From the NCBI GenBank assembly GCA_963969495.1, contig OZ018329.1, positions 66,905,243-66,969,242 on the forward strand: DNA of 64,000 bases. Reading direction: 5' to 3'. This document shows positions 1-64,000 of the stretch, piece after piece; position 1 is the first letter of the stretch; each line of letters starts with the position of its first letter. Source of the stretch: Ceratothoa steindachneri (lineage: Eukaryota > Arthropoda > Malacostraca > Isopoda > Cymothoidae). The translations under genes and the position numbers were made by a program. The notes under the pieces are model-generated. The model was not told where the DNA came from and did not search any database. It saw only the letters and a list, made by a program, of their open reading frames with translations.

Positions 1-1200
1 TATATATATATAGGCTTTAATTCCTACTGAGCGTGCGAAAGCTGGTTAGAGGCGGGTTGTGCCGCGGCCAGGATTCTTACTGAGGGGAGGTTTGTGATTG
101 TTGAATTCTAAGAGTGCATAATACAGGTTGAATAAATTAGCCGAAGGGATTCTTGATTAAAGTCTTGCCAAGGGTACGTCAAAAAGGAGGAGCCACAAAT
201 AAACACACGTACAAATATAGACTTTACTTTACATCAAAATAATAATTAGTAGCAATAGTTAAACGGGCATTTAGGTAAATAAGGATTAAATATTAAACAC
301 GGATTAGTCCGGGTTGACAGCAATTATAAATAATATTATCAGGGAATGACTCACTTGAATCTCTTTAAAAAAGGAGGGGAGGATGACACTGACGTTAAGC
401 GTCTAGATTTATAATGACTCAATGGGAGTATCAATCACTGTTAATTAAATAGGTAATTTAAGAATAGAGGGACACTGGGTTTACAGATTACTATTAATTG
501 TATTGTAATGGATTTGAGGGACGACTACTGAGGTCCAGACGGGGTGGTTTGGGTGGCGTTAACTCGAGTTTCGGGGAGAGGGAGATAAGACGACGGGTTC
601 GGGGCTGCTGACTGCAGTTCCGGTTAGTTCACTCCTAACTGAATGTGACACTAACAAATAGTTACTTCCAGTAACTATTTGGATGTTCCTTTTTCTTTCT
701 CAAGTTACGTTGAGCAACAGAGCGTATTCTTCTAGTCACCGACTCTGTGGGGCGGGATTTGCCTCAAGAACACTTTGAGACAGCCACCAAGTTAACTCAG
801 CGGCGCGTTGACAGTTGATACGTTACGACAACGACTCTCGTTCAACGTGAGGGTTACGCGAATAGGTTTGGAACACTTTTGGCCAAGGGATGAACGGCAT
901 TGTCATTTATACCGCGGACTGTGTGAAATCGAAAGAGAGATTCCATATACGACAATTCGCTTATCGCAGCGCTTTCTGGACAATCTCCATGGAATCATAA
1001 AGAAGGCAAATAGAATTTAGGCTTCTCTGTGAGATAGGCCTTCTTTCGTCAGACTTCCTGTCGCCTGTTGGGCGAGTTTAGCACGGATAACGACTTAGGT
1101 CAGGGGGAAGGCGAAGGAGGGCGGTAGAATGTCGGAGGAGGGTGGGGGGAGAGAGAGGAGATGAAGGTTATCTTAAACGAAAAAATTTCTTTCGTTCCCG
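1..1200. other. Unassigned upstream region
   Basis: No recognisable gene. It opens with a short TA tract and is less AT-rich than the following kilobase. A 70-codon open frame at 808-1020 resembles no family I know. A perfect 12-bp hairpin lies at 655-681. The region could be the body of the non-LTR element whose 3' tail follows, but I see no reverse transcriptase motif in any frame. Confidence 0.4.
655..681. repeat. Perfect 12-bp stem hairpin with 3-nt loop
   Basis: Positions 655-666 (CAAATAGTTACT) pair perfectly with 670-681 (AGTAACTATTTG), leaving TCC as the loop. No poly-T run follows and no coding frame surrounds it. It may be a footprint of a small transposon or a structured RNA, or chance in AT-rich DNA. 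Confidence 0.5.
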
Positions 1201-1276
1201 CGATTGTCTGGCGGCATGCGAGTATGTACGTTCCATACCCTCACATTTAAACTTAATAAATGAAAAATAAAAAAGT

Positions 1277-1417
1277 GGCGAAGTGCCCATACTAAAGAAT
1301 TCCCCTAAATATAAAATAAAAACTTAATTAACTTTAAATATAAAAGAGGCGAAGTGCCTAAACTAAATAATTAAAAAACTAATTCAAATTTCAGAGTAAA
1401 AAAAAGGCGAAGTGCCC
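1277..1417 (+). repeat. Three GGCGAAGTGCCC motifs of a non-LTR 3' UTR
   Basis: The motif GGCGAAGTGCC(C/T) occurs at 1277, 1348 and 1406 in A-rich DNA, 71 and 58 bp apart. The same motif recurs in the same orientation behind element C (38.26-38.49 kb) and element H (50.05-50.44 kb). At 1491 a GCTACGACGG string follows, as it does behind element C at 38,552, then a TA tract. This marks 1.2-1.57 kb as the 3' UTR of the same non-LTR family. Confidence 0.65.
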
Positions 1418-1513
1418 AAATAAAAGAAATAAATTACAACTCAGAACTTAAAGAGATTTAGCATAAGAGATACCTTTGAAAGGTTTGAATGCTACGACGG
1501 TATAATAAATTGA

Positions 1514-1518
<5 letters not shown>

Positions 1519-1573
<55 letters not shown>
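1519..1573. repeat. (TA)n microsatellite
   Basis: Uninterrupted alternating TA, about 55 bp, directly after the retroelement 3' UTR motifs. Comparable tracts end or abut other non-LTR copies at 45.24 kb and 60.41 kb, so it is either the element tail or the insertion target. Confidence 0.9.
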
Positions 1574-1579
<6 letters not shown>

Positions 1580-2870
1580 GGAGAAAACTGGCTATCAACG
1601 AGAGTCAACACCTTTAATGAATGACGGAGGATATTTTTACTATTAAGAAGAAAAATTGAGAAGAATGCTAGTGATGCCCTAACATCAGGGCAAACTAGAA
1701 ACCATTTTCACACTTTTATATACCTACCCCACATTTTCATCACTTTCACTTAATTGTAATTGTAATTGTAATTGTGTAAAAATCAGTCAGAACCAGAAAA
1801 TTATTGTTGTTTTAATAAGAAAAATTATATTCCTTGTTCACCATTTTAAAAGCTTATTCCGGCTATAATATACAGGAATAGAGAATCCAGATATAAATTT
1901 ATATTTTTCCTACATCCCGTAAGGAAGCTGATAATCACTTAAACCCAGCCTGCAAAACTATAGAAAGAGAATACCATAACTGACACAGACCCTACAATAC
2001 ATTAGGAACCAAATCATAATGTTTATCTAATAGTGAACTCCCTTATTATATATAATTCTGAATGTATTCCATAAAGTATTTATTTAATAGGTTAAAAACT
2101 TGAAAAGAGATAAATCTTAAAAGTGAATCGAGAGATGAATATTATTTATATTTACCGGGAAATATGGAATTTACGAAACATTTGAGAATTGGTACAAAGA
2201 TAATTTAAAAAGTGATTAACTGTCGATCTATATTCAAAGGAATTTAAGAGAGGACAAGTAAGAGGTGTAATTCTTATAATTAATATTTTTAATTATAATT
2301 GCTCAGTTTCCAATTCATGTTGCATCTCATAATTTTCTCCAATCAAAATTATGGTCTTTGTACAAATTATGATTATATGAATATGTCTAATCTAAAAAAA
2401 GAAATTGAAAGACAAGAGGGTCATTTAAAAAAAGTTGAAAATAATAATAATGCGAAAATGTAAAATTAATACGCTCTAGGGATTTGGTAAACGAATTTGT
2501 AAACAACCAAGTGCAGATACAGACATAGCTTATGATTTTGTAGATAAAAATATTATCATTATCTTTCAACATACGATTTTATTTAAATTGAATAAAAATT
2601 AAAATATGTTTTTAACTGAAGAAGATAGCACTTCGTACTTGTTAAATTTCAAAAAAGTAAAATGAAAAAAAAAGACAAAGTAATAAAATTGGGAAAATAT
2701 AGATTATATTATACTGATTTTGAGCTATTCTCAATTACATTGCCAGGCGCACGATAATTATAGAGAATATAAGCAATAATCGGCGCCGCTTGTGAGTCGT
2801 GACGTCTCGTCAGGCCTGTTGTCGATGGTCGTGAACAATCAAAATCAGTGAATTATACTTATTTTTCATG
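1574..2870. other. AT-rich spacer with a short AATTGT repeat
   Basis: At 1672-1694 a GATGCCCT...AGGGCA stretch resembles the one near 42,517 behind element D, so the first 200 bp may still be retroelement tail. Four AATTGT units lie at about 1754-1777. The rest is AT-rich DNA with no supported frame. Confidence 0.5.
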
Positions 2871-2872
2871 GG

Positions 2873-2884
2873 TATATAAAAGGG
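2873..2884 (+). promoter_or_regulatory. TATA-box-like sequence upstream of element A
   Basis: TATATAAAAGGG fits the TATA consensus and lies about 350 bp before the first ORF1 codons of element A. A GC-richer block at 2780-2830 precedes it. Non-LTR elements usually have TATA-less internal promoters, so this could be a host promoter captured upstream or a chance match. Confidence 0.2.
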
Positions 2885-3230
2885 TTATCTGACAAATCAA
2901 TTATACACATATAATTTCAAGAGGTGTGTGTGAGCAGAGAAAATATGGGGGGACGACAAGATAGAAAAAAGGGAATTAACTTCAAAAGGGTTTCAGGGTC
3001 TTTTAAACAGAGTCTATAAAGGGGATTGAAAAAAAAAGCCCGCTGTGGAACCCAAAGGAAGGAGCAACCTGGATTGGGATTCAGTTACCAACGCGGGGAG
3101 GCATAACACCCTACCCTGCGGTTTCCGTCCAAGACCACAGAGGGAGACTCTACCGTCTCTGTGAGATGTCGGATGTAACTGTTAAATACCCAAAACCCAA
3201 TATAGGAGGCGGCACCCCGACTGGAGTCAG

Positions 3231-4205
3231 TTGATTCTGGCTTCAGTCATCATTAAATCCGCCATTAAATTCGCCGCAGCTGCCGGTGCAACGTTGTCTG
3301 CTCCCCCTGCTCCACCCCAGACAAACCCAACTTCCACAGCAGCACCTACACCTCATCCACACATCCTGTCTCCCCCCTTTCCAGCACTTTACACTCAAAG
3401 ACCCCCACTACTACCGACACCCACACACCACACAGCCACCGTCACCCAACACCACACACCCACCTCCACCCCACATCATACAACTAACGAAACCACAAAC
3501 ACGAAATTACACTTAGCCACCTTGCTCTCAACGGTGGCAAAAGACATGTCGAGGGGCGAACCCCGTCTATACGCAAACATACTAAACACACTATTTGCCT
3601 CACACGGAATAGAGCAGATCACCTTCCCTGAGAAGGTGTTCGCTCTAATAGACAAGCACATAAACAGAAGACCCGCACTTTCCCCACTCCGGTGGGCACG
3701 CACACCTCCCCACCTAGACCCACCGGCCCCTACTTTCACCACGATCCCACCGCCTCCCGTCCTCCTGTCCCTGCACCTTCCTTACCTACCCCCCGCCTAC
3801 TGCTTCCGCCTCTCTTCCAACCCCTCTCTCCTGCCCGCACTCCTTCCACCTCTCTATCAAAATCCCCTCCAACCTCCAACCCCTCCCCTTCGGCAACCTC
3901 CACTGCCACCAACCCCCCTCCAACCATCTCCGGCCCCCCTTCCACAGCCTGCAACCCTACTCCCACTGACACCCCAACCCCCACCTCCCCTCAGCCCACA
4001 ACACTCCGTGCCAAACCAAAAAACCCTACCCCCCCCTCCTGCTGTTTCCACTCCTCCCCCTTCCACTCCTCCTCTGACCCAACCTCCTCTCTCCCTCGAC
4101 ACCCCACCCTTCATAATCTGTACCTCTCCTACTATCTCTAGCCCCTTATCTCCCAGCTCTACTCCATCCACCTCTGCTACTAACTCCCCCCCCCCTAGAC
4201 TCTAG
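3231..4205 (+). pseudogene. Non-LTR element A, ORF1 region (proline-rich)
   Basis: This long open frame is extremely rich in Pro, Thr and Ser. Residues about 107-148 (3546-3670) hold the one ordered block, with LNTLFASHGIEQITFPEKV. It matches a block found in the ORF1 of elements B (32.07 kb), F (56.26 and 57.67 kb) and G (62.31 kb). On that basis I call it ORF1, the RNA-binding product of a non-LTR retrotransposon. No CCHC zinc knuckle is visible here, unlike in B and G, so the 5' part is either missing or diverged. The first codon is not a convincing start: no ATG opens the frame and it continues upstream. The poly-proline tail may be a C-rich low-complexity expansion and need not be real protein. 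Confidence 0.55.
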
Positions 4206-4412
4206 CCTCCCAAAGCCTACTACCTCGACACCTCCCTCCTCAGAACATACTCCTCCCTCCACCACGGCCTGCCCACCAAATAACACCGCCGTAAACCCCC
4301 ACAAACAACAGCCAACGCGGGTAAAGGTACTCGCTCCTCACGCCTCCTGGGCAATAACCAAGGAAAAGGGAACGGAACCGGGCAAGTCAGCCTCCCGCGC
4401 ACTCCGCCCACG

Positions 4413-5278
4413 ACAATAGGTCGCCTAAACGTCATACCACTAAACGTACGCATTTGGCACGGTATTCGCCATACGGTCGCCAACTAGGTGCTCAACACAC
4501 AAAGACCCGACATAGTACTCCTGAACTCTACCAGCCTACATCCTCCCAAAAACAGACTCGGCATCGCAGGCTACCACACGTACCTATCTCCATAGGCGTG
4601 GCACCTATGATCAGTGATTCTAGTAAAGCGCTCCATACACCACTCCTTCATCAAAACACATGACGACTCCTTTCTAGCCTGCAAGATAGAAACAAGCTCC
4701 GGCTCCATACTAGTGGCCACACACTACAGACCACCACGCTTACAGTTAAACTTACAAGCCCCACTCCGGGCCCTATCAAACTATAACCTCCCTATCTTCT
4801 TTGCGGGGGACCTAAACGCCTTTCACCCGACACTCCTTTCAAACAACACGAATGATGCGGGAGGGTACTTGGCCGGTGCCTTGCAGCGCTACCGCTGCGA
4901 GCACATCGGCCCAGCCTTTCCCACATTCTTCGGTCCTCGCGGAGGCACCACGTGCCGGACGTTGTCTTCCGCAACGACCATGACACACGCTTCTACACAC
5001 ACTTATCACCCGGTTCCCACGTACTATTGTACCCCATACCGATATGCCTTATCATATCCACATTTCCCATACTCATACCTACACCACCTCTCATCGATTA
5101 CAAAAACACAAACTGGGAAGAATTCAGGAGACACATAACAGAAAATACACCACAAAAACTCGACCTGGATGACACCAATCCAGACCTTATAGACGACCAC
5201 TGGTGCTCAATTCTAAACACCATAATCGCTGCACGCAACCTACACTCACCACAACACAAAAAAACTACACTTGCATGA
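4413..5278 (+). pseudogene. Non-LTR element A, AP endonuclease domain of ORF2
   Basis: ORF2 starts around 4413 with a typical first strand (IGRLNVIPLNVRIW) and RPDIVLLN at about 4503. After a frameshift near 4610 the domain runs on through YRPPRLQLN and FAGDLNAFHP (about 4800), the conserved catalytic GDLNA box. A further frameshift near 4950 leads to SPGSHVLLYPIPI, where an S-D-H box should stand; its Asp is not seen. The expected Glu of the first catalytic box is also absent (LLNSTSL). The enzyme would nick target DNA for target-primed reverse transcription. This copy is dead, with at least two frameshifts and two altered catalytic boxes. Confidence 0.8.
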
Positions 5279-6767
5279 AACATTTCACATTCTTTATACA
5301 TACTCAGAGACTCATCACACAGTACAATAATCACTACACCAGAGGCCCACGACAACACAACATAAATCACTTACGTGCTCGCATCCTAAAGTGCGTGCAG
5401 CTAGACAGGAACCAGCAGTGGCGAGAAGTCGTCCTCATCGCGGAGGACACCCGTTGCACGGACCCTTACTTCTTCTGCCGGCCCATAAAAAGGATGTTAA
5501 GCACTGACCCATTCAAACCCATCACCCTCCAAGTAAACAACCAAACACTCACAGACACTGACGTCATCCTCGACGCATTTAGGTCCCACTGGGACACAGT
5601 ACACACACACAACCCACCAAAATCACACGCGCAGGAGCACTTCCAGAAAATCCAGGAGTGGTGTCAGACTCATGCTCACGAGCTAAAGCCTGCCCTCCTG
5701 ATACGAATGGAGCTGCTCTACTACACATCCACACTAACAACTAAAATCACCGTCGAGGAAACAGAACACTACATTAAAACAACACCAAAATGCGCCCGCG
5801 GCCTCTCCGGGCTACCAGCCAAACTTATACACAACTTCCCCGCAAACATATACCCCACACTTACACACCTATTCAACGCCTCACTAGCCTCAGGCCACTT
5901 CCCCAAAATATTCAAAGTCTCTCACAACATACTCCTACACAAACAGTACAAAGACCCAAAACACCCTAATAACTACAGGCCTATTGCTCTATTAGAGCAC
6001 CTAGGCAAAATACTCTAACGAATGGTCAACTGCCGCCTACTGGAGTTCCTGGAAGAGAGGGAATGGTTCTCCCCCCATCAATACGGGTTAAGGAGAGGCC
6101 AATTCACTCAGGTGGCCGTGACTATCGTTCACGACAGAATACAAAAAAAACCGCCAGGTACATCAAAAGACTCTCTCCATCGGTAAGGACGTGGAAAAGG
6201 CCTTCGATAAAGTGTGGCACGAGGAAATCCGTTGGAAACTCGCCAACAATACGGAGTTACCTTTCTGCACCAGAAGGCTCACATCGCACTACCTCACTGA
6301 ACGGAGCTGCCACATAAAATATAATAACACCATTTCACGACCCTTCACACCACGCTCAGGCGTTCCCCAAGGAAGCGTACTGGCACCCACACTATACAGT
6401 ATGTTCACAAATGACACCTCACGCCCACCAGAAAACTGCTGTCACACATACACAGTGGCCTACGCCGATGGCGAGACCATTCTCGTCAGCGGCCAAGGCC
6501 CAGAAGAAATCGTGCTCCACGCACAAACAATTCTAGACGAGAAGACAGATTACGAGGATAAATGCTGATTGCCACGAATCCTCAGAAGACACAGATGACA
6601 CTCTATGGCACTAGAGACCACTTCATGCACAACTTACAAATCTACTCACATTCACCAGACATGAACCACCTAAACCCGACAAGGCTCGAATACACTCAAC
6701 GTACCAAAATCCTCGGGGTAACTTTTGACAAGACCCTCAGGTTTAATATACACCAAAACATAATACG

Positions 6768-7312
6768 TAGGTGAGTCAAAAAGTTCTCAGACAAATGGCA
6801 TAAAATTTTCATTTGTAATAATACTGTAATCATTTTTCTACATAAGCTCCATTAACATCTATACACTTTCTTAATCTATGAATCCAACGGTAAAGACCAT
6901 CTTTGTAGAATTCACGGGGTTGTCTCTGGCACCAAGTAATGACCTGCTTTTTTGCTTCATCTAATGATTGAAACCGGGTTCCTTTTAGGTGTCCCTTTAA
7001 ATTTGGTTAGGTTAGGTTAGGTTAGGTTAGGTTAGGTTAGGTTAGGTTAGGTTAGGTTACCTAACCTAACCAAATTTAAAGGGACACCTAAAAGGAACCC
7101 GGTTTCAATCATTAGATGAAGCAAAAAAGCAGGTCATTACTTGGTGCCAGAGACAACCCCGTGAATTCTACAAAGATGGTCTTTACCGTTGGATTCATAG
7201 ATTAAGAAAGTGTATAGATGTTAATGGAGCTTATGTAGAAAAATGATTACAGTATTATTACAAATAAAAATTTTATGCCATTTATCTGAGAACTTTTTGA
7301 CTCCCCCTCGTA
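6768..7312. mobile_element. Mariner-derived fold-back palindrome
   Basis: Two arms of about 245 bp (6770-7016 and 7060-7310) are inverted copies of one another. Both ends carry a mariner terminal repeat (GTCAAAAAGTTCTCAGA inside) flanked by TA at 6768-6769 and 7311-7312. Read outward on the plus strand, the right arm encodes a mariner transposase C-terminus: SLDEAKKQVITWCQRQPREFYKDG, then a W-I-H-R-L-R-K-C-I-D-V block, ending Y-V-E-K and a stop at about 7245. The element is thus two mariner 3' ends joined head to head, with no catalytic core. Its centre holds a TTAGG tract. It disrupts the thumb of element A. Confidence 0.88.
7005..7071 (+). repeat. Interstitial arthropod telomere repeat at palindrome centre
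   Basis: Eleven perfect GGTTA units (7005-7059), that is (TTAGG)n, are followed immediately by CCTAACCTAACC (7060-7071). The last two units can pair with the first two, leaving about nine units as a loop. TTAGG is the canonical arthropod telomere repeat, which supports an arthropod source. Confidence 0.93.
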
Positions 7313-7771
7313 CAAGCAAGAGCCTCACGAACAAACGTTTGGCTGGGTAGGTTCTACTCTGCAAGCAAAAGACTAAAACTATACCTATACAAAGCACTCG
7401 TGCGACCTATTCTCCCGTACGCCTCACTGTTGCTCGTAGCCGCGAGCGACACGTGGAAGCGGAAGGCTCAGCGCATTCACAACTCTGCTCTGAAGCGCGC
7501 TTGCCGTTCCCCGTTGTACTCGAGAATGGCGGCACTACACAACAACAACAAATTAGCTCCTCTCAACATTTACACTCACACTAGACTTCCCAAACAACTC
7601 AGAAAATTCACCAGAGACCCACTATATACTGCGTTACACGGAAGAAGGTACGCAATGGCGCCGCGATATCCCGCGGCCCACGAACACCCGCCACCCGTTC
7701 TGCTCTTCGCAAAACTAGTAGGCATCATGAATAACGCGTTTCTAACTGAGCAGACAGCCTCGCCCTTCTGA

Positions 7772-8500
7772 CCTGCCTTCAACCCTCCTCCAGTCCAAAA
7801 CCACGTAACCAACGCTGCCACAACAACACCACGCATCGGTGTATAGCCACCGACCTATCAACTCTTGCTATCTTTTCTTAAATGTTTTCCTCAACCCTCC
7901 TCTCTGACTACCTGACCGCCTGTATCACATACAGCGATCCCTCTCTGTCCTTTCTATATACATAACGTTACGTAAAAAGCAATAACTTCGTTATTCCTCC
8001 CCCCTCCACTCACGGGACAACTCTTCGGGCTGGTGACTTCCAGCCTATTTGGTCTTTGAAACCGCTTTTTTTTAACCCCTTTCATGACGGTTTTTTTTTA
8101 AACCTCTGAAATCCTTTTGAAGGTAATTCACCTTTTTCTCTCTCATCGTTGGCCGCCCCATTCATTCTCTGCTCGCGCCGCTCGTGCATCCCTTTGAAGA
8201 TATATGTATATGTATAATTCGTCGAACAGATTTTTAAGTATAAACTTGATTCCAAATCTAATGGTTTTTTTTTAAACAAAATTGAGCATAACATTTCTTC
8301 TATATTAATCAAGCGAAAATCAAAATTGTTTTTTTTCATTTTAACTTTTTCGTTTTATCGATTAAATCGCTGATCGTTTAAAAAGTTACATAGATGTGAA
8401 ACTGGCACCAGATTATTTATTTAAAAATCGGGTTTAATTCATCGAAAATAATTTCCATATTCTTACATAAAAATAAAAACTTGATAATAAAAATTTAGAA
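7772..8500. other. Element A 3' flank and AT-rich spacer
   Basis: Sequence to about 8060 is pyrimidine-rich and probably the 3' UTR of element A. It lacks the GGCGAAGTGCCC motif seen behind C and H, so A belongs to a different lineage. The rest is AT-rich with homopolymer T runs and no supported gene. Confidence 0.4.
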
Positions 8501-8502
8501 AA

Positions 8503-9760
8503 TTGTTGAAGCAGGTTAACTGTGATATGGAATTCACTGGTAAAAATACTTGTGAGATTTGGAATACTTTTAAGAGTATATTGAACGTAGTCCAAGAACA
8601 GTGTATCCCAATTAAGGTCATTATGAATAAATATAGGAAGCCATTAGGGTTGACTCATGAGATAGCTAGGAAAATATCTGAGAAGAAAAGAACATACCAA
8701 AGACTACAGGGGGAAGGTACTGCTGAAAATCTGAATCGGTATAGGATTGAATTAAATAAGATAATTTAGAAAAGCAAAATGGCATCAGATATAAATTTAG
8801 CTCAAAATAACAATAATAAATGATATCCATGAAAATTATGTAGCTATTATAAAATTAATAACAAATCTAGCAGATAAAAATAGGGCTCATTAAATATGAA
8901 AGGGTTGTGAAAGAATCTGATGAGAAATAGTAGAGGTACTTATTGATCATTTTGGTCCAAAATTTACAGAAGAGAATCCGAACAGTTTAATTTGTGATAG
9001 TTATAGATCAGAGGACGAGGTGTTGAATACCATTAATGTAGATAGGTAAAAGCTTAAATGGCTTATAATTGATTTTAATACTAGAAATGCATCTGGTTGA
9101 GATGACGTCATTATAGTATAATTAAAGAATGTATAGATAGTATTTCAGTAGCTCTTAAGAAGATAAATACCAGATCACTGTAGTTTGGGCAAATACCTAA
9201 TGTTAGGAAAATAGCAAATGTAGTGTTAATGTTTAAGAGGGGAAGTAAAGACGACTCAAATAAATTTAGACCATTAAGCTTAACATCTATAGTTTGTAAA
9301 GGGGCAGATGAATTTTAACCTTTAAAATATAAGGTTATTATGATGGTAAGAGATAATAGATAACTTATCTATAAAATGTATAGACATTGGCTGAATATAG
9401 AAGAAGATGAGAAGGACTAAGGAGGAGTAGTAGATAGATCACTAAAGTTTAAAGCAGTGTATTGAGGCGAAATATAAAGGAAAGCGTGCGTCGTTCTTCA
9501 TTAAGAGGAATTCTAGTTATAAAAGTAAGAATGTTGCCCTTAAACTATCTAACTCATATGTTAAACTACATTGAGAATACTGTATACAAGCATGGTCCAC
9601 ATATTTTAGACATGGTATCAGCCTGCTAGTCAATGCAAAGGAGGGCAACAAAGATGATACCTTCCCTGAAGCACATTGAATATATAGATAGGATCTCATG
9701 TTGTTTGAGTTGTAAAGTATTGGTAAGACTGGAGGCCAGCACCTGTAGATTTAAAAAACT
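8503..9760 (+). pseudogene. Decayed CR1/L2-like non-LTR reverse transcriptase
   Basis: The first part (8503-8766) reads as the linker between endonuclease and RT, with WNTFKSILNVVQEQCIPIK and IARKISEKKRTYQRLQ. A clear RT block follows at about 9210-9300: ANVVLMFKRGSKDD then NKFRPLSLTSIVCK. A thumb-like part is at about 9540-9710, reading through stops and frame changes (LSNSYVKLH; EYCIQAWSTYF in another frame). The QG and YADD blocks between them are missing, so an internal deletion is likely. These blocks are typical of the CR1/L2 group, unlike elements A-H. Too decayed for a clade assignment. Confidence 0.7.
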
Positions 9761-12620
9761 GTAGTGTAGAGTGGATGTGAGAAAGAGACGGTAAACAATC
9801 CAAGTTTATATGTTTTCTAGCGCATTTTAGATGAGTCTATGGAGAGGGTAGGTTACCATGGTTTTGAAGTTGCATTGGGGCAAATTACATATTATAATAT
9901 CAATTTGTGTATATATTATATTATTGATATTTGTAGTAAATGATTTAGTTTTTTGAGAGGCCATGATGCTGATGGCTTTTTAAACAGTATCAGCATGATT
10001 TAGTTTTCGAAATAGCATTATGGTAATGCTTTTGGAAGCAGTGCGGATACTATCTTGTAGGTGCAGTTTATGGGGTGTGTGCTGACTCGGGTGACCTTTG
10101 ATAAGCCCTTGTGGCTTTTCACCCGTTGAATTATGTTGTTATCTTATTCCTTTACGCGCCATCACTCTTTTCGTTAAATCCCATTCAACCAATATTGTTG
10201 AATAAACTCTTAGTGAATCTCGGCTTAACTCAATCTATATCTAATAGTTGTGGATACACGATAGTTTCCCGCAAAACCAGCCATTCTATCCTCTTGTACC
10301 GTAATTTTTTCAATTATTTTCTGGAAAAAGTGGTCGCGAAGTGGCGGTGTTAAAATTTCCATTCTATAACCGCTATTATAGTCAAGTTTCTATAAGTTAT
10401 GGAATGAGTGCAGGCAATCTTCTTCTTATGCCAGAATAAACCCGGATTCACTGAATTAATACCAATAAAAAACATTGTTTCGGTCCTCTTTCCCACAATC
10501 ACAAATTACACCTATCAATCTCTCCATTGTATACATATTCAAAGATACATAAATATATCCAAGACGGTTTAAATCTTTCTCACTCTCGCTATGTAACTAG
10601 CAAAGGCCCATTACGTCTGGGAAAGAGGGAAGTTCTAAGGACAGATAGAGAGACAAATTACAAGTTAGAAAATTGAAAGGAGAAGTTATGGTGTTTGGAA
10701 CCCGAGTCATTTGGGGGTGGGGGTTATGTATTCTAAAGCAACATATGTTGGTGAAGCAAGTCTCTAGAATCACGAAACAGTCCTTATAAAACTGTACGGA
10801 AAAGTATAACTGATATTTCCCTCTTTTTTAAACCATTGAGAAAAAAAATGTCGTTCGTCTTTAAAACAACTCCGTTGTTTCAAGAACTTCATTCTGAGTT
10901 TCTTACTTTCTAAGATTTCCTGTGTAATTTTCATCTTGAATTATTAGTCTTATTATTAGGTTATTATTATTATCATTCCTTAAGTAATATTTTGTGAAAT
11001 GAATGTACAATCCTCTACTGGGAAGTACACGACAGATACAGAATCGATTCTAGCTTCTACCAAATATTCCCAAATTTTCTTGTAGACACTTTTAACTTAA
11101 GAAAAAAATTATAGTCTTTCGATTTCCTGAATAATATTTTGAAATCTGTTTGTGAGGTCTCACATAAAACTTAAAATTGGATTAAATTTTGTCAGTGTCA
11201 CTTTCCACTTTTATGTTAGGTCCTTTATCGTATAGCAAATCTCTTTGTCTGCCATCACTTTTTAACTTTTTAAATTCTTTCGAACAATCCGAGCACTTAG
11301 AGGTTTTAAAAGATCCACTCTAAACCATGTGAACTCTCTTCTGATCTACTTTAAGGTGCGGAACAGTTCAAGAATGTATTCCCTATTGGAGCATTCGCCT
11401 CATAGACGGTCTGAAATATTCAGGAGAGAGATTAGTTTTTGAATTATGACCACAAAGGGTCATTAGAAAGTTCGTATAAAATGAGACCTAATTAAAACAA
11501 AGCTTAGAATTTAAATTCTTCTTACAGTGAAATAAACTTTTCCATTCTTTTATGATAGGTATAAAGTGGTAAGATGTACATATTAACAAATAATCTATGT
11601 AAAAATAGAAGCAATGACGGGAGACACCGAATTCTTAGTAAAATTGTGTTGTAAGCAAAGTGAACTCAAAATTTTGCGGTTTTAATGTTCTCATAAACTC
11701 TTCATTTAAATACATTCAGAATACTCATTTATATAAAAAAGAAATGAATTAAAAGAGTATTTATTTTACTCCCCTGTATGAATATAACAAAAATATTCTT
11801 CTTACCCTTTTTCTTCGTCTCTAATTTTTATTCACTATTTCAACAGCAGTGCGTTATTATCCATTAAATGAGGTTTTTTTAGGAGCCCAATCTTATTTTC
11901 TCAGATTTTTCCACGAACTCAAAAATTGAATAAGTAAAGGCTATTTTCAAGTGACGCACGTGTCACAAGTAAAATGGAATAATCTTGTTTTGCTAAAATA
12001 TCCCATTCTACTCGGCGAAAAAACGTGCATTGTTTTCGATTCTTCTTATCTATGCTTTAATGGAGTAAATTTCAGTATTTTAAACCTTGCCTGATTGAAA
12101 TTGAAAAGTTGTAATAGAAACCAATTCCTATTAATGAAGAAGAATATGGTACATAAAGGGGGCAAGGTAGCCAGCTATACCAGGAGCGAAGGCCATAAGA
12201 GACGAGTATATAGCACCATTTCCTTAATTTAAAATCGACATACTTAACTATTTATCCTCTTCAAAATTTTTATCCCAGAATGAAGAGAAACTATTTTTCT
12301 AAGAAGAAAAGAGATTAATCTAGAAAGCAATTATTTACTTACAAGGAAAGAAGTGAATGAGAGGATGGACCCAAAATTTGGAGAATAATTCGTATATTTA
12401 GGTCAATTTCACAAAGGAATAAAAATGTTTTCCTGATTGGAATTGAAAAAAAAATTTCTCTCCCTAATATGAAACTTCTGAAGCATCAACGCGTCATCCT
12501 AAAAGAAGACATTTAAGGAAATCTCAAATCAATCACGCTCACTTCCACTCCGCCTCTCCATTCGAAAAGAAAAATAATCAATGGCGAAAAATTTATGTGC
12601 AAGTTTTCTTGGTTAACTTG
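9761..12620. other. Long AT-rich spacer without recognisable genes
   Basis: Nothing coding is supported across this 2.8 kb. Small hairpins lie just after the CR1-like remnant: GCCAT/ATGGC at 9960-9976, GCTGAT/ATCAGC at 9968-9994 and AGCATT/AATGCT at 10014-10030; they may be its 3' UTR. An 80-codon frame at 10111-10353 has no family signature. Confidence 0.5.
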
Positions 12621-12623
12621 ATC

Positions 12624-15600
12624 GAAAAGATAGAATGGTTAGCAGAGCTATTGTGGTTAATGTCAAGATGGAATCGTGGGCAGAGCAACCGTACTTAATG
12701 AAATAATAGAATGGTTGGCAGGGCTACCATTCTTAATAAAAAAATAAAATGGTTTTCAGAGCTACGGTGGTTAATGTAAAAATGGAATCGCGAGCAGAGC
12801 AACAGTACTTGATGAAAAAAAGAATTTTGTGCAGAGCTACAATTCTTAATGAAAAAATAGAATGGTTTGCAGAGCTACCATTCTTAATGAAAAAAAGAAT
12901 GGTTTTCAGAGCTACGATGGTTAATGTGAAAATGGAATCGTGGGCAGAGCAACCGTACTTGATGAAAAAATAGAATTGTAGGCAGAGCTACCATTCTTAA
13001 TCAAAAAATAGAATGATTTCAAGAGTTACTGTGGTTAATATAAAAATAAAGTCGTAGGCAGAGCAACCGTACTTGAGGAAAAAATAGAATGGTGAGCAGA
13101 GCTACTGTGGTTAACGTAGAAGTGGAATCGTGCGCAGAAAAACCGTACTTGATGAAAAAATAAAATAGTAGGCAGAGCTATCATGCTTAATTAAAAAAAT
13201 AGAATGGTTTTCAGAGCTACTGTGGTTAATGTAGAAATGAAATCGAGGGAAGAGCAACCGTAATTGATCATAAAAGAATAGAATAGTAGGCAGAGCTACC
13301 TTTCCTAATGAAAAAATAGAATGGCTGGCAGAGCTACTGTGGTTAATGTAAAAAGGTAATCGTGGGCAAAGCATCCGGACTTGATGAGAAAATAGAATGG
13401 TGGGCAGAGATACCATTCTTAATGAAAAAATTGAATGGTTTTCAGAGCTACTGTGGTAAATGTAAAAATGGAATCGTGAGCAGAGCAACGTAATTGATGA
13501 AAAAATAGAATGGTTGGCAGAGCTACTGTGATTATCGTAAAATTGGACTCCTGGACAGAGCAACCGTACTTGATGAAAAAATAGAATAGTTGGCAGAGCT
13601 ACCATTCTTAATAAAAAATAGAACCGTTTTCAGAGCTACTGTGGTTAATGTCAAAATGGAATCGTGGGCAGAGCATCCGTACTTGGCAAAAAAATAGAAT
13701 GGTAGGCAGAGCTACCGTTTTTAATGAAAATAGAATGGTTTTCAGAGCTAGTGTACTCGAGGAAAAAATAGAATGGTGCCCAGAGCTACCATTCTTACTA
13801 AAAATAGAATGGTTTTCAGAGCTACTGTCGTTAATATAGGAATGGAATCGTGGGCAGAGCAACCGTACTTGATGAAAAAATAGAATGTTCGGCGGAGCTA
13901 CATTTTTTAATGAATAAACAGAATGGTTTTCAGAGCTACTGTACTTGATGAAAAAATAGAATGGTGCACAGGGCTACCATTCTTATGGAAAAAATAGAAT
14001 GGTTTTAAGAGCTACTGTGGTTAATGTAAAAATGGAATCGTGGGACGAGCAACCGTACGTGGTGAAAAAATAGAATTTTTGGCGGAGCTAGCTTTCTCAA
14101 TGAAAAAATAGAATGGTTTTCAGAGTTACTGTGGTTAATGTAAAAATTCCCTGTGGCAAGAGCAACCGTAATTAATGAGAAAATAGAATGGTGGGCAGAG
14201 CTACCATTCTTAATGAAAAAATAGAATGGTTTTCAGAGCTACCATTCTTAATGAAAAACTAGGACCGTTTTCAGAGCTACTGTGGTTAATGTAAAAATGT
14301 AATCGAGGGCAGATCAACCGTACAAGATGAAAAAATAGAATGTTTGGTGGAGCTACCTTTCTTAATGAAAAAATAGAATGGTTTTCAGAGTTACTGTGGT
14401 TAATGTAAAAATGCAATCGTGGGAAGAGCAACCGTAATTGATGAAAAAATAGAATGGTTTTCAGAGCTACTGTAGTTAATGTCAAAATGGAATCGTGGGC
14501 AGAGCAACCGTCCTTGATGAAAAAATAAAATGGTTGGCAGAGCTAGCATTCTTAATGAAAAAATAAAATGGTTTTCAGAGCTACTGTGGTTAATTTTAAA
14601 ATGGAATCGTAGGCAGAGCAACCGTTCTTGATGAAAAAATAGAATGCGGGGCAGAGCAGCCATTCTCAATAAAAAAATAATGGTTTTCAGAGCTACTGTG
14701 GTTAATGTAAAAATGGAATCGCGGGGAGAGCAACCGTACTTGATGAAAAAATAGAATGGTTGGCAGAGCTACCATTCTTAATAAAAAAATAGAATAGTTG
14801 GCAGAGCTACCATTCTTAATAAAAAATAGAACCGTTTTCAGAGCTACTGTGGTTAATGTCAAAATGGAATCGTGGGCAGAGCAACCGTACTTGATGAAAA
14901 AATAGTGGTTGGCAGAGCTACTGTGGTTAAAGTAAAATTGGAATCGTGGGCAGAGCAACCGTACTTGATGAAAAAATAGAATAGTGGGCAGAACCAACTT
15001 GCTTAATGAAAAAATAGAATGGTTTTCAGAGCTACTGTGGTTAATGGAAAAATGGAATCGTGGGCAGAGCAACCTTACTTGATGATCAAAGAATAGAATA
15101 TTGGGCCGAGCTACCTTGCTTAATGAAAAAATAGAATGGTTGGCAGAGCTACTGTAGTTAATGTAAAAATGGAATCGTGGGCAGAGCATCCGTACTTGGT
15201 GAAAAAATAGAATGGTGGGCAGAGCTACTATTCGTAATAAAAAAAATGGTTTTCAGAGCTACTATACTTGATAAAAAAATAGAATTTTGTACAGAGCTAC
15301 CATTCTTAATAAAAATATAATTGTTTTCAGAGCTGCTGTGGTTAATTTCAAAATGGAATCGTGGATAAAGAAACTGTACTTGAGAAAAAAATAAAATGGT
15401 TGGCAGAGCTACCCTTTTTTAATGAAAATACAGAATGGTTTTCGGAGCTACTGTACTCGATGAAAAAATAGAATGGTGCGCAGAGCTACCATTCTTATTG
15501 AAAAAATAGAATGGTTTTCAGAGCTACTGTGGTTAATGTAAAAATGGATCGTGGGCAGAGCAACCGTTCTTGATGAAAAAATAGAATGCTGGGCAGAGCT

Positions 15601-16572
15601 ACCATTCCCAATGAAAAAATAGAATGGGTTTCAGAGTTCTTGTGATTAATGTAAAAATGGAATCGTGGGCCGAGCAACCGTACTTGTTTAAAAAATAGAA
15701 TGGTTGGCAGAGCTACCATGCTTAATGAAAAATAGAATGGTTTTCAGAGCTACTGTTGTTAATGTAAAAGTGTAATCGTGGGCAGAGCAACCGTACTTGA
15801 TGGAAAAATAGAATCGTGGGCAGAGCAACCATACTTGATGAAAAAAGATAATGGTTTTCTGATATACTGTGGTTAATGTAAAAATGGAATCGTGGGCAGA
15901 GCAACTATAGTTGATGAAAAAATAGAATGGTTTTCAGAGCTACCATGCTTAATGAAAAGGAAAATAAATTGGTTTGCAGAGCTACTGTCGTTAATGTAAA
16001 ATTTGATTCGTGGGCAGAGCAACCGTACTTGATGAAAAAATTTAATCGTTGACAGAGTAACCGTACTTGATAAAAAAATAGAATAGTTTTCAGAGGTACT
16101 ATGGTTAATGTAAAAGTGGAATCGTGGACAAAGCAACCGTACTTTATGGAAAAATAGAATCGTGGGCAGAGCAACCGTACTTGATGAAAGAATAGAATAG
16201 TTGGCAGAGCTACTGTGGTTAATATAAAAATGGAATCGTTGGCAGAGCAACCGTACTTGATGAAAGAATAGAATAGTGGGCAGAGCGACTTTGCTTAATG
16301 AAAAAATAGAATGGTTGGTAGAACTACTGTAGTTAATGTAAAAATAGAATCGTGGGCACAGCAACAGTGCTTGATGAAAAAATAGAATGGTTGGCAGAGC
16401 TACTGTGCTTAATGTAAAAATGGAATCATGGGTAGAGCATCCGTGCTTGATAAAAAAATAGAATAGTGGTCATAGCTACCGTGGTTAATGAAAAAATAGA
16501 ATGGTTGGCAGAGCTACTGTGGTTAATGAAAAGTTAGAATAGTTGCGAGAGCAACCGTACTTAATAAAAAAA
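12624..16572. repeat. Satellite array, 38-bp subunits in a 114-bp higher-order unit (left block)
   Basis: About 100 subunits of 38 bp follow one another. Each has the frame TAGAATGG-N3-CAGAGCTAC followed by a TTAATG and an A-run. Three subunit types alternate: one with TTTTCAGAGCTACTGTGG, one with CGTGGGCAGAGCAACCGT and one with TTGGCAGAGCTACCATTC, giving 3 x 38 = 114 bp. Because 114 is divisible by three and the units rarely contain stops on one strand, the minus strand shows long false open frames with a 38-residue period. Subunits diverge by point changes and occasional unit loss, as in an old satellite. The array resumes at 18.73 kb. Confidence 0.95.
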
Positions 16573-18730
16573 TATAATAATAATAGGTATTCGTTATGCT
16601 CCCTTTAGGTATGTATGTATACCTCTTAGAGCTCAGGTTGTGTAGCGAGTGTAGAGAAAGTTTACAGGCGAGAGGAGGTAATTCGGAAACGATGAGTCTT
16701 CAGGAGACTTTTAAAATTAACGAAGGAGGGAGAGGATCGGACTTTCGCAGGAAGGGCATTCCAGAGTCTAGGAGCACAAACTGAGAAGGAACGGTCACCC
16801 ATCGAGCAGAGCACATAACGAGGAGTGTTCAGGAGGGCAGCGAGGTTAGACCGGAGGGATGGAGGAGTTTGACAAAAGGAAAGGTCAGAAGAGAGATACG
16901 GTGGAGCCTCAAGTTTTCGAGCCTTGTCGTTGATGAGAAGAATTTTATCGTGGGTACGGAAGCGAATAGATAACCAGTGTAGCTCCTGTAACAGGGGCAT
17001 CGAAGGAGAGAACCGGAGATGGCGAAGTTTGAGCCAGCATCATAGTTTTGAACTAGTTGTAGGGGACGATTTGACGAAGAGTGGAGATTCACTAGAAAAG
17101 AATTGCAGTAGTCAAAGCGATCAAAATGGTATCGAGTACGTGAAAAGTTGCGGAGGAAACCCAGAGAAGACTTACATATACGATGGATGAGCGGTTTAAA
17201 CGAGAGTTGCTCGTCTTAAATAACACCAAGATTACTGATGGTATCAGAGAAGGCGGCATTGGTTTCCCCAAGGTTAAGGGAGGGGAAGAGAGCTTTAGAA
17301 TTTTCCACCATTGAAGTGGTACCAACAAGGAGAACTTCAGTTTTATCGTGTTTAAGTTTGAGAAAGTTGGCAGACGGCCATTCGTTTACTGAGTTCTAGG
17401 CTAAAAGGAGCTTGGAAATTGATTGGGAGTATGACACAGGGGATGAGGAAAGGTATGGAGGTGGAAGGACAGGCCCAAATCGCGAAGAAGGGAGCCAAGA
17501 GGAAGTAAGTAGATGCGAAAGAGGAGGGGACCAAGGACAGCCCTAAAGCACCCCAAAATGTATGCGCGCGGTCTCGGAGGAGAGGTTATTGAGTGCTACC
17601 GACTGAGTGCTGAAGGAGAGGTATGAGTGAAACCAATCAAGTGCAGTGCCTGAGAGACCAAGGAAATTGTAAGGACGATCAAGGAAGACAGTGTGGTTGA
17701 TGGTTTCGAAAGCAGAGGAGAAGTCTAGGAGTACTAGAATGGACGTACAACCCCTATAGGCTGCTCTACGTAAACCTTCTGAAACATTACGAAGAGCGGT
17801 TTCAGCAGAGTGCTTCGCATTGAACTCCAACTGGTACATTTCAGCGATATTGCAGTTAGAAATATTGTCATTAAGGCGAGAGAAAACCACTCTCTCGAGG
17901 ATCTTAGAGAGGAATGGAAGCTGTGAGATAGGGCCATAGCTAGATTGTTTAGAGGGGTTAAGGTGTGTTTTTTTAAGGATAAGACGAATTAAGGCCTGTT
18001 TGAAGGAAAAGAGGACCACCTCTGTGGCAAGTGAAGTGTTAAAAAGATGAAGAATCATTGGAAGGAGAGCACGGAGAATTTGGTGGAGGGGTTTTGGCGG
18101 AAAGACGTCCTTAGGGGATCCAGATTTGTTAGAGCGTGAGATCAGCGCCCTTACTTTCCCAGAGGACATCCGAGTGAGGACGTTAAGCGGCAATGGCGTA
18201 TGGTCGGGGAGAACAGGATGGGCTTGTTCAGACGACTGAAGTAGTACGGCGCGAAGCTTAATAACTTTATCAGAGAAAATTTTCTAAGAGTAGAGGGGTT
18301 GAGGGGGGAGAGGTGGGGCAAATTGGGCTAGGCGATGAAACACGACAGAGGAGAAGAAAGATAGTCCGAGGGTCATTCTTGCTCTCACACAGATGTTTGC
18401 GTGAATGAGCGTCGCGCGCTGATTTTAATTTGGAAGAATAAGTTGAAGTAGCAAGGCAATAGGGAAGTGAGAGAGAGGTCGTGTCCTGCCTACGGGCACG
18501 TGCCTTACAAAGGGCTCGTTCATGAGCACGTAAGGACCTCTTTGAAAGAAGGAGTTCCATGGTGAACCAAGGGGCGCGGTGATGGCAGTTTGAAGAAGGA
18601 GTGATAAAGGTGGCGTGCGCGTCAAGGCAGGCGAGTAATGATTGGTGCAAAGAGTTTTTGGTTTGGTCAGGTGAAACAGTAGTATCAATAGGAGGTAGGG
18701 CAGAAACAACGTCGTTACGGAGAGGAGTGG
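16573..18730 (-). mobile_element. L2-like non-LTR retrotransposon inserted in the satellite
   Basis: The block separates two parts of the same satellite, so it inserted after the array formed. It runs on the minus strand from a 5' truncation at about 18,730 to a 3' tail of TTATTATTATT near 16,573. Short-period tails are usual for L2/CR1-group elements. No target-site duplication could be defined because the target is itself repetitive. Confidence 0.85.
16662..18709 (-). pseudogene. L2-like reverse transcriptase, 5'-truncated
   Basis: Reading 18709 to 16662: the linker (HHRAPWFTMELLLSKRSLRAHERAL), then RT with LIRLILKKTHLNPSKQSSYGPISQLPFLSKILERVV, HSAETALRNVSEGL and LVLLDFSSAFETINH (18193-17543). 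The VPQGSVLGP box survives only in altered form (HFGVLQGCPWSP), a frameshift follows and the stretch that should hold YADD is deleted: the sequence passes from LSF-like residues straight to the SANFLKLKHDKTEVLLVG block (17370-17300). The C-terminus is well kept: LHWLSIRFRTHDKILL and GDRSFSVCAPRLWNALPAKVR (17000-16662). Reverse transcription activity is impossible. The closest groups by motif are L2 and related CR1-superfamily lines. Confidence 0.88.
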
Positions 18731-19132
18731 TGGGAAGAGCTACTGTGGTTAATGAAAAAATGGAATTGTGGGCAGAGCTACCACACCTAATGAAAAAATG
18801 GAATGGTGGGCAGAGCTACCTTGCTTAATGAAAAATGGAATCGTGGGCAGAGCAACCGTGCTTGATGAAAAAATAGAATGGTTCGCAGAGCTACCATGCT
18901 TAATGAAAATGTAAAATGGTTGCCAGAGCTACCGTGTTTAAGGAAAAACTAGAATGCTAGGCAGAGCAACCGTGCCTGGTGAAGAAATATAATGGTGGGC
19001 AGTACTACCGTACTTAATCAAAAAATAGAATGGTGGGCAGGGTTATTCTGGTTAATAAAAAATGTAATCGTGGGCAGAGCAACCTTACTTAATGAAAAGA
19101 TAGAATGGTGGTCAGAGCTATAGTACTTAATG
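18731..19132. repeat. Satellite array, right block
   Basis: About ten further 38-bp subunits, with the same CAGAGCTACC and TTAATGAAAAA signatures, continue the array after the L2-like insertion. The block ends at 19,132 where unrelated sequence begins (AATCCGCTAACC). Confidence 0.93.
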
Positions 19133-20423
19133 AAATCCGCTAACCTGTAGCAGTTGCGATCTGAGACCTAATACTGCTAAATAGTGAACACTGGCTAAGC
19201 CTCTCCAAGCTGAGTGACGTGAAATATTGGAATTTTAACAGGCTATTATAGTGGGTAGACGGCATTGCCACACATCGTGGACTGATAAGTCGCCTATTAC
19301 GGGTGCTTAATCGCCGTAAACAGCGGCCTCAGCCTCAACTCATCCAAGGTAACAGTCAAGCAACACTGGCTTACCTACAGCGTCCTTTACAGTCCAATTG
19401 GACCCTAATTGGACCGCTAATTGGACCCTGGCTGACTTGTAACATGGCGAGTGGTCCGATGACCACAGTTACACATATTTCGAGTTGATTGTATTTTGTT
19501 ACGAGTATTATTGAAGTTTGTTTTCTAATAAGGATGATGACACCTGATCATTTAGTTCAATAAACCTTTTGCTAGTGCAATATGGTAGGTATTTATTTTA
19601 CTTTGGCTATGTACTTTTTGCTTGTTTGTTTTTGTTGTCATAAGTTTGACTTTCCTGTTTTAGGACTATTTTGATCTCTCTAATGAGTTTTATATGTTGA
19701 AAACGCGTTTTTTTTAATTTAGTTCCTACCAATGTCTATCTTCTTTTACTTTTCTCCCTTTGGAAGAAGTAGTTCGTGATGTAAAGGTTTGCTATTTCAG
19801 CAAATTCTAATTATCTATTTCCACGTTATCTTGTCTCAATGCATTCCTGATTTTTGCCTCATAGAAGTTTTAAATTTTTTTTATCTGATTGTTCCTTTGA
19901 ATACTCAGCGAGAACCTTTTTAATTTTTATTACAAGTTTGATTAATCTATACATTATCCACTTAACCATCTTATTTATTTTGAAAAAATAGTAAAAAGTA
20001 ACTATTTTTTGTGTTATATTTCAACCACTTTTTTATACTGAAAAAGAAAAAAATATCTTTCATATTTTAAGAATTTACAAAAGTTTGCCCGAGTTGATAC
20101 GTTCGGTTTCGAAAAATAATTTGCCCAGGTTTAAACGTTCGGTTTAAAAAATGGAGTAAAGCATGTTTTCACTATAAAAATTATAAATCATTTCAAAACA
20201 ACTTGATTCTATATAAACATTACTTTCTAAGTATAATCATATTTGGACTGGTAATTTTGAAATCATGGTGTAAAACATAGGCCACTTTGGCAATTTCTGG
20301 AGTAGTATCTTGATTGAAGGCGAATTTTGTTCCTATGTTCGTTCTTTTTTCGTGAACAAACTTCAGATGGCCTCATTAGAATTGTTTTCTTTTCAGGTGC
20401 CGAAATAACATCCTGGAAGTGAC
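19133..20423. other. Spacer between satellite and Gypsy remnant
   Basis: No gene seen. A triple TAATTGGACC-like repeat lies at 19,391-19,427, and two related ACGTTCGGTTT stretches near 20,100 and 20,140. An AATAAA signal at 19,559 could belong to an LTR, but no second LTR copy was found to define one. Confidence 0.4.
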
Positions 20424-20830
20424 GTGCTAAGAGTCGAAATAGAGGTAAAAGGACCAGTGGATTACCTGATTCGAACACCATCAGGAGATCAGATTTTCCA
20501 CATCAATATGTTGAAGAAATATCACCGCCGTGCGTGTATCAACAATATTGTGGCCCTCGATGAAGAGTCCCCTTTGGAAGCGGTGTATCCTGCTGACCTG
20601 CTCAATGTCGTGCAAGTAGTATGCATTGAACAATATGGTGATTACTCTATTTCATCTTGATCCAGACCCCCGGAATCATCATCCTCCGTGCTGGATGTTT
20701 CCCCCAGGCGTGCGCCTCTTCAAACGAGTCAGCTGCAGCAGTTGCTAAATGAATTTGAAGATGTAATCTCCGAGACCCCGGTTGCTCATATCAATTAGAA
20801 CATGACATCGTCCTCACGACTCAAGAACCT
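20424..20830 (+). pseudogene. Gypsy element 1, integrase C-terminus and pre-RT linker
   Basis: The frame encodes VKGPVDYLIRTPSGDQIFHI and NMLKKYHRR, the conserved C-terminal part of Ty3/Gypsy integrases (GPF/Y-like module). The stop at 20,658 is followed in the same frame by a linker with LQQLLNEFEDVISETP, which normally leads into the reverse transcriptase, about 200 bp downstream. Integrase therefore stands before RT, the reverse of ordinary Gypsy order. No catalytic DDE core is visible upstream, so this copy is 5'-truncated. Confidence 0.78.
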
Positions 20831-20884
20831 GTTTGATCGAAGCCCTATCCTCTTCCCATCCACATTAGGTAAGCATTTAACGAA

Positions 20885-21500
20885 GAAGTGGACTATCTTT
20901 TTGCCTTAAATATCATCGAGCCCTTGAAGTCAGATTACTGCTCCCCGATAGTCATGGTTCGCAAGCCCGACCAAACCTTCCGCATGTGCGTCGATTTTCG
21001 GAAATTAAATTCAGTCACGGTGTTTGATGCAGAGCCTATCCCCCTTATAGACGAAAATCTCCCCCTTTTTGAGGAAGCTAAATTGAGTTCTGAGTTCAAC
21101 CTCTGCAAACCCTATTCCCACCTACAAGGGTTTATGCAGTTTAAAAGACTCCCTTTTTGGTTAGTTACTGCATGTAGCAACTATAATAGGATGCTGCGAA
21201 GAATTGTGGATGACTTTCCACACATCTCCTTCTACTTCGACAACCTTTATGTTGCTACCTCTACGTGGGACTAACACTTGATAGCTCTCCACGCCCTACT
21301 TATTAGGCTTCGTGAGCACGGACTTAGCCTTGGCCCTAGTAAGTGCCACTTTGCGTAGGATACTATTAAGTATCTGTGCTTCAATGTTGGTAAAAATCTT
21401 ATGAGCCCCCAGGACGAAAAGGTCATGGCCATTGTCTGTCGAGATGGCCCTTCCCCGCATAAAGAAACAGCTGAGCTCATTAATGGGATCGGCTTCCTTT
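20885..21500 (+). pseudogene. Gypsy element 1, reverse transcriptase
   Basis: Typical Ty3/Gypsy RT blocks follow in order: NIIEPLKSDYCSPIVMVRKP, TFRMCVDFRKLNSVT, then a short deletion joining HLQGFMQFKRLPFWLVTAC, and ISFYFDNLYVATSTWD at about 21,220-21,270. The catalytic Y-x-D-D is Y-F-D-N, so the second Asp is lost. A stop follows at 21,272, then readable sequence HLIALHALLIRLREHGLSLG with another stop near 21,358. RNase H continues after a frameshift at 21.6 kb. Dead by active-site change, deletion and stops. Confidence 0.9.
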
Positions 21501-21639
21501 TACCTTAGATTTATCCCTAACTTCGTGGCTATTTTCGCCCCTTTAAGTGCCCTCCTTCAGAATAGATTCCCTTCCGTGGAATCCCAAGGCAATTGACAGG
21601 GTTCCAGCAGCTCAAGCACAAGCTAGCGTCCCCCCCCCC

Positions 21640-22069
21640 CCCCTCCCGACCTCATTTTGAAGCTCCTTAATCCTTCTAAACTCTTCGGCATCAGGACAGA
21701 TGTCAGTAACGAAGGAATTGGATGCGTGCTGTTCCAATACTCTGACGAAGGGGAATGCCACCAAGTTGCTTACACGAGCCAAATGCTTTTGCTCCGTGAA
21801 CGTAATTAATCGGTAATATAACGGGAAGCTTTAGCTATAGTATGGAGTATTATTAAATTTAGCATGTATTTAATAGGGTAAGAGTTTATTGTCGAAACTG
21901 ACCATCGCCCTTTGTCGTATCTCCGAAATACTAAGAGTCAGAACGGACGTATAATGAGATGGCTTTTGTTACTCCAACAATATCAGTTTAAAGTTTGGTA
22001 TATACGTGGTACCGAGAATTGTATAGCTGATAATCTTAGTCGCAATCCATTAGTCGACAATGCCGGCTA
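21640..22069 (+). pseudogene. Gypsy element 1, RNase H; pol ends here
   Basis: LILKLLNPSKLFGIRTDVSN, EGIGCVLFQYSDEGECHQVA, then REALAIVWSIIKFSMYLIG, FIVETDHRPLSYL and YIRGTENCIADNLSRNPLVD are readable with three stops in frame. The frame closes at 22,067-22,069 a few residues after the ADNLSR box. In ordinary Gypsy elements a zinc-binding integrase follows here; none is seen. That supports the integrase-first order inferred upstream. A 10-nt C-run at about 21,632 marks a slippage-prone spot before the domain. Confidence 0.85.
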
Positions 22070-23899
22070 ATCCACTACTTTATAGGTTGCCTTTAAACCC
22101 GTAAGCAAACCATGTAAATATGATTTTTCTCTTTTTTTAAAACTCTGTATATACATACATATATTGTCCATGTAGTTACTTATTTAATAGTGTTTTTTGT
22201 TGTCGTTGTTGTTGTTGTGCCATTACCCTTTTAGACAAAATTCTAATTTGGTTCCTTAATTTAAATGTGATTTTATTTGTCAACTCATTTACATTATTTT
22301 TTTTTGGCTCAGATCAATAGCATAGCCTTTTGTAAGCTTGTCGAATTCAGGTCATTACCCCGTTTTTTTTTTACAGTCTGACGCCATAATAATAATTCCT
22401 CCCATCCAAATTTGCGATGTCCCTTGTTCTTCCCTCTCTCTCTCAGAAAAGCTACACCTTATGGAAGGGAGGGGCGTAAAAGAATAACCCCGACCTACTC
22501 ACTTTAGTCAGAGACCACGCGCGTCACTTTCGACCAACTTTCGAGATGTTTTCGCATCACTGAACGCATTGGAGAAATATCCCCCAATCTTGCGAAATTG
22601 TACCGAGCCCGTCCCTCCCCCCCGGTGGGTGACGGGGCGAGAGAGAGCTGCTGTGTTTCGTGCCTTGTTGTTAAATGATGAATCAACTCCGCCTCCTAAA
22701 TAAGATGTCTGGAGCTTGTGACTCCTTTATCCAAATTCCTCTTTCCCCTTCAGAATCGCCCATACAAATACTCGGTTTTGACTTGAGATCGAATAGTCCC
22801 GTACGCACCTCAAAGTCGTTCTGATCGTCCCAAGTGGAAGTCCCGTGAGCTTTCATCAGACAGCAAGACATTCTCCGCCGTGATTCTATCCCAGTCAATT
22901 GGTAGCTTCTGTGAACCGCAATTCTTTGAAGTTGCGCGACAGTCTTCCTTCTTTTAATCGATACGAAAAAAATCTCCATCGATTACCTTTGAGAAAAAGA
23001 AGTTTCCTCTTCCATTGAAAGTACGAGTAATCTCACATTTCCCGTCGAATGTTATCTTTGAAGATTGGCTATCTTCATTGAAAGGTTGGTTCGGATCGTG
23101 CCTCACTTACCTCATCGGATCATTCTCCATTTGCCTCATCGCAAGAAGGACTTTCTAGAAGTCACCAACCCATAAGACTGAAACCTCCTCCATTATTAGT
23201 ATTGTCAAGTTCCTCCTTTTGATTTGAGCCTAGTAACGCTAATAAATTAATTCTATTTTGAGAATCTCTCCTCATAGTAATTTTCTAGAGACTATTTCAA
23301 TTTAAATAACCCCCTTTTGCTATTTTTTAATTCTTATTTTGATGTTTGTAAATAAAATTATATTTTTGTTAATTCATCTTTGACTAACCTTGAACGATAC
23401 TCTCGGCCTATTCAAGAAAATCTCGCCAACCGTTTATGCACTCTGTCTGATTATTAAGGATTTGAAACCCAACGCTTCGAGTTTAACCTCTTAGTCGGTC
23501 ATTAATCCCTGCGAACAATTTTCAAAGGGTTCGCGTTGCAGTAGGTGATTAAGTCGCCCTCCACATAATATAGGAGTAGTGTATGGTATAGAGTGGTGTA
23601 CCACGACAAAAGTCATTTACTCCTGTGTACCATTGGCTTAGATCACTTATAGCGAAAACATGTTTGATATTTTAATTACTAGTTTGATTAATTCTTGTTA
23701 GTGGTGCTAATGAGACTATGAACGGGGAATGTTATGCCACAATCATGTATATCGTGTCTACCTTTACAGGGTTCAGTGGAAAATTTGTCACCCGTTTCTA
23801 ACTCTAAATTGCGCGACTGGGTGTCGTCTGGCATCGCTTCTCTCTTCGTCCTATTATATTAGACTCAGTTGTGCATTGTTTTTTCAAGCAAGCAATAGC
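22070..23899. other. Spacer, no recognised gene
   Basis: AT-rich first half with T-runs, then a more balanced stretch at 22.4-23.2 kb. Short open frames at 22,504-22,979 on the minus strand have no recognisable domain. Nothing further is supported. Confidence 0.45.
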
Positions 23900-24760
23900 A
23901 TGGCTGAATTCAATCCTACAAAAATTTGGAAAAGGCAAGCTTTACTTCTTAGGGATCACGCCGGGAGCGCCAATAGGATGTCAATATGAGAAAAGTGCAG
24001 AGGATCAGGAAAGAGTCGGATGGATCAAGCTGTGATTAGGAGGATACTGGGGCTCTATAACCTCACTTGAACCATTTTGATACGAGAAAATAACCCACCG
24101 GAATTTGTCACGGAGATCCAGGACATTATTGACAACGATTCCAGAAAGTCAGAAGCACTCATCAGGTAGTTAGTACATAGGGAAATCCAATACTACACTC
24201 ATACAAGATGATAAAGCGCCAGCTTCTGCCGCATCAGATGATAGACAATCGGAATAAACGTGCCGCAAACTTGTGAGCAAATTGAAGCAACCCCTGAAGA
24301 CTGGCGTGCTTTGGTTCTTCGCAGAGGAGAAGAATTTGTGGCAGAACCAAATGGTGAACTCACAAAGGAACCGCAGGCTTGCTCTATCCCACCAAATATT
24401 TACCGAAGATCAAGCTCTTGGTCCCATCAGGGTGATTTTGGATGTTTAGTAGCGAGGGAAAAGTTATGCCCCTACAAATCTTTCCAGAGGGACTCAGACT
24501 CAATACGGAGAGCTACCTTAAGTCCTTGAAAGAGTTGGTGTTTCCCAGGATCCAAGAGGCGGACGCTGGAAGGCCGCAGGTGCACCATACAAACAGGAGG
24601 ACCAGGTTCTTTCTGTCATAAAATTTATGTGACAATATCACTCTGAAGATTAGGCCTCCCAATTCCCCAGACTCAAACCTCTGGAATATTATGTGCCTGT
24701 CATGAATTACAAACCGTGAAGTTTCCAAAATTGATTAAAAGTTTTATTGAAGTTGCATCT
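23900..24760 (+). pseudogene. Tc1/mariner-superfamily transposase remnant
   Basis: The N-terminus starts at the ATG at 23,900 with MAEFNPTKIWKRQALLLRDH, a helix-turn-helix start known from a common arthropod Tc1-like group. Several stops follow. The C-terminal half is readable between 24,420 and 24,720 in two frames: VMPLQIFPEGLRLNTESYLK, LVFPRIQEADAGRPQVHH, then ITLKIRPPNSPDSNLWNIM. The stretch that should carry the second catalytic Asp, just after GRPQV, is shortened, so catalysis is lost. A possible right end lies at 24,836-24,890 (CCCGTTCTAGAAATATAGAG); I could not find the matching left end. Confidence 0.75.
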
Positions 24761-25099
24761 AAAATAGATTTTTAATTTCAATACGAAGTCATTCCTTAAC
24801 TAAGCAAAAAAAAATATTTACCATTTTTTTTACTTTGTTCCAAAAAATCCCGTTCTAGAAATATAGAGTTATGGATGATTTATACAACCTTTCCCCCTTC
24901 TGCTTTATAGGGTGTGCCTCGTCAGGCAAAGGCTAGGAGAAGGAAAGTCCGATATAAAATAATGGTAGTCGGTCTGGCAGAAAGAGGCAAGATCTGCAGG
25001 AAGGATCATCGGCAGACCGATGCAACACTCCAACCCAAAATCTAGCACGTGATACCAGTGTAGCGCAAGACATAAAGGAGGAGCCAAAGTGTGTTGTTT

Positions 25100-26045
25100 T
25101 CATTTTTGGAAAATTGTTGTCCACCCTTAACAAACTCACGCCAACAGCCCTATCAAGTCTGACTTCTTTTAATCCCCGCCTACACCTGGAGAAGGACAGC
25201 TTGGATAAATCTTAACAGGATATACATTCTTTTGGAAGGGCAAAAAACCCAGAAGACCAGCGCTCTCAAGGTGTAGGCTTTGCTGTTAAAACCTAATTAG
25301 TAAGGGCCCATAGCCTGAAACCTCATGCCCTAAACGAAAGAAGCATCTCACTCCGTATACTACTCCCTAGTGACAATATTTTATCACACTTGTATCAGTG
25401 TACGCCCCAACACTAGCCGCAGCAGACCATATCAAAGGGGCATTCAATCAACAACTAAACACTACCATATCCCAAGTTCCAGCTAGTGACCGTCTCCTTC
25501 TATTAGGGAACTTTAATGCCAGAGTAGGGAGAGGCCACATGCTATGGCATAATGTCATTGGCAAGGAAGGTATGGGAAACTGCAACGACAATGGCCTACT
25601 ACTCCTTGGCCTCTGTGCTAAACATGAACTTTTCATCACAAATACCCAATTCCAACTCCTAAACCGTCTGAAGACACACATGGAAACATCCCAGATCGAA
25701 GCACTGGCATATCTTAGATTACGCCATTGTCAAACAAAAGTACAAACAAGATGTCTTTATCACAAGAAGCATGGCAGGGGCTGGTAATTGTTGGACAGAT
25801 CATCGACCTAGTACAAGCAATTAAAGTCACAGTGATAAATTAGACTCTGGCAGATCTTGAATGACTAGTGGTAACAAACGTCAGTAGAGCTCCAAAAATA
25901 TGCTGATGCTGGAGACCTTAATTTTTTATGCAGGTACAAAGAATTTGTTTAGCTCTAAACACACTTCAGCAGGTACACTTCTATCAGCAAACAACACTCG
26001 TCTAACTGAAATCGCAGATTTACAAAAATGTTGGATGAGGCTGTA
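25100..26045 (+). pseudogene. RTE/BovB-like endonuclease fragment
   Basis: Endonuclease blocks typical of the RTE group are clear: GVGFAVKT (25,274), HLISVYAPTLAAADHIKGAF-like sequence (25,388 on), DRLLLLGNFNARVGRGHMLW (GNFNA replacing the usual GDFNA, so the catalytic Asp is Asn) and HPRSKHWHILDYAIV in another frame at about 25,690. The WTDH box with the catalytic Asp-His survives at about 25,790. A linker reading LFSSKHTSAGTLLSANNTRL and EIADLQKCWMRL (to 26,045) matches the stretch before RT. The RT itself is absent. Frameshifts occur near 25,690 and 25,880. Confidence 0.85.
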
Positions 26046-26093
26046 GCGACCGGCGTGTACGTCCAAAATAGGATACACGCGAGAGTCGCTACA
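26042..26093 (+). repeat. Strong two-part stem-loop, possible LTR start
   Basis: TGTAGCGAC (26,042-26,050) pairs perfectly with GTCGCTACA (26,085-26,093), and inside it GCGTGTA (26,053-26,059) pairs with TACACGC (26,074-26,080). The left arm begins with TG, as LTRs do, and lies 1.3 kb before the gag of Gypsy element 2. It could be the 5' edge of that element's LTR or a separate small foldback. No 3' LTR was found to compare. Confidence 0.5.
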
Positions 26094-27355
26094 CACATAA
26101 AGTACACAGAGAGAGAAAAATAAAGTTAGCGCCATTTACGAGAATGTCACATGGTAGTAAACGGAGCACAGTTATCTTTGTTAGAGTTGGTCAAGGCAAT
26201 CATAGGCAAACATTATAATCAAGACAGGATCCAGAATAAACCGGATAGCCATCACTATTAAACAAATAGAAACCAGATTAGGAAGCTGTCTCCATGGCAA
26301 CATGCCACCGCCCACAGAGAATTTTACCCAATAGTTGGAGTGCCTTCCTTATCAATATGTTTGGCAGTAGCCAATCAAAAGTCGAGTTATATTAATACCG
26401 ACAAATCAACAGGCCGGTACATAAGAGGGAGGTGTGGCTTAGTTGGACGAGGAACTTGTAGGGCGTGGCTTAAATTGAATATATAACTGTGTGAAGTCAG
26501 AAAAAAATAAATAATTAGATAACTGTTCTATATAGCAATAGATCGCGTTATATATCGTTCAGTCCGCTCTCTCAGATTCAGGTAATAGAGCTTTGTATAT
26601 AGCCGTGTACATAACGCAGACCTTAAAGTGTAACTCTTAAAGGCTCTATTCGTCCGGCCTCCTTTAAACCTTGCCGGCACTTGACTTTGAACTTAATTTA
26701 TGCCATAACTTAGAACTTAAAACTTAATTAAAGAACTTTTGTAAAGTGCAATAAGATCTAGTACAATAATAATTCTATTTTTGTTTTGGTGACTTCAATA
26801 TCCTGACGTTCCTCAATCTTCCTACTTCAAGGCCTTATTTATCGGGAAAACAGCCTTTGCGCATTCTCCTCGTTAATCGCAATTCCTTGAGGTTACATAA
26901 CTCCCGAAATACCGGTGTTCTACCCTGGTGTGGTCTATCCCCATCCACCGGGCTATTTTTACCCCGTCGCTAGAATAAGACTACCCCTCGGCTTAGAGAA
27001 CTCCATAGCAATCAGCAAATAACTCTCGTGAGAAATAAGGAAGGGCAACGCAAACTAACCGGGGGCATCTGGTTTAACCGGAGTCATTGCCAAAATATTA
27101 CACGATAACTCGGTAATCTATCACCATTCCTGGCAACCAGCCTTCCCCTTCCAAGGCTCTTGGGTTATCTTCACGATTACCTTCAAATTTCCTCCATAAT
27201 TAGGGACGACCTTCAAGAGCCCCCCCCCCCCAATAACTGGCGACCTTACATTAAGAACCGTCCATTTTTAGCAACCATTGTCGTTGTTCCACTAAACAAA
27301 ACAAGAAGTGGAAGAACATTAAATAATTTGAGGAAGCACAAGAAAGAGCAAAGGA
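26094..27355 (+). other. Probable 5' LTR and leader of Gypsy element 2
   Basis: No coding sequence is supported. The position between a TG-starting stem-loop and gag suggests LTR plus leader. A TGGCGACC string at 27,237-27,244 could be a primer-binding site, preceded by a C-run at 27,220. Without a second LTR the boundaries are guesses. Confidence 0.35.
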
Positions 27356-28205
27356 ATGAAAGTCAACCAGACGAGGCAAGGTGAGGCAGAGTGTGTAAGT
27401 TTAGTGACGATAAAATCTCCAGTATTCAACGACGCTGCAGTGACGAGTTGGGTTAGGATGATAGAGGCTCAATTCTACAATTCAAAAATTACCAAGGAGG
27501 TAACAAAATATTACCAAATATTGGCCTCATTACCCCCTGAAGCAGTGAACCGCCTCTCTGTAGACCTTTTCGAAGATGAAAACTATGATAGATTGAAGCC
27601 TGAGCAGTAAGTCTATTCGAGAAGACTGAGCCAGACTTATTCCAAAGAATAACAGCCTCATCGACTTTCACTGGCCGTCCTTCGAGAAATTTGGAGGAAC
27701 TGGGGCGCACAGCCTTGCAGCTTGGAGTAGGTGAGGAACTTGTGAGGCATAAATTTATTCAATCATTGCCTCCCACCATTGTACCGATAATTGCCACTCA
27801 AAAAGACCTCTCGTTAACCCAAATTGGTAAACTCGCGGAGGAATTAATCATTTTAAACAAAGAACAATGCATTTATGTAACTAGTGCGGAAAATGTGAGC
27901 GGTCTGGCAGTAATGCGTGAGAAACAATTTGCGAGTGCAACACGGAGTGGTAATCACAGTCAGGGTGGCAAATTAAACTTCACCCCAGTGAGCATGCGTC
28001 CTTTTAGGAAGGACCAGAGGCCAATAGTTTTTCGTGCACATCTCTATTACGGCGCACTGCAAAGTGTTGGTGCAAGTGGCCAAAGAAAAAGGTGGATCTA
28101 CAAATTCAGCCCTCATCTAGACCATCGTCGCCGGGAAACTAAGGACGCGTGTTTTAGCCACTGCGACAGTGAACATGCCAGCCGTTTTCAAATTAGCGGT
28201 AAAAA
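27356..28205 (+). pseudogene. Gypsy element 2, gag
   Basis: The ATG at 27,356 opens KSPVFNDAAVTSWVRMIEAQF and YYQILASLPPEAVNRL, a capsid start typical of arthropod Ty3/Gypsy gag. A stop at 27,608 and a frameshift lead to the continuing frame at 27,691, with FIQSLPPTIVPIIATQKD and LTQIGKLAEELI, the capsid C-terminal part. The tail around 28,000-28,150 is basic, and a CCHC knuckle is not convincingly preserved. The product would form the particle around element RNA. The copy has at least one stop and one frameshift. Confidence 0.8.
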
Positions 28206-28520
28206 TTGACAACAAGCAGTACGAATTCCTGATCCACACGGGGGTGAGTGTTTCGATCATCCCAGCCAACATTGCTAATAAAAACAACATCAAAGAAAGT
28301 TGCATAAATCTTTCAAACGAAAATAGCGGGAAGATTAAAATCCACGGGGAAATAAGTGCGGATTTGGTCATTATAAGTTTAAGAAGGTCATTTTGATGAT
28401 CTTTCGTTGTAACAGACATCACTGAACCCATCCTGAGAATGGATTTCCTGAAGCACTTAGATCTGATCGTGGATTGCGCCCGGAATAAGCTGCTGGATCT
28501 AAACACCAAGTTCGCTTCAG
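28169..28520 (+). pseudogene. Gypsy element 2, protease
   Basis: Residues MPAVFKLAVKIDNKQYEFLI followed by HTGVSVSIIPA match an aspartic protease, with the catalytic D-T/S-G box changed to H-T-G. A stop occurs near 28,394. The second part (ITEPILRMDFLKHLDLIVD, about 28,420-28,480) carries the I-L-x-x-D-F-L motif usual near the protease end. Loss of the catalytic Asp means it cannot process the polyprotein. Confidence 0.8.
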
Positions 28521-28599
28521 TAGGTCAAACTTACGAGGAACCATCCATAGCGCTGATAATATCTTGGACAAATATGGCGCACTGTATGGTTCAGCTCCC

Positions 28600-29270
<671 letters not shown>

Positions 29271-29289
29271 CCCTAGAAAAATGCAAGAT

Positions 29290-30030
29290 CGTGAAATCAG
29301 AAATCACGTTCTTGGGCCATCAAATTGCGCAAAAGGGCATATCTCCTCTTGTCCCCCAAATAAGGGAAATTGAGGAAATGCCAAAGCCAAGAGACTCTAA
29401 AGGACTGCGTCGTTACTTGGGAATGTTGGGATAATACAGAAGAATGATGCCCAACTTTGCGGACAAAGCAGCACCGCTAACTGAGTTGTTGCGTGTATAC
29501 CCCAAGTCGAAGAACATCGAGTGGAGCGAAATCGAGGAGAAAGCGTTTGAATTAACAAAGAAGGCTTTAGAAGAAGCAATCACAATCCATCACCTTCTCC
29601 CGAAAAATTTACCACTGCAATTGGTGACGTAGTGATCCCAATACGCGGCAGGTGCTGCTCTTCACCAAATGGTGAACGGCGTAGCGAAGCCCATAGATTT
29701 CTTTTCAAAGAAGCTCTCAGAGACACAACAGGCGTATTCGATCTACGGCCGTGAGCTTCTCGCCGCATACTTGGCTGTTATGCGTTTTAAGCACATAATA
29801 AAAGGGCGATACGACGTTGTGCACTGACCATAAGCCATTAGTATCGGCATTTTCATCACCGTTAAGTTCAAAAACTGACAGGCAGCAGCGTAATTGGACC
29901 GCCATTTTAGAGTATGTCAACGACATGGCATACATACGCGGCCAAGAGAACATAGTTGCAGATTGCATGTCAAGGGACGTCAATTCAGTGCAAATTGATT
30001 CCCTTGGACTTCAAGAGCTAGCAGCCACAT
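29290..30030 (+). pseudogene. Gypsy element 2, RT connection and RNase H
   Basis: The RT tail reads KCKIVKSEITFLGHQIAQKG and LRRYLGMLG (29,281-29,430), with a stop where a Tyr-Arg pair is expected. Then MMPNFADKAAPLTELLR and WSEIEEKAFELTKKALEEAI (29,444-29,632). RNase H continues: SQYAAGAALHQMVNGVAKPI, FFSKKLSETQQAYSIYGREL, LAAYLAVMRFKHIIKGR, CTDHKPLVSAFSSPLSSK and YIRGQENIVADCMSR. The D-Q/A-S first catalytic area is damaged by stops at 29,632. After the ADCMSR box a linker leads to integrase, so this element has the ordinary domain order. Confidence 0.88.
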
Positions 30031-30285
30031 AAGCACAGGACGACGAAGTAAAAGGTATCAAAGGCAAATTAAAACCTTTTCCCTTTAATGGAGATACACA
30101 ATTATGGTGTGAAAATACAGCATGAGCTCCTACACCATTTGTACGAAAAGAGTGCAGGAAAACGATATTCGATCAACTGCACAATATATCACACCCAGGT
30201 GTTCGAGCCTCCCTGAGGTTAATTAAAGCCCAATATTTTTGGTCGAACATCGATAGGGATGTGCTTTCTTGGGCTAGGGAATGTA

Positions 30286-31121
30286 CTAGGGGAGGTTAAT
30301 AAGTCTTGCGAATCGGTAGGGCAAAACAGAGGAAGAAGGATAGCTGCTTGTGGGGGTGTTACGACAAGTTATGACAAGTCAGGACCTGCAGCCGCACGTC
30401 CCTGCCTCGTCTATTTAAGAAGCAGTAGCTGATCGTAGATCGTCAGTCACAAATTTTTCAACAATGGAGAAGGTTGACCACCACGCAGTGATCAAATTTT
30501 TGACCAATGAAGGCAAGAATGCAAAAGAGATCCATGAACGCATGGTTGCAGTGTACACCGACACCGCCCCTTCCTATGCAACCATTGCTCGCTGGAATAG
30601 GGAGTTCCGCCATGGTCGTGAGTCCCTTGAAGATGACCCCCGTCCAGGAAATCCGTTAGACGTCACCAACGAGGACAATGTGACCCGTGTGGAGAGGATG
30701 ATCCTTGAAAATCGACGGGTGAAGGTCGAAGAAATCGAGCGAAAACTTGCATCCCTAGAAACCTCACGCCCCATGATCGACTTCAAGGTCGTCAAAGTCC
30801 ACAATGCCAGAGTTGCACAAGCTGCCGTGCGCGAGTGCGGATTTGAGGACCTCAACCATCTCCCCAACAGTCCAGATCTGGCCCCTAGTGACTGCATTGC
30901 GTGGTCACAGGTTTGGGGACGATGAAGATGTCCAGCTCGCCGTCCAGGAGTGGATTGAACAGCAGTCGGGAGATTTCTGGTTGTCGGGAATTCGAAGCCT
31001 GAGGGACAAGTGGCGCAAGTGCCTTGAAGTCGAGGGTAGTTATATTGAAAAATAATAAAACACTTTTCCTCATATCTCGTTTCCTTATATCCGAATTGCA
31101 AAACTTATTGACCGCCCCTCG
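30286..31121 (+). mobile_element. Mariner M1, internally deleted
   Basis: Ends are CTAGGGGAGGTTAATAAG at the left and, read inversely, CGAGGGGCGGTCAATAAG at the right, with TA duplicated at 30,284-30,285 and 31,122-31,123. The transposase frame starts at 30,464. Two further copies, M2 and M3, share the ends, the coding edges and an internal deletion. M1 sits in the integrase of Gypsy element 2. Confidence 0.92.
30464..31053 (+). pseudogene. Mariner M1 transposase with catalytic core deleted
   Basis: The N-terminal DNA-binding part is well kept: HHAVIKFLTNEGKNAKEIHE, PSYATIARWNREFRHGRESL and NRRVKVEEIERKLA. Sequence then jumps to RPMIDFKVVKVHNARVAQAA and RECGFEDLNHLPNSPDLAPS. The region with the first two catalytic Asp residues is gone, and M1 also lacks about 25 residues before the junction that M2 and M3 keep. 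After a second small deletion the C-terminus is readable in another frame: FGDDEDVQLAVQEWIEQQSG, SLRDKWRKCLEVEGSYIEK, then the stop near 31,053. It could bind ends but not cut. Confidence 0.9.
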
Positions 31122-31174
31122 TATGTCTTACCAGGAAACCAAAATATCGCGCCATACGAAGTCTCCAAGGAGAC

Positions 31175-32490
31175 GTCTTCATAGGCATACAGATATGCTT
31201 CAGATGTTATGCCATGGAGGAACATACGACTTAAAATTGCCCCCTAAAATACCTGATCATTTGTTTTGAATCTGGAGCTGAAAGCCGTTCTTGGCATTAC
31301 TGCAACAACACAGATAAAAGATGCATTAACTGCCAAGGGGGAGACAGAACTATGGCCATGATCTGTCTCAGAAGAAGAGAAATTATAAAGAGAAAACAGA
31401 AATCCTGCTAACGTAATTAGAAACTCATACGCATCAATGACAAAAAGTGACCAACAAGTACCGACAACACAGATAAATTTGGATCGTACTCTAAACGTAA
31501 AAATATGTAGGAGTGCGAAAATGTATCAGAGAAAAATTCCTTCCAAATCGATAATATAAATAGCCCATTAAATTACCATCTCAGAACGGACTCCGCCATA
31601 GCGTGGTGGCTAGCGTGATGGCTAGATCTAAAGATACCACGTTCGAAACTCTCAAAGTCCACAATTTTTACGAAGAAAATCACGAAGAAAACGGAACTCA
31701 AGGAAAACGACTTCAAAGGCTACTTCGTCAAAAATAAAAAAAATCATCAACTCATCAAGAAGCAAGAAGAACTCATCCCATCATCAAGAAGAAATCATCA
31801 CGTCAAGAATAATTAGAAGATGCATCAAGAAAGGAAGGATACGAAGATCAAGAATTAACCCAGCCAACTTAAAGAAGAAGGAATCTCAGCTAACAAGAAT
31901 ACCACGAGTCAGATAAATGGAAGACAATGTTTGAAGGGGCAACTTAAGTCAAGAAGAAATAAATAGATTCTAATATAAAGAGAAAATTCAAGATAAAATA
32001 AAATTGAAAATAAGGAATGTCTTCCCCCCCATAAATACTTATTTGTATATTATATGCCCACGTGATGAACATAGCTAACCCTGGAAGTTATGTACCAACA
32101 GTCAACAGCATGTTACAGGAAAACGGGCTCGAACCAATGAAATTCCCCAAAGAAGTCGATTAATCGGCCATTTTCAAAATCAAAGTCACAGAAATGACAA
32201 AACATGAGTTAATCAAAGAGGCGAAATGAAACCAACAGTCAGCAGAAACAGAAGAGGACACAAACAGCGATGACTTAGAGACTGAAAATACCTTCGACGA
32301 CACAGAGCAAGAGTGCACACGGGTTACTCGCAGGAAAGCCCAAATATATAACAGATCTAAATCCGCAAGTAAAAGAAGTTCACCACCCAGAGATGAATTA
32401 CCAGAAGAACCCCCGAACGCAACAAGTAGAATGAGAACCCAGGATAAACCAAAGAAAAACCAGAAAAAGAAAAAGAAACACCGATAACTT
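31175..32490 (+). pseudogene. Non-LTR element B, ORF1 remnants
   Basis: Three zinc-knuckle blocks in a row: CFRCYAMEEHTT-x2-C (from about 31,200; one stop), ICFESGAESRSWHYC (second Cys changed to Ser) and RCINCQGGDRTMAMIC (His lost), ending at about 31,370. After a divergent stretch with a possible SINE, the module GSYVPTVNSMLQENGLEP followed by M-K-F-P lies at 32,081-32,155. A strongly acidic then basic tail follows (ENTFDDTEQECTR; RINQRKTRKRKRN in another frame). ORF1 would bind the element RNA. Many stops; 5'-truncated at the Gypsy junction. Confidence 0.75.
31595..31660 (+). ncRNA. tRNA-like SINE head (A and B boxes)
   Basis: TAGCGTGATGG at 31,611-31,621 resembles a pol III A box (TAGCTCAGTGG, two swaps), and CGTTCGAAACT at 31,640-31,650 fits a B box exactly (GTTCGAAAC). 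The 30-bp spacing is normal for a tRNA. I cannot draw a full cloverleaf. It is followed by an A-rich repeated-AAGAA stretch. A tRNA-derived SINE inserted in element B is the likeliest reading. Confidence 0.35.
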
Positions 32491-32653
32491 AACAGATAAA
32501 ACACACAATAGGGAAAAACGAATAAACGAACGCAAATTGACAATTGGATTATGGATATTGAGAAATTAAAAATACTACAACTTAACACATGCGGATTAAA
32601 AGACAAGGAAATTATGTACGGAAACTTATTCAAAAAGATTGACCCACATGTTA

Positions 32654-34011
32654 TAAAGGGTGGCCCAAAGATTACTTCACATTTTTAAAAATTAATAACA
32701 CAAAAACTAATTAAGTTATAAAAGTGGGTGATATATAAAATGTAAGAGGAGATCTTGGGGTTTTATCGTGGTACAAATATAATACACAATAATACCTGAC
32801 TAATTATTAACACAGAATGGCAAGATACAGCAAAGAACCGCGAGCAAGAATTGTGACTACTTATTTATAACATAATGGATCAATTGTTACTGTGCAGAGG
32901 GACTTTAGAACGGCATATAATCAATGAAACATCCCTTGAGGCATTGCATTCTTGCAATGGTATCAAGGTTCAGAGATTCCGAGTCTACAGGTGATAAAGA
33001 ACGCTCTGGTAGATCGAGATCTGTGCGAAATGCAGGTGTCATTCAGCGTGTGTTAACCAGTGTTCAACAACAGCCACAAACGTCAACTAGGGGATACGTT
33101 CCAGTCAACTAATAATTTCTCGAACATCATTGCAACGCTTCCTAATAAAAGAATTGAAATTTCATCCATACAAAATTTAAATAATTCAACAATTAAATAT
33201 TGCAGACCATCAAAAAAGAATAAACTTTGCACGCTCATCTTTGGGACTAACAAAATGATCCGACTTTTACCTCGCACCTAATCATGTCCGATGAAGCCCA
33301 TTATCACATTACTGGATACGTTAATAAACAAAATTGCAGATTCTGGTGTGCTGAAAACCCCATGATAATTCACGAGCAGCCTCTTCATGCACAGAATATT
33401 ATGGTCTGGTGTGGCATAACCAGTTCGAGAATCATTGGTCCCTTTTTCTTCCAGGATGCTGACGGAAAAACAGTAAGAGTAACATGGGACACTTACAGAG
33501 AAATGATAGAAGATTATTTATTGCCAGAACTGAAAGATTTGGATATGCACGATATGTGGTTTCAATAAGATGGGATGACATCCCACACAACGAGAGAAAC
33601 CATGGCAACACAAAGAGCAGCCTGTCCTGGTCGGTTAATTTCACGTTTAGGTGACGTTTCTTGGCCACCACGATCACCTGATTTTACCCCTCCAGATTTT
33701 TTTTCTTTGGCGATACCTTAAAAAAAAGGTATACGTAAATAAACCTAATAATCTTAAACAATTGAAACAAAACATCATTGAAGAAATCGACAAAATCACT
33801 CCTGATGTTTTGGAAAATGTCATGGAAAATATGGTGCAAAGAATCCACCTTTGTTTTAACAATAATGGAGAACAGTTAAAGGATATTATATTTAAAGAGT
33901 AAAAATCCATGATCTCCTCTTTAATTTTATATATCACCCACCTTTTTAACTTAAATAGTTTTTGTGTTATTATTTTTTTAAAATGTGAAGTAACTTTTGG
34001 ACCACCCGTTA
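32654..34011 (+). mobile_element. DD41D mariner-like element with long terminal repeats
   Basis: The two ends are inverted copies over roughly 115 bp: left GGGTGGCCCAAAGATTACTT (32,658 on) and right, read inversely, GGGTGGTCCAAAAGTTACTT, with TA at 32,654-32,655 and 34,010-34,011. Both arms continue through matching AACACAAAAACTA and GGTGGGTGATATATAAAAT-type sequence. Length 1,358 bp, close to a complete element. It cuts the endonuclease of element B, so it is younger than B. Confidence 0.92.
32817..33902 (+). pseudogene. DD41D mariner-like transposase
   Basis: ATG at 32,817 (ARYSKEPRARIVTTYL, then a stop) begins the helix-turn-helix part, which has several frameshifts. The catalytic half is well kept from 33,284: MSDEAHYHITGYVNKQNCRF (first Asp), HAQNIMVWCGITSSRIIGPF, LLPELKDLDMHDMWFQ, a stop at 33,566-33,568, DGMTSHTTRE (second Asp), ISRLGDVSWPPRSPDFTPPD (third Asp). 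There are 41 residues between second and third Asp, the signature of the mariner DD41D (rosa-type) group. A frameshift follows near 33,710. The stop and shifts make it inactive, though the catalytic triad itself remains. Confidence 0.88.
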
Positions 34012-34590
34012 CTAATATTAGAAGATGGAAGAAACACATAAAACAAGAAATTAAAGATATCGAACTACAATGTCATTAACACAAATTCTTCAAGAGAAAC
34101 ACACGATGGAGCGACAATAGCTGTCAAGCAAGAATTGCAGTACAAAACAAAACAAGGATTGGAGGACATATATTTAGCAATACAAATTAAAATGGAATTG
34201 TCACAACTAGATACCGGTCTCCCAGGTACCCCCAATTACCGCTATAAAACTATACTAAACTATCCAACTATAGGATACCGGTAACTTTGATGGGCGATTT
34301 AAACGCCAATTGCGGGGTTTCTAGGTATAGAAATACAAACAGAGTCGGAAAACAACTTAACACGCTTATCAATAGACGTATACTGCAAAGCCTGGTGCCC
34401 AATGTCCCGACATACTTACGAAGAGATCACGCAACAAAACCGGACATCTGCCTGGCTAACTTTAATCTGCCCTTTAACTATTTTATGGAACCAGTGGATG
34501 TTCCTTGCAGTGACCACACTGTGACTCTAATGTACATAAACAATAACCTATACAAATCCTTTCGAAGAAATGGTATTCATACCATAGAGC

Positions 34591-35175
34591 GGATTGGGAT
34601 AAGTACAAATAATTACTTTAGACGTACGTGCCCAGCCCGCTTGGTGAAGCCACTTTAGAGGAAATCGACGGGTAGTTATATAGGATCAGAGAAGAAATTA
34701 AGAGGGCAGAGAAGGGGGCCGTCCGCATTAACTGGTTCCAAACCATTAAACAATTTAGGGAGACACCAGAAATGGTGGCTTTGAGCCAGGAGATCGTCCG
34801 GGCGGCAGAAAATAGTCGAAGATTTGGAACATTAAGGGAAGCATACAACGCATTAAGGAGACATAAAAGAGAACTAATAGCACTAATTTATGAAAAACAG
34901 AAAGAGAAATGGGATCAACATATCGAGAAAGTAGATGTGGAAACATCACAAGGGAATTTTGGAAACATATCAACAGATTAAAGACATGGACAGTAAGGGA
35001 TAAAATGAAAATTAATGATGAAGGGAACAACATTTTAGAAGATGAGGAAGAAATAAAGGCATTATTAAAAGAGTACTGGAGAAATATTTCAAAATTAGCG
35101 AAGAAGAGAACGAGAACTATGACATTGATTCCGAACATCATATCGTGGATGAAGTAAATGGGGAGATCGAAAGAA
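34591..35175 (+). pseudogene. Non-LTR element B, linker before RT
   Basis: Readable across three frames: LGEATLEEIDG, IREEIKRAEKGAVRINWFQT, MVALSQEIVRAAENSRRFGT and LREAYNALRRHKRELIALIY, then EYWRKYFKISEEEN-like sequence to about 35,170. This is the helical linker between endonuclease and RT. Element B ends here without an RT; element C begins with its own ORF1 tail. The join is either a 5'-truncated insertion of C or a recombination product. Confidence 0.65.
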
Positions 35176-35199
35176 CATGCCCCTTCCATTCCCCTTCCC

Positions 35200-36060
35200 T
35201 GAAAATATGGATGAAACAAAAATTCTAAAGGGAGGAAATAAGAAAATATACAAATGGAAGTACGACGCATCGATCGAGGTTGAAGTGGTTGAGGAGGCCC
35301 CAATACCCATAACGTTACTCTGTACGAGAACTTGTATGAGCAGGTCTCCAACACAGAATTTATAAAGAAGAGGAACGGAAGAAAAAGAAACGTCACCCAG
35401 AAACACCAGTAGAGAAGGTCTAGCATGGAGAAGGCAAACAATAGATTGAGGATTCTGATACTCAACGTTTAAGGATGGGAGGGGCAAGAAACGGCATAAG
35501 GAAACATATTCCGTGTGCAAGGTATTGACACCACAAGGGGTCAACTCAAAATACCGGGATACAGAGTGCTCATGAAAAATCACTCAGAGGAAAGGTTCGA
35601 TGGCGCTTCAATAGCTGTTAGAGGAAACCTCACGTTCAAACGTCTCCCAGAATTGGACGAATCCTTTGTGGCAATAAGACTCCCCACATTGGTGGAGAAC
35701 TTCACGATAGCTGCAGCCTATCAACCCCCTGAAGAGACTATCTACCCATCACAAACCTTTGTACACTTTTCCAGCACCAGGGAATGGCCTTCTCAGGGGG
35801 TGACCTCATTGCCAGAGGCCGAATGGTGGACTATGGTAGAACCAACGAGAGAGGCCGAAACTTGGAAATGATAATGGATTTTCCCACCTATATCACTAGC
35901 AGATCAGCCACCAAACCTGACATTATCATAACAAGTCGAGGCTTACCGTTCAACTACCATAGCAAGCCAGGCCCAACAACTCTCAGTGACCACATTGCAA
36001 TATTAACCACAATTTCACTTGCGCTGATCCAGCTGCCAGTCAGACCACGTAAGAACTACG
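35200..36060 (+). pseudogene. Non-LTR element C, ORF1 tail and AP endonuclease
   Basis: The ORF1 C-terminus (ILKGGNKKIYKWKYD, 35,222-35,266; then YENLYEQVSNTEFIKKRNG in another frame) leads to ORF2 at 35,426 (MEKANNRLRILILNV). About 40 residues that should hold the first catalytic Glu are deleted near 35,515. Then GYRVLMKNHSEERFDGASIA, VRGNLTFKRLPELDESFVAI, IAAAYQPPEE, a frameshift at about 35,790 to FSGGDLIARGRMVDYGRTNE, RSATKPDIIITSRGLPFNYH, and TTLSDHIAILTTI. The GDLNA box reads GDLIA; S-D-H is intact. Confidence 0.85.
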
Positions 36061-38105
36061 CCGCCGCCGACTGGGGCCGTTACAAGACTCTTCTCCGACA
36101 ATAGCGAGGCTAAATTGGAAAAGATCGACGAAGAAATAGAGAGAGTAACGACTTCTATCATCGAAGCTGACGCGAGTGCATTCCCAAAACAGGGCACAAA
36201 ATGCTACCTCAGCTCAAATGGACAGAGAAAATGAAGAGGATCACAAATATGCATAGCAAAAAGTATGAGGAGATCAGACGGCACGGTCCAAGCCAGGAAA
36301 GAAGCGCGCTACTACCCCGACTAAGCTCCGAACTAAAAGAGGTGATAATCATCCAACAGGGTGAGATCTGAAACAACCTTATAGCCGGAGTAGACAGTGA
36401 GGTGAGCCCGGCCAAATTCTGGCACCAAATCAGGAAGCTAAAAGGTTTGTACAAAAAGAAAAAGGCTTAGACCAAAGAAGACGGGAAATATATAGAGGAT
36501 CTGGTGGTTTTGGAGGGTAGATTCAGAGCATACTGGGAGAAAGTCTTCTCTATCACCGAAAAAGACGAAGAAGAGTTCGACCAGGAATTCGAGGGCCGTC
36601 TGTTTGACGATCTGAATCAGTTAATACACCGCACGCATCCACACCACCACGCGGACATGGGGAGAGGGATGGTTGACCATGACCGTCGAATAACAACAGA
36701 GGATGTCATGGCCACTGTGAAATCCTTCAAACAAAAGGTATCAGGCTGGACGGGCATCACCAAAAACAATCTGGTAAATGCCCCACAGAAGATCATTCAG
36801 GGAATCACCAACATCTTTAACACTTCCTTGAACACGGGATACTTCCCCAACGGTTTAAAGGTGGCCAAAATCATCTTTATACCCAAGGCTGGTAAGACCC
36901 CAGCTCATTTGGTTAATTACAGGCCAATCTCTCTTCTCGAGTTCGTGGGTAAAATCTATGAAAAATTCCTAGTAAATCGGTTTTAATACCAACTAGCCGA
37001 ACTGGGAGCTCACAACCCCCAGAAGTACGGGTTCCGAAAGGGCCGAAGAACGGAAACTGCCCTCGCCCTCCTAACGGAGAAAATAGCCCACTGCAAAGCC
37101 GAGGGCAAATACGTAGACTTGGTGCTGCGCGATGTACAGAAGGCCTTCCATTAGGTTTCGCTGAGGGGTCTCCAATTCAAGATCCAGCTGAACCTACAGC
37201 TGAACCCACTCGTGGAAAGAGTCCTTTGTGACTATATCATGGAGAGAAAAACCCAAATCTCCATCTAGGGCTTTTCAGGACGCGAATTGAAGCTCGAGGA
37301 GAGTTCTATAAGGCAGCTGTTTGAGTCCGTTCCTCTACTTTGTGTATATAATAGATCTCCCTGCTCCGATGCGGGACGCCACGTTGTATCTGAAATTTGA
37401 AGATTACATCACACAAATCGCCCCTAGCTCCTATAGGAACGCCTGACTTCAGCAAAGAATACAGCTGCCGAAATAAACAACATTAACAGATATAAAATGA
37501 TGTGGAAAATTAAAACCAACCGCCAAAAATTCCAAATAATCCCAAGGAACCGCCGTAAAATAGATGAAGTCATCGTGAACGACGACCTATACCTGTACTC
37601 AAAAAAAGGTAATGTCCTGGGTTTACGGTTCTCCAAGTCTGGCTACAAAAGCCACATCAACACCACAGTCTCTCTAGCCAAAAGGCAACTTTGGAAACTA
37701 TATAGGTTCTGAAAGTTTAACGCTCGAAATAAAAAGAAGCTATACACTGCCTTGATAGGCTCCGTCCTAGTGTACCTGGTAGTGATAACGCAGAGGGAAA
37801 GTTGTACCTCTCTCAGGACGATGCAGAGAGTACAAAATGAAGCCACCGTGCTAATAGCTGGGGATAGAAGAAACGACCGTATTAGGCAAGCAGACCTGCA
37901 CGCAAGTGCAGGGCTTAAGCCAATTAATACATAAGTTTAAATGATAGGGAAAAAGACTTGGGGAAAAAATACAGCAAACAATTATACTCACACTCGACAA
38001 CCTCAACATTGCAATCCCACAGCAGAAGCGACACAAAGTTGCCACGTCAGCATTATTCCCAAGCGGAAGAAACTGCGCGGAAGAGGCAATAAACCCGCCT
38101 TTTAA
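36061..38105 (+). pseudogene. Non-LTR element C, linker, reverse transcriptase and thumb
   Basis: After a stop at 36,102 the linker continues to FRAYWEKVFSITEKDEEEFD (36,524 on). RT blocks: VKSFKQKVSGWTGITKNNLV, VAKIIFIPKAGKTPAHLVNY, RPISLLEFVGKIYEKFL, a stop at 36,984, KYGFRKGRRTETALALLTEK, VDLVLRDVQKAFH (stop after), then a disrupted QG block and YLKFEDYITQI near 37,385. Where Y/F-A-D-D is expected the residues are F-E-D-Y, so the second catalytic Asp is lost. The thumb (INRYKMMWKIKTNRQKFQII, GNVLGLRFSKSGYKSHI, LYTALIGSVLVYL, MQRVQNEATVLIAGDRR) is otherwise readable to 38,105. Confidence 0.9.
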
Positions 38106-38970
38106 ATAACCAAGATCGAGAAATACAAATATAAGAGTGAAGAAAACCAAAATAGAACAACCAATATAGACTAAAACCAAAAAATGAAAACTGAACAAAG
38201 AAAAGATATACCGAATAAGACCACATAAAATAAATAAATAAAAGGCCAAACAATAAAAAGAGGCGAAATGCCCATAAAAGGTGTAAAGAAACAAGGAATA
38301 GGCAAAATAAATAAATCAAAATAAAACCAAACAAAGGAGGCAAAGAGCCCATCAATGGAATAATAAATAAAAAATAAAAACTAATTTAAAATAAAATAAA
38401 AATAAATAAAAGAAGCGAAGCGCCCACAAAAAGAAAGAGAAATAAAAATAAAATAATAATAGACGGAAATAAAAGCAAAAGTGACAAAATGCCCACAAAA
38501 ATAAAATTAGCCTAAATAAAGTTAGCAAAAGTTAAACTTGAAAGACTAGAAAGCTACGACGGAGGAAAACATAAAATTAAATAAATATATATATTAAAGG
38601 AAAGATTAAAAAGTGCCAACAGTGGGAACACGAGCAAAAAAGGCAACAAAATAAGAGATAAAATATGGAAGCAAAACGAAGGCGATGAACTCGCAACAAG
38701 GGTAACTAAAACTAAAAACTTATTCACCCCTATCACACCTACCAACATCTCACGACCTAGCTCATCAAGCTAAATCACATAAAAATCACAGTTAAGGAAA
38801 TTTTTAATAACAACTAACGTTTAAATCATAGGCGCTACATAATAATTGACTTTTTCAGACCTAAACGCTGCAAAATGACTAAACACATTCAAGGAACAAT
38901 TTTAGTTCAGAGAATATTAAATAAGTAAAGGAAATTTTGAGTTTGTATTAGCGACGGTCGATCCGGAGAC
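38106..38970 (+). repeat. Element C 3' UTR with GGCGAARTGCCC motif array
   Basis: Very A-rich. Motif copies are at 38,262 (GGCGAAATGCCC), 38,339 (GGCAAAGAGCCC), 38,413 (AGCGAAGCGCCC) and 38,483 (TGACAAAATGCCC), 70-77 bp apart. The end string GCTACGACGG at 38,552 and a short TA tract at 38,584-38,596 match the tail at 1.49-1.57 kb. The last 200 bp hold nothing recognisable. Confidence 0.8.
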
Positions 38971-38976
38971 ACCGAA

Positions 38977-39300
38977 TTACGGAAGTATAGTTTCGGGTTG
39001 GAGTTGCACATTAATTGCCGGTTTCTTCATTTGGATAATAACGACTTCGGCCATTCGCAATCTTCTGCGGTTTTGTAGTTTCAGAATAATGAAGGTGTTA
39101 TTATTAAGCGCCCCACGAGCTAATGTAGTGCCGTGTGAGCGGGCATGTTTTCTAATTACTCCATCGTGTAGGTGAGCCGTCAGTCGCTTCGACAGGGTTG
39201 TGGAGGTCACGTCGATATACTAGGAATTTCAGTGTTCACAGTCACCGACTTTACACAAATACTCGCACAAGACGTTTTAAACGTTTGTTTGCCCGTAACC
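38977..39300 (-). pseudogene. Penelope-like element, GIY-YIG endonuclease end
   Basis: Read from 39,300 downward: NVLCEYLCKVGDCEH, two stops, YIDVTSTTLSKRLTAHLHDG, VIRKHARSHGTTLARGALNN, NTFIILKLQNRRRLRMAEVV and IIQMKKPAINVQLQ, ending at 38,977. This is the C-terminal nuclease of Penelope-like retroelements; the Y-I-x-x-T-S-x-x-L-S-x-R-L block and the R-R-L-R-x-x-E-x-x-x-I helix with its catalytic Glu are present. The companion reverse transcriptase is not seen upstream, where element D lies on the other strand. Confidence 0.82.
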
Positions 39301-39339
39301 TTTTCGATCTTGTATCCCTTAAGTTTGAATAGGAAAGTA

Positions 39340-40360
39340 TATATAGTGTAGTATTCTGTAAGTCATTCCATGATAAAACTGCACAGGGCCTCCTGCCTCA
39401 CTATAAGTAAAACAGAGTATGAAAAAATAAGAAATGGCAAAAAGAGACGGAATAAAAAGTAAAGGGGAATACACACACTCACATAGACTAAAGAACACCA
39501 AACAAACAAAACATGGACACACTAAAATTACTCTCACTAAACGTAAACGGATGAGAAAGTAAATCCATTCCCTGCGAAAACATATTATGTACAGTGGATC
39601 CCGACCTGATCCTCATTTCCAAACAAAGTGTAGAAACAGAAATTAACGCAATAAAAATACCAAATTACACTGTGATCACAAAAAACATACACAAGAACGG
39701 TACGACGGCGCAGCCATCGTCATCCGATAAAAAACATCACATACAAAACACTTCCAGACTTAGAAGAATCATTCGTTACTCTCGAAATGGTAATCCTGGT
39801 TGGAAGCCTAACTATGGCAGTGGCCTATCAGCCGCCCTGCCGAAAGTAACTGCCGATTCCCAATGTTTTCAACATCTTTAGGCGAGGAAAAATGGCATTG
39901 CTGGGTGGAGACCTAAACGCCAGATGCACAGCGTCTGGTTACGGTAGCACCAACCAAAGGGGAAGAAATCTGAAACTACTTTTCGAAACCAACAGGGTCC
40001 AGAGAGTAGGACCGAATTTCCCGACCAACCTAACACAACGTTCGGCAACCAAACCGGACATAGTGTTAGCAAGCCGTAACTTCCCCTTTAACATCAGCAA
40101 CGATCCCGGACTTGTGGTACCGAGGGACCATATCCCGATCCTTAAAACAATCTCGCTTGCACCAATTCTCAAGCCTGTCCCACTTATGAAAAGTTATGCG
40201 AAAGCTAATTGGGAGCTATATAGAGAGATACTCAGCGAATATCAACCAGCTGACCTGGAAGACGCCAATCTTGATGAGATAGATAAGATGATATACTCCA
40301 TCACTAATCTCCTTATTCAAGACGATGAGAAATGCGTCCCCAGGATATCTTAGAAAATGC
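39340..40360 (+). pseudogene. Non-LTR element D, ORF1 tail and AP endonuclease
   Basis: A short basic ORF1 tail precedes the ATG at 39,513, which opens MDTLKLLSLNVNG, a stop, and LCTVDPDLILISKQSVETEI. A frameshift and short scrambled stretch at 39,700-39,890 follow. Then MALLGGDLNARCTASGYGST, NQRGRNLKLLFETNRVQRVG, RSATKPDIVLASRNFPFNIS and VVPRDHIPILKTISLAPI (39,892-40,190). GDLNA is intact. The S-D-H box is R-D-H. The frame closes at 40,351. Confidence 0.87.
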
Positions 40361-40419
40361 TTTAACAACCTAGGTGGACTAATGAGATGAGGGAAATCGC
40401 TTGGGAACATATAGGGAAT

Positions 40420-42240
40420 CTAGAAAGAAATAGGCAGGACAGGACCAAATTGGGAAAGGACAGACAGAATGAGACAACTAAGCGAGGACCTTAAAAATAA
40501 ATCACAGAGAAACAGAAGGAAATCTGGAATGACATCATTGGTAGGCTGGACAGAGAGGACAGTCCAGTAAGTTTTTGGAACAGCATCCGAAGACATAGGG
40601 GCCTTACCACTAAAGCCAGAACACAAATAAAAGATGGAAGTGAAATCATTGAGGATCCAGAGTCTCTCTAAAAAAGATTCAAGACACACTGGAAAAAGAT
40701 TTTTGCTATAACCCCTAAAGAGAACCACGACTTCGACCAGGAATTTGAAGACCAATTGCTCGAGGACCTCGGCACAGTGATACATAGAACTCACCGCCAC
40801 CCGCAAGTATCTCAGAAAAAAGAGATGATGGGTCACGGGTATCCAATAACCTTCGAAGAGACCATGAACTCCATACAGTCCTTCAAGCAAAGGGCACCAG
40901 GCTGGTATGGGCTCACGAAAAACAACCTTGTGAATGCCCTTAGGCAAATCATACAGTAACTGGTTAACACCATGAATGCCACCCTGGATACAGGCTACTT
41001 TCCTGACGGGTACAAGATGGCTAAAATCATCTTCACCCCGAAACGAAACAAACCCCCAGAACAGTTGGTGGACTATCGCCCGATCTCTCTTCTGGAGATG
41101 CACAGCAAGATCTTTGAAAAGACCATAGCTAATAGACTACAAGCTCAAATGAGCGAGTTAGAAGCGCATAACTCCCAACAACACGGGTTCCGCTAAAAAA
41201 GGGACATAAAAACAGCCCTGGTGCTCCTAACAGATAAAGTAGCCTATTGCCGAGCGAATGAGTACTATGTATACATTGTTTTGAAGGACGTGCAGAAGGC
41301 CTTCGATAAAGTCTGGCTGGAAGGACCCTAATAGAAGATCCTGACCCTCCAGCTGGACCCAATCCTCTAAAGGATCCTTTGTGACTTTGTTATGGACAGA
41401 AGGGCATGTCTCATAATTGAAGGATACAGAGGACCTGAATTCGAACTCAAGGCGTACGTCCCACAGGGAAGTTGCCTAAACACACTGCTTTACTTATTCT
41501 TTATCATCGACCTACCAACACCGATGCACAGGGACACGATGTATCCGCAATTTGCAGATGACCTTACGCAGATCGTTCCGTGACCGGTGAAGAAAGCAAG
41601 GGATCAGGCAATTCGCACAATAGCGGAAATCAATAACATCAACCGGTACGAGAGATGCTGGAAGATTAAAACTAATAGGGGCAAGTTCAAAATCGTCCCA
41701 CTGAGCCGCACATTGACGTGGTTCATCATCATCGATGAGGGGAAATACGGCTACTTCGCCAAAGGCAGTGTCTTGCGCCTAAAGATCTCCAACCACGAAT
41801 AATCGAGACACTACACGGAAAGGCGGAACCTGGCAAAGAGAGAAATCTCCAAGCTATACAGGTTTAGAGATCTTAGCTCGGCCAACATTAATAAAATATA
41901 CCTGATGTACGTCCGGGCTGGTTTATTTATCCCGCAGTAGTGACTAAAACGGCCAGCAAAACCTCAATCAGAAAACTGCAACGCGTACAGAACTCCGCAT
42001 CCCTAATAATTAATAAAGACAGAATGCGTGACCAACATCGGCAGAGGGATCTCCATACAAGGAAAAAACTGGACCCTATTAACATCTTCACACACAAATT
42101 GGAAAGAAGTGTCTGGTCAACCCTTACGAATGTTGTCATTCTGGAATTACAGGGAATTGGTGGCTGCCTTAATATACCTGCACAATTATAAGAGAAAGTC
42201 TCACGTCGTAGCCAGTTCCCAAGTACAAAGTTCTGCTCAC
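40420..42240 (+). pseudogene. Non-LTR element D, reverse transcriptase and thumb
   Basis: RT runs mostly in one frame with many isolated stops: ITFEETMNSIQSFKQRAPGW, a stop at 40,957, GYKMAKIIFTPKRNKPPEQL, VDYRPISLLEMHSKIFEKTI, QQHGFR and a stop, KTALVLLTDKVAYC, VLKDVQKAFDKVWLEGP with two stops, FELKAYVPQGSCLNTLLYLF and MYPQFADDLTQIVP at 41,539-41,580. F-A-D-D is intact, so the copy died by nonsense changes and not by active-site loss. The thumb (RYERCWKIKTNRGKFKIVPL, GSVLRLKISNHE, KTSIRKLQRVQNSASLIINK) ends near 42,190. Confidence 0.9.
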
Positions 42241-42650
42241 AGGAAAACATTTCATCAATATATACATAAAAGGAACACAAAAATCTAACACATTACAAGC
42301 GAAACAAAAAGCAGAGAGACCAAATAACACAACATTGAAACAACACAAGGTAAATTGCTGAGCAGACAGCTATTAAAGGCTTGAATGCTCAAGAATTTAA
42401 GCCAAAAATAAGTACACAAGAACACACTAACAACACAAAAAGAAACAAACATAGAAAAGCACGACATACCACAAATAACAAAAAAAAAGCACAAATCAAA
42501 AGAAAAAAACATAATGTGATGCCCTCCTACTAGGGCAAAATACCCCTGCCCGTTTCAAATTTCACTCACTTTCATCTAGTACTATCCTATAATCTACTAA
42601 ATTGAGTATACCATCTTCTTCTTCATTCCATTTATGTTATGACGATAAAT
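42241..42650 (+). other. Element D 3' UTR
   Basis: A-rich sequence with ACACAA runs, closing with GTGATGCCCTCCTACTAGGG at 42,517. A similar GATGCCCTAACATCAGGG string occurs at 1,672. The motif array of C and H is not present. Element E follows directly. Confidence 0.5.
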
Positions 42651-43096
42651 ATCATCACGCAAAAGCTTGCACAAGCAAAACGGGAAAGGAGTTACGTGGA
42701 CATTGTTTGTCGGGACGTATCTAAGGTATTTAGGAAAATGTGGTAATGAGGAAATGCAGTACAAGATCTTACAACTAGGCCTAAGTGAAAACTTAGAGAG
42801 AACTCTTTGTGACTATGTCATGGAGAGGGCGGCGTATGTCAGGTTAGGGTGCATGGATGGACAGAAGTTTCCACTCACTGCGGGCCACCCGCATGGGGGC
42901 CTGTCTGTCCCCCACTCTCTACTTGATTTACACCGCAGATGTCCCAGCAGTGGCGAACCCCACTTGCCTCAACGTTCAATACGCCGATGATTTCATCCAA
43001 ATAATAATATGTCCTTGTAGGAATGCGCCTATGGAAGCTCAAATGACAGCAACAGAGATTGAAAGGATAAACATCTACGAGGCCTAATAGAAAATA

Positions 43097-44037
43097 CGAG
43101 GGGCGGTCAGTAAGTTTTGAGACTCGTTAGGGCAAAACAGAAGAAGGGGGATGGCTGTTTGTTCGGGCTTTAAGACAAGTTATGACAAGTCAAGACCTGC
43201 AGCCGCACGCTCCTACCTCGTCTATTTAAGAAGCAGTAGCTGATTGCAGATCTTCAGTCACAAATTTTTCAACAATGGAGAAGCTTGAGCACTGCGCAGT
43301 GATCAAATTTTTGACCAAGGAAGGCAAAAATGCAAAAGAGATCCATGACCGCATGGTTGCAGTGTACACCGACACCGTCCCTTCCTATGCAACCATCGCT
43401 AACTGGAATAGGGAGTTCCGCTATGGTCGTGAGTCCCTTGAAGATGACCTTCATCCAGGACTCCCGTCAGACGTGACCAACGAGGACAATGTGGCCCGTG
43501 TGAAGAGGATGATCCTCGAAAATCGACGGGTGAAGGTCGAAACAGTTGAGCGAGAACTTGGAATATCACATGGAAGTGTTATCAACATCATGCACGACAA
43601 TTGGGCCATGACCAAGGTCTCTGCCCGTTGGGTCCTTAGAAACTTCACGAAAGCTCACGCCCGATGATCGACTTCAACGTCGTCAAACTCCAAAGGCCAG
43701 AGTTGCACAAGCTGCCCTGCGCGAGTACGAATTTGAGGAGCTCAACCATCTCCCCTACAGTCCAGATCTGGCCCCTAGCCACTCCTTTTTATTCTGCCAG
43801 CTCAATGCTGCACTGCGTGGACGCCGGTTTGGGGACGATGAAGATGTGCAGCTAGCCGTCCAGGAGTGGATTGAACAGCAGTCGGGATATTTCTGGTTGT
43901 CTGGAATTCGAAGTCTCAGGGACCAGACGCGCAAGTGCATTGAAGTCGAGGGTAGTTATATTGAAAAATAATAAAACACTTTTCCTCATATCTCGTTTCT
44001 TTATATCCGAATTGCAAAACCTATTGACCGCCCCTCG
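43097..44037 (+). mobile_element. Mariner M2, internally deleted
   Basis: Terminal repeats CGAGGGGCGGTCAGTAAGTT at the left and, inversely, CGAGGGGCGGTCAATAGGTT at the right, with TA at 43,095-43,096 and 44,038-44,039. Length 941 bp. Removing it restores continuity of element E around the conserved W-K-I-K-T-N block. It has the same organisation and deletion as M1 and M3. Confidence 0.93.
43275..43970 (+). pseudogene. Mariner M2 transposase with catalytic core deleted
   Basis: The N-terminal half is open from the ATG at 43,275: HCAVIKFLTKEGKNAKEIHD, PSYATIANWNREFRYGRESL, NRRVKVETVERELGISHGSV and NIMHDNWAMTKVSARWVLRN, ending at 43,667. The junction to FNVVKLQRPELHK-like sequence lacks the first two catalytic Asp residues. 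The C-terminus is readable in a shifted frame as QEWIEQQSGYFWLSGIRSLR up to 43,970. It keeps the two DNA-binding helix-turn-helix parts, so it could still bind ends. Confidence 0.9.
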
Positions 44038-44624
44038 TATGTACTAACCAAGAGAAATTCAAAATAGTCCCTATCGGCAGGAGACTACTTTCTGCTGTCA
44101 GGGTGAGGGATAGGCGCTATCCCTACACCACGGAGTGCAATGTACTCAGAATGAAAATCACTTCTTACTGGTACAGGAAGCACGTCTCAGAACGAATATC
44201 TAAGGCCTCTGTGGCAACCCGGACTCTACGTATGATTAGCAATCACCGCGAAAGCAACAAGAAAAAAATCTACAAAGCAATTGTAAGATCTACGTTGCTA
44301 TATCCCGTTTTCGCCCTCTCTTGCGTCACGAAGGCGCAACAGAGGAGACTACAAACTGTGCAGAATAAATGCGTGTACCTAATTAAGAGTACATGCAGGA
44401 GAGAAAGAAGATGCCAAAAAGAGCTACACAAGGAAGACGGAATAACTCCCATTAACGTTGTCATCGAAGAACGGACACGGAATATCCACACGCTGGTTAA
44501 TCAAGAGTTGAATGAGGAAATTGTTTATATGATTAACCAGAACAGAACTGCTCCAACTCATGCCAGATTTCCGAGCACCACAAGACTACTTGACAGCGAG
44601 GCTGAAGTGCCGTTCTACGCATAA

Positions 44625-45136
44625 AAAAGAATTGTATTTACCAAATTGATAACGACGCAAACCAATCGTGCGAACCAAAAACCCCGATTCACGAAAAATC
44701 ACAAATTAACGAAAAGGAATTCACCGATGAAGATCAAAGATACACCGGACAAGACTTCAAGAAAGAAGAGGCAAAATATACAAAATACACTCACTACAAA
44801 GCAAACCAAAACCAAATAAAATAAGCACATAATTTAAAAATAATCAAACATAACATCAGCAATGTACTTAACATACCCATGAAAATTATTTTTTTAAGTG
44901 AAATGACTTGAACGATATAATGATCATACTTAATAATGAAAACAACAAAGTAAACACACAACAATTAAAATTATATAAATCGATAGGCCTGATCACCAGG
45001 CTCTTGCATCTCTTTGCAACTCTCCCACACTTCTTTCCCTTCACCACTTACCTATTTTCTTCTGTCCACCCATACACCCTATTGTCCCCTGTCTCACACG
45101 CATACACTTCTTACATCAATCAATAATTCCATTTCT
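44625..45136 (+). other. Element E 3' flank and pyrimidine-rich stretch
   Basis: A-rich to about 44,900 (E 3' UTR), then CT-rich from 45,000 to 45,120, directly before a hammerhead-like motif. No gene seen. Confidence 0.4.
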
Positions 45137-45140
45137 GTTA

Positions 45141-45184
45141 ATTCCCTGAAGATGACCAACCACGGTCGAAAGACGTCTCGGAAT
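45141..45184 (+). ncRNA. Hammerhead-ribozyme-like motif
   Basis: Stem I: ATTCC (45,141-45,145) with GGAAT (45,180-45,184). Core CTGAAGA (45,146-45,152) fits CUGANGA. Stem II: GACC (45,154-45,157) with GGTC (45,164-45,167), loop AACCAC. Core GAA (45,168-45,170). Stem III: AGA with TCT (45,171-45,173 and 45,176-45,178). C at 45,179 is in the cleavage position. One extra T (45,153) lies between core and stem II. Minimal type-I hammerheads of this shape are known in Penelope-like elements, two of which are in this window. Self-cleavage is inference. Confidence 0.45.
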
Positions 45185-45238
45185 AAAATATGTCTTTTGC
45201 GAATGTTTTTTTTCACCTACAAGACCCAGACTTCAACA

Positions 45239-45241
<3 letters not shown>

Positions 45242-45325
<84 letters not shown>
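45242..45325. repeat. (TA)n microsatellite
   Basis: Uninterrupted alternating TA of about 84 bp, following the hammerhead-like motif and an AATAAA signal at 45,181-45,186. Confidence 0.95.
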
Positions 45326-45329
<4 letters not shown>

Positions 45330-45367
45330 ACAAAATTCGCAGGAACTAAAATAAAGTTAAAGACTTA

Positions 45368-45720
45368 AAATTTGGGTAAACATGAAGATCGGCGGCGCGA
45401 CCGAAAAAGTGTATTCTTTTTGCGTGTATGTTTCGTTCACCCGTGCAAGCATATACATGCGCATTTGGTTAAATAGAAACGTTAAAAAAGGTTAAAACAT
45501 TGTTCTATAATTAATTATAATTATATACTGGGGGTTGTACACCCCAGATCCCCCAAATTGATTGAAACTCAAGATCATCCTAGGGAGTTCATCCCGCAGT
45601 GATAATCCCCCACGAGAGTTCACTTGAATTTACTCCAAAAAGGTGAATAATATTGGAACAGGGACGAAATATTTTGTGTCCTATCGTTCGCGCCGCCGAT
45701 CTTCATGTTTACCAAAATTT
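45368..45720. mobile_element. Small inverted-repeat element (MITE-like) with GC-rich ends
   Basis: Left arm 45,368-45,400 and right arm 45,688-45,720 are 33-bp inverted repeats with one mismatch, containing ATGAAGATCGGCGGCGCGA. The 353-bp unit has no coding frame. Inside are a 6-bp stem CTGGGG/CCCCAG (about 45,528-45,547) and AT-rich palindromes. No clear target duplication: flanks are TT...A on the left and GAATAAG on the right. Superfamily unknown. Confidence 0.75.
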
Positions 45721-45829
45721 GAATAAGAAACCACTTATCCTCTTCATAGTCTGAAACGATACTAAACATAAGCCCAAGCGATTTATAAAGAGGAAAAATT
45801 CACCAGCCGGATAAAAACTACTTGAATAC

Positions 45830-46930
45830 TTGGGACTTGTTAATAATATTAAAGTCTAAAAGATCTAGATTATAAGAGGTCTTAATGTCCTCAAAGGAAT
45901 TTTCTTTGAATTTGTAAAATTCTTCCGCTATTTTTCTACTTTCAATATCTTTAATATTTATGATCATTTTTATTTTTTTTTAATCAATGTGTTATTAAAG
46001 TAACCCAATTGAGATCTTGAATATGTTGTTTAATTATCTAAATATCAATTCTTTCTTCACCAATGTATTTTGGGCAACAGTCCGCACAGGGAATTATCTT
46101 ACACACGACCTATACTGGGGTCGGATTTAGTTATTTTATGCCTAATGGAACAAGAGGAGACTTGTTGAATTTCATTTAGTATATATTTTCTAGAAGTATC
46201 GGAAATATTAATAGCAACTTCGAGAAATTTAACCTGAGATTTATTCAAGCTGTCATTACCATAATGAACCTATCTAGTTTTAAATAAAGTCTCCTTTAGG
46301 AAATCTTCTTTGTACCTCAATTTGTGAAACACTCGCAATGTGTTGAAATTCGTTAGCAATAGAAGTACGATTATAAAAACGAATGGCCAATGATAGGACC
46401 TTTTATAGCGGAATAATGATGGCTTTAGAACGCATGTACATACATTTTTCTCAGAGTGGATGGGTTTCCTGTATATTTAAAAAAATCAGTTTATCCTAAC
46501 TACATATTTGTCGATATTAGGACATCTACGAAAGGTAATTTTCTTTCATTTTCTTCTTCAAACGTAAAAGAAATGGAAGGGAGGATGGAGTTAAAAGAGC
46601 GAATAGAGGAATTTATGTCTACAAAAGAATTTACCACAACACCCCTGATCGGGGTTTGGCGGTAAAGATTTAACTCAGAGACGGGTTTCCTGTATATTTA
46701 AAAAAATCAGTTTATCCTAACTACATATTTGTCGATATTAGGACATCTACGAAAGGTAATTTTCTTTCATTTTCTTCTTCAAACGTAAAAGAAATGGAAG
46801 GGAGGATGGAGTTAAAAGAGCGAATCGAGGAATTTATGTCTACAAAAGAATTTACCACAACATCCCTGATCGGGGTTTGGCGGTAAAGATTTAACTCAGA
46901 GACGGGTTTTATCGCATCGCAATGCATCCA
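45830..46930 (-). pseudogene. Penelope-like element, RT end and GIY-YIG remnant
   Basis: Read from 46,927 downward: SFVDINSSIRSFNSILPSIS, FTFEEENERKLPFVDVLIST and TDFF-x-IYRKP, the conserved block after the RT palm in Penelope-like elements. This block occurs twice because of a 221-bp tandem duplication. Downstream, LRVFHKLRYKEDFLKETLF, SQVKFLEVAINISDTSRKYI and, in shifted frames, PKIHW/CCPKYIGEERID-like sequence recall the start of the GIY-YIG nuclease. Stops are frequent. The catalytic RT motif itself is not seen. Confidence 0.7.
46462..46903. repeat. Recent 221-bp tandem duplication
   Basis: Unit 1 (46,462-46,682) and unit 2 (46,683-46,903) differ at about two positions (AATAGAGG/AATCGAGG; ACACCCC/ACATCCC). 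It lies inside the Penelope-like remnant, so that element was already present. Confidence 0.93.
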
Positions 46931-47660
46931 AAGGTATGCCCTGGGTTCGAGGTCCAGTGTGTGTTCAAAAGGCAGCTTTCCAAATTAACCACCAAAGTAG
47001 TATTTCTAACTTTAGAAATGCAAATTTTGATATATTTGTTAGCAAAATGGGCACCATGAAAAAGATCCTCCTGGTCTGCATAAAACATTTTAGAAAATAA
47101 ATATTAGGTAAAAAAAAAATGTATTCCAATAAAAGGAAAGTACCTCTACTCGAAATAAATGCATCATATGTTTCAATAAACTGCTCTTAGCAGTAGCTAA
47201 GAGAAAATAGTGACAATTCCAAAAGCAAAAATTAGGTTTAGTATCTTTAGTAAAGATACTACAAAATTGCTCTTTCTAAAATAAAAAAAAACTTAAACAA
47301 TTTTATGCGTATGTACTCGTAAATAATAGAAAATTGATTTGAGATTAAATAGGGTACATTCAAAATTGAAAGGTAACAAAAAGAAGTATTCAGCAAATCA
47401 TAAATGGAAATTTTCTGAGGAATTTATCCTGAAAAGCATAAATCACATTTCTATGTAATCCGATGTAATTTATTTTACTGAAGGAAACATACCTATTTGA
47501 CATTTTAATTGTTAGTAGATTAAAACGAAATTTTAGTGCCACTCACCAGAACCTTTTACGAATCTTTAAAACACAGCTTTTTTCCGAAAAGCTTTAAGTT
47601 GCCAAATGTTACTCAAAGTATAAAAAAAGAGGAGAAGATAGACATTACGAATTATACACA
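46931..47660. other. AT-rich spacer
   Basis: No supported gene. A GGGTTCGAGGTCC string at 46,942 resembles a pol III B box but has no A box at the right distance. Confidence 0.4.
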
Positions 47661-48145
47661 CACTAACTTAACGTTGTTTGTGGGTAAACAACTTTTGCCT
47701 GCACTATATAAAGAACATAATTATGTACCTTATGCAACAGACCCCCAACCATCTGGACCCAATAAGAATCACCTACACACCTCACCAAAATCTTAGGGGC
47801 AACATTTACAAGTTCATAAGATTCCACGCGCACACACCAAAACATCATTCAAACAATAGCCAAAAACACCAATGAGAAGCTGCGCAGGTTTTATTCTGCG
47901 AGCCATAAATTACAACTATACATTTACAAAACACTAGTTCGAACCCTCCTTACATACGCTCCAACTAAACTCGTAGCTGCGAGCTATAAAAGGCAAAGGG
48001 AGGCACAGCGCAGTCAGAGCTCTGCTCTGAACCACTCCTATGTACACACAAGAGCCACAATTCATGAAAACAACAAACTAACACCAATCACCATTTATAC
48101 CCACAAGTGTCTAACCCGGAAACTGGGAAAAATTCAAACAATTTA
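47661..48145 (+). pseudogene. Non-LTR fragment A', thumb region
   Basis: Sequence parallels the end of element A: HLDPIRITYTP, TKILGATF, THQNIIQTIAKNTNEKLRRF, YSASHKLQLYIYKTLVRTLL, TYAPTKLVAAS and NNKLTPITIYTHKCLTRKLG, ending at 48,145. Frame changes occur near 47,790 and 47,830. It has continuous sequence across the point where element A carries the fold-back palindrome. 5'-truncated. Confidence 0.82.
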
Positions 48146-48439
48146 ACCATTTTTAGTAATACATTACCATATTTAAGAATCCAATCAATATCTTGCATTT
48201 TGATTTGTCATCATTGGTCTGGTGACGGTATTCAAACCCGTTCATTGGATAGGGGCTTATAAACCGAGGAAACCTACCTTTTTTTAACTTAATCTGATTA
48301 CTAAATTAAGTTTGGATATTAGAACTAAATTCCTAGCAAGGAACAAATCTTTTTTAAGGAAAAATAAAATCAAACGAACGCAAAAAGGACGAAATGCTTG
48401 AGAAATTCATACTATCGACGTCACTGTGAAAAATAGAGA

Positions 48440-49330
48440 GATTATAACTATCAAATCATTTTCGCAAAATCTTTTTTTCGTGTCAACTTTCTAAAAAACA
48501 ACTTCTGGAAGCTATTCTCGTCCGAATATACCCACCCCTTTCATCATAACAGCAATTTTACCGCAAGCACTTGTTAATTCGCGAATCAGGCGCTCCGTCA
48601 ATTGGGTGTGGGTTGGGAAAAATAGCAATTCAAATTTGCTGATAATCAAATTCTGAAGTTCGGTGATGGTGAAATGGCAAGTGAGAATAGACTCGGAACT
48701 CGTAATTGAATCCCAATCGTTGAGTTCAGCAATGGTGTTGTGTTCACATTGAAGTTGAGAAGAGGAGGAACAAATTTTCTTAACGACTTGTCACCAACAT
48801 CGCTCCCTTAGCGAAGGTCCATAATCTTGCGAACGGTGGAGGCACGGACGGATATTTGGATCATCGTCGTAGAGTAGAGAGATGAGCAGATTTCCTGGGT
48901 TCGCGTTCCATGCTTTGATGTAAGGGAACACTGTATCGCGTTGATTGAGGAAGAAGGTGGAGACATTTGATTTGGTAAAGAACGTGATTCGCAGCGTCAG
49001 AAATGTGTGGTCGAGTTTTGTTCACAAACCAACAAGTAATGTATTGGCGGATGACGTAGAAGATGAGAACGTGCAGGTTCTTTTTAACTTTACTTTTAAA
49101 AAGATGCTTAGAGAGGTAAGTTGCGCCAAGGCGACAGGCTAAAGTCAACTACCTCGAGTAGGAAATGAGTCAGGCTTCAAAGTTTTCAGTTGCGGATCAA
49201 TTTTCCCGCTGTGAATGGATTTGGCGACGAGGAAAAGGTACTTCCACTTAGAGGACAAATCCGACAACACTTCATCTGTCATCGGAATTTCTGGTCCATC
49301 TGTAAGCGGGATCAACACTTCATCCCATTC
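48440..49330 (-). pseudogene. Unnamed conserved ORF, decayed
   Basis: Not in an ATG-started frame, but long stretches are open on the minus strand: DEVLIPLTDGPEIPMTDEVL, SDLSSKWKYLFLVAKSIHSG (49,326-49,190), LHVLIFYVIRQYITCWFV, FPYIKAWNANPGNLLISLLY, HNTIAELNDWDSITSSESIL, TCHFTITELQNLIISKFELL and FFPTHTQLTERLIRELTSAC (48,625-48,540), then GRED-like residues. From memory, an F-P-C-H-T-Q-x-x-E-R motif preceded by D-W and followed by a helical end occurs in uncharacterised, repeated ORFs of arthropods. The function is not known to me. At least three frame changes. Confidence 0.5.
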
Positions 49331-49799
49331 TAACTCTTACACCTTTGACAAAGACTTCACTCATGGTCCCTTGTAAGAATATTTTCCTGTGCTAGGTCCT
49401 TCGATGGTTTGGAATTGATGAATAAGGGCGGCTCCATTTGTATGGAGGTCACAAATTAACCAATGAAATTTTTCATCTCATCGATCCTCAATCTTTTTCA
49501 AGAGGCCACTCTCTCACCCTCTCTCAGACAAATACATGTAATTTGCTATCACTCACCTCGAGAAGAGAAATGTAGGCTAAATTATCTCGTTGTGTTGGGG
49601 GATCTGAGAGTGGCAACGGCTTAGACGGGCTGATGGCTTTATTTGAGCCACTTCGAGAATTAGCATGTTTACTTGCTTTAGGCTTTTTTGTCAATATATA
49701 CAATTAATTTCGAATAATGAAATGGATTTACATATGTCAGTCGTTACAGTCTTCGCATTTTAGTTTATTTATGGAATATGTGATAAAAAGTGTGGTAGG
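49331..49799. other. Spacer
   Basis: Probably continues the unnamed ORF's 5' region, with one polypyrimidine stretch (49,500-49,530). No further gene seen. Confidence 0.35.
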
Positions 49800-50455
49800 T
49801 TTTATAAGGGTAAAATCAGTTGGTAGGTATAACCCAACAAAGCCAACACACAGTCAAGAGATCATCGTTATTCTCAAGCGGAATAAACTGTGTAGGGGAA
49901 AACATACGACGAATTTACACTTGAAAACCTTACAAAGAACATGATACAGAATCAAGACCATAAAACCGGATATGCAAGCTAAACGCAAAAGAGGGAAACA
50001 GCCCGGACTAAGATCGACAAGGTGTTACAAAAATAAAGAAATAAACAGAAAAGGCGATGTGGCCAAAAATAAATTATGAAGAAAAACAACAAAACAAGAA
50101 AAGTGTAAATAAAAGAGCAAAATGCCCTAAACTAAAAAAAACGAAGGAAATACAAAGGAAAAGAGTAAATAAATTGAGGCAAATTGCCCAAAACTAAAAA
50201 ACGAAGGAAAACAAGGCTAGAAAACTGTATATAAAAGAGGCGAAGTGTTCAAAACTAAAAAAAAAACGAAGAAAAAAACAATAAAAATGTAAATAAATGA
50301 GGCGAGTGCCCAAAAATAAAAAATGAAGGAAAACAACAAAACAAGAAAAGCTAAATAAAATAGGCGAAGTACCTAAACTAAAAAATGAAGGGGAAAACAA
50401 AACAAAAAAAGCGTAAATATAAAGAGGAGAAATGCCCAAGTAAAAACCGAACAAA
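49800..50455 (+). repeat. Non-LTR fragment H: ORF2 end plus 3' UTR array of seven motifs
   Basis: A short ORF2 C-terminus (SQEIIVILKRNKLCRGKHTT, 49,855-49,915) resembles the end of elements C and D. Then seven motif copies lie at about 50,053, 50,116, 50,177, 50,239, 50,301, 50,363 and 50,425, a steady 61-63 bp apart, each in A-rich DNA (for example GGCAAATTGCCC, GGCGAAGTGTTC, GGCGAAGTACC). The regular period makes this a true tandem repeat within the 3' UTR. Confidence 0.8.
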
Positions 50456-52389
50456 GATATACAAAAGAAAAAGAAAGTCTTGATGTATGCCACAGATCTC
50501 ATTACTGATAGGTTCGGCTCAAAGTTCAGGATTTCGATCCTCCAATCAGAGCTCGAGTTTTTTGATGACCTTGTATACGATAACATTCTTAAACGTAGCG
50601 GGAATCTTTGAGCCGATCCTAGCAACGTTATTTTTAATCGCCTGTATGTTTATAATTACTTTCTATTCTCGTTATTACCTCACTTACCATAGTACAAATG
50701 TTCGGTTAAATTATTTCTATATAAGACAATTCACAGTTATGACTTTGGCCCTCCCTTAATACACACTTCGACCGCTTCCCAATCGATGGGGTTTTCTGTA
50801 TCTATTAAATGCTTGATAAATGCTTAGATGTCAAGGTGATGTCCCTTATTCCTCTTAATACCTTTGTACATCTAACTGAAGGGAACATCACCTTTGAATC
50901 CAAGCGGGGATTTCCTGCAATACCTACATATAACATTTAAGAAATGCAGACGGGCATCATTGATTGAGAAGCAGCTAAGGTATGATTGCCTTCAACATGG
51001 ATACATAGAGTAGAGGTTTAAAATAAGCTTCATTCATTATGCCCAGAGAATCCCTAAATGTATCTTCAGGCTTAACGTCCCGTTTGGCTCAATCTATTAC
51101 ATACTCAATCTCCTGATTGTTTCTTTCTCAAGGTTTACACGCCGCACAGTCCATACGAAGAATTCGTCATTCTAACTTCATTGTGACAAAGAGATACAAT
51201 CAAGGGCAATTCTCAGCAGTCACGGAGGATTTAATCGGCTTTGTAATAATGATGAATAGGACAGTAATAATAAGATGTAGTAATAGTAATAATAACATAA
51301 TCATATGGCACTCTTTAAGATAGTGAAACACCAATGGTGAGTCAATGAGTTTTAAAGCTTTTCTTTGCAACATCTTCTCATTATTCCTGTTCCTTTCATT
51401 TACACTCATTAATCTTCTTGGTAATAATGGAGTTGTGTATTTCTAGTTTTCATGCGATTCGGGTGTGCCGCTAGGTCTTTGTTGTGAAAGTTTAATACTG
51501 GATCGTGTGCAGAGCTGGTGTGTACGTTTACAGATCTCATTTTCATGATCCAAAAAAAAATATATATTTCAATCTATTTAGCGGGACCGTTCCGGAAATT
51601 GATCCTCCATACTACTATGAAAAGCATATGGTCGGATTCGGGATATAACGAGAAATCTTATCTTTCTCATAAAAACTACAAATGAAAATATATACTACGC
51701 AGAATTAATGAAAAAAAAATAACAAAATATTTATATGCTTCAAACTATTGTTTACTATTATCAAACTTTACGTTGAATTTCTTTCAGTGACTATTTAATA
51801 TATTATTATTTTATGATAGATGGAGATATTTTGGTATATTTAGTTATAAATATACTAGATAGCACGTTTAGCAATAAAATAAATTAAATTTAGTGAGTTT
51901 ATTTGTAGCTTAATGCGATATTTCAAGCATTACTCTCGAAACATTTTTATAGGGATGTTTCGAAACAGGGTCGATAACAAAAAACAAGTAGTTTCAATTT
52001 CAAGACTCATTATTTGTAAACATCCTGTATATATTGTGAACTAATTATTATTATTATTATTATTATTATTGCGCAATATATAGGCCATATTTATATATAG
52101 CAGTTAAAAGTGGATGTTCCTTCATGTCTCAAACGATGCATTTCCTTCCTGTTTGCAGGTTAAACATAGACTTCGGTTATATATAGATCTTTATTCACAG
52201 TCGACTCTCTTTTTTCAATTAAAAGTATACTCACAACGAGGAACTCTCCCCCCCCCCCATCTTGGTTCATTCAGGCTCACCATTTATTGTCACTCTGATC
52301 TTTATGTGTATTTTTTATCCAGTTGGACGATCTTGTTATCAATAAAAAAGTATAATGCAGTTACCTACCTGAATGTATAGTGGCAAGGA
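50456..52389. other. AT-rich spacer, no recognised gene
   Basis: Nothing coding is supported. An (ATT)n tract lies at 52,047-52,071 and a nine-base C-run at 52,249-52,257. The minus strand at 51,350-51,540 reads LNFHNKDLAAHPNRMKTRNT through a few frames, which may be an unrecognised retroelement end. Confidence 0.4.
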
Positions 52390-52470
52390 GCTCTCGTTAT
52401 CCTACTGGATGGGGCATTGGATTTCTAACGCTTAGGTCGCGGTTTCAATCCCGGTTTGAATGGACAAAAT
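52390..52470 (+). ncRNA. tRNA-derived SINE head or tRNA pseudogene
   Basis: GCATTGGATTTCTAACGCTT and AGGTCGCGGTTTCAATCCCG (52,414-52,453) look like the anticodon-to-T-arm part of a tRNA: GGTTTCAATCC is a B box with one extra T. The A-box side (CTACTGGATGGGG) is degraded. A non-coding body follows (GGACAAAATTTTAGCTTTTG). I favour a SINE. Confidence 0.4.
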
Positions 52471-52573
52471 TTTAGCTTTTGTCACGGGCTGGACGCCTAT
52501 TAGTGGATATACTCTGCTTCCCTTATGTGCTAGTATGTATTTACTACACACGCGAACACTAGAGGTGTAACGA

Positions 52574-52893
52574 ACCTGATAATTTCAATACCAGTATTAT
52601 TACCGGCTGTTTACTATTATATTTTAACTTTTAAATGAAATATCAATATAAACTATCAAAACGTAAAGGCCCAAAAAATTAATAGTTCAAAAAAACTTTA
52701 TTATATATAAAAACTAATAATCACTGAAACCGATAATTTTAATACTAGTATTATTATCGACCGTTCACTAATATATTTTAACATTAAAAAAAGTAACCTG
52801 AAAAAGAAATATAAACTATTATAACGTAAAGGTAAAGAAAAATATAATAGCTCCAGAAAAGACTATTCTATATGAAAAATAATAATCATCAAT
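52574..52893. repeat. Diverged ~160-bp tandem duplication with a palindrome
   Basis: Unit 1 (52,574-52,728) and unit 2 (52,729-52,893) share TATAAACTAT and AACGTAAAGG strings in order. Each starts with a near-palindrome around TAATACTAGTATTA (unit 2, 52,731-52,759). M3 inserted just after unit 2. The palindrome may be the end of an unidentified DNA transposon. Confidence 0.65.
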
Positions 52894-52911
52894 GAAAAAA
52901 TAGTGGAAATA

Positions 52912-53844
52912 CGAGGGGTGGTCAATAAGTTTTGCAATTCGGATATAAGGAAACGAGATATGAGGAAAAGGGTTTTATTATTTTTCAATATAACTACCCT
53001 CGACTTCAATGTACTTGCGCCACTTGTCCCTGAGGCTTCGAATTCCCGACAACCAGAAATCTCCCGACTGCTGTTCAATCCACTCCTGGATGGCGAGCTG
53101 CACATCTTCATCGTCTCACCAAACCGGCGTCCACGCATGCAGCCAAAAGCTGGCGGAATAAAAAGTAGTCGCTAGGGGCCAGATCTGGATTGTAGGGGGG
53201 ATGGTTGAGCTCCTCGAATCCGCACTCGCGCAGGGTAGCTTGTGCAACTCTGGCCTTGTGGACTTTGACGACGTTGAAATCGATGATGGGCGTGAGGTTT
53301 CTAGAGACCCAACGGGCAGAGACCTTGGTCATAGCCAAATTGTCGTATATGATGTTGATAACACTTCCATGTGATATTTCAAGTTCTCACTCGATTTCTT
53401 CAACTTTCACCCGTCGATTTTCGAGGATCATCCTCTCCACACGGGCTACATTGTTCTCGTTGGTCACGTCTGATGGGCGTCCTGGACGGAGGTCATCTTC
53501 AAGGAACTCGCGACCATGGCGGAACTCCCTATTCCAGCGAGCAATGGTTGCATAGGAAGGGGCGGTGTCGGTGTACACTGCAACCATGCGTTCATGGATC
53601 TCTTTTTTACATTCTTGCCTTCCTTGGTCAAAATTTGATCACTACGCGGTGCTCAAACTTCTCCATTGTTGAAAAATTTGTGACTGACGATCTGCGATCA
53701 GCTACTACTTCTTAAATAGACGAGGCAGGAGCGTGCGGCTGCAGGTCCTGACTTGTCATAACTTGTCCTAACACCCCCACAAACAGCCATCCCCCTTCCT
53801 CTGTTTTGCCTTATCAATTCGCAAAACTTATTGACCGCCTCTCG
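52912..53844 (-). mobile_element. Mariner M3, internally deleted, minus strand
   Basis: Terminal repeats CGAGGGGTGGTCAATAAGTT at the left and, inversely, CGAGAGGCGGTCAATAAGTT at the right, with TA at 52,910-52,911 and 53,845-53,846. Length 933 bp, nearly equal to M2. Inverted relative to M1 and M2. Confidence 0.93.
52980..53666 (-). pseudogene. Mariner M3 transposase with catalytic core deleted
   Basis: The frame starts at the ATG at 53,666, with a one-base loss in the first 20 codons. Then PSYATIARWNREFRHGREFL, NENNVARVERMILENRRVKV, a stop, the block AMTKVSARWVSRNLTPIIDF, NVVKVHKARVAQATLRECGF and EELNHPPYNPDLAPSDYFLF. The junction RNLTP/IIDFNVVKVHKARVAQ is in frame and the same as in M1 and M2 at nucleotide level. 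The last catalytic Asp region remains and the first two are gone. The C-terminus is shifted and ends near 52,980. Confidence 0.9.
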
Positions 53845-53846
53845 TA

Positions 53847-55079
53847 TGTTTACTGATTTTTTCTTATCTCGGTCTTCTGGACGAAAGAATTGCAAGATTT
53901 TTCCTTCCTGTTTCATTTTATAGCAAAGATTTTGAGGATAATTTTAATCTCAAACTCTTTTACCAAAATCTGTAATAGAATCGATCCAAAATTCTAATTT
54001 TAAAGATACATTTTGTTTTACGAGCTGAGATAAAAATGTGCAGATTATAAATAAATTTAGCTAACAAATTTATTATGAATTTTAATTAATTTATCCCAAG
54101 GTTTGGCTGATTTAATATACGGGCTTTCTTACTGTGTTTAAAAAATAGAATAACCATACTTAAACTATAGCTTCAATATTGTTGAATGTATCGAAAATTA
54201 AATAATACTTGGGAAATACAAAAGGCAACAAACTAATGAGAAAAAAATTATTGGAATGTCTATAAGTAGGTACTAACACAACACTGGAATATTTTTCGAA
54301 AGCCTATCTAAATTAGAGAACGCTGGTTTAAGGCCAATGGAAAATATAGAAAATAGTGAATTTATTTCTTTTCTTTTAGAATCCGTGTTTTTTATTTTAA
54401 TAGATTTCTACAACTAATAAAATTATGTATACAATACATCCCCAGCCCCTGATTTTTTCGAATAGTGTAGGATGGGCAGGAGACATTAATTCATCAATTA
54501 GACATCTAGAGATGCTATTGCTCTCCCGAAAGGAGTTTTAGGTAACCTTATTTGAGAACGCGGATTGAGAGGAAAAGTATGATAGGCTGGCCGGCCAGTC
54601 AAACCGAACACACTATCACTCGTCTAATAAATAATGGTCTTTATTTATTAGTTTTTAATTGTAAACTTTGTGATCATCATCATGAGGGAAGCACCTAACT
54701 GAATGAAAACACTACTTCCGACATAAAGGTAGTTATACCATATTAGATATAGCAAGTGGTCAGTTGAGAATGGGTTTTTAGTCAAAATTTCGATGGCTAA
54801 CATATAGTGTTGCTACATGGTGGTCGATCCACACTTTAAATGTAGGTGCCCACCGAGGAAGGCAACAGTCAGGGCGAATTGGTGGCAAATCCTTTAGTAA
54901 AACAATATAATCATCATCGTAACTCTTGATATGGGTCAATGTTATCGGATGGAGTAAAGGAAACATGTTGAAAATGCTTACGCGCGCGCGAGAGAAGCAG
55001 CTTTTAAGGATGTCGAATGGATAAATCCCATAATTTAATCCAAGGTTATTTAACGCATTTATATGGACAATAGCGATGA
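53847..55079. other. AT-rich spacer
   Basis: No supported gene. A perfect 12-bp palindrome CTGGCCGGCCAG lies at 54,587-54,598. A 146-codon minus-strand frame (54,778-55,218) crosses the edge of the following hAT-like element and is probably chance. Confidence 0.4.
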
Positions 55080-55556
55080 CCGGTGGCGGATCCAGGATAA
55101 AAATAGGGCGGGAAGAGGGTAACCTGAATTCCTCCCTTTGACTAGTCTGAGCAAAGGCTAATTGATGAATAATAAGGTTTATCATAGATAATATTGATAA
55201 TAAATAACAGCAACTCATAAAGTTGTGAGCACTAACTCTCTCAGATACAATTTGCCTGTTTTACACATTAGAAAATTATGAATTGTGGTTTATTTTACTT
55301 TGGGGGCATTAGCTAAGATATCATATTGAATTTAATCATTATTTTTCAGATATCCCACTATCTTAGACATGTTTCATATAGGATACTTTGGATTGTAAAG
55401 GTTTAACAAGCTGTTTTATATATGTTCTATATTATTGCATAACTCTTTCTAAGTAGCAGAATATATGTATGGCTTGAAATGAAATATGAAAATAAACAGG
55501 TCTGAAATTTTAGGGGGTTTCAGCCCCTTAGCCCTGCTCATGGATCCGCTTGGTCT
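55080..55556. mobile_element. hAT-like non-autonomous element
   Basis: The left end CCGGTGGCGGATCCAGGAT (55,080 on) and the right end, read inversely, GACCAAGCGGATCCATGA share GCGGATCCA, a core often found at hAT-type ends, followed on both sides by G-rich sequence (GGGCGGGAAGAGGG; AGGGCTAAGGGG). No transposase frame inside. The 8-bp target duplication is not evident, so the boundaries are approximate. Confidence 0.45.
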
Positions 55557-56031
55557 TAATCAAATGGGCATCGACGAGCATACTAGGAGTGTATTCACAT
55601 TTACTCGCCTTTTCTGACGCGCAGTTGATAATACGTTGCGTGTAATCTTACTCCTCAAAGTGTGAAAACATAGGTGAAAATGATAAGCCCAAAATATCCT
55701 GAAAACAAAGTTGACAAAGGTAAATGAAATGGAAAAAAACAGAGACAGATAAAGGGTTTTAGGTGTGAGCAGTTACATTAAATACTCTAGGTCATTTCAA
55801 AGTGAAGGCAAGTTTTAAGATTTAGCGAAATTCTTTGAACGAAAATTTAGTCGAAACATCCCAAATTTTGATAAGAATAGAAGAAAATTATATTATAGGA
55901 CCCAAGAAAGAAAATGGTATGTTAGTGAAGAAGTGTAGTTAATCATTAATTCAGAAAGGTCCATTCAGTTACATGAAAGAAAAAACATCTAGTATTCTAA
56001 AACTCCCATAAAAATGTGAAGTATAGAATAA
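55557..56031. other. Spacer before element F
   Basis: AT-rich; the last part may be F 5' leader. Nothing recognised. Confidence 0.35.
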
Positions 56032-56858
56032 TTGTGTCGCACAAAAAACACAATGTCACCATCAAAGAGAGTGTGTAAGTCTAGAGAAGTGCTAATGCGC
56101 CTACTCCCTGCTACAAAAGATTCCGCAATGGAAGAATACCTACGCCAGGGTAGCAAAGCTACGGGGAAAGAAATAAAAGAGACCCCAGAACTAAAGATCA
56201 ACATTAATGTGAACTAGGAAACGAGCCTAGACATTCTAGCCAGTATTATGTACGCCCAAGTCCAAAATATTGCACAACCAGGGACTTTCTCGGAAACGCT
56301 CAATCTTCTTCTTGAGAAAAACGGAGTTAGAAAGATTTAGTTCCCCCTGAACCCCCCCGCCCCCCTTTGGCATTAGTATACGGGGTAACGACGGGCAAAA
56401 CCCTTCAGATTAAGGATATGCTGAAGATAGAAGCAAAGATGCAAGCAAATCAAGAAACAAACGAAACAGATGAACTCAATGAAGAGGAAAAAGAAACAGA
56501 CACTTCAGATAACGAGCAGAAAAAGGCAAAGAAAAGCTACAGGAAAACTAAAAAAGGCCCAATTAAAAGAAATCAATCAGAAACGGATACACAAACCGAC
56601 TCAGAGAGTGAAATAGAGAGCGGGAAAGGATGTCGATACGAAGCAAAGGATTTCAAGCTGAAGATCTTCGTTAACGAGGCCTTCTCCCTACCCAAAGGTA
56701 CGAAAATAGAAGATATAAGAAAGAGTATCGACAGAGGTACCAGAAAATGCAACTATGTAACTGACCATGACGAAACAACCATTCAAAAATTAATCGAAGA
56801 GAACAAAATAAGGATCTTCCCCAACGACGTTAAAATTATCAAGAATGCTACCTTTTAG
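56032..56858 (+). pseudogene. Non-LTR element F, first ORF1 copy
   Basis: Residues SPSKRVCKSREVLMRLLPAT and a stop at 56,216 precede LDILASIMYAQVQNIAQPGT and FSETLNLLLEKNGVRKI (56,229-56,337), the shared ORF1 module. A frameshift leads to the charged frame 56,367-56,858: EEEKETDTSDNEQKKAKKSY, then a basic stretch, a serine-acid stretch (SETDTQTDSESEIESGKG) and the C-terminal block IDRGTRKCNYVTDHDETTIQ, LIEENKIRIFPNDVKI. Zinc knuckles are missing, presumably 5'-truncated. Positions 56,123-56,704 are duplicated at 57,532-58,114. Confidence 0.75.
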
Positions 56859-56929
56859 AAAATAACAAACGGCAAGTGGAAAAAAACCCAAAGCAAAGAA
56901 ATAATTAAAAACAAGATAATTTAGACAAA

Positions 56930-57530
56930 ATGGATAACGAGATAACCAAACTGAAAATACTGCATCTGAATACTTACGGATGGAGAACTAAAGCAATACA
57001 ATACCGAAATATATTTCGACAAATCGACCCTAACGTCATCAACATCTCCGAGCACGGAGTCAAAGATAACGAATCACTAAAAATTTCAAACTACGACACT
57101 ATAAATAAAAACCCAACCGGCAAAAGATTCGACAGGACAACCATCGCAATAAAGAGAAACTTAATATACACACAAGAACGAGAAGTTGACAAAGCCTACG
57201 TAGCCGCTACTATCGAAATGGTGTACACCCTGATCACAATAGTGGCAGGCTATCGACTACTCCGTCGCTTGTATATACCACTACACTCGGTTATGGAGAT
57301 ATTACACAAAAACAACACATCAATTCTCCGGGGGTACCTCAACGCCAGGATTCGAGAATCAGGGTACCGAACAAACAACAACGCAGGGCGGAACCTAGAA
57401 ACACTAATGGACAAAAAAATATTTAAAGAATAGGCCAGGAATTCCCAACATATATCACCAAACGAGCTTCAACTAAACCAGATATAATAACGACAGAGAA
57501 ATTCCCGTATAATACTTATATGGATCTGAT
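56930..57530 (+). pseudogene. Non-LTR element F, AP endonuclease, truncated
   Basis: ORF2 starts at the ATG at 56,930: DNEITKLKILHLNTYGWRTK, QIDPNVINISEHGVKDNESL (S-E-H in place of the usual Glu box), FDRTTIAIKRNLIYTQEREV, SILRGYLNARIRESGYRTNN (G-Y-L-N-A: the catalytic Asp of GDLNA is Tyr) and, past a stop at 57,431, YITKRASTKPDIITTEKFPY. It ends at 57,530, where the second ORF1 copy starts. The S-D-H end of the domain is missing. Confidence 0.85.
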
Positions 57531-57531
57531 A

Positions 57532-58204
57532 CCGCAATGGAAGAATACCTACGCCAGGGTAGCAAAGCTACGGTGAAAGAAATTAAAAGAAACCCAAGAA
57601 CCAAAGATCAACATTAATGTGAACGAGCGAATGAGCCTAGACATTCTAGCCAGTATTATGTACGCCCAAGTCCAAAATATTGCACAACCAGGGACTTTCT
57701 CGGAAACGCTCAATCTTCTTCTTGAGAAAAACGGAGTTAGAAAGATTTAGTTCCCCCTGAACCCCCGCCCTCCCCTTCGGCATTAGTATACGGAGTAACG
57801 ACGGGCAAAACCCTTCAGATTAAGGATATGCTGAAGATAGAAGCAAAGATGCAAGCAAATCAAGAAACAAACGAAACAGATGAACTCAATGAAGAGGAAA
57901 AAGAAACAGACACTTCGGATAACGAGCAGAAAAAGGCAAAGAAAAGCTACAGGAAAACTAAAAAAGGCCCAATTAAAAGAAATCAATCAGAAACGGATAC
58001 ACAAACCGACTCAGAGAGTGAAATAGAGAGCGGGAAAGGATGTCGATACGAAGCAAAGGATTTCAAGCTGAAGATCTTCGTTAACGAGGCCTTCTCCCTA
58101 CCCAAAGGTACGAACGCAAGAAAAATCAAAGAAAAATACTCGGAAATAAGAATTTTAGGTACAAACAGACAAAGAAGCAGGGAATTAAAAAGACTTAAAA
58201 AGTA
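57532..58204 (+). pseudogene. Non-LTR element F, second ORF1 copy
   Basis: The first 583 bp repeat 56,123-56,704 with few differences, mostly point changes. After ACGAA at 58,110-58,114 the copies diverge: here NARKIKEKYSEIRILGTNRQ follows, which is the ORF2 linker, so the ORF1 C-terminus and the whole endonuclease are skipped. The product would be an ORF1 start fused to an ORF2 linker. Confidence 0.85.
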
Positions 58205-60177
58205 AATGGTCTTTTAGATAAAAGAACAACAAAAAGAAAACTAGAAAGAATTCAGGAACAAAATAGTGGCCACGGAAAACCCAAGTGAGGCCTGGAGAAT
58301 GATACAATCAAAGGAAAACCACCAAAAGATCCAATAAAAATAAAGAACAAACAAAATAAATACCTCCAAAGCAAAGCAGAAATAGAAGAGAAGTTTAGAG
58401 GACATTGATAAAATATTTATACAATAGAAGAAAAAGAAGATAATAAGCGATTCGTCAGCGAAACAGAAGAAATGTTCATCGAAAACCTAAAAAGAAACAT
58501 GGAGAGAATAACACCACTTAGGAGGGTCGATGTGAGTACAGAAAAGTACGCGGGATTAGGAGCTCTAATCACTCTGGAGGAGGTAAAAAGAACAATCACC
58601 TCCTTTAAACAAAAGGCACCCGGAAATACCGGGCTCACAAAACAAAACTACGACAAAGCGCCTGAAAAGATACAAATATATATTAAAGATCTATTTAATG
58701 CATTCCTGAATATCAGTGCGTATCCACGAATCTGTAAAGTTGCAAAGAGGGTTTTCCTTCACAAAGCAGGAAAAACACCGAAATTGGTATCAAATTACAG
58801 ACCAATATCGCTGCTTAATTTTCTGGGAAAGGTATTCGAAAAAATACTGAATACGAAACTCGTGGAACACCTTGAAGATCAGGGAAATACAATGAACACC
58901 AGTACGGCTTCAGGAAGAGAAGAGACGCAACTATGGCGCTAGCGGTCATAACCGAAAAAATCGCACAGACCAAATCTGAAAAAGGATATGTGGACGTGGT
59001 ACTTCGGGATGCCGAGAAGGCCTTCGATAAGATATGGGTGGAGGGGTTAAATACAAACTCCTCCAACTCGTTCTCGGCAACAGGATGGAGAGAATCCTGG
59101 CTGACTACGTAACAAACAGAGAGGCTTAGATTGACATTGAAGACCACGAAGGACCCAAATTCCAGCTGAAAACTAGGGTCCCACAAGGAGGGGGGTGCTT
59201 GAGCCCCACTTTTTATTCAATGTACATAGCAGATATGGCACCTCCATTTACACTAGGCTGCATGAATATGCAATACGATGACATCAGCCAGGTGATCTCC
59301 ACACGAACCACAAATCCCAGATGGCAAGCTAGGACAACAGAGCGAGAGATACAAAATATAAATGAATTCGAAAGGAGATGGAAAATTAAAACCAACCTAA
59401 ATAAATTTAAAATAATACCAATAATGAGAGTAAAAAAGGACAGGATAACAATCAACGGCACATAGTACAGGTACACAGCCGAAGGAAAGGTGTTGGGCCT
59501 GCAGATGGGGGAAAGAGGATGCCACGCCCACGTAAAGGAGAGGATTGCAAGGGCTAAATCAGGCCTGAGATTGATATTCAGCTTGAAACCTCTGGAGCAG
59601 AAAAGAAAAAGATGTTCTACAAAGCATTTGTAAAGTTGGTGCTAGTGTATCCACCTATCCCCATCCATACAATAACTATGACAAACAAACAAAAATTACA
59701 AAGAGTACAAAATAAAGCGGCCTCACCTTATTACTAATACAAGGAGCCAAGAAGGAAAGACACTCCTCAAAATAATGGATATGGCAGGGCTAGACCCAAT
59801 AAATAAAATTATTGAGAAACGGGCCAAAGAAATCTGGTAAAAAGTTGAGGTAAATAACCAGGAAACTATAAGAATTCTGGAAATAGAAAACATCAATTAC
59901 GACCGTCAAATATTCCCCAGCAGTAGGCTCCACCTACGCCGAGAGGAAGACCCAATAATCACCTAAAACAAAAAGAAAACATGCAAAAACTATCACAAAG
60001 TCATGAATGCCTCAAAACAAAGAACAGGGACATAACTGCATAAATTAAAGGAATTTAGAACAACCTAGCATAAATATGGAAGGAAAGCATACATGAAGAC
60101 TAATAATATCGAATTTGTAATCGAATTAGAAGTACGTTACCGAAAGGTACCCCAAGCAACAAAATTAAGATTTTGAC
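58205..60177 (+). pseudogene. Non-LTR element F, linker, reverse transcriptase and thumb
   Basis: The linker (FIENLKRNMERITPLRRVDV) leads to RT: TITSFKQKAPGNTGLTKQNY, VAKRVFLHKAGKTPKLVSNY, RPISLLNFLGKVFEKILNTK (58,472-58,870). A frameshift at about 58,890 gives QYGFRKRRDATMALAVITEK, VDVVLRDAEKAFDKIWVEGL, a further shift and FQLKTRVPQGGGCLSPTFYS. The catalytic box is M-Q-Y-D-D-I: one codon between Tyr and Asp-Asp is lost. The thumb reads NINEFERRWKIKTNLNKFKI, then a stop, GKVLGLQMGERGCHAHVKER, MDMAGLDPINKIIEKRAKEI to about 59,970. Confidence 0.88.
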
Positions 60178-60407
60178 ATAGATAATAAAGAAAACAAAGA
60201 ACAAACAAACTTAGAAGGAACCAATAAAAAACACAATCCTAAAGACAATTAGTAGAGCATCAAAAAAGAGAAACATCAGACGAAAGAGATCAGTCAGTAT
60301 CCTGGCAAATTTAATTTTCTATACTCTGACGCACACTAATACTCACTCCCCTCTCTTATAAAAAAAACTCATGCTATACTCTAACTATCTCCCCCTTCTT
60401 CTCTCAC

Positions 60408-60413
<6 letters not shown>

Positions 60414-60479
<66 letters not shown>
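60414..60479. repeat. (TA)n microsatellite between elements F and G
   Basis: About 66 bp of alternating TA, between the end of F's 3' UTR and the first base of G's leader. Confidence 0.95.
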
Positions 60480-60480
<1 letters not shown>

Positions 60481-60542
60481 CTAAAGTGATGGAGTAAAGT
60501 GAATGAGAGGAGTCAGGAGGAGTTGAGGACTCGTCGTCCTAG

Positions 60543-61400
60543 AATCTTCAACTTGGCAAAGGAGGAAAATTTTCTGGGAATTTTCACAACCCCGTGCAAT
60601 TTCCAAAAAAAGGCTGTCAAGCTAGTCTGATCAGACAAACTCACCAGTTTACCCTGAACTGGCAGAGCTCAGCCTCGAGTGTCTATCTCAGGGTACCAAC
60701 TGCTGAATATCACTCTGCTTACCAGCTAAGGGTAACGCCCTGCCTAAGAGATCTAATAAGGAGAGCCAGACTGATTGGAGATTTCTCCTGTTTCTGGCAC
60801 TCCTCGGTCAGGACGGACTGATTTGGAGATTTCTCCTGTTTCTGTCTTGACTAGATCAATATAGGCGACCAGGAGGTGAACGCGAACAACGATCTAGCCA
60901 AATCAGAGGGAAGAGAGGTGAAAATTCATCGATTTGAATCTCCAACCCGGTAAAGCAGTTAAAGTTTTGGGAAAATTTCCTTATCCCGAAACTTTTGAAA
61001 AACTGGCCGCCGAACAAGCCTGACAGCTTGTCACCCTAAGATAACCAGAACTGGTAGGACTCAACCTAAAGCGTCTACAGCGAGGCATCCCCCGCTGACT
61101 AGTGCACTGTTCCCCGACTGAGTGGCGGCGGATTGATGGGAGATACCTCCTGTTTCTGCAGCCACTCGAGAACGGGACGTAGCCCTGGTGGACTGATTGG
61201 AGATACCTCCTGTCTCTACCGGGGTTATAGCAGTGGCGGGTTTTCCGAACCCGTACTTCTCTGCCTCACGAATCTAATAAGGAGTGCCAGACTGATTGGA
61301 GATTTCTCCTGTTTCTGGCGCTCCTCGGTCGGGACGGACTGATTAGATATTTCTCCTGTTTCTGTCACGACCAGATAAGTGAAGGTCCACAAATTAATGA
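60543..61400 (+). repeat. Element G 5' leader: two imperfect units with GGAGATTTCTCC hairpins
   Basis: AATCTTCAACTTGGCAAAG (60,543) and AATCTCCAACCCGGTAAAG (60,937) begin two related units, 394 bp apart. Both contain GACTGATTGGAGATNNCTCC followed by TGT(T/C)TCT. Self-complementary copies are at 60,777, 60,825, 61,139, 61,199, 61,298 and a weaker one at 61,346. The ATCTAATAAGGAG...CAGACTGATTGG part recurs at 521 bp (60,751 and 61,272), so unit 2 has gained one extra hairpin pair. The block ends just before the ORF1 ATG at 61,416. Confidence 0.82.
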
Positions 61401-61415
61401 GAAGTCACCCTCGCC

Positions 61416-62874
61416 ATGAACGGGAGGGGGGAGCAGCTGGACTTTTGAGTCCCACTGAAATTAACCAGTAATCAAAAACCGGAAAAGGCGGAGGTATTCG
61501 AAGCCATCTTTGACAAACTCGGCATAGGCCTCAAACGTCTAATCAAGACCAACAGAGGCTACACCCTCATTTGTCATACTCAAGATGACCTTAAAAAAAT
61601 AACCTCAGTGGAAGGGGCGCTAGAACTCGGCAAGATCGGCCTAGAACCACGACCATCCCCAGCTCTGGCAGCGAGGAAGGCAATAATTTTCAGAAGAGTG
61701 GACCCCTGGGTAGGCGAAAGATCGGCCGAAGAAATAAAAACTGAGATAGAGAGGAATCATCAATGGGCGAAAGTGACTGAAGTAGTTAAATTCCGTAGCT
61801 TCTCCCATGTATTTAAAAATAATATTTACGAACTTGGAAATGGCAGCAAAAGCCAAAGAAACGGGCCTCAGACTGTTTTATATGGTAATTTCCTCTGATC
61901 AAATTGAGCAGGAAAGGTTTCACGAGCTTTTTACCTGCTTCAACTGTTACAAGGTAAAAGATCATTTAACCAGCTCCTGCCCCGACTCTGGAAAGCCAAA
62001 GATCTGCTCCGAGTGATTGCAGACCGGCCATGACTGGATACACTGTGTGAGCAGCACGAAAATGTGCATTAAATGTGCAGGGAATCACCGAATCTAAGTA
62101 TGCAGTGCCCAATCAGGAAGGAAGAACTCAGAAAGAAAAGAGAGGCTGCGGACAGACCGAAACAATCTTATGCCGCTACCACAAAACTACAAACTCAACC
62201 GAACGTAACGCCGACTCAGCCCCAGATCGTGTTGCAACTGAGCGACACTACCCCTACCAAAATGCTGGCATGCATTCTACATGCACACGTAATAAAACTA
62301 GCTTGCCCTGGTTCATTTAACACAGAAATGAACAAGATACTGGCAGATAACAACATGGAAACAATTTAAATTCCGGACAATCCACAATCCGAAAGAGTCC
62401 TCTTGGCATCGTACCTTAATACAAAGACAGCACACTCAGCGAATAGTTTGGATACTGCTAAACCCCAAAATATTACACTGACAACAACTCAACAACAACA
62501 AACTGACGTCCCAGCACCTCCACCTAGCTCGCCCAAGCAGAAAAAAAACCCAAGAAAAATAAAGTGGAACCAAAGGTTCAGGAAACAGACTCTGAACAAA
62601 AAAAGATGAGCTCGAGTTAGACAGCAGAGAAATCAGATTCATCTTGGCTCTAAACTCTCAGAACATCCATAAAAAAGAGATCTCTACAGAGGAGGTGGCA
62701 GTTGGAGTCCGAAAAGGGCAGATCAAATGGTGCTATGACTCACCAGTTACCGGGGAGACAATAAGAGCCTCCTTACTCGCCTGTAAAACAAAGCTTTACC
62801 ATGACAACTTTAGGCTCTACGACCCGGAACTGTACAAGCAGTTAAAATCTAACCGTCAAACGGCCAAAGAATAA
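61416..62874 (+). pseudogene. Non-LTR element G, ORF1 with zinc knuckles
   Basis: From the ATG at 61,416 (stop ten codons later): VFEAIFDKLGIGLKRLIKTN, RGYTLICHTQDDLKKITSVE, IIFRRVDPWVGERSAEEIKT, AKVTEVVKFRSFSHVFKIIF, a nucleic-acid-binding fold by pattern. Then knuckles CFNCYKVKDHLTSSC (61,940-61,984), ICSE-stop-LQTGHDWIHC and KMCIKCAGNHRI. The shared module PGSFNTEMNKILADNNMETI lies at 62,309-62,368. A charged linker precedes the end module STEEVAVGVRKGQIKWCYDS and YDPELYKQLK, closing at 62,872. ORF1 coats element RNA. Three or more stops and two shifts. Confidence 0.85.
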
Positions 62875-62889
62875 TAAAGACTAACGGGA

Positions 62890-64000
62890 TAGCGTATAGA
62901 AATAGGCTAACCATCTTGGCACACAATGTGAAAGGATGGGAGCCTAACAAAAAACAAATTGTTTAATGTCTACAGAGAACTAGACTCAGATGTTCTTCTG
63001 CTGTCTGAAACAAGCGTCAAAGACGAAGACAAACAGAAGATTTTTCGATACAATGTTATACAAAAGAACTGCACAGGTGAAAGATTTGATGGTGCGTTAA
63101 TAGCAGTGAAAAAGGAGTTGCAGTTCAGATAAGGTAACCCTACGGATGAATCGACTCTGTCGATCATCTTAAGGTACTCTATTGGTGACATAGAACTAAG
63201 CGCAGGGTACCAGCCCCCTCGCAGGTTATATCTCCCTTATCATGACCTATACACTCTTTTCACAAAAGAGCACCCAGTACTATTCGCTGGAACCCTTAAC
63301 TCCAGGAATAGATCAGCAGGATACACATCTACAAACTCAAGAGGTAGATCACTAGATCTCTTGACTAGAAGGGGCGTTGCAGAGCGCATTGGACCGGACT
63401 TCCCCACGTTTTTCTACCCAGGGTCAGCCACCAAACCTGACGTCGTGCTCACGAACCCTAACTTCCCTTTCCACTAACGTTTCTCTCCAGGGCCTCTAAC
63501 ATTAAGTGATCATCTGCCCATGCTGATCATTATTGCAACTGCCCCTATCCCAGTCCCAGTTATCCTAAGAAAAGACTTCTGGAATGCAAAGTGGGAAGAA
63601 TACAGGAGAGCATTCCCAGAAGTTATCCCTGATTTAAAGAACGCATCCGAAGAAGATCTGGATGACGAACTGACTGCTATTAACGACTGCATTTCTAACG
63701 CCGACGCTATAGCTATCCCAATAACGTCACACAAAATAATCATGCCCACAAAACCCACACAAGAGAGAGTGGTGCTACAGCATCGATTCTCCAGAGTCTA
63801 CGAGACCATCCTCAACCTGGGCTATGCCAGATCCATGGATTTTCGATTCGTTCAGCATCTAAGAAATCAGCTGAATTTCGCGCTAGAAACCGAAGTCCGT
63901 AACAAATGGAATAGTCTAATAGAAAAGTTAGACACTGAGAGAAACCTGAAGGCCTTTTGGACGACCATCAGCAAATTAAAGGGGAACGCTCGCACCCCAG
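62890..64000 (+). pseudogene. Non-LTR element G, AP endonuclease and linker, cut by window end
   Basis: Blocks: RLTILAHNVKGWEPNKKQI, a small shift, VYRELDSDVLLLSETSVKDE (catalytic Glu box intact), FDGALIAVKKELQF, a stop at 63,130, IELSAGYQPPRRLYLP, VLFAGTLNSRNRSAGYTSTN (GDLNA box altered to G-T-L-N-S, losing the Asp), DFPTFFYPGSATKPDVVLTN, PLTLSDHLPMLIIIATAPIP (S-D-H intact). The linker from 63,560 is open to the last base (WNAKWEEYRRAFPEVIPDLK to LKAFWTTISKLKG). RT lies beyond 64,000. Only one or two stops in 1.1 kb makes G one of the best preserved copies. Confidence 0.88.

Follow-up and report, generated by a model that had tools for sequence, protein, structure and literature searches.

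In the genome of Ceratothoa steindachneri, short palindromes with a telomeric core form a family of mariner MITEs by which telomeric repeats are dispersed. One copy lies in the stretch of 64,000 nucleotides analyzed here (the window). We consider it highly probable that this element is a palindromic, non-autonomous derivative of mariner (a MITE) that the transposase of a young 1302-bp parent mobilises in trans and that goes back to a single founder, which probably arose by fold-back copying and telomere addition.

Structure of the palindromic element

The 545-bp palindrome occupies positions 6766-7310 of the window and has a TA duplication on both sides. Its features, and the retrotransposon that it interrupts, are given below.

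6122..7771, + strand: decayed non-LTR retrotransposon interrupted by the palindrome (RVT_1 frame 6122-6565; second frame 6601 onward)
6764..6765, no strand: left TA target-site duplication (sequence at the element edge)
6766..7310, no strand: entire palindromic element, 545 bp (arm pairing; identical unit at further loci)
6766..6797, + strand: T-type tip, 32 nt identical to the parent mariner 5' end, CGTAGGTGAG... (T-arm majority sequence)
6766..7006, + strand: left arm, the T-type tip and then the parent 3' region inward to AAATTTGG
6833..7006, - strand: mirror copy of the last 58 mariner transposase codons (palindrome symmetry with the right-arm remnant)
7007..7059, + strand: long telomeric array, (TTAGG)10 + TTA
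7060..7069, - strand: short telomeric array, (CCTAA)2, head-to-head (its length is 2 units in 56 of the 59 copies measured)
7070..7310, - strand: right arm, consisting of parent 3' end sequence, with the A-type tip, CGAGGGGGAG...
7070..7243, + strand: last 58 codons of a mariner transposase (PNLKGHLK...GAYVEK), stop codon at 7244-7246
7311..7312, no strand: right TA target-site duplication (sequence at the element edge)

The arms, of 241 nt each, differ at five sites, every one of them in the outer 45 nt. They are 98% complementary over 254 bp and the structure recurs across the genome (see below), which excludes chance pairing. As in foldback-like elements, long inverted repeats (the two 241-nt arms) make up most of the 545 bp. 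The sequence at the centre is AAATTTGG(TTAGG)10TTA(CCTAA)2CCAAATTT, with GG(TTAGG)10 TTA (CCTAA)2 CC as the core, and TRF detected 11.0 perfect 5-bp units at 7005-7059.

The first-pass annotation had described a mariner palindrome with a TTAGG core and TA flanks, all of which are present, although it drew the limits at 6768-7312 and the exact element is 6766-7310. It also saw two mariner 3' ends facing each other. This holds for the right arm, which is purely of 3' origin, but not for the left arm, whose outer 32 nt are the parent 5' end. This 5'-type tip had been missed, as had the existence of both core orientations and the amplified family.

The 58 right-arm residues ending in GAYVEK match the C-terminus of the Hsmar1-derived SETMAR (E 1e-5) and of Mos1 (E 0.0024). 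When used alone, this 58-aa tail, a very short piece, gave no Pfam match, and as the query in a further protein search it gave no matches. Its assignment to mariner is therefore based on the SETMAR and Mos1 matches and on the full-length parent, and not on Pfam.

The parent mariner and its native joint

The parent is a 1302-bp mariner in the same genome, with a start codon at 189. A search for the arm running on into sequence other than TTAGG yielded 2372 matches with at most two mismatches. Since MITE arms are among them, this is not a count of parents. The first 20 loci listed, all on contig C1, served as the parent sample. An intact 349-aa transposase frame was found in 17 of these 20, and TA was present on both sides in 15 of the 17 parents of standard length.

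The parent protein matches PF01359 and Mos1 (E 7.4e-51). D,D34D is the spacing rule of mariner transposases; the catalytic residues of the parent are D158, D252 and D287, and 34 residues separate D252 from D287. The inverted ends are alike over 32 nt with four differences, which together with the 1302-bp length and the TA duplication is what characterizes a mariner. Thus, the mariner origin first proposed for the palindrome is borne out by both the tail matches and the parent transposase. Among the 120 of 5540 matches that were listed, a protein of identical sequence was present in ENA contigs, and the named matches of at least 60% identity were from an amphipod and Trichuris suis. The parent is like the Mos1/Hsmar1-type mariners (Mos1 and SETMAR/Hsmar1 matches, D,D34D, TA duplication, 1.3 kb), whereas the palindrome has no transposase gene and carries instead its last 58 codons twice, inverted, together with the telomeric core.

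In all 20 fetched parents, the native joint reads AAATTTGG|AAACAG, without TTAGG. This bears on one of the origins suggested in the first-pass annotation, that the core is an ordinary microsatellite which expanded by slippage from a GGTTAGG native to the mariner. With 5 to 24 units in 59 copies, the long array is hypervariable and is still changing in length. However, the complete mariners compared have AAATTTGGAAACAG at the joint (20/20), the seed is absent from them, which counts against growth from a native seed, and slippage does not produce the (CCTAA)2 on the opposite strand. We therefore regard this explanation as very improbable.

Insertion as one unit

It had been suggested from the TA flanks that the whole palindrome moved as a unit, and the interrupted retrotransposon supports this. 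Its second frame (from 6601) resumes at 7313 when the palindrome is taken out, and in silico removal of the palindrome and one TA leaves a frame of 204 codons that reads through the retrotransposon without a stop. With the palindrome in place, this frame stops at the third codon of the element. Thus, the palindrome inserted as one unit. The RVT_1 domain upstream is in a different frame, so this copy of the host retrotransposon is itself decayed. The flanks elsewhere agree: TA was found on both sides in 56 of the 61 copies on contigs C1 and C2 in which both ends were readable.

A genome-wide family with one joint

We searched the 3.93 Gb genome (529 contigs) for the joint (TTAGG)nTTA(CCTAA)2. 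The query GGTTAGGTTACCTAACC was found exactly at 534 places and its reversed control at 1, and the family occurs inside chromosomes at roughly 500 places. A first arm search had given 690 candidate places, of which 40, all close matches, were scored. In 39 of these first-fetched loci two arm ends enclose a TTAGG core; the remaining one, L032, is without one arm, lost inside the core. Other copies of the arm, which the first-pass annotation had proposed to look for, are thus inversely paired around a TTAGG core. It should be noted that these 40 copies are biased to close matches of one arm, and the counts of tips and orientations were therefore taken from a complete sample, all 64 joint places on C1 and C2. 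Of these, 63 are family members, with both ends readable by script in 61; L116 was rejected because it is unrelated sequence. L032 and L029 are truncated members of the family.

The concern that the palindrome is an assembly inversion, or two unrelated mariners face to face around a TTAGG tract, can practically be set aside. The joint is present at 534 places, 30 loci have TA flanks and surroundings that differ among copies, the arms end at one base, and at the emptied site the retrotransposon frame reads through without a stop. Instead, the copies have one odd joint in common, which points to descent from a single founder. They are non-autonomous, have the ends of an autonomous partner, show their own TA duplication and are numerous, as mariner MITEs are. 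The shared ends, the low divergence of both and the intact parental frame suggest, at the level of sequence, that the palindrome is mobilised in trans by the parent transposase.

Several further observations were made on these copies. In L032 (C2:128272254), L123 (C1:230067870) and L124 (C3:64348742) the truncation breaks lie inside the telomeric core, as if it were a site of breakage or recombination. L027, L028 and L029 (C2:53.27-53.36 Mb) are three copies within 91 kb with an identical 6-unit core, perhaps a local duplication; L029 has lost its 3'-type tip. Among 30 insertions, L069-L098, pure (TA)n extends over 20 nt on both sides in 7 and on at least one side in 11, so such tracts serve as insertion sinks. 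L025 lies within another short palindromic sequence (agggacattgcattcat... / ...atgaatgcaatgtccc). No relatives in viral contigs were confirmed, and a single 18-mer match in a Synechococcus record was taken to be chance.

A grafted tip

To locate the join between the two kinds of parental sequence, majority sequences of 17 parents, 30 T arms and 29 A arms were compared. The parental 5' and 3' ends differ over 32 nt solely at sites 2, 3, 6 and 26. Over its whole 241 sites, the 3'-type arm of the MITE shows no difference from the parental 3' end. The T arm has the 5'-type base at each of the four diagnostic sites and 3' sequence from position 32. These bases place the switch point within AAATG, at the inner edge of the shared repeat, and resolve it to 5 nt.

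The chimeric-arm sequence has 625 exact matches (copies with the base in both arms counted twice), and among the 100 places listed, 5 were without the exact joint nearby. The candidates for a precursor were rejected: the joint of L122, a family member, is mutated, L123 and L124 break off within the core, the truncation of L126 lies in its arm, and L125/L127 is a parent carrying one base change. We also found 6 palindromes with a core of at most 28 nt, and all 6 contain telomere repeats. No intermediate (a single arm capped with TTAGG, or a palindrome free of TTAGG) was present among these short cores and the five odd arms of the 100 listed.

Tip pairing, core orientation and age

All 59 readable tip pairs on C1 and C2 consist of one 5'-type (T) and one 3'-type (A) tip, and homotypic pairs were not found; the 3'-type tip is damaged in 2 further copies. 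The long array is beside the 5'-type tip in 43 copies and beside the 3'-type tip in 16. It varies from 5 to 24 units in 59 copies. The short array has 2 units in 56 of the 59 measured, 3 in two and 1 in one. Since the copies have common ancestry, these tip and orientation counts are not independent events.

Compared with their majority sequence, the arms carry 18 substitutions over 59 arms x 206 sites, or 0.15% (one indel arm dropped), and the copies are therefore young; the parents (n = 17) are 0.20% divergent. Single variants occur with both core orientations: T at site 6 of the 5' tip in 38 and 12 copies, G at this site in 5 and 4, and C at site 34 of the 3'-type arm in 2 and 3. This fits repeated exchange between the arms, which may have turned the core around relative to the tips. 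Homotypy was observed at site 26 (10/61) and at site 6 (9/61), and at sites 2-3 in 0 of 59 readable pairs. This pattern suggests that the mover may need unlike ends. PMC4505599 reports that two mariner transposases prefer one of their ends.

Origin of the telomeric core

As at a telomere formed de novo, the G-rich strand of either arm extends inward from the broken end, which makes the centre a head-to-head telomere joint. The host telomere repeat itself appears to be TTAGG, as judged from subterminal arrays. (TTAGG)24 has 12,859 overlapping matches in the genome, and arrays of at least 24 units are present near both ends of C1 and point outward (among the matches listed, all on C1). None of the 8 contig ends examined has a TTAGG run of at least 4 units, and one of these consists of N over 2,500 bases. 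Separately, TTAGG arrays were seen at L099 (~190 bp) and at C1:344403-350024 (~325 bp by the match list), ~0.34 Mb inside the C1 end, and the sequence beside them includes a mariner-like end.

Addition of repeats by telomerase at a broken mariner end is plausible, since both the repeat orientation and the common break point agree with it. At the parental break, the last two bases, GG, are in register with TTAGG, a 2-nt match that is weak and could be chance. We infer an origin by fold-back copying and telomere addition. The founder would have consisted of 32 nt of parental 5' tip followed by an inverted parental 3' region, the TTAGG/CCTAA core, and an ordinary 3' region with its tip. During repair of a break or an excision gap, a strand copying the 5' inverted repeat may have switched at the inner edge of this repeat to the inverted 3' repeat, and then have copied a broken 3' fragment as far as AAATTTGG, where the fragment ended. 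Run-off copying would explain why both arms end at one base, provided that the template, a 3' fragment, terminated at CCAAATTT. Telomere repeats would have been added at the AAATTTGG end, probably by telomerase, and the fold-back end afterwards closed or copied through. Later, transposition would have spread the unit, the long array varied in length, and arm exchange flipped the core relative to the tips. The T tip could also have been gained later, by gene conversion, rather than at founding.

Two other routes to the core were weighed. A break within a mariner might have been capped by telomerase on the 3' half at a chromosome end, with sister ends fusing head-to-head, excision by transposase, and conversion to a 5' tip at a later time. 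As telomere fusion predicts, the G-rich strands point inward from the broken ends of both arms, and both arms end at the same base and otherwise equal the parental 3' end, as expected for sister fusion. However, this route requires an extra event for the 5' tip, and copies with two 3'-type tips number 0 of 59 readable pairs on C1 and C2. We regard it as unlikely. It is also rather doubtful that a ready-made TTAGG fragment was captured by end joining while the palindrome formed, without telomerase at the break. Many TTAGG arrays exist in the genome, and formation of interstitial telomeric repeats (ITSs) at breaks is described in PMC7215372, but capture alone leaves unexplained a head-to-head core with a short, stable second array.

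With fold-back copying and telomere addition as the preferred origin, a broader reading may be offered tentatively, and we hold it as possible rather than likely: a transposon born from telomerase or telomere-type repair of an aborted mariner intermediate, which needs unlike ends and has an invertible core. If true, the palindrome would be a self-spreading source of interstitial telomere repeats across the genome.

Comparison with known elements and interstitial telomeric repeats

A MITE carrying a simple repeat is a known kind of element; new are the telomeric head-to-head core, its two orientations and the grafted unlike tips. The tandem-repeat MITEs in PMC9659126 (Xenopus Xmix/Xstir and miDNA4, and lepidopteran elements with (GTCY)n) are also short, non-autonomous and spread a simple repeat, whereas here the telomere motif is the repeat, and it stands head-to-head in the middle of a near-perfect palindrome. 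Long inverted arms are shared with the foldback-like elements Galileo (PMC4168063) and Tetris (cited in PMC9659126). PMC4168063 proposes template switching during gap repair as one origin of defective Galileo copies, but Galileo belongs to the P superfamily, and its elements as described there have no telomere core.

Head-to-head telomere repeats are common to the palindrome and to the known ITSs, which comprise a fusion type (human 2q13) and short ones inserted at breaks, and in PMC7215372 and PMC8537989 break repair with telomerase is proposed. In these accounts they are separate single-locus events, whereas here a transposon spreads the repeat. The palindrome has the head-to-head repeat of fusion-type ITSs, (TTAGG)nTTA(CCTAA)2, but is not the mark of a chromosome fusion, as it is dispersed over hundreds of places with TA duplications in 56 of 61 copies. 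Among titles and abstract openings of the open-licence literature, a scope in which a precedent could be missed, we found no mariner or MITE with a telomeric core.

Spread of interstitial telomere repeats by transposons has been proposed, and for one class, the TERC-ITSs, it was argued against (PMC9693754 and PMC8537989). One young family of about 500 copies, with its parent still present and a shared founding joint, bears on this question. It also allows direct tests of how a palindromic MITE is born, of whether unlike ends are needed, and of what telomere repeats do within chromosomes.

Other features of the window

Mariner-like remains are present at 52895-53861, with inverted ends containing ACGAGGGGTGGTCAATAAGTTTTGC, and at 43230-43971 and 30419-30925, with a Mos1-type HTH. 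Arrays of a related 38-bp tandem repeat occupy 12616-16578 and 18728-19135 (about 104 and 11 units, respectively), and a 221-bp unit occurs in two tandem copies at 46462-46909 (99% matches). Near-identical frames starting with KDLVPPEPP were found at 56331-56858 and 57741-58205, ~1.4 kb apart.
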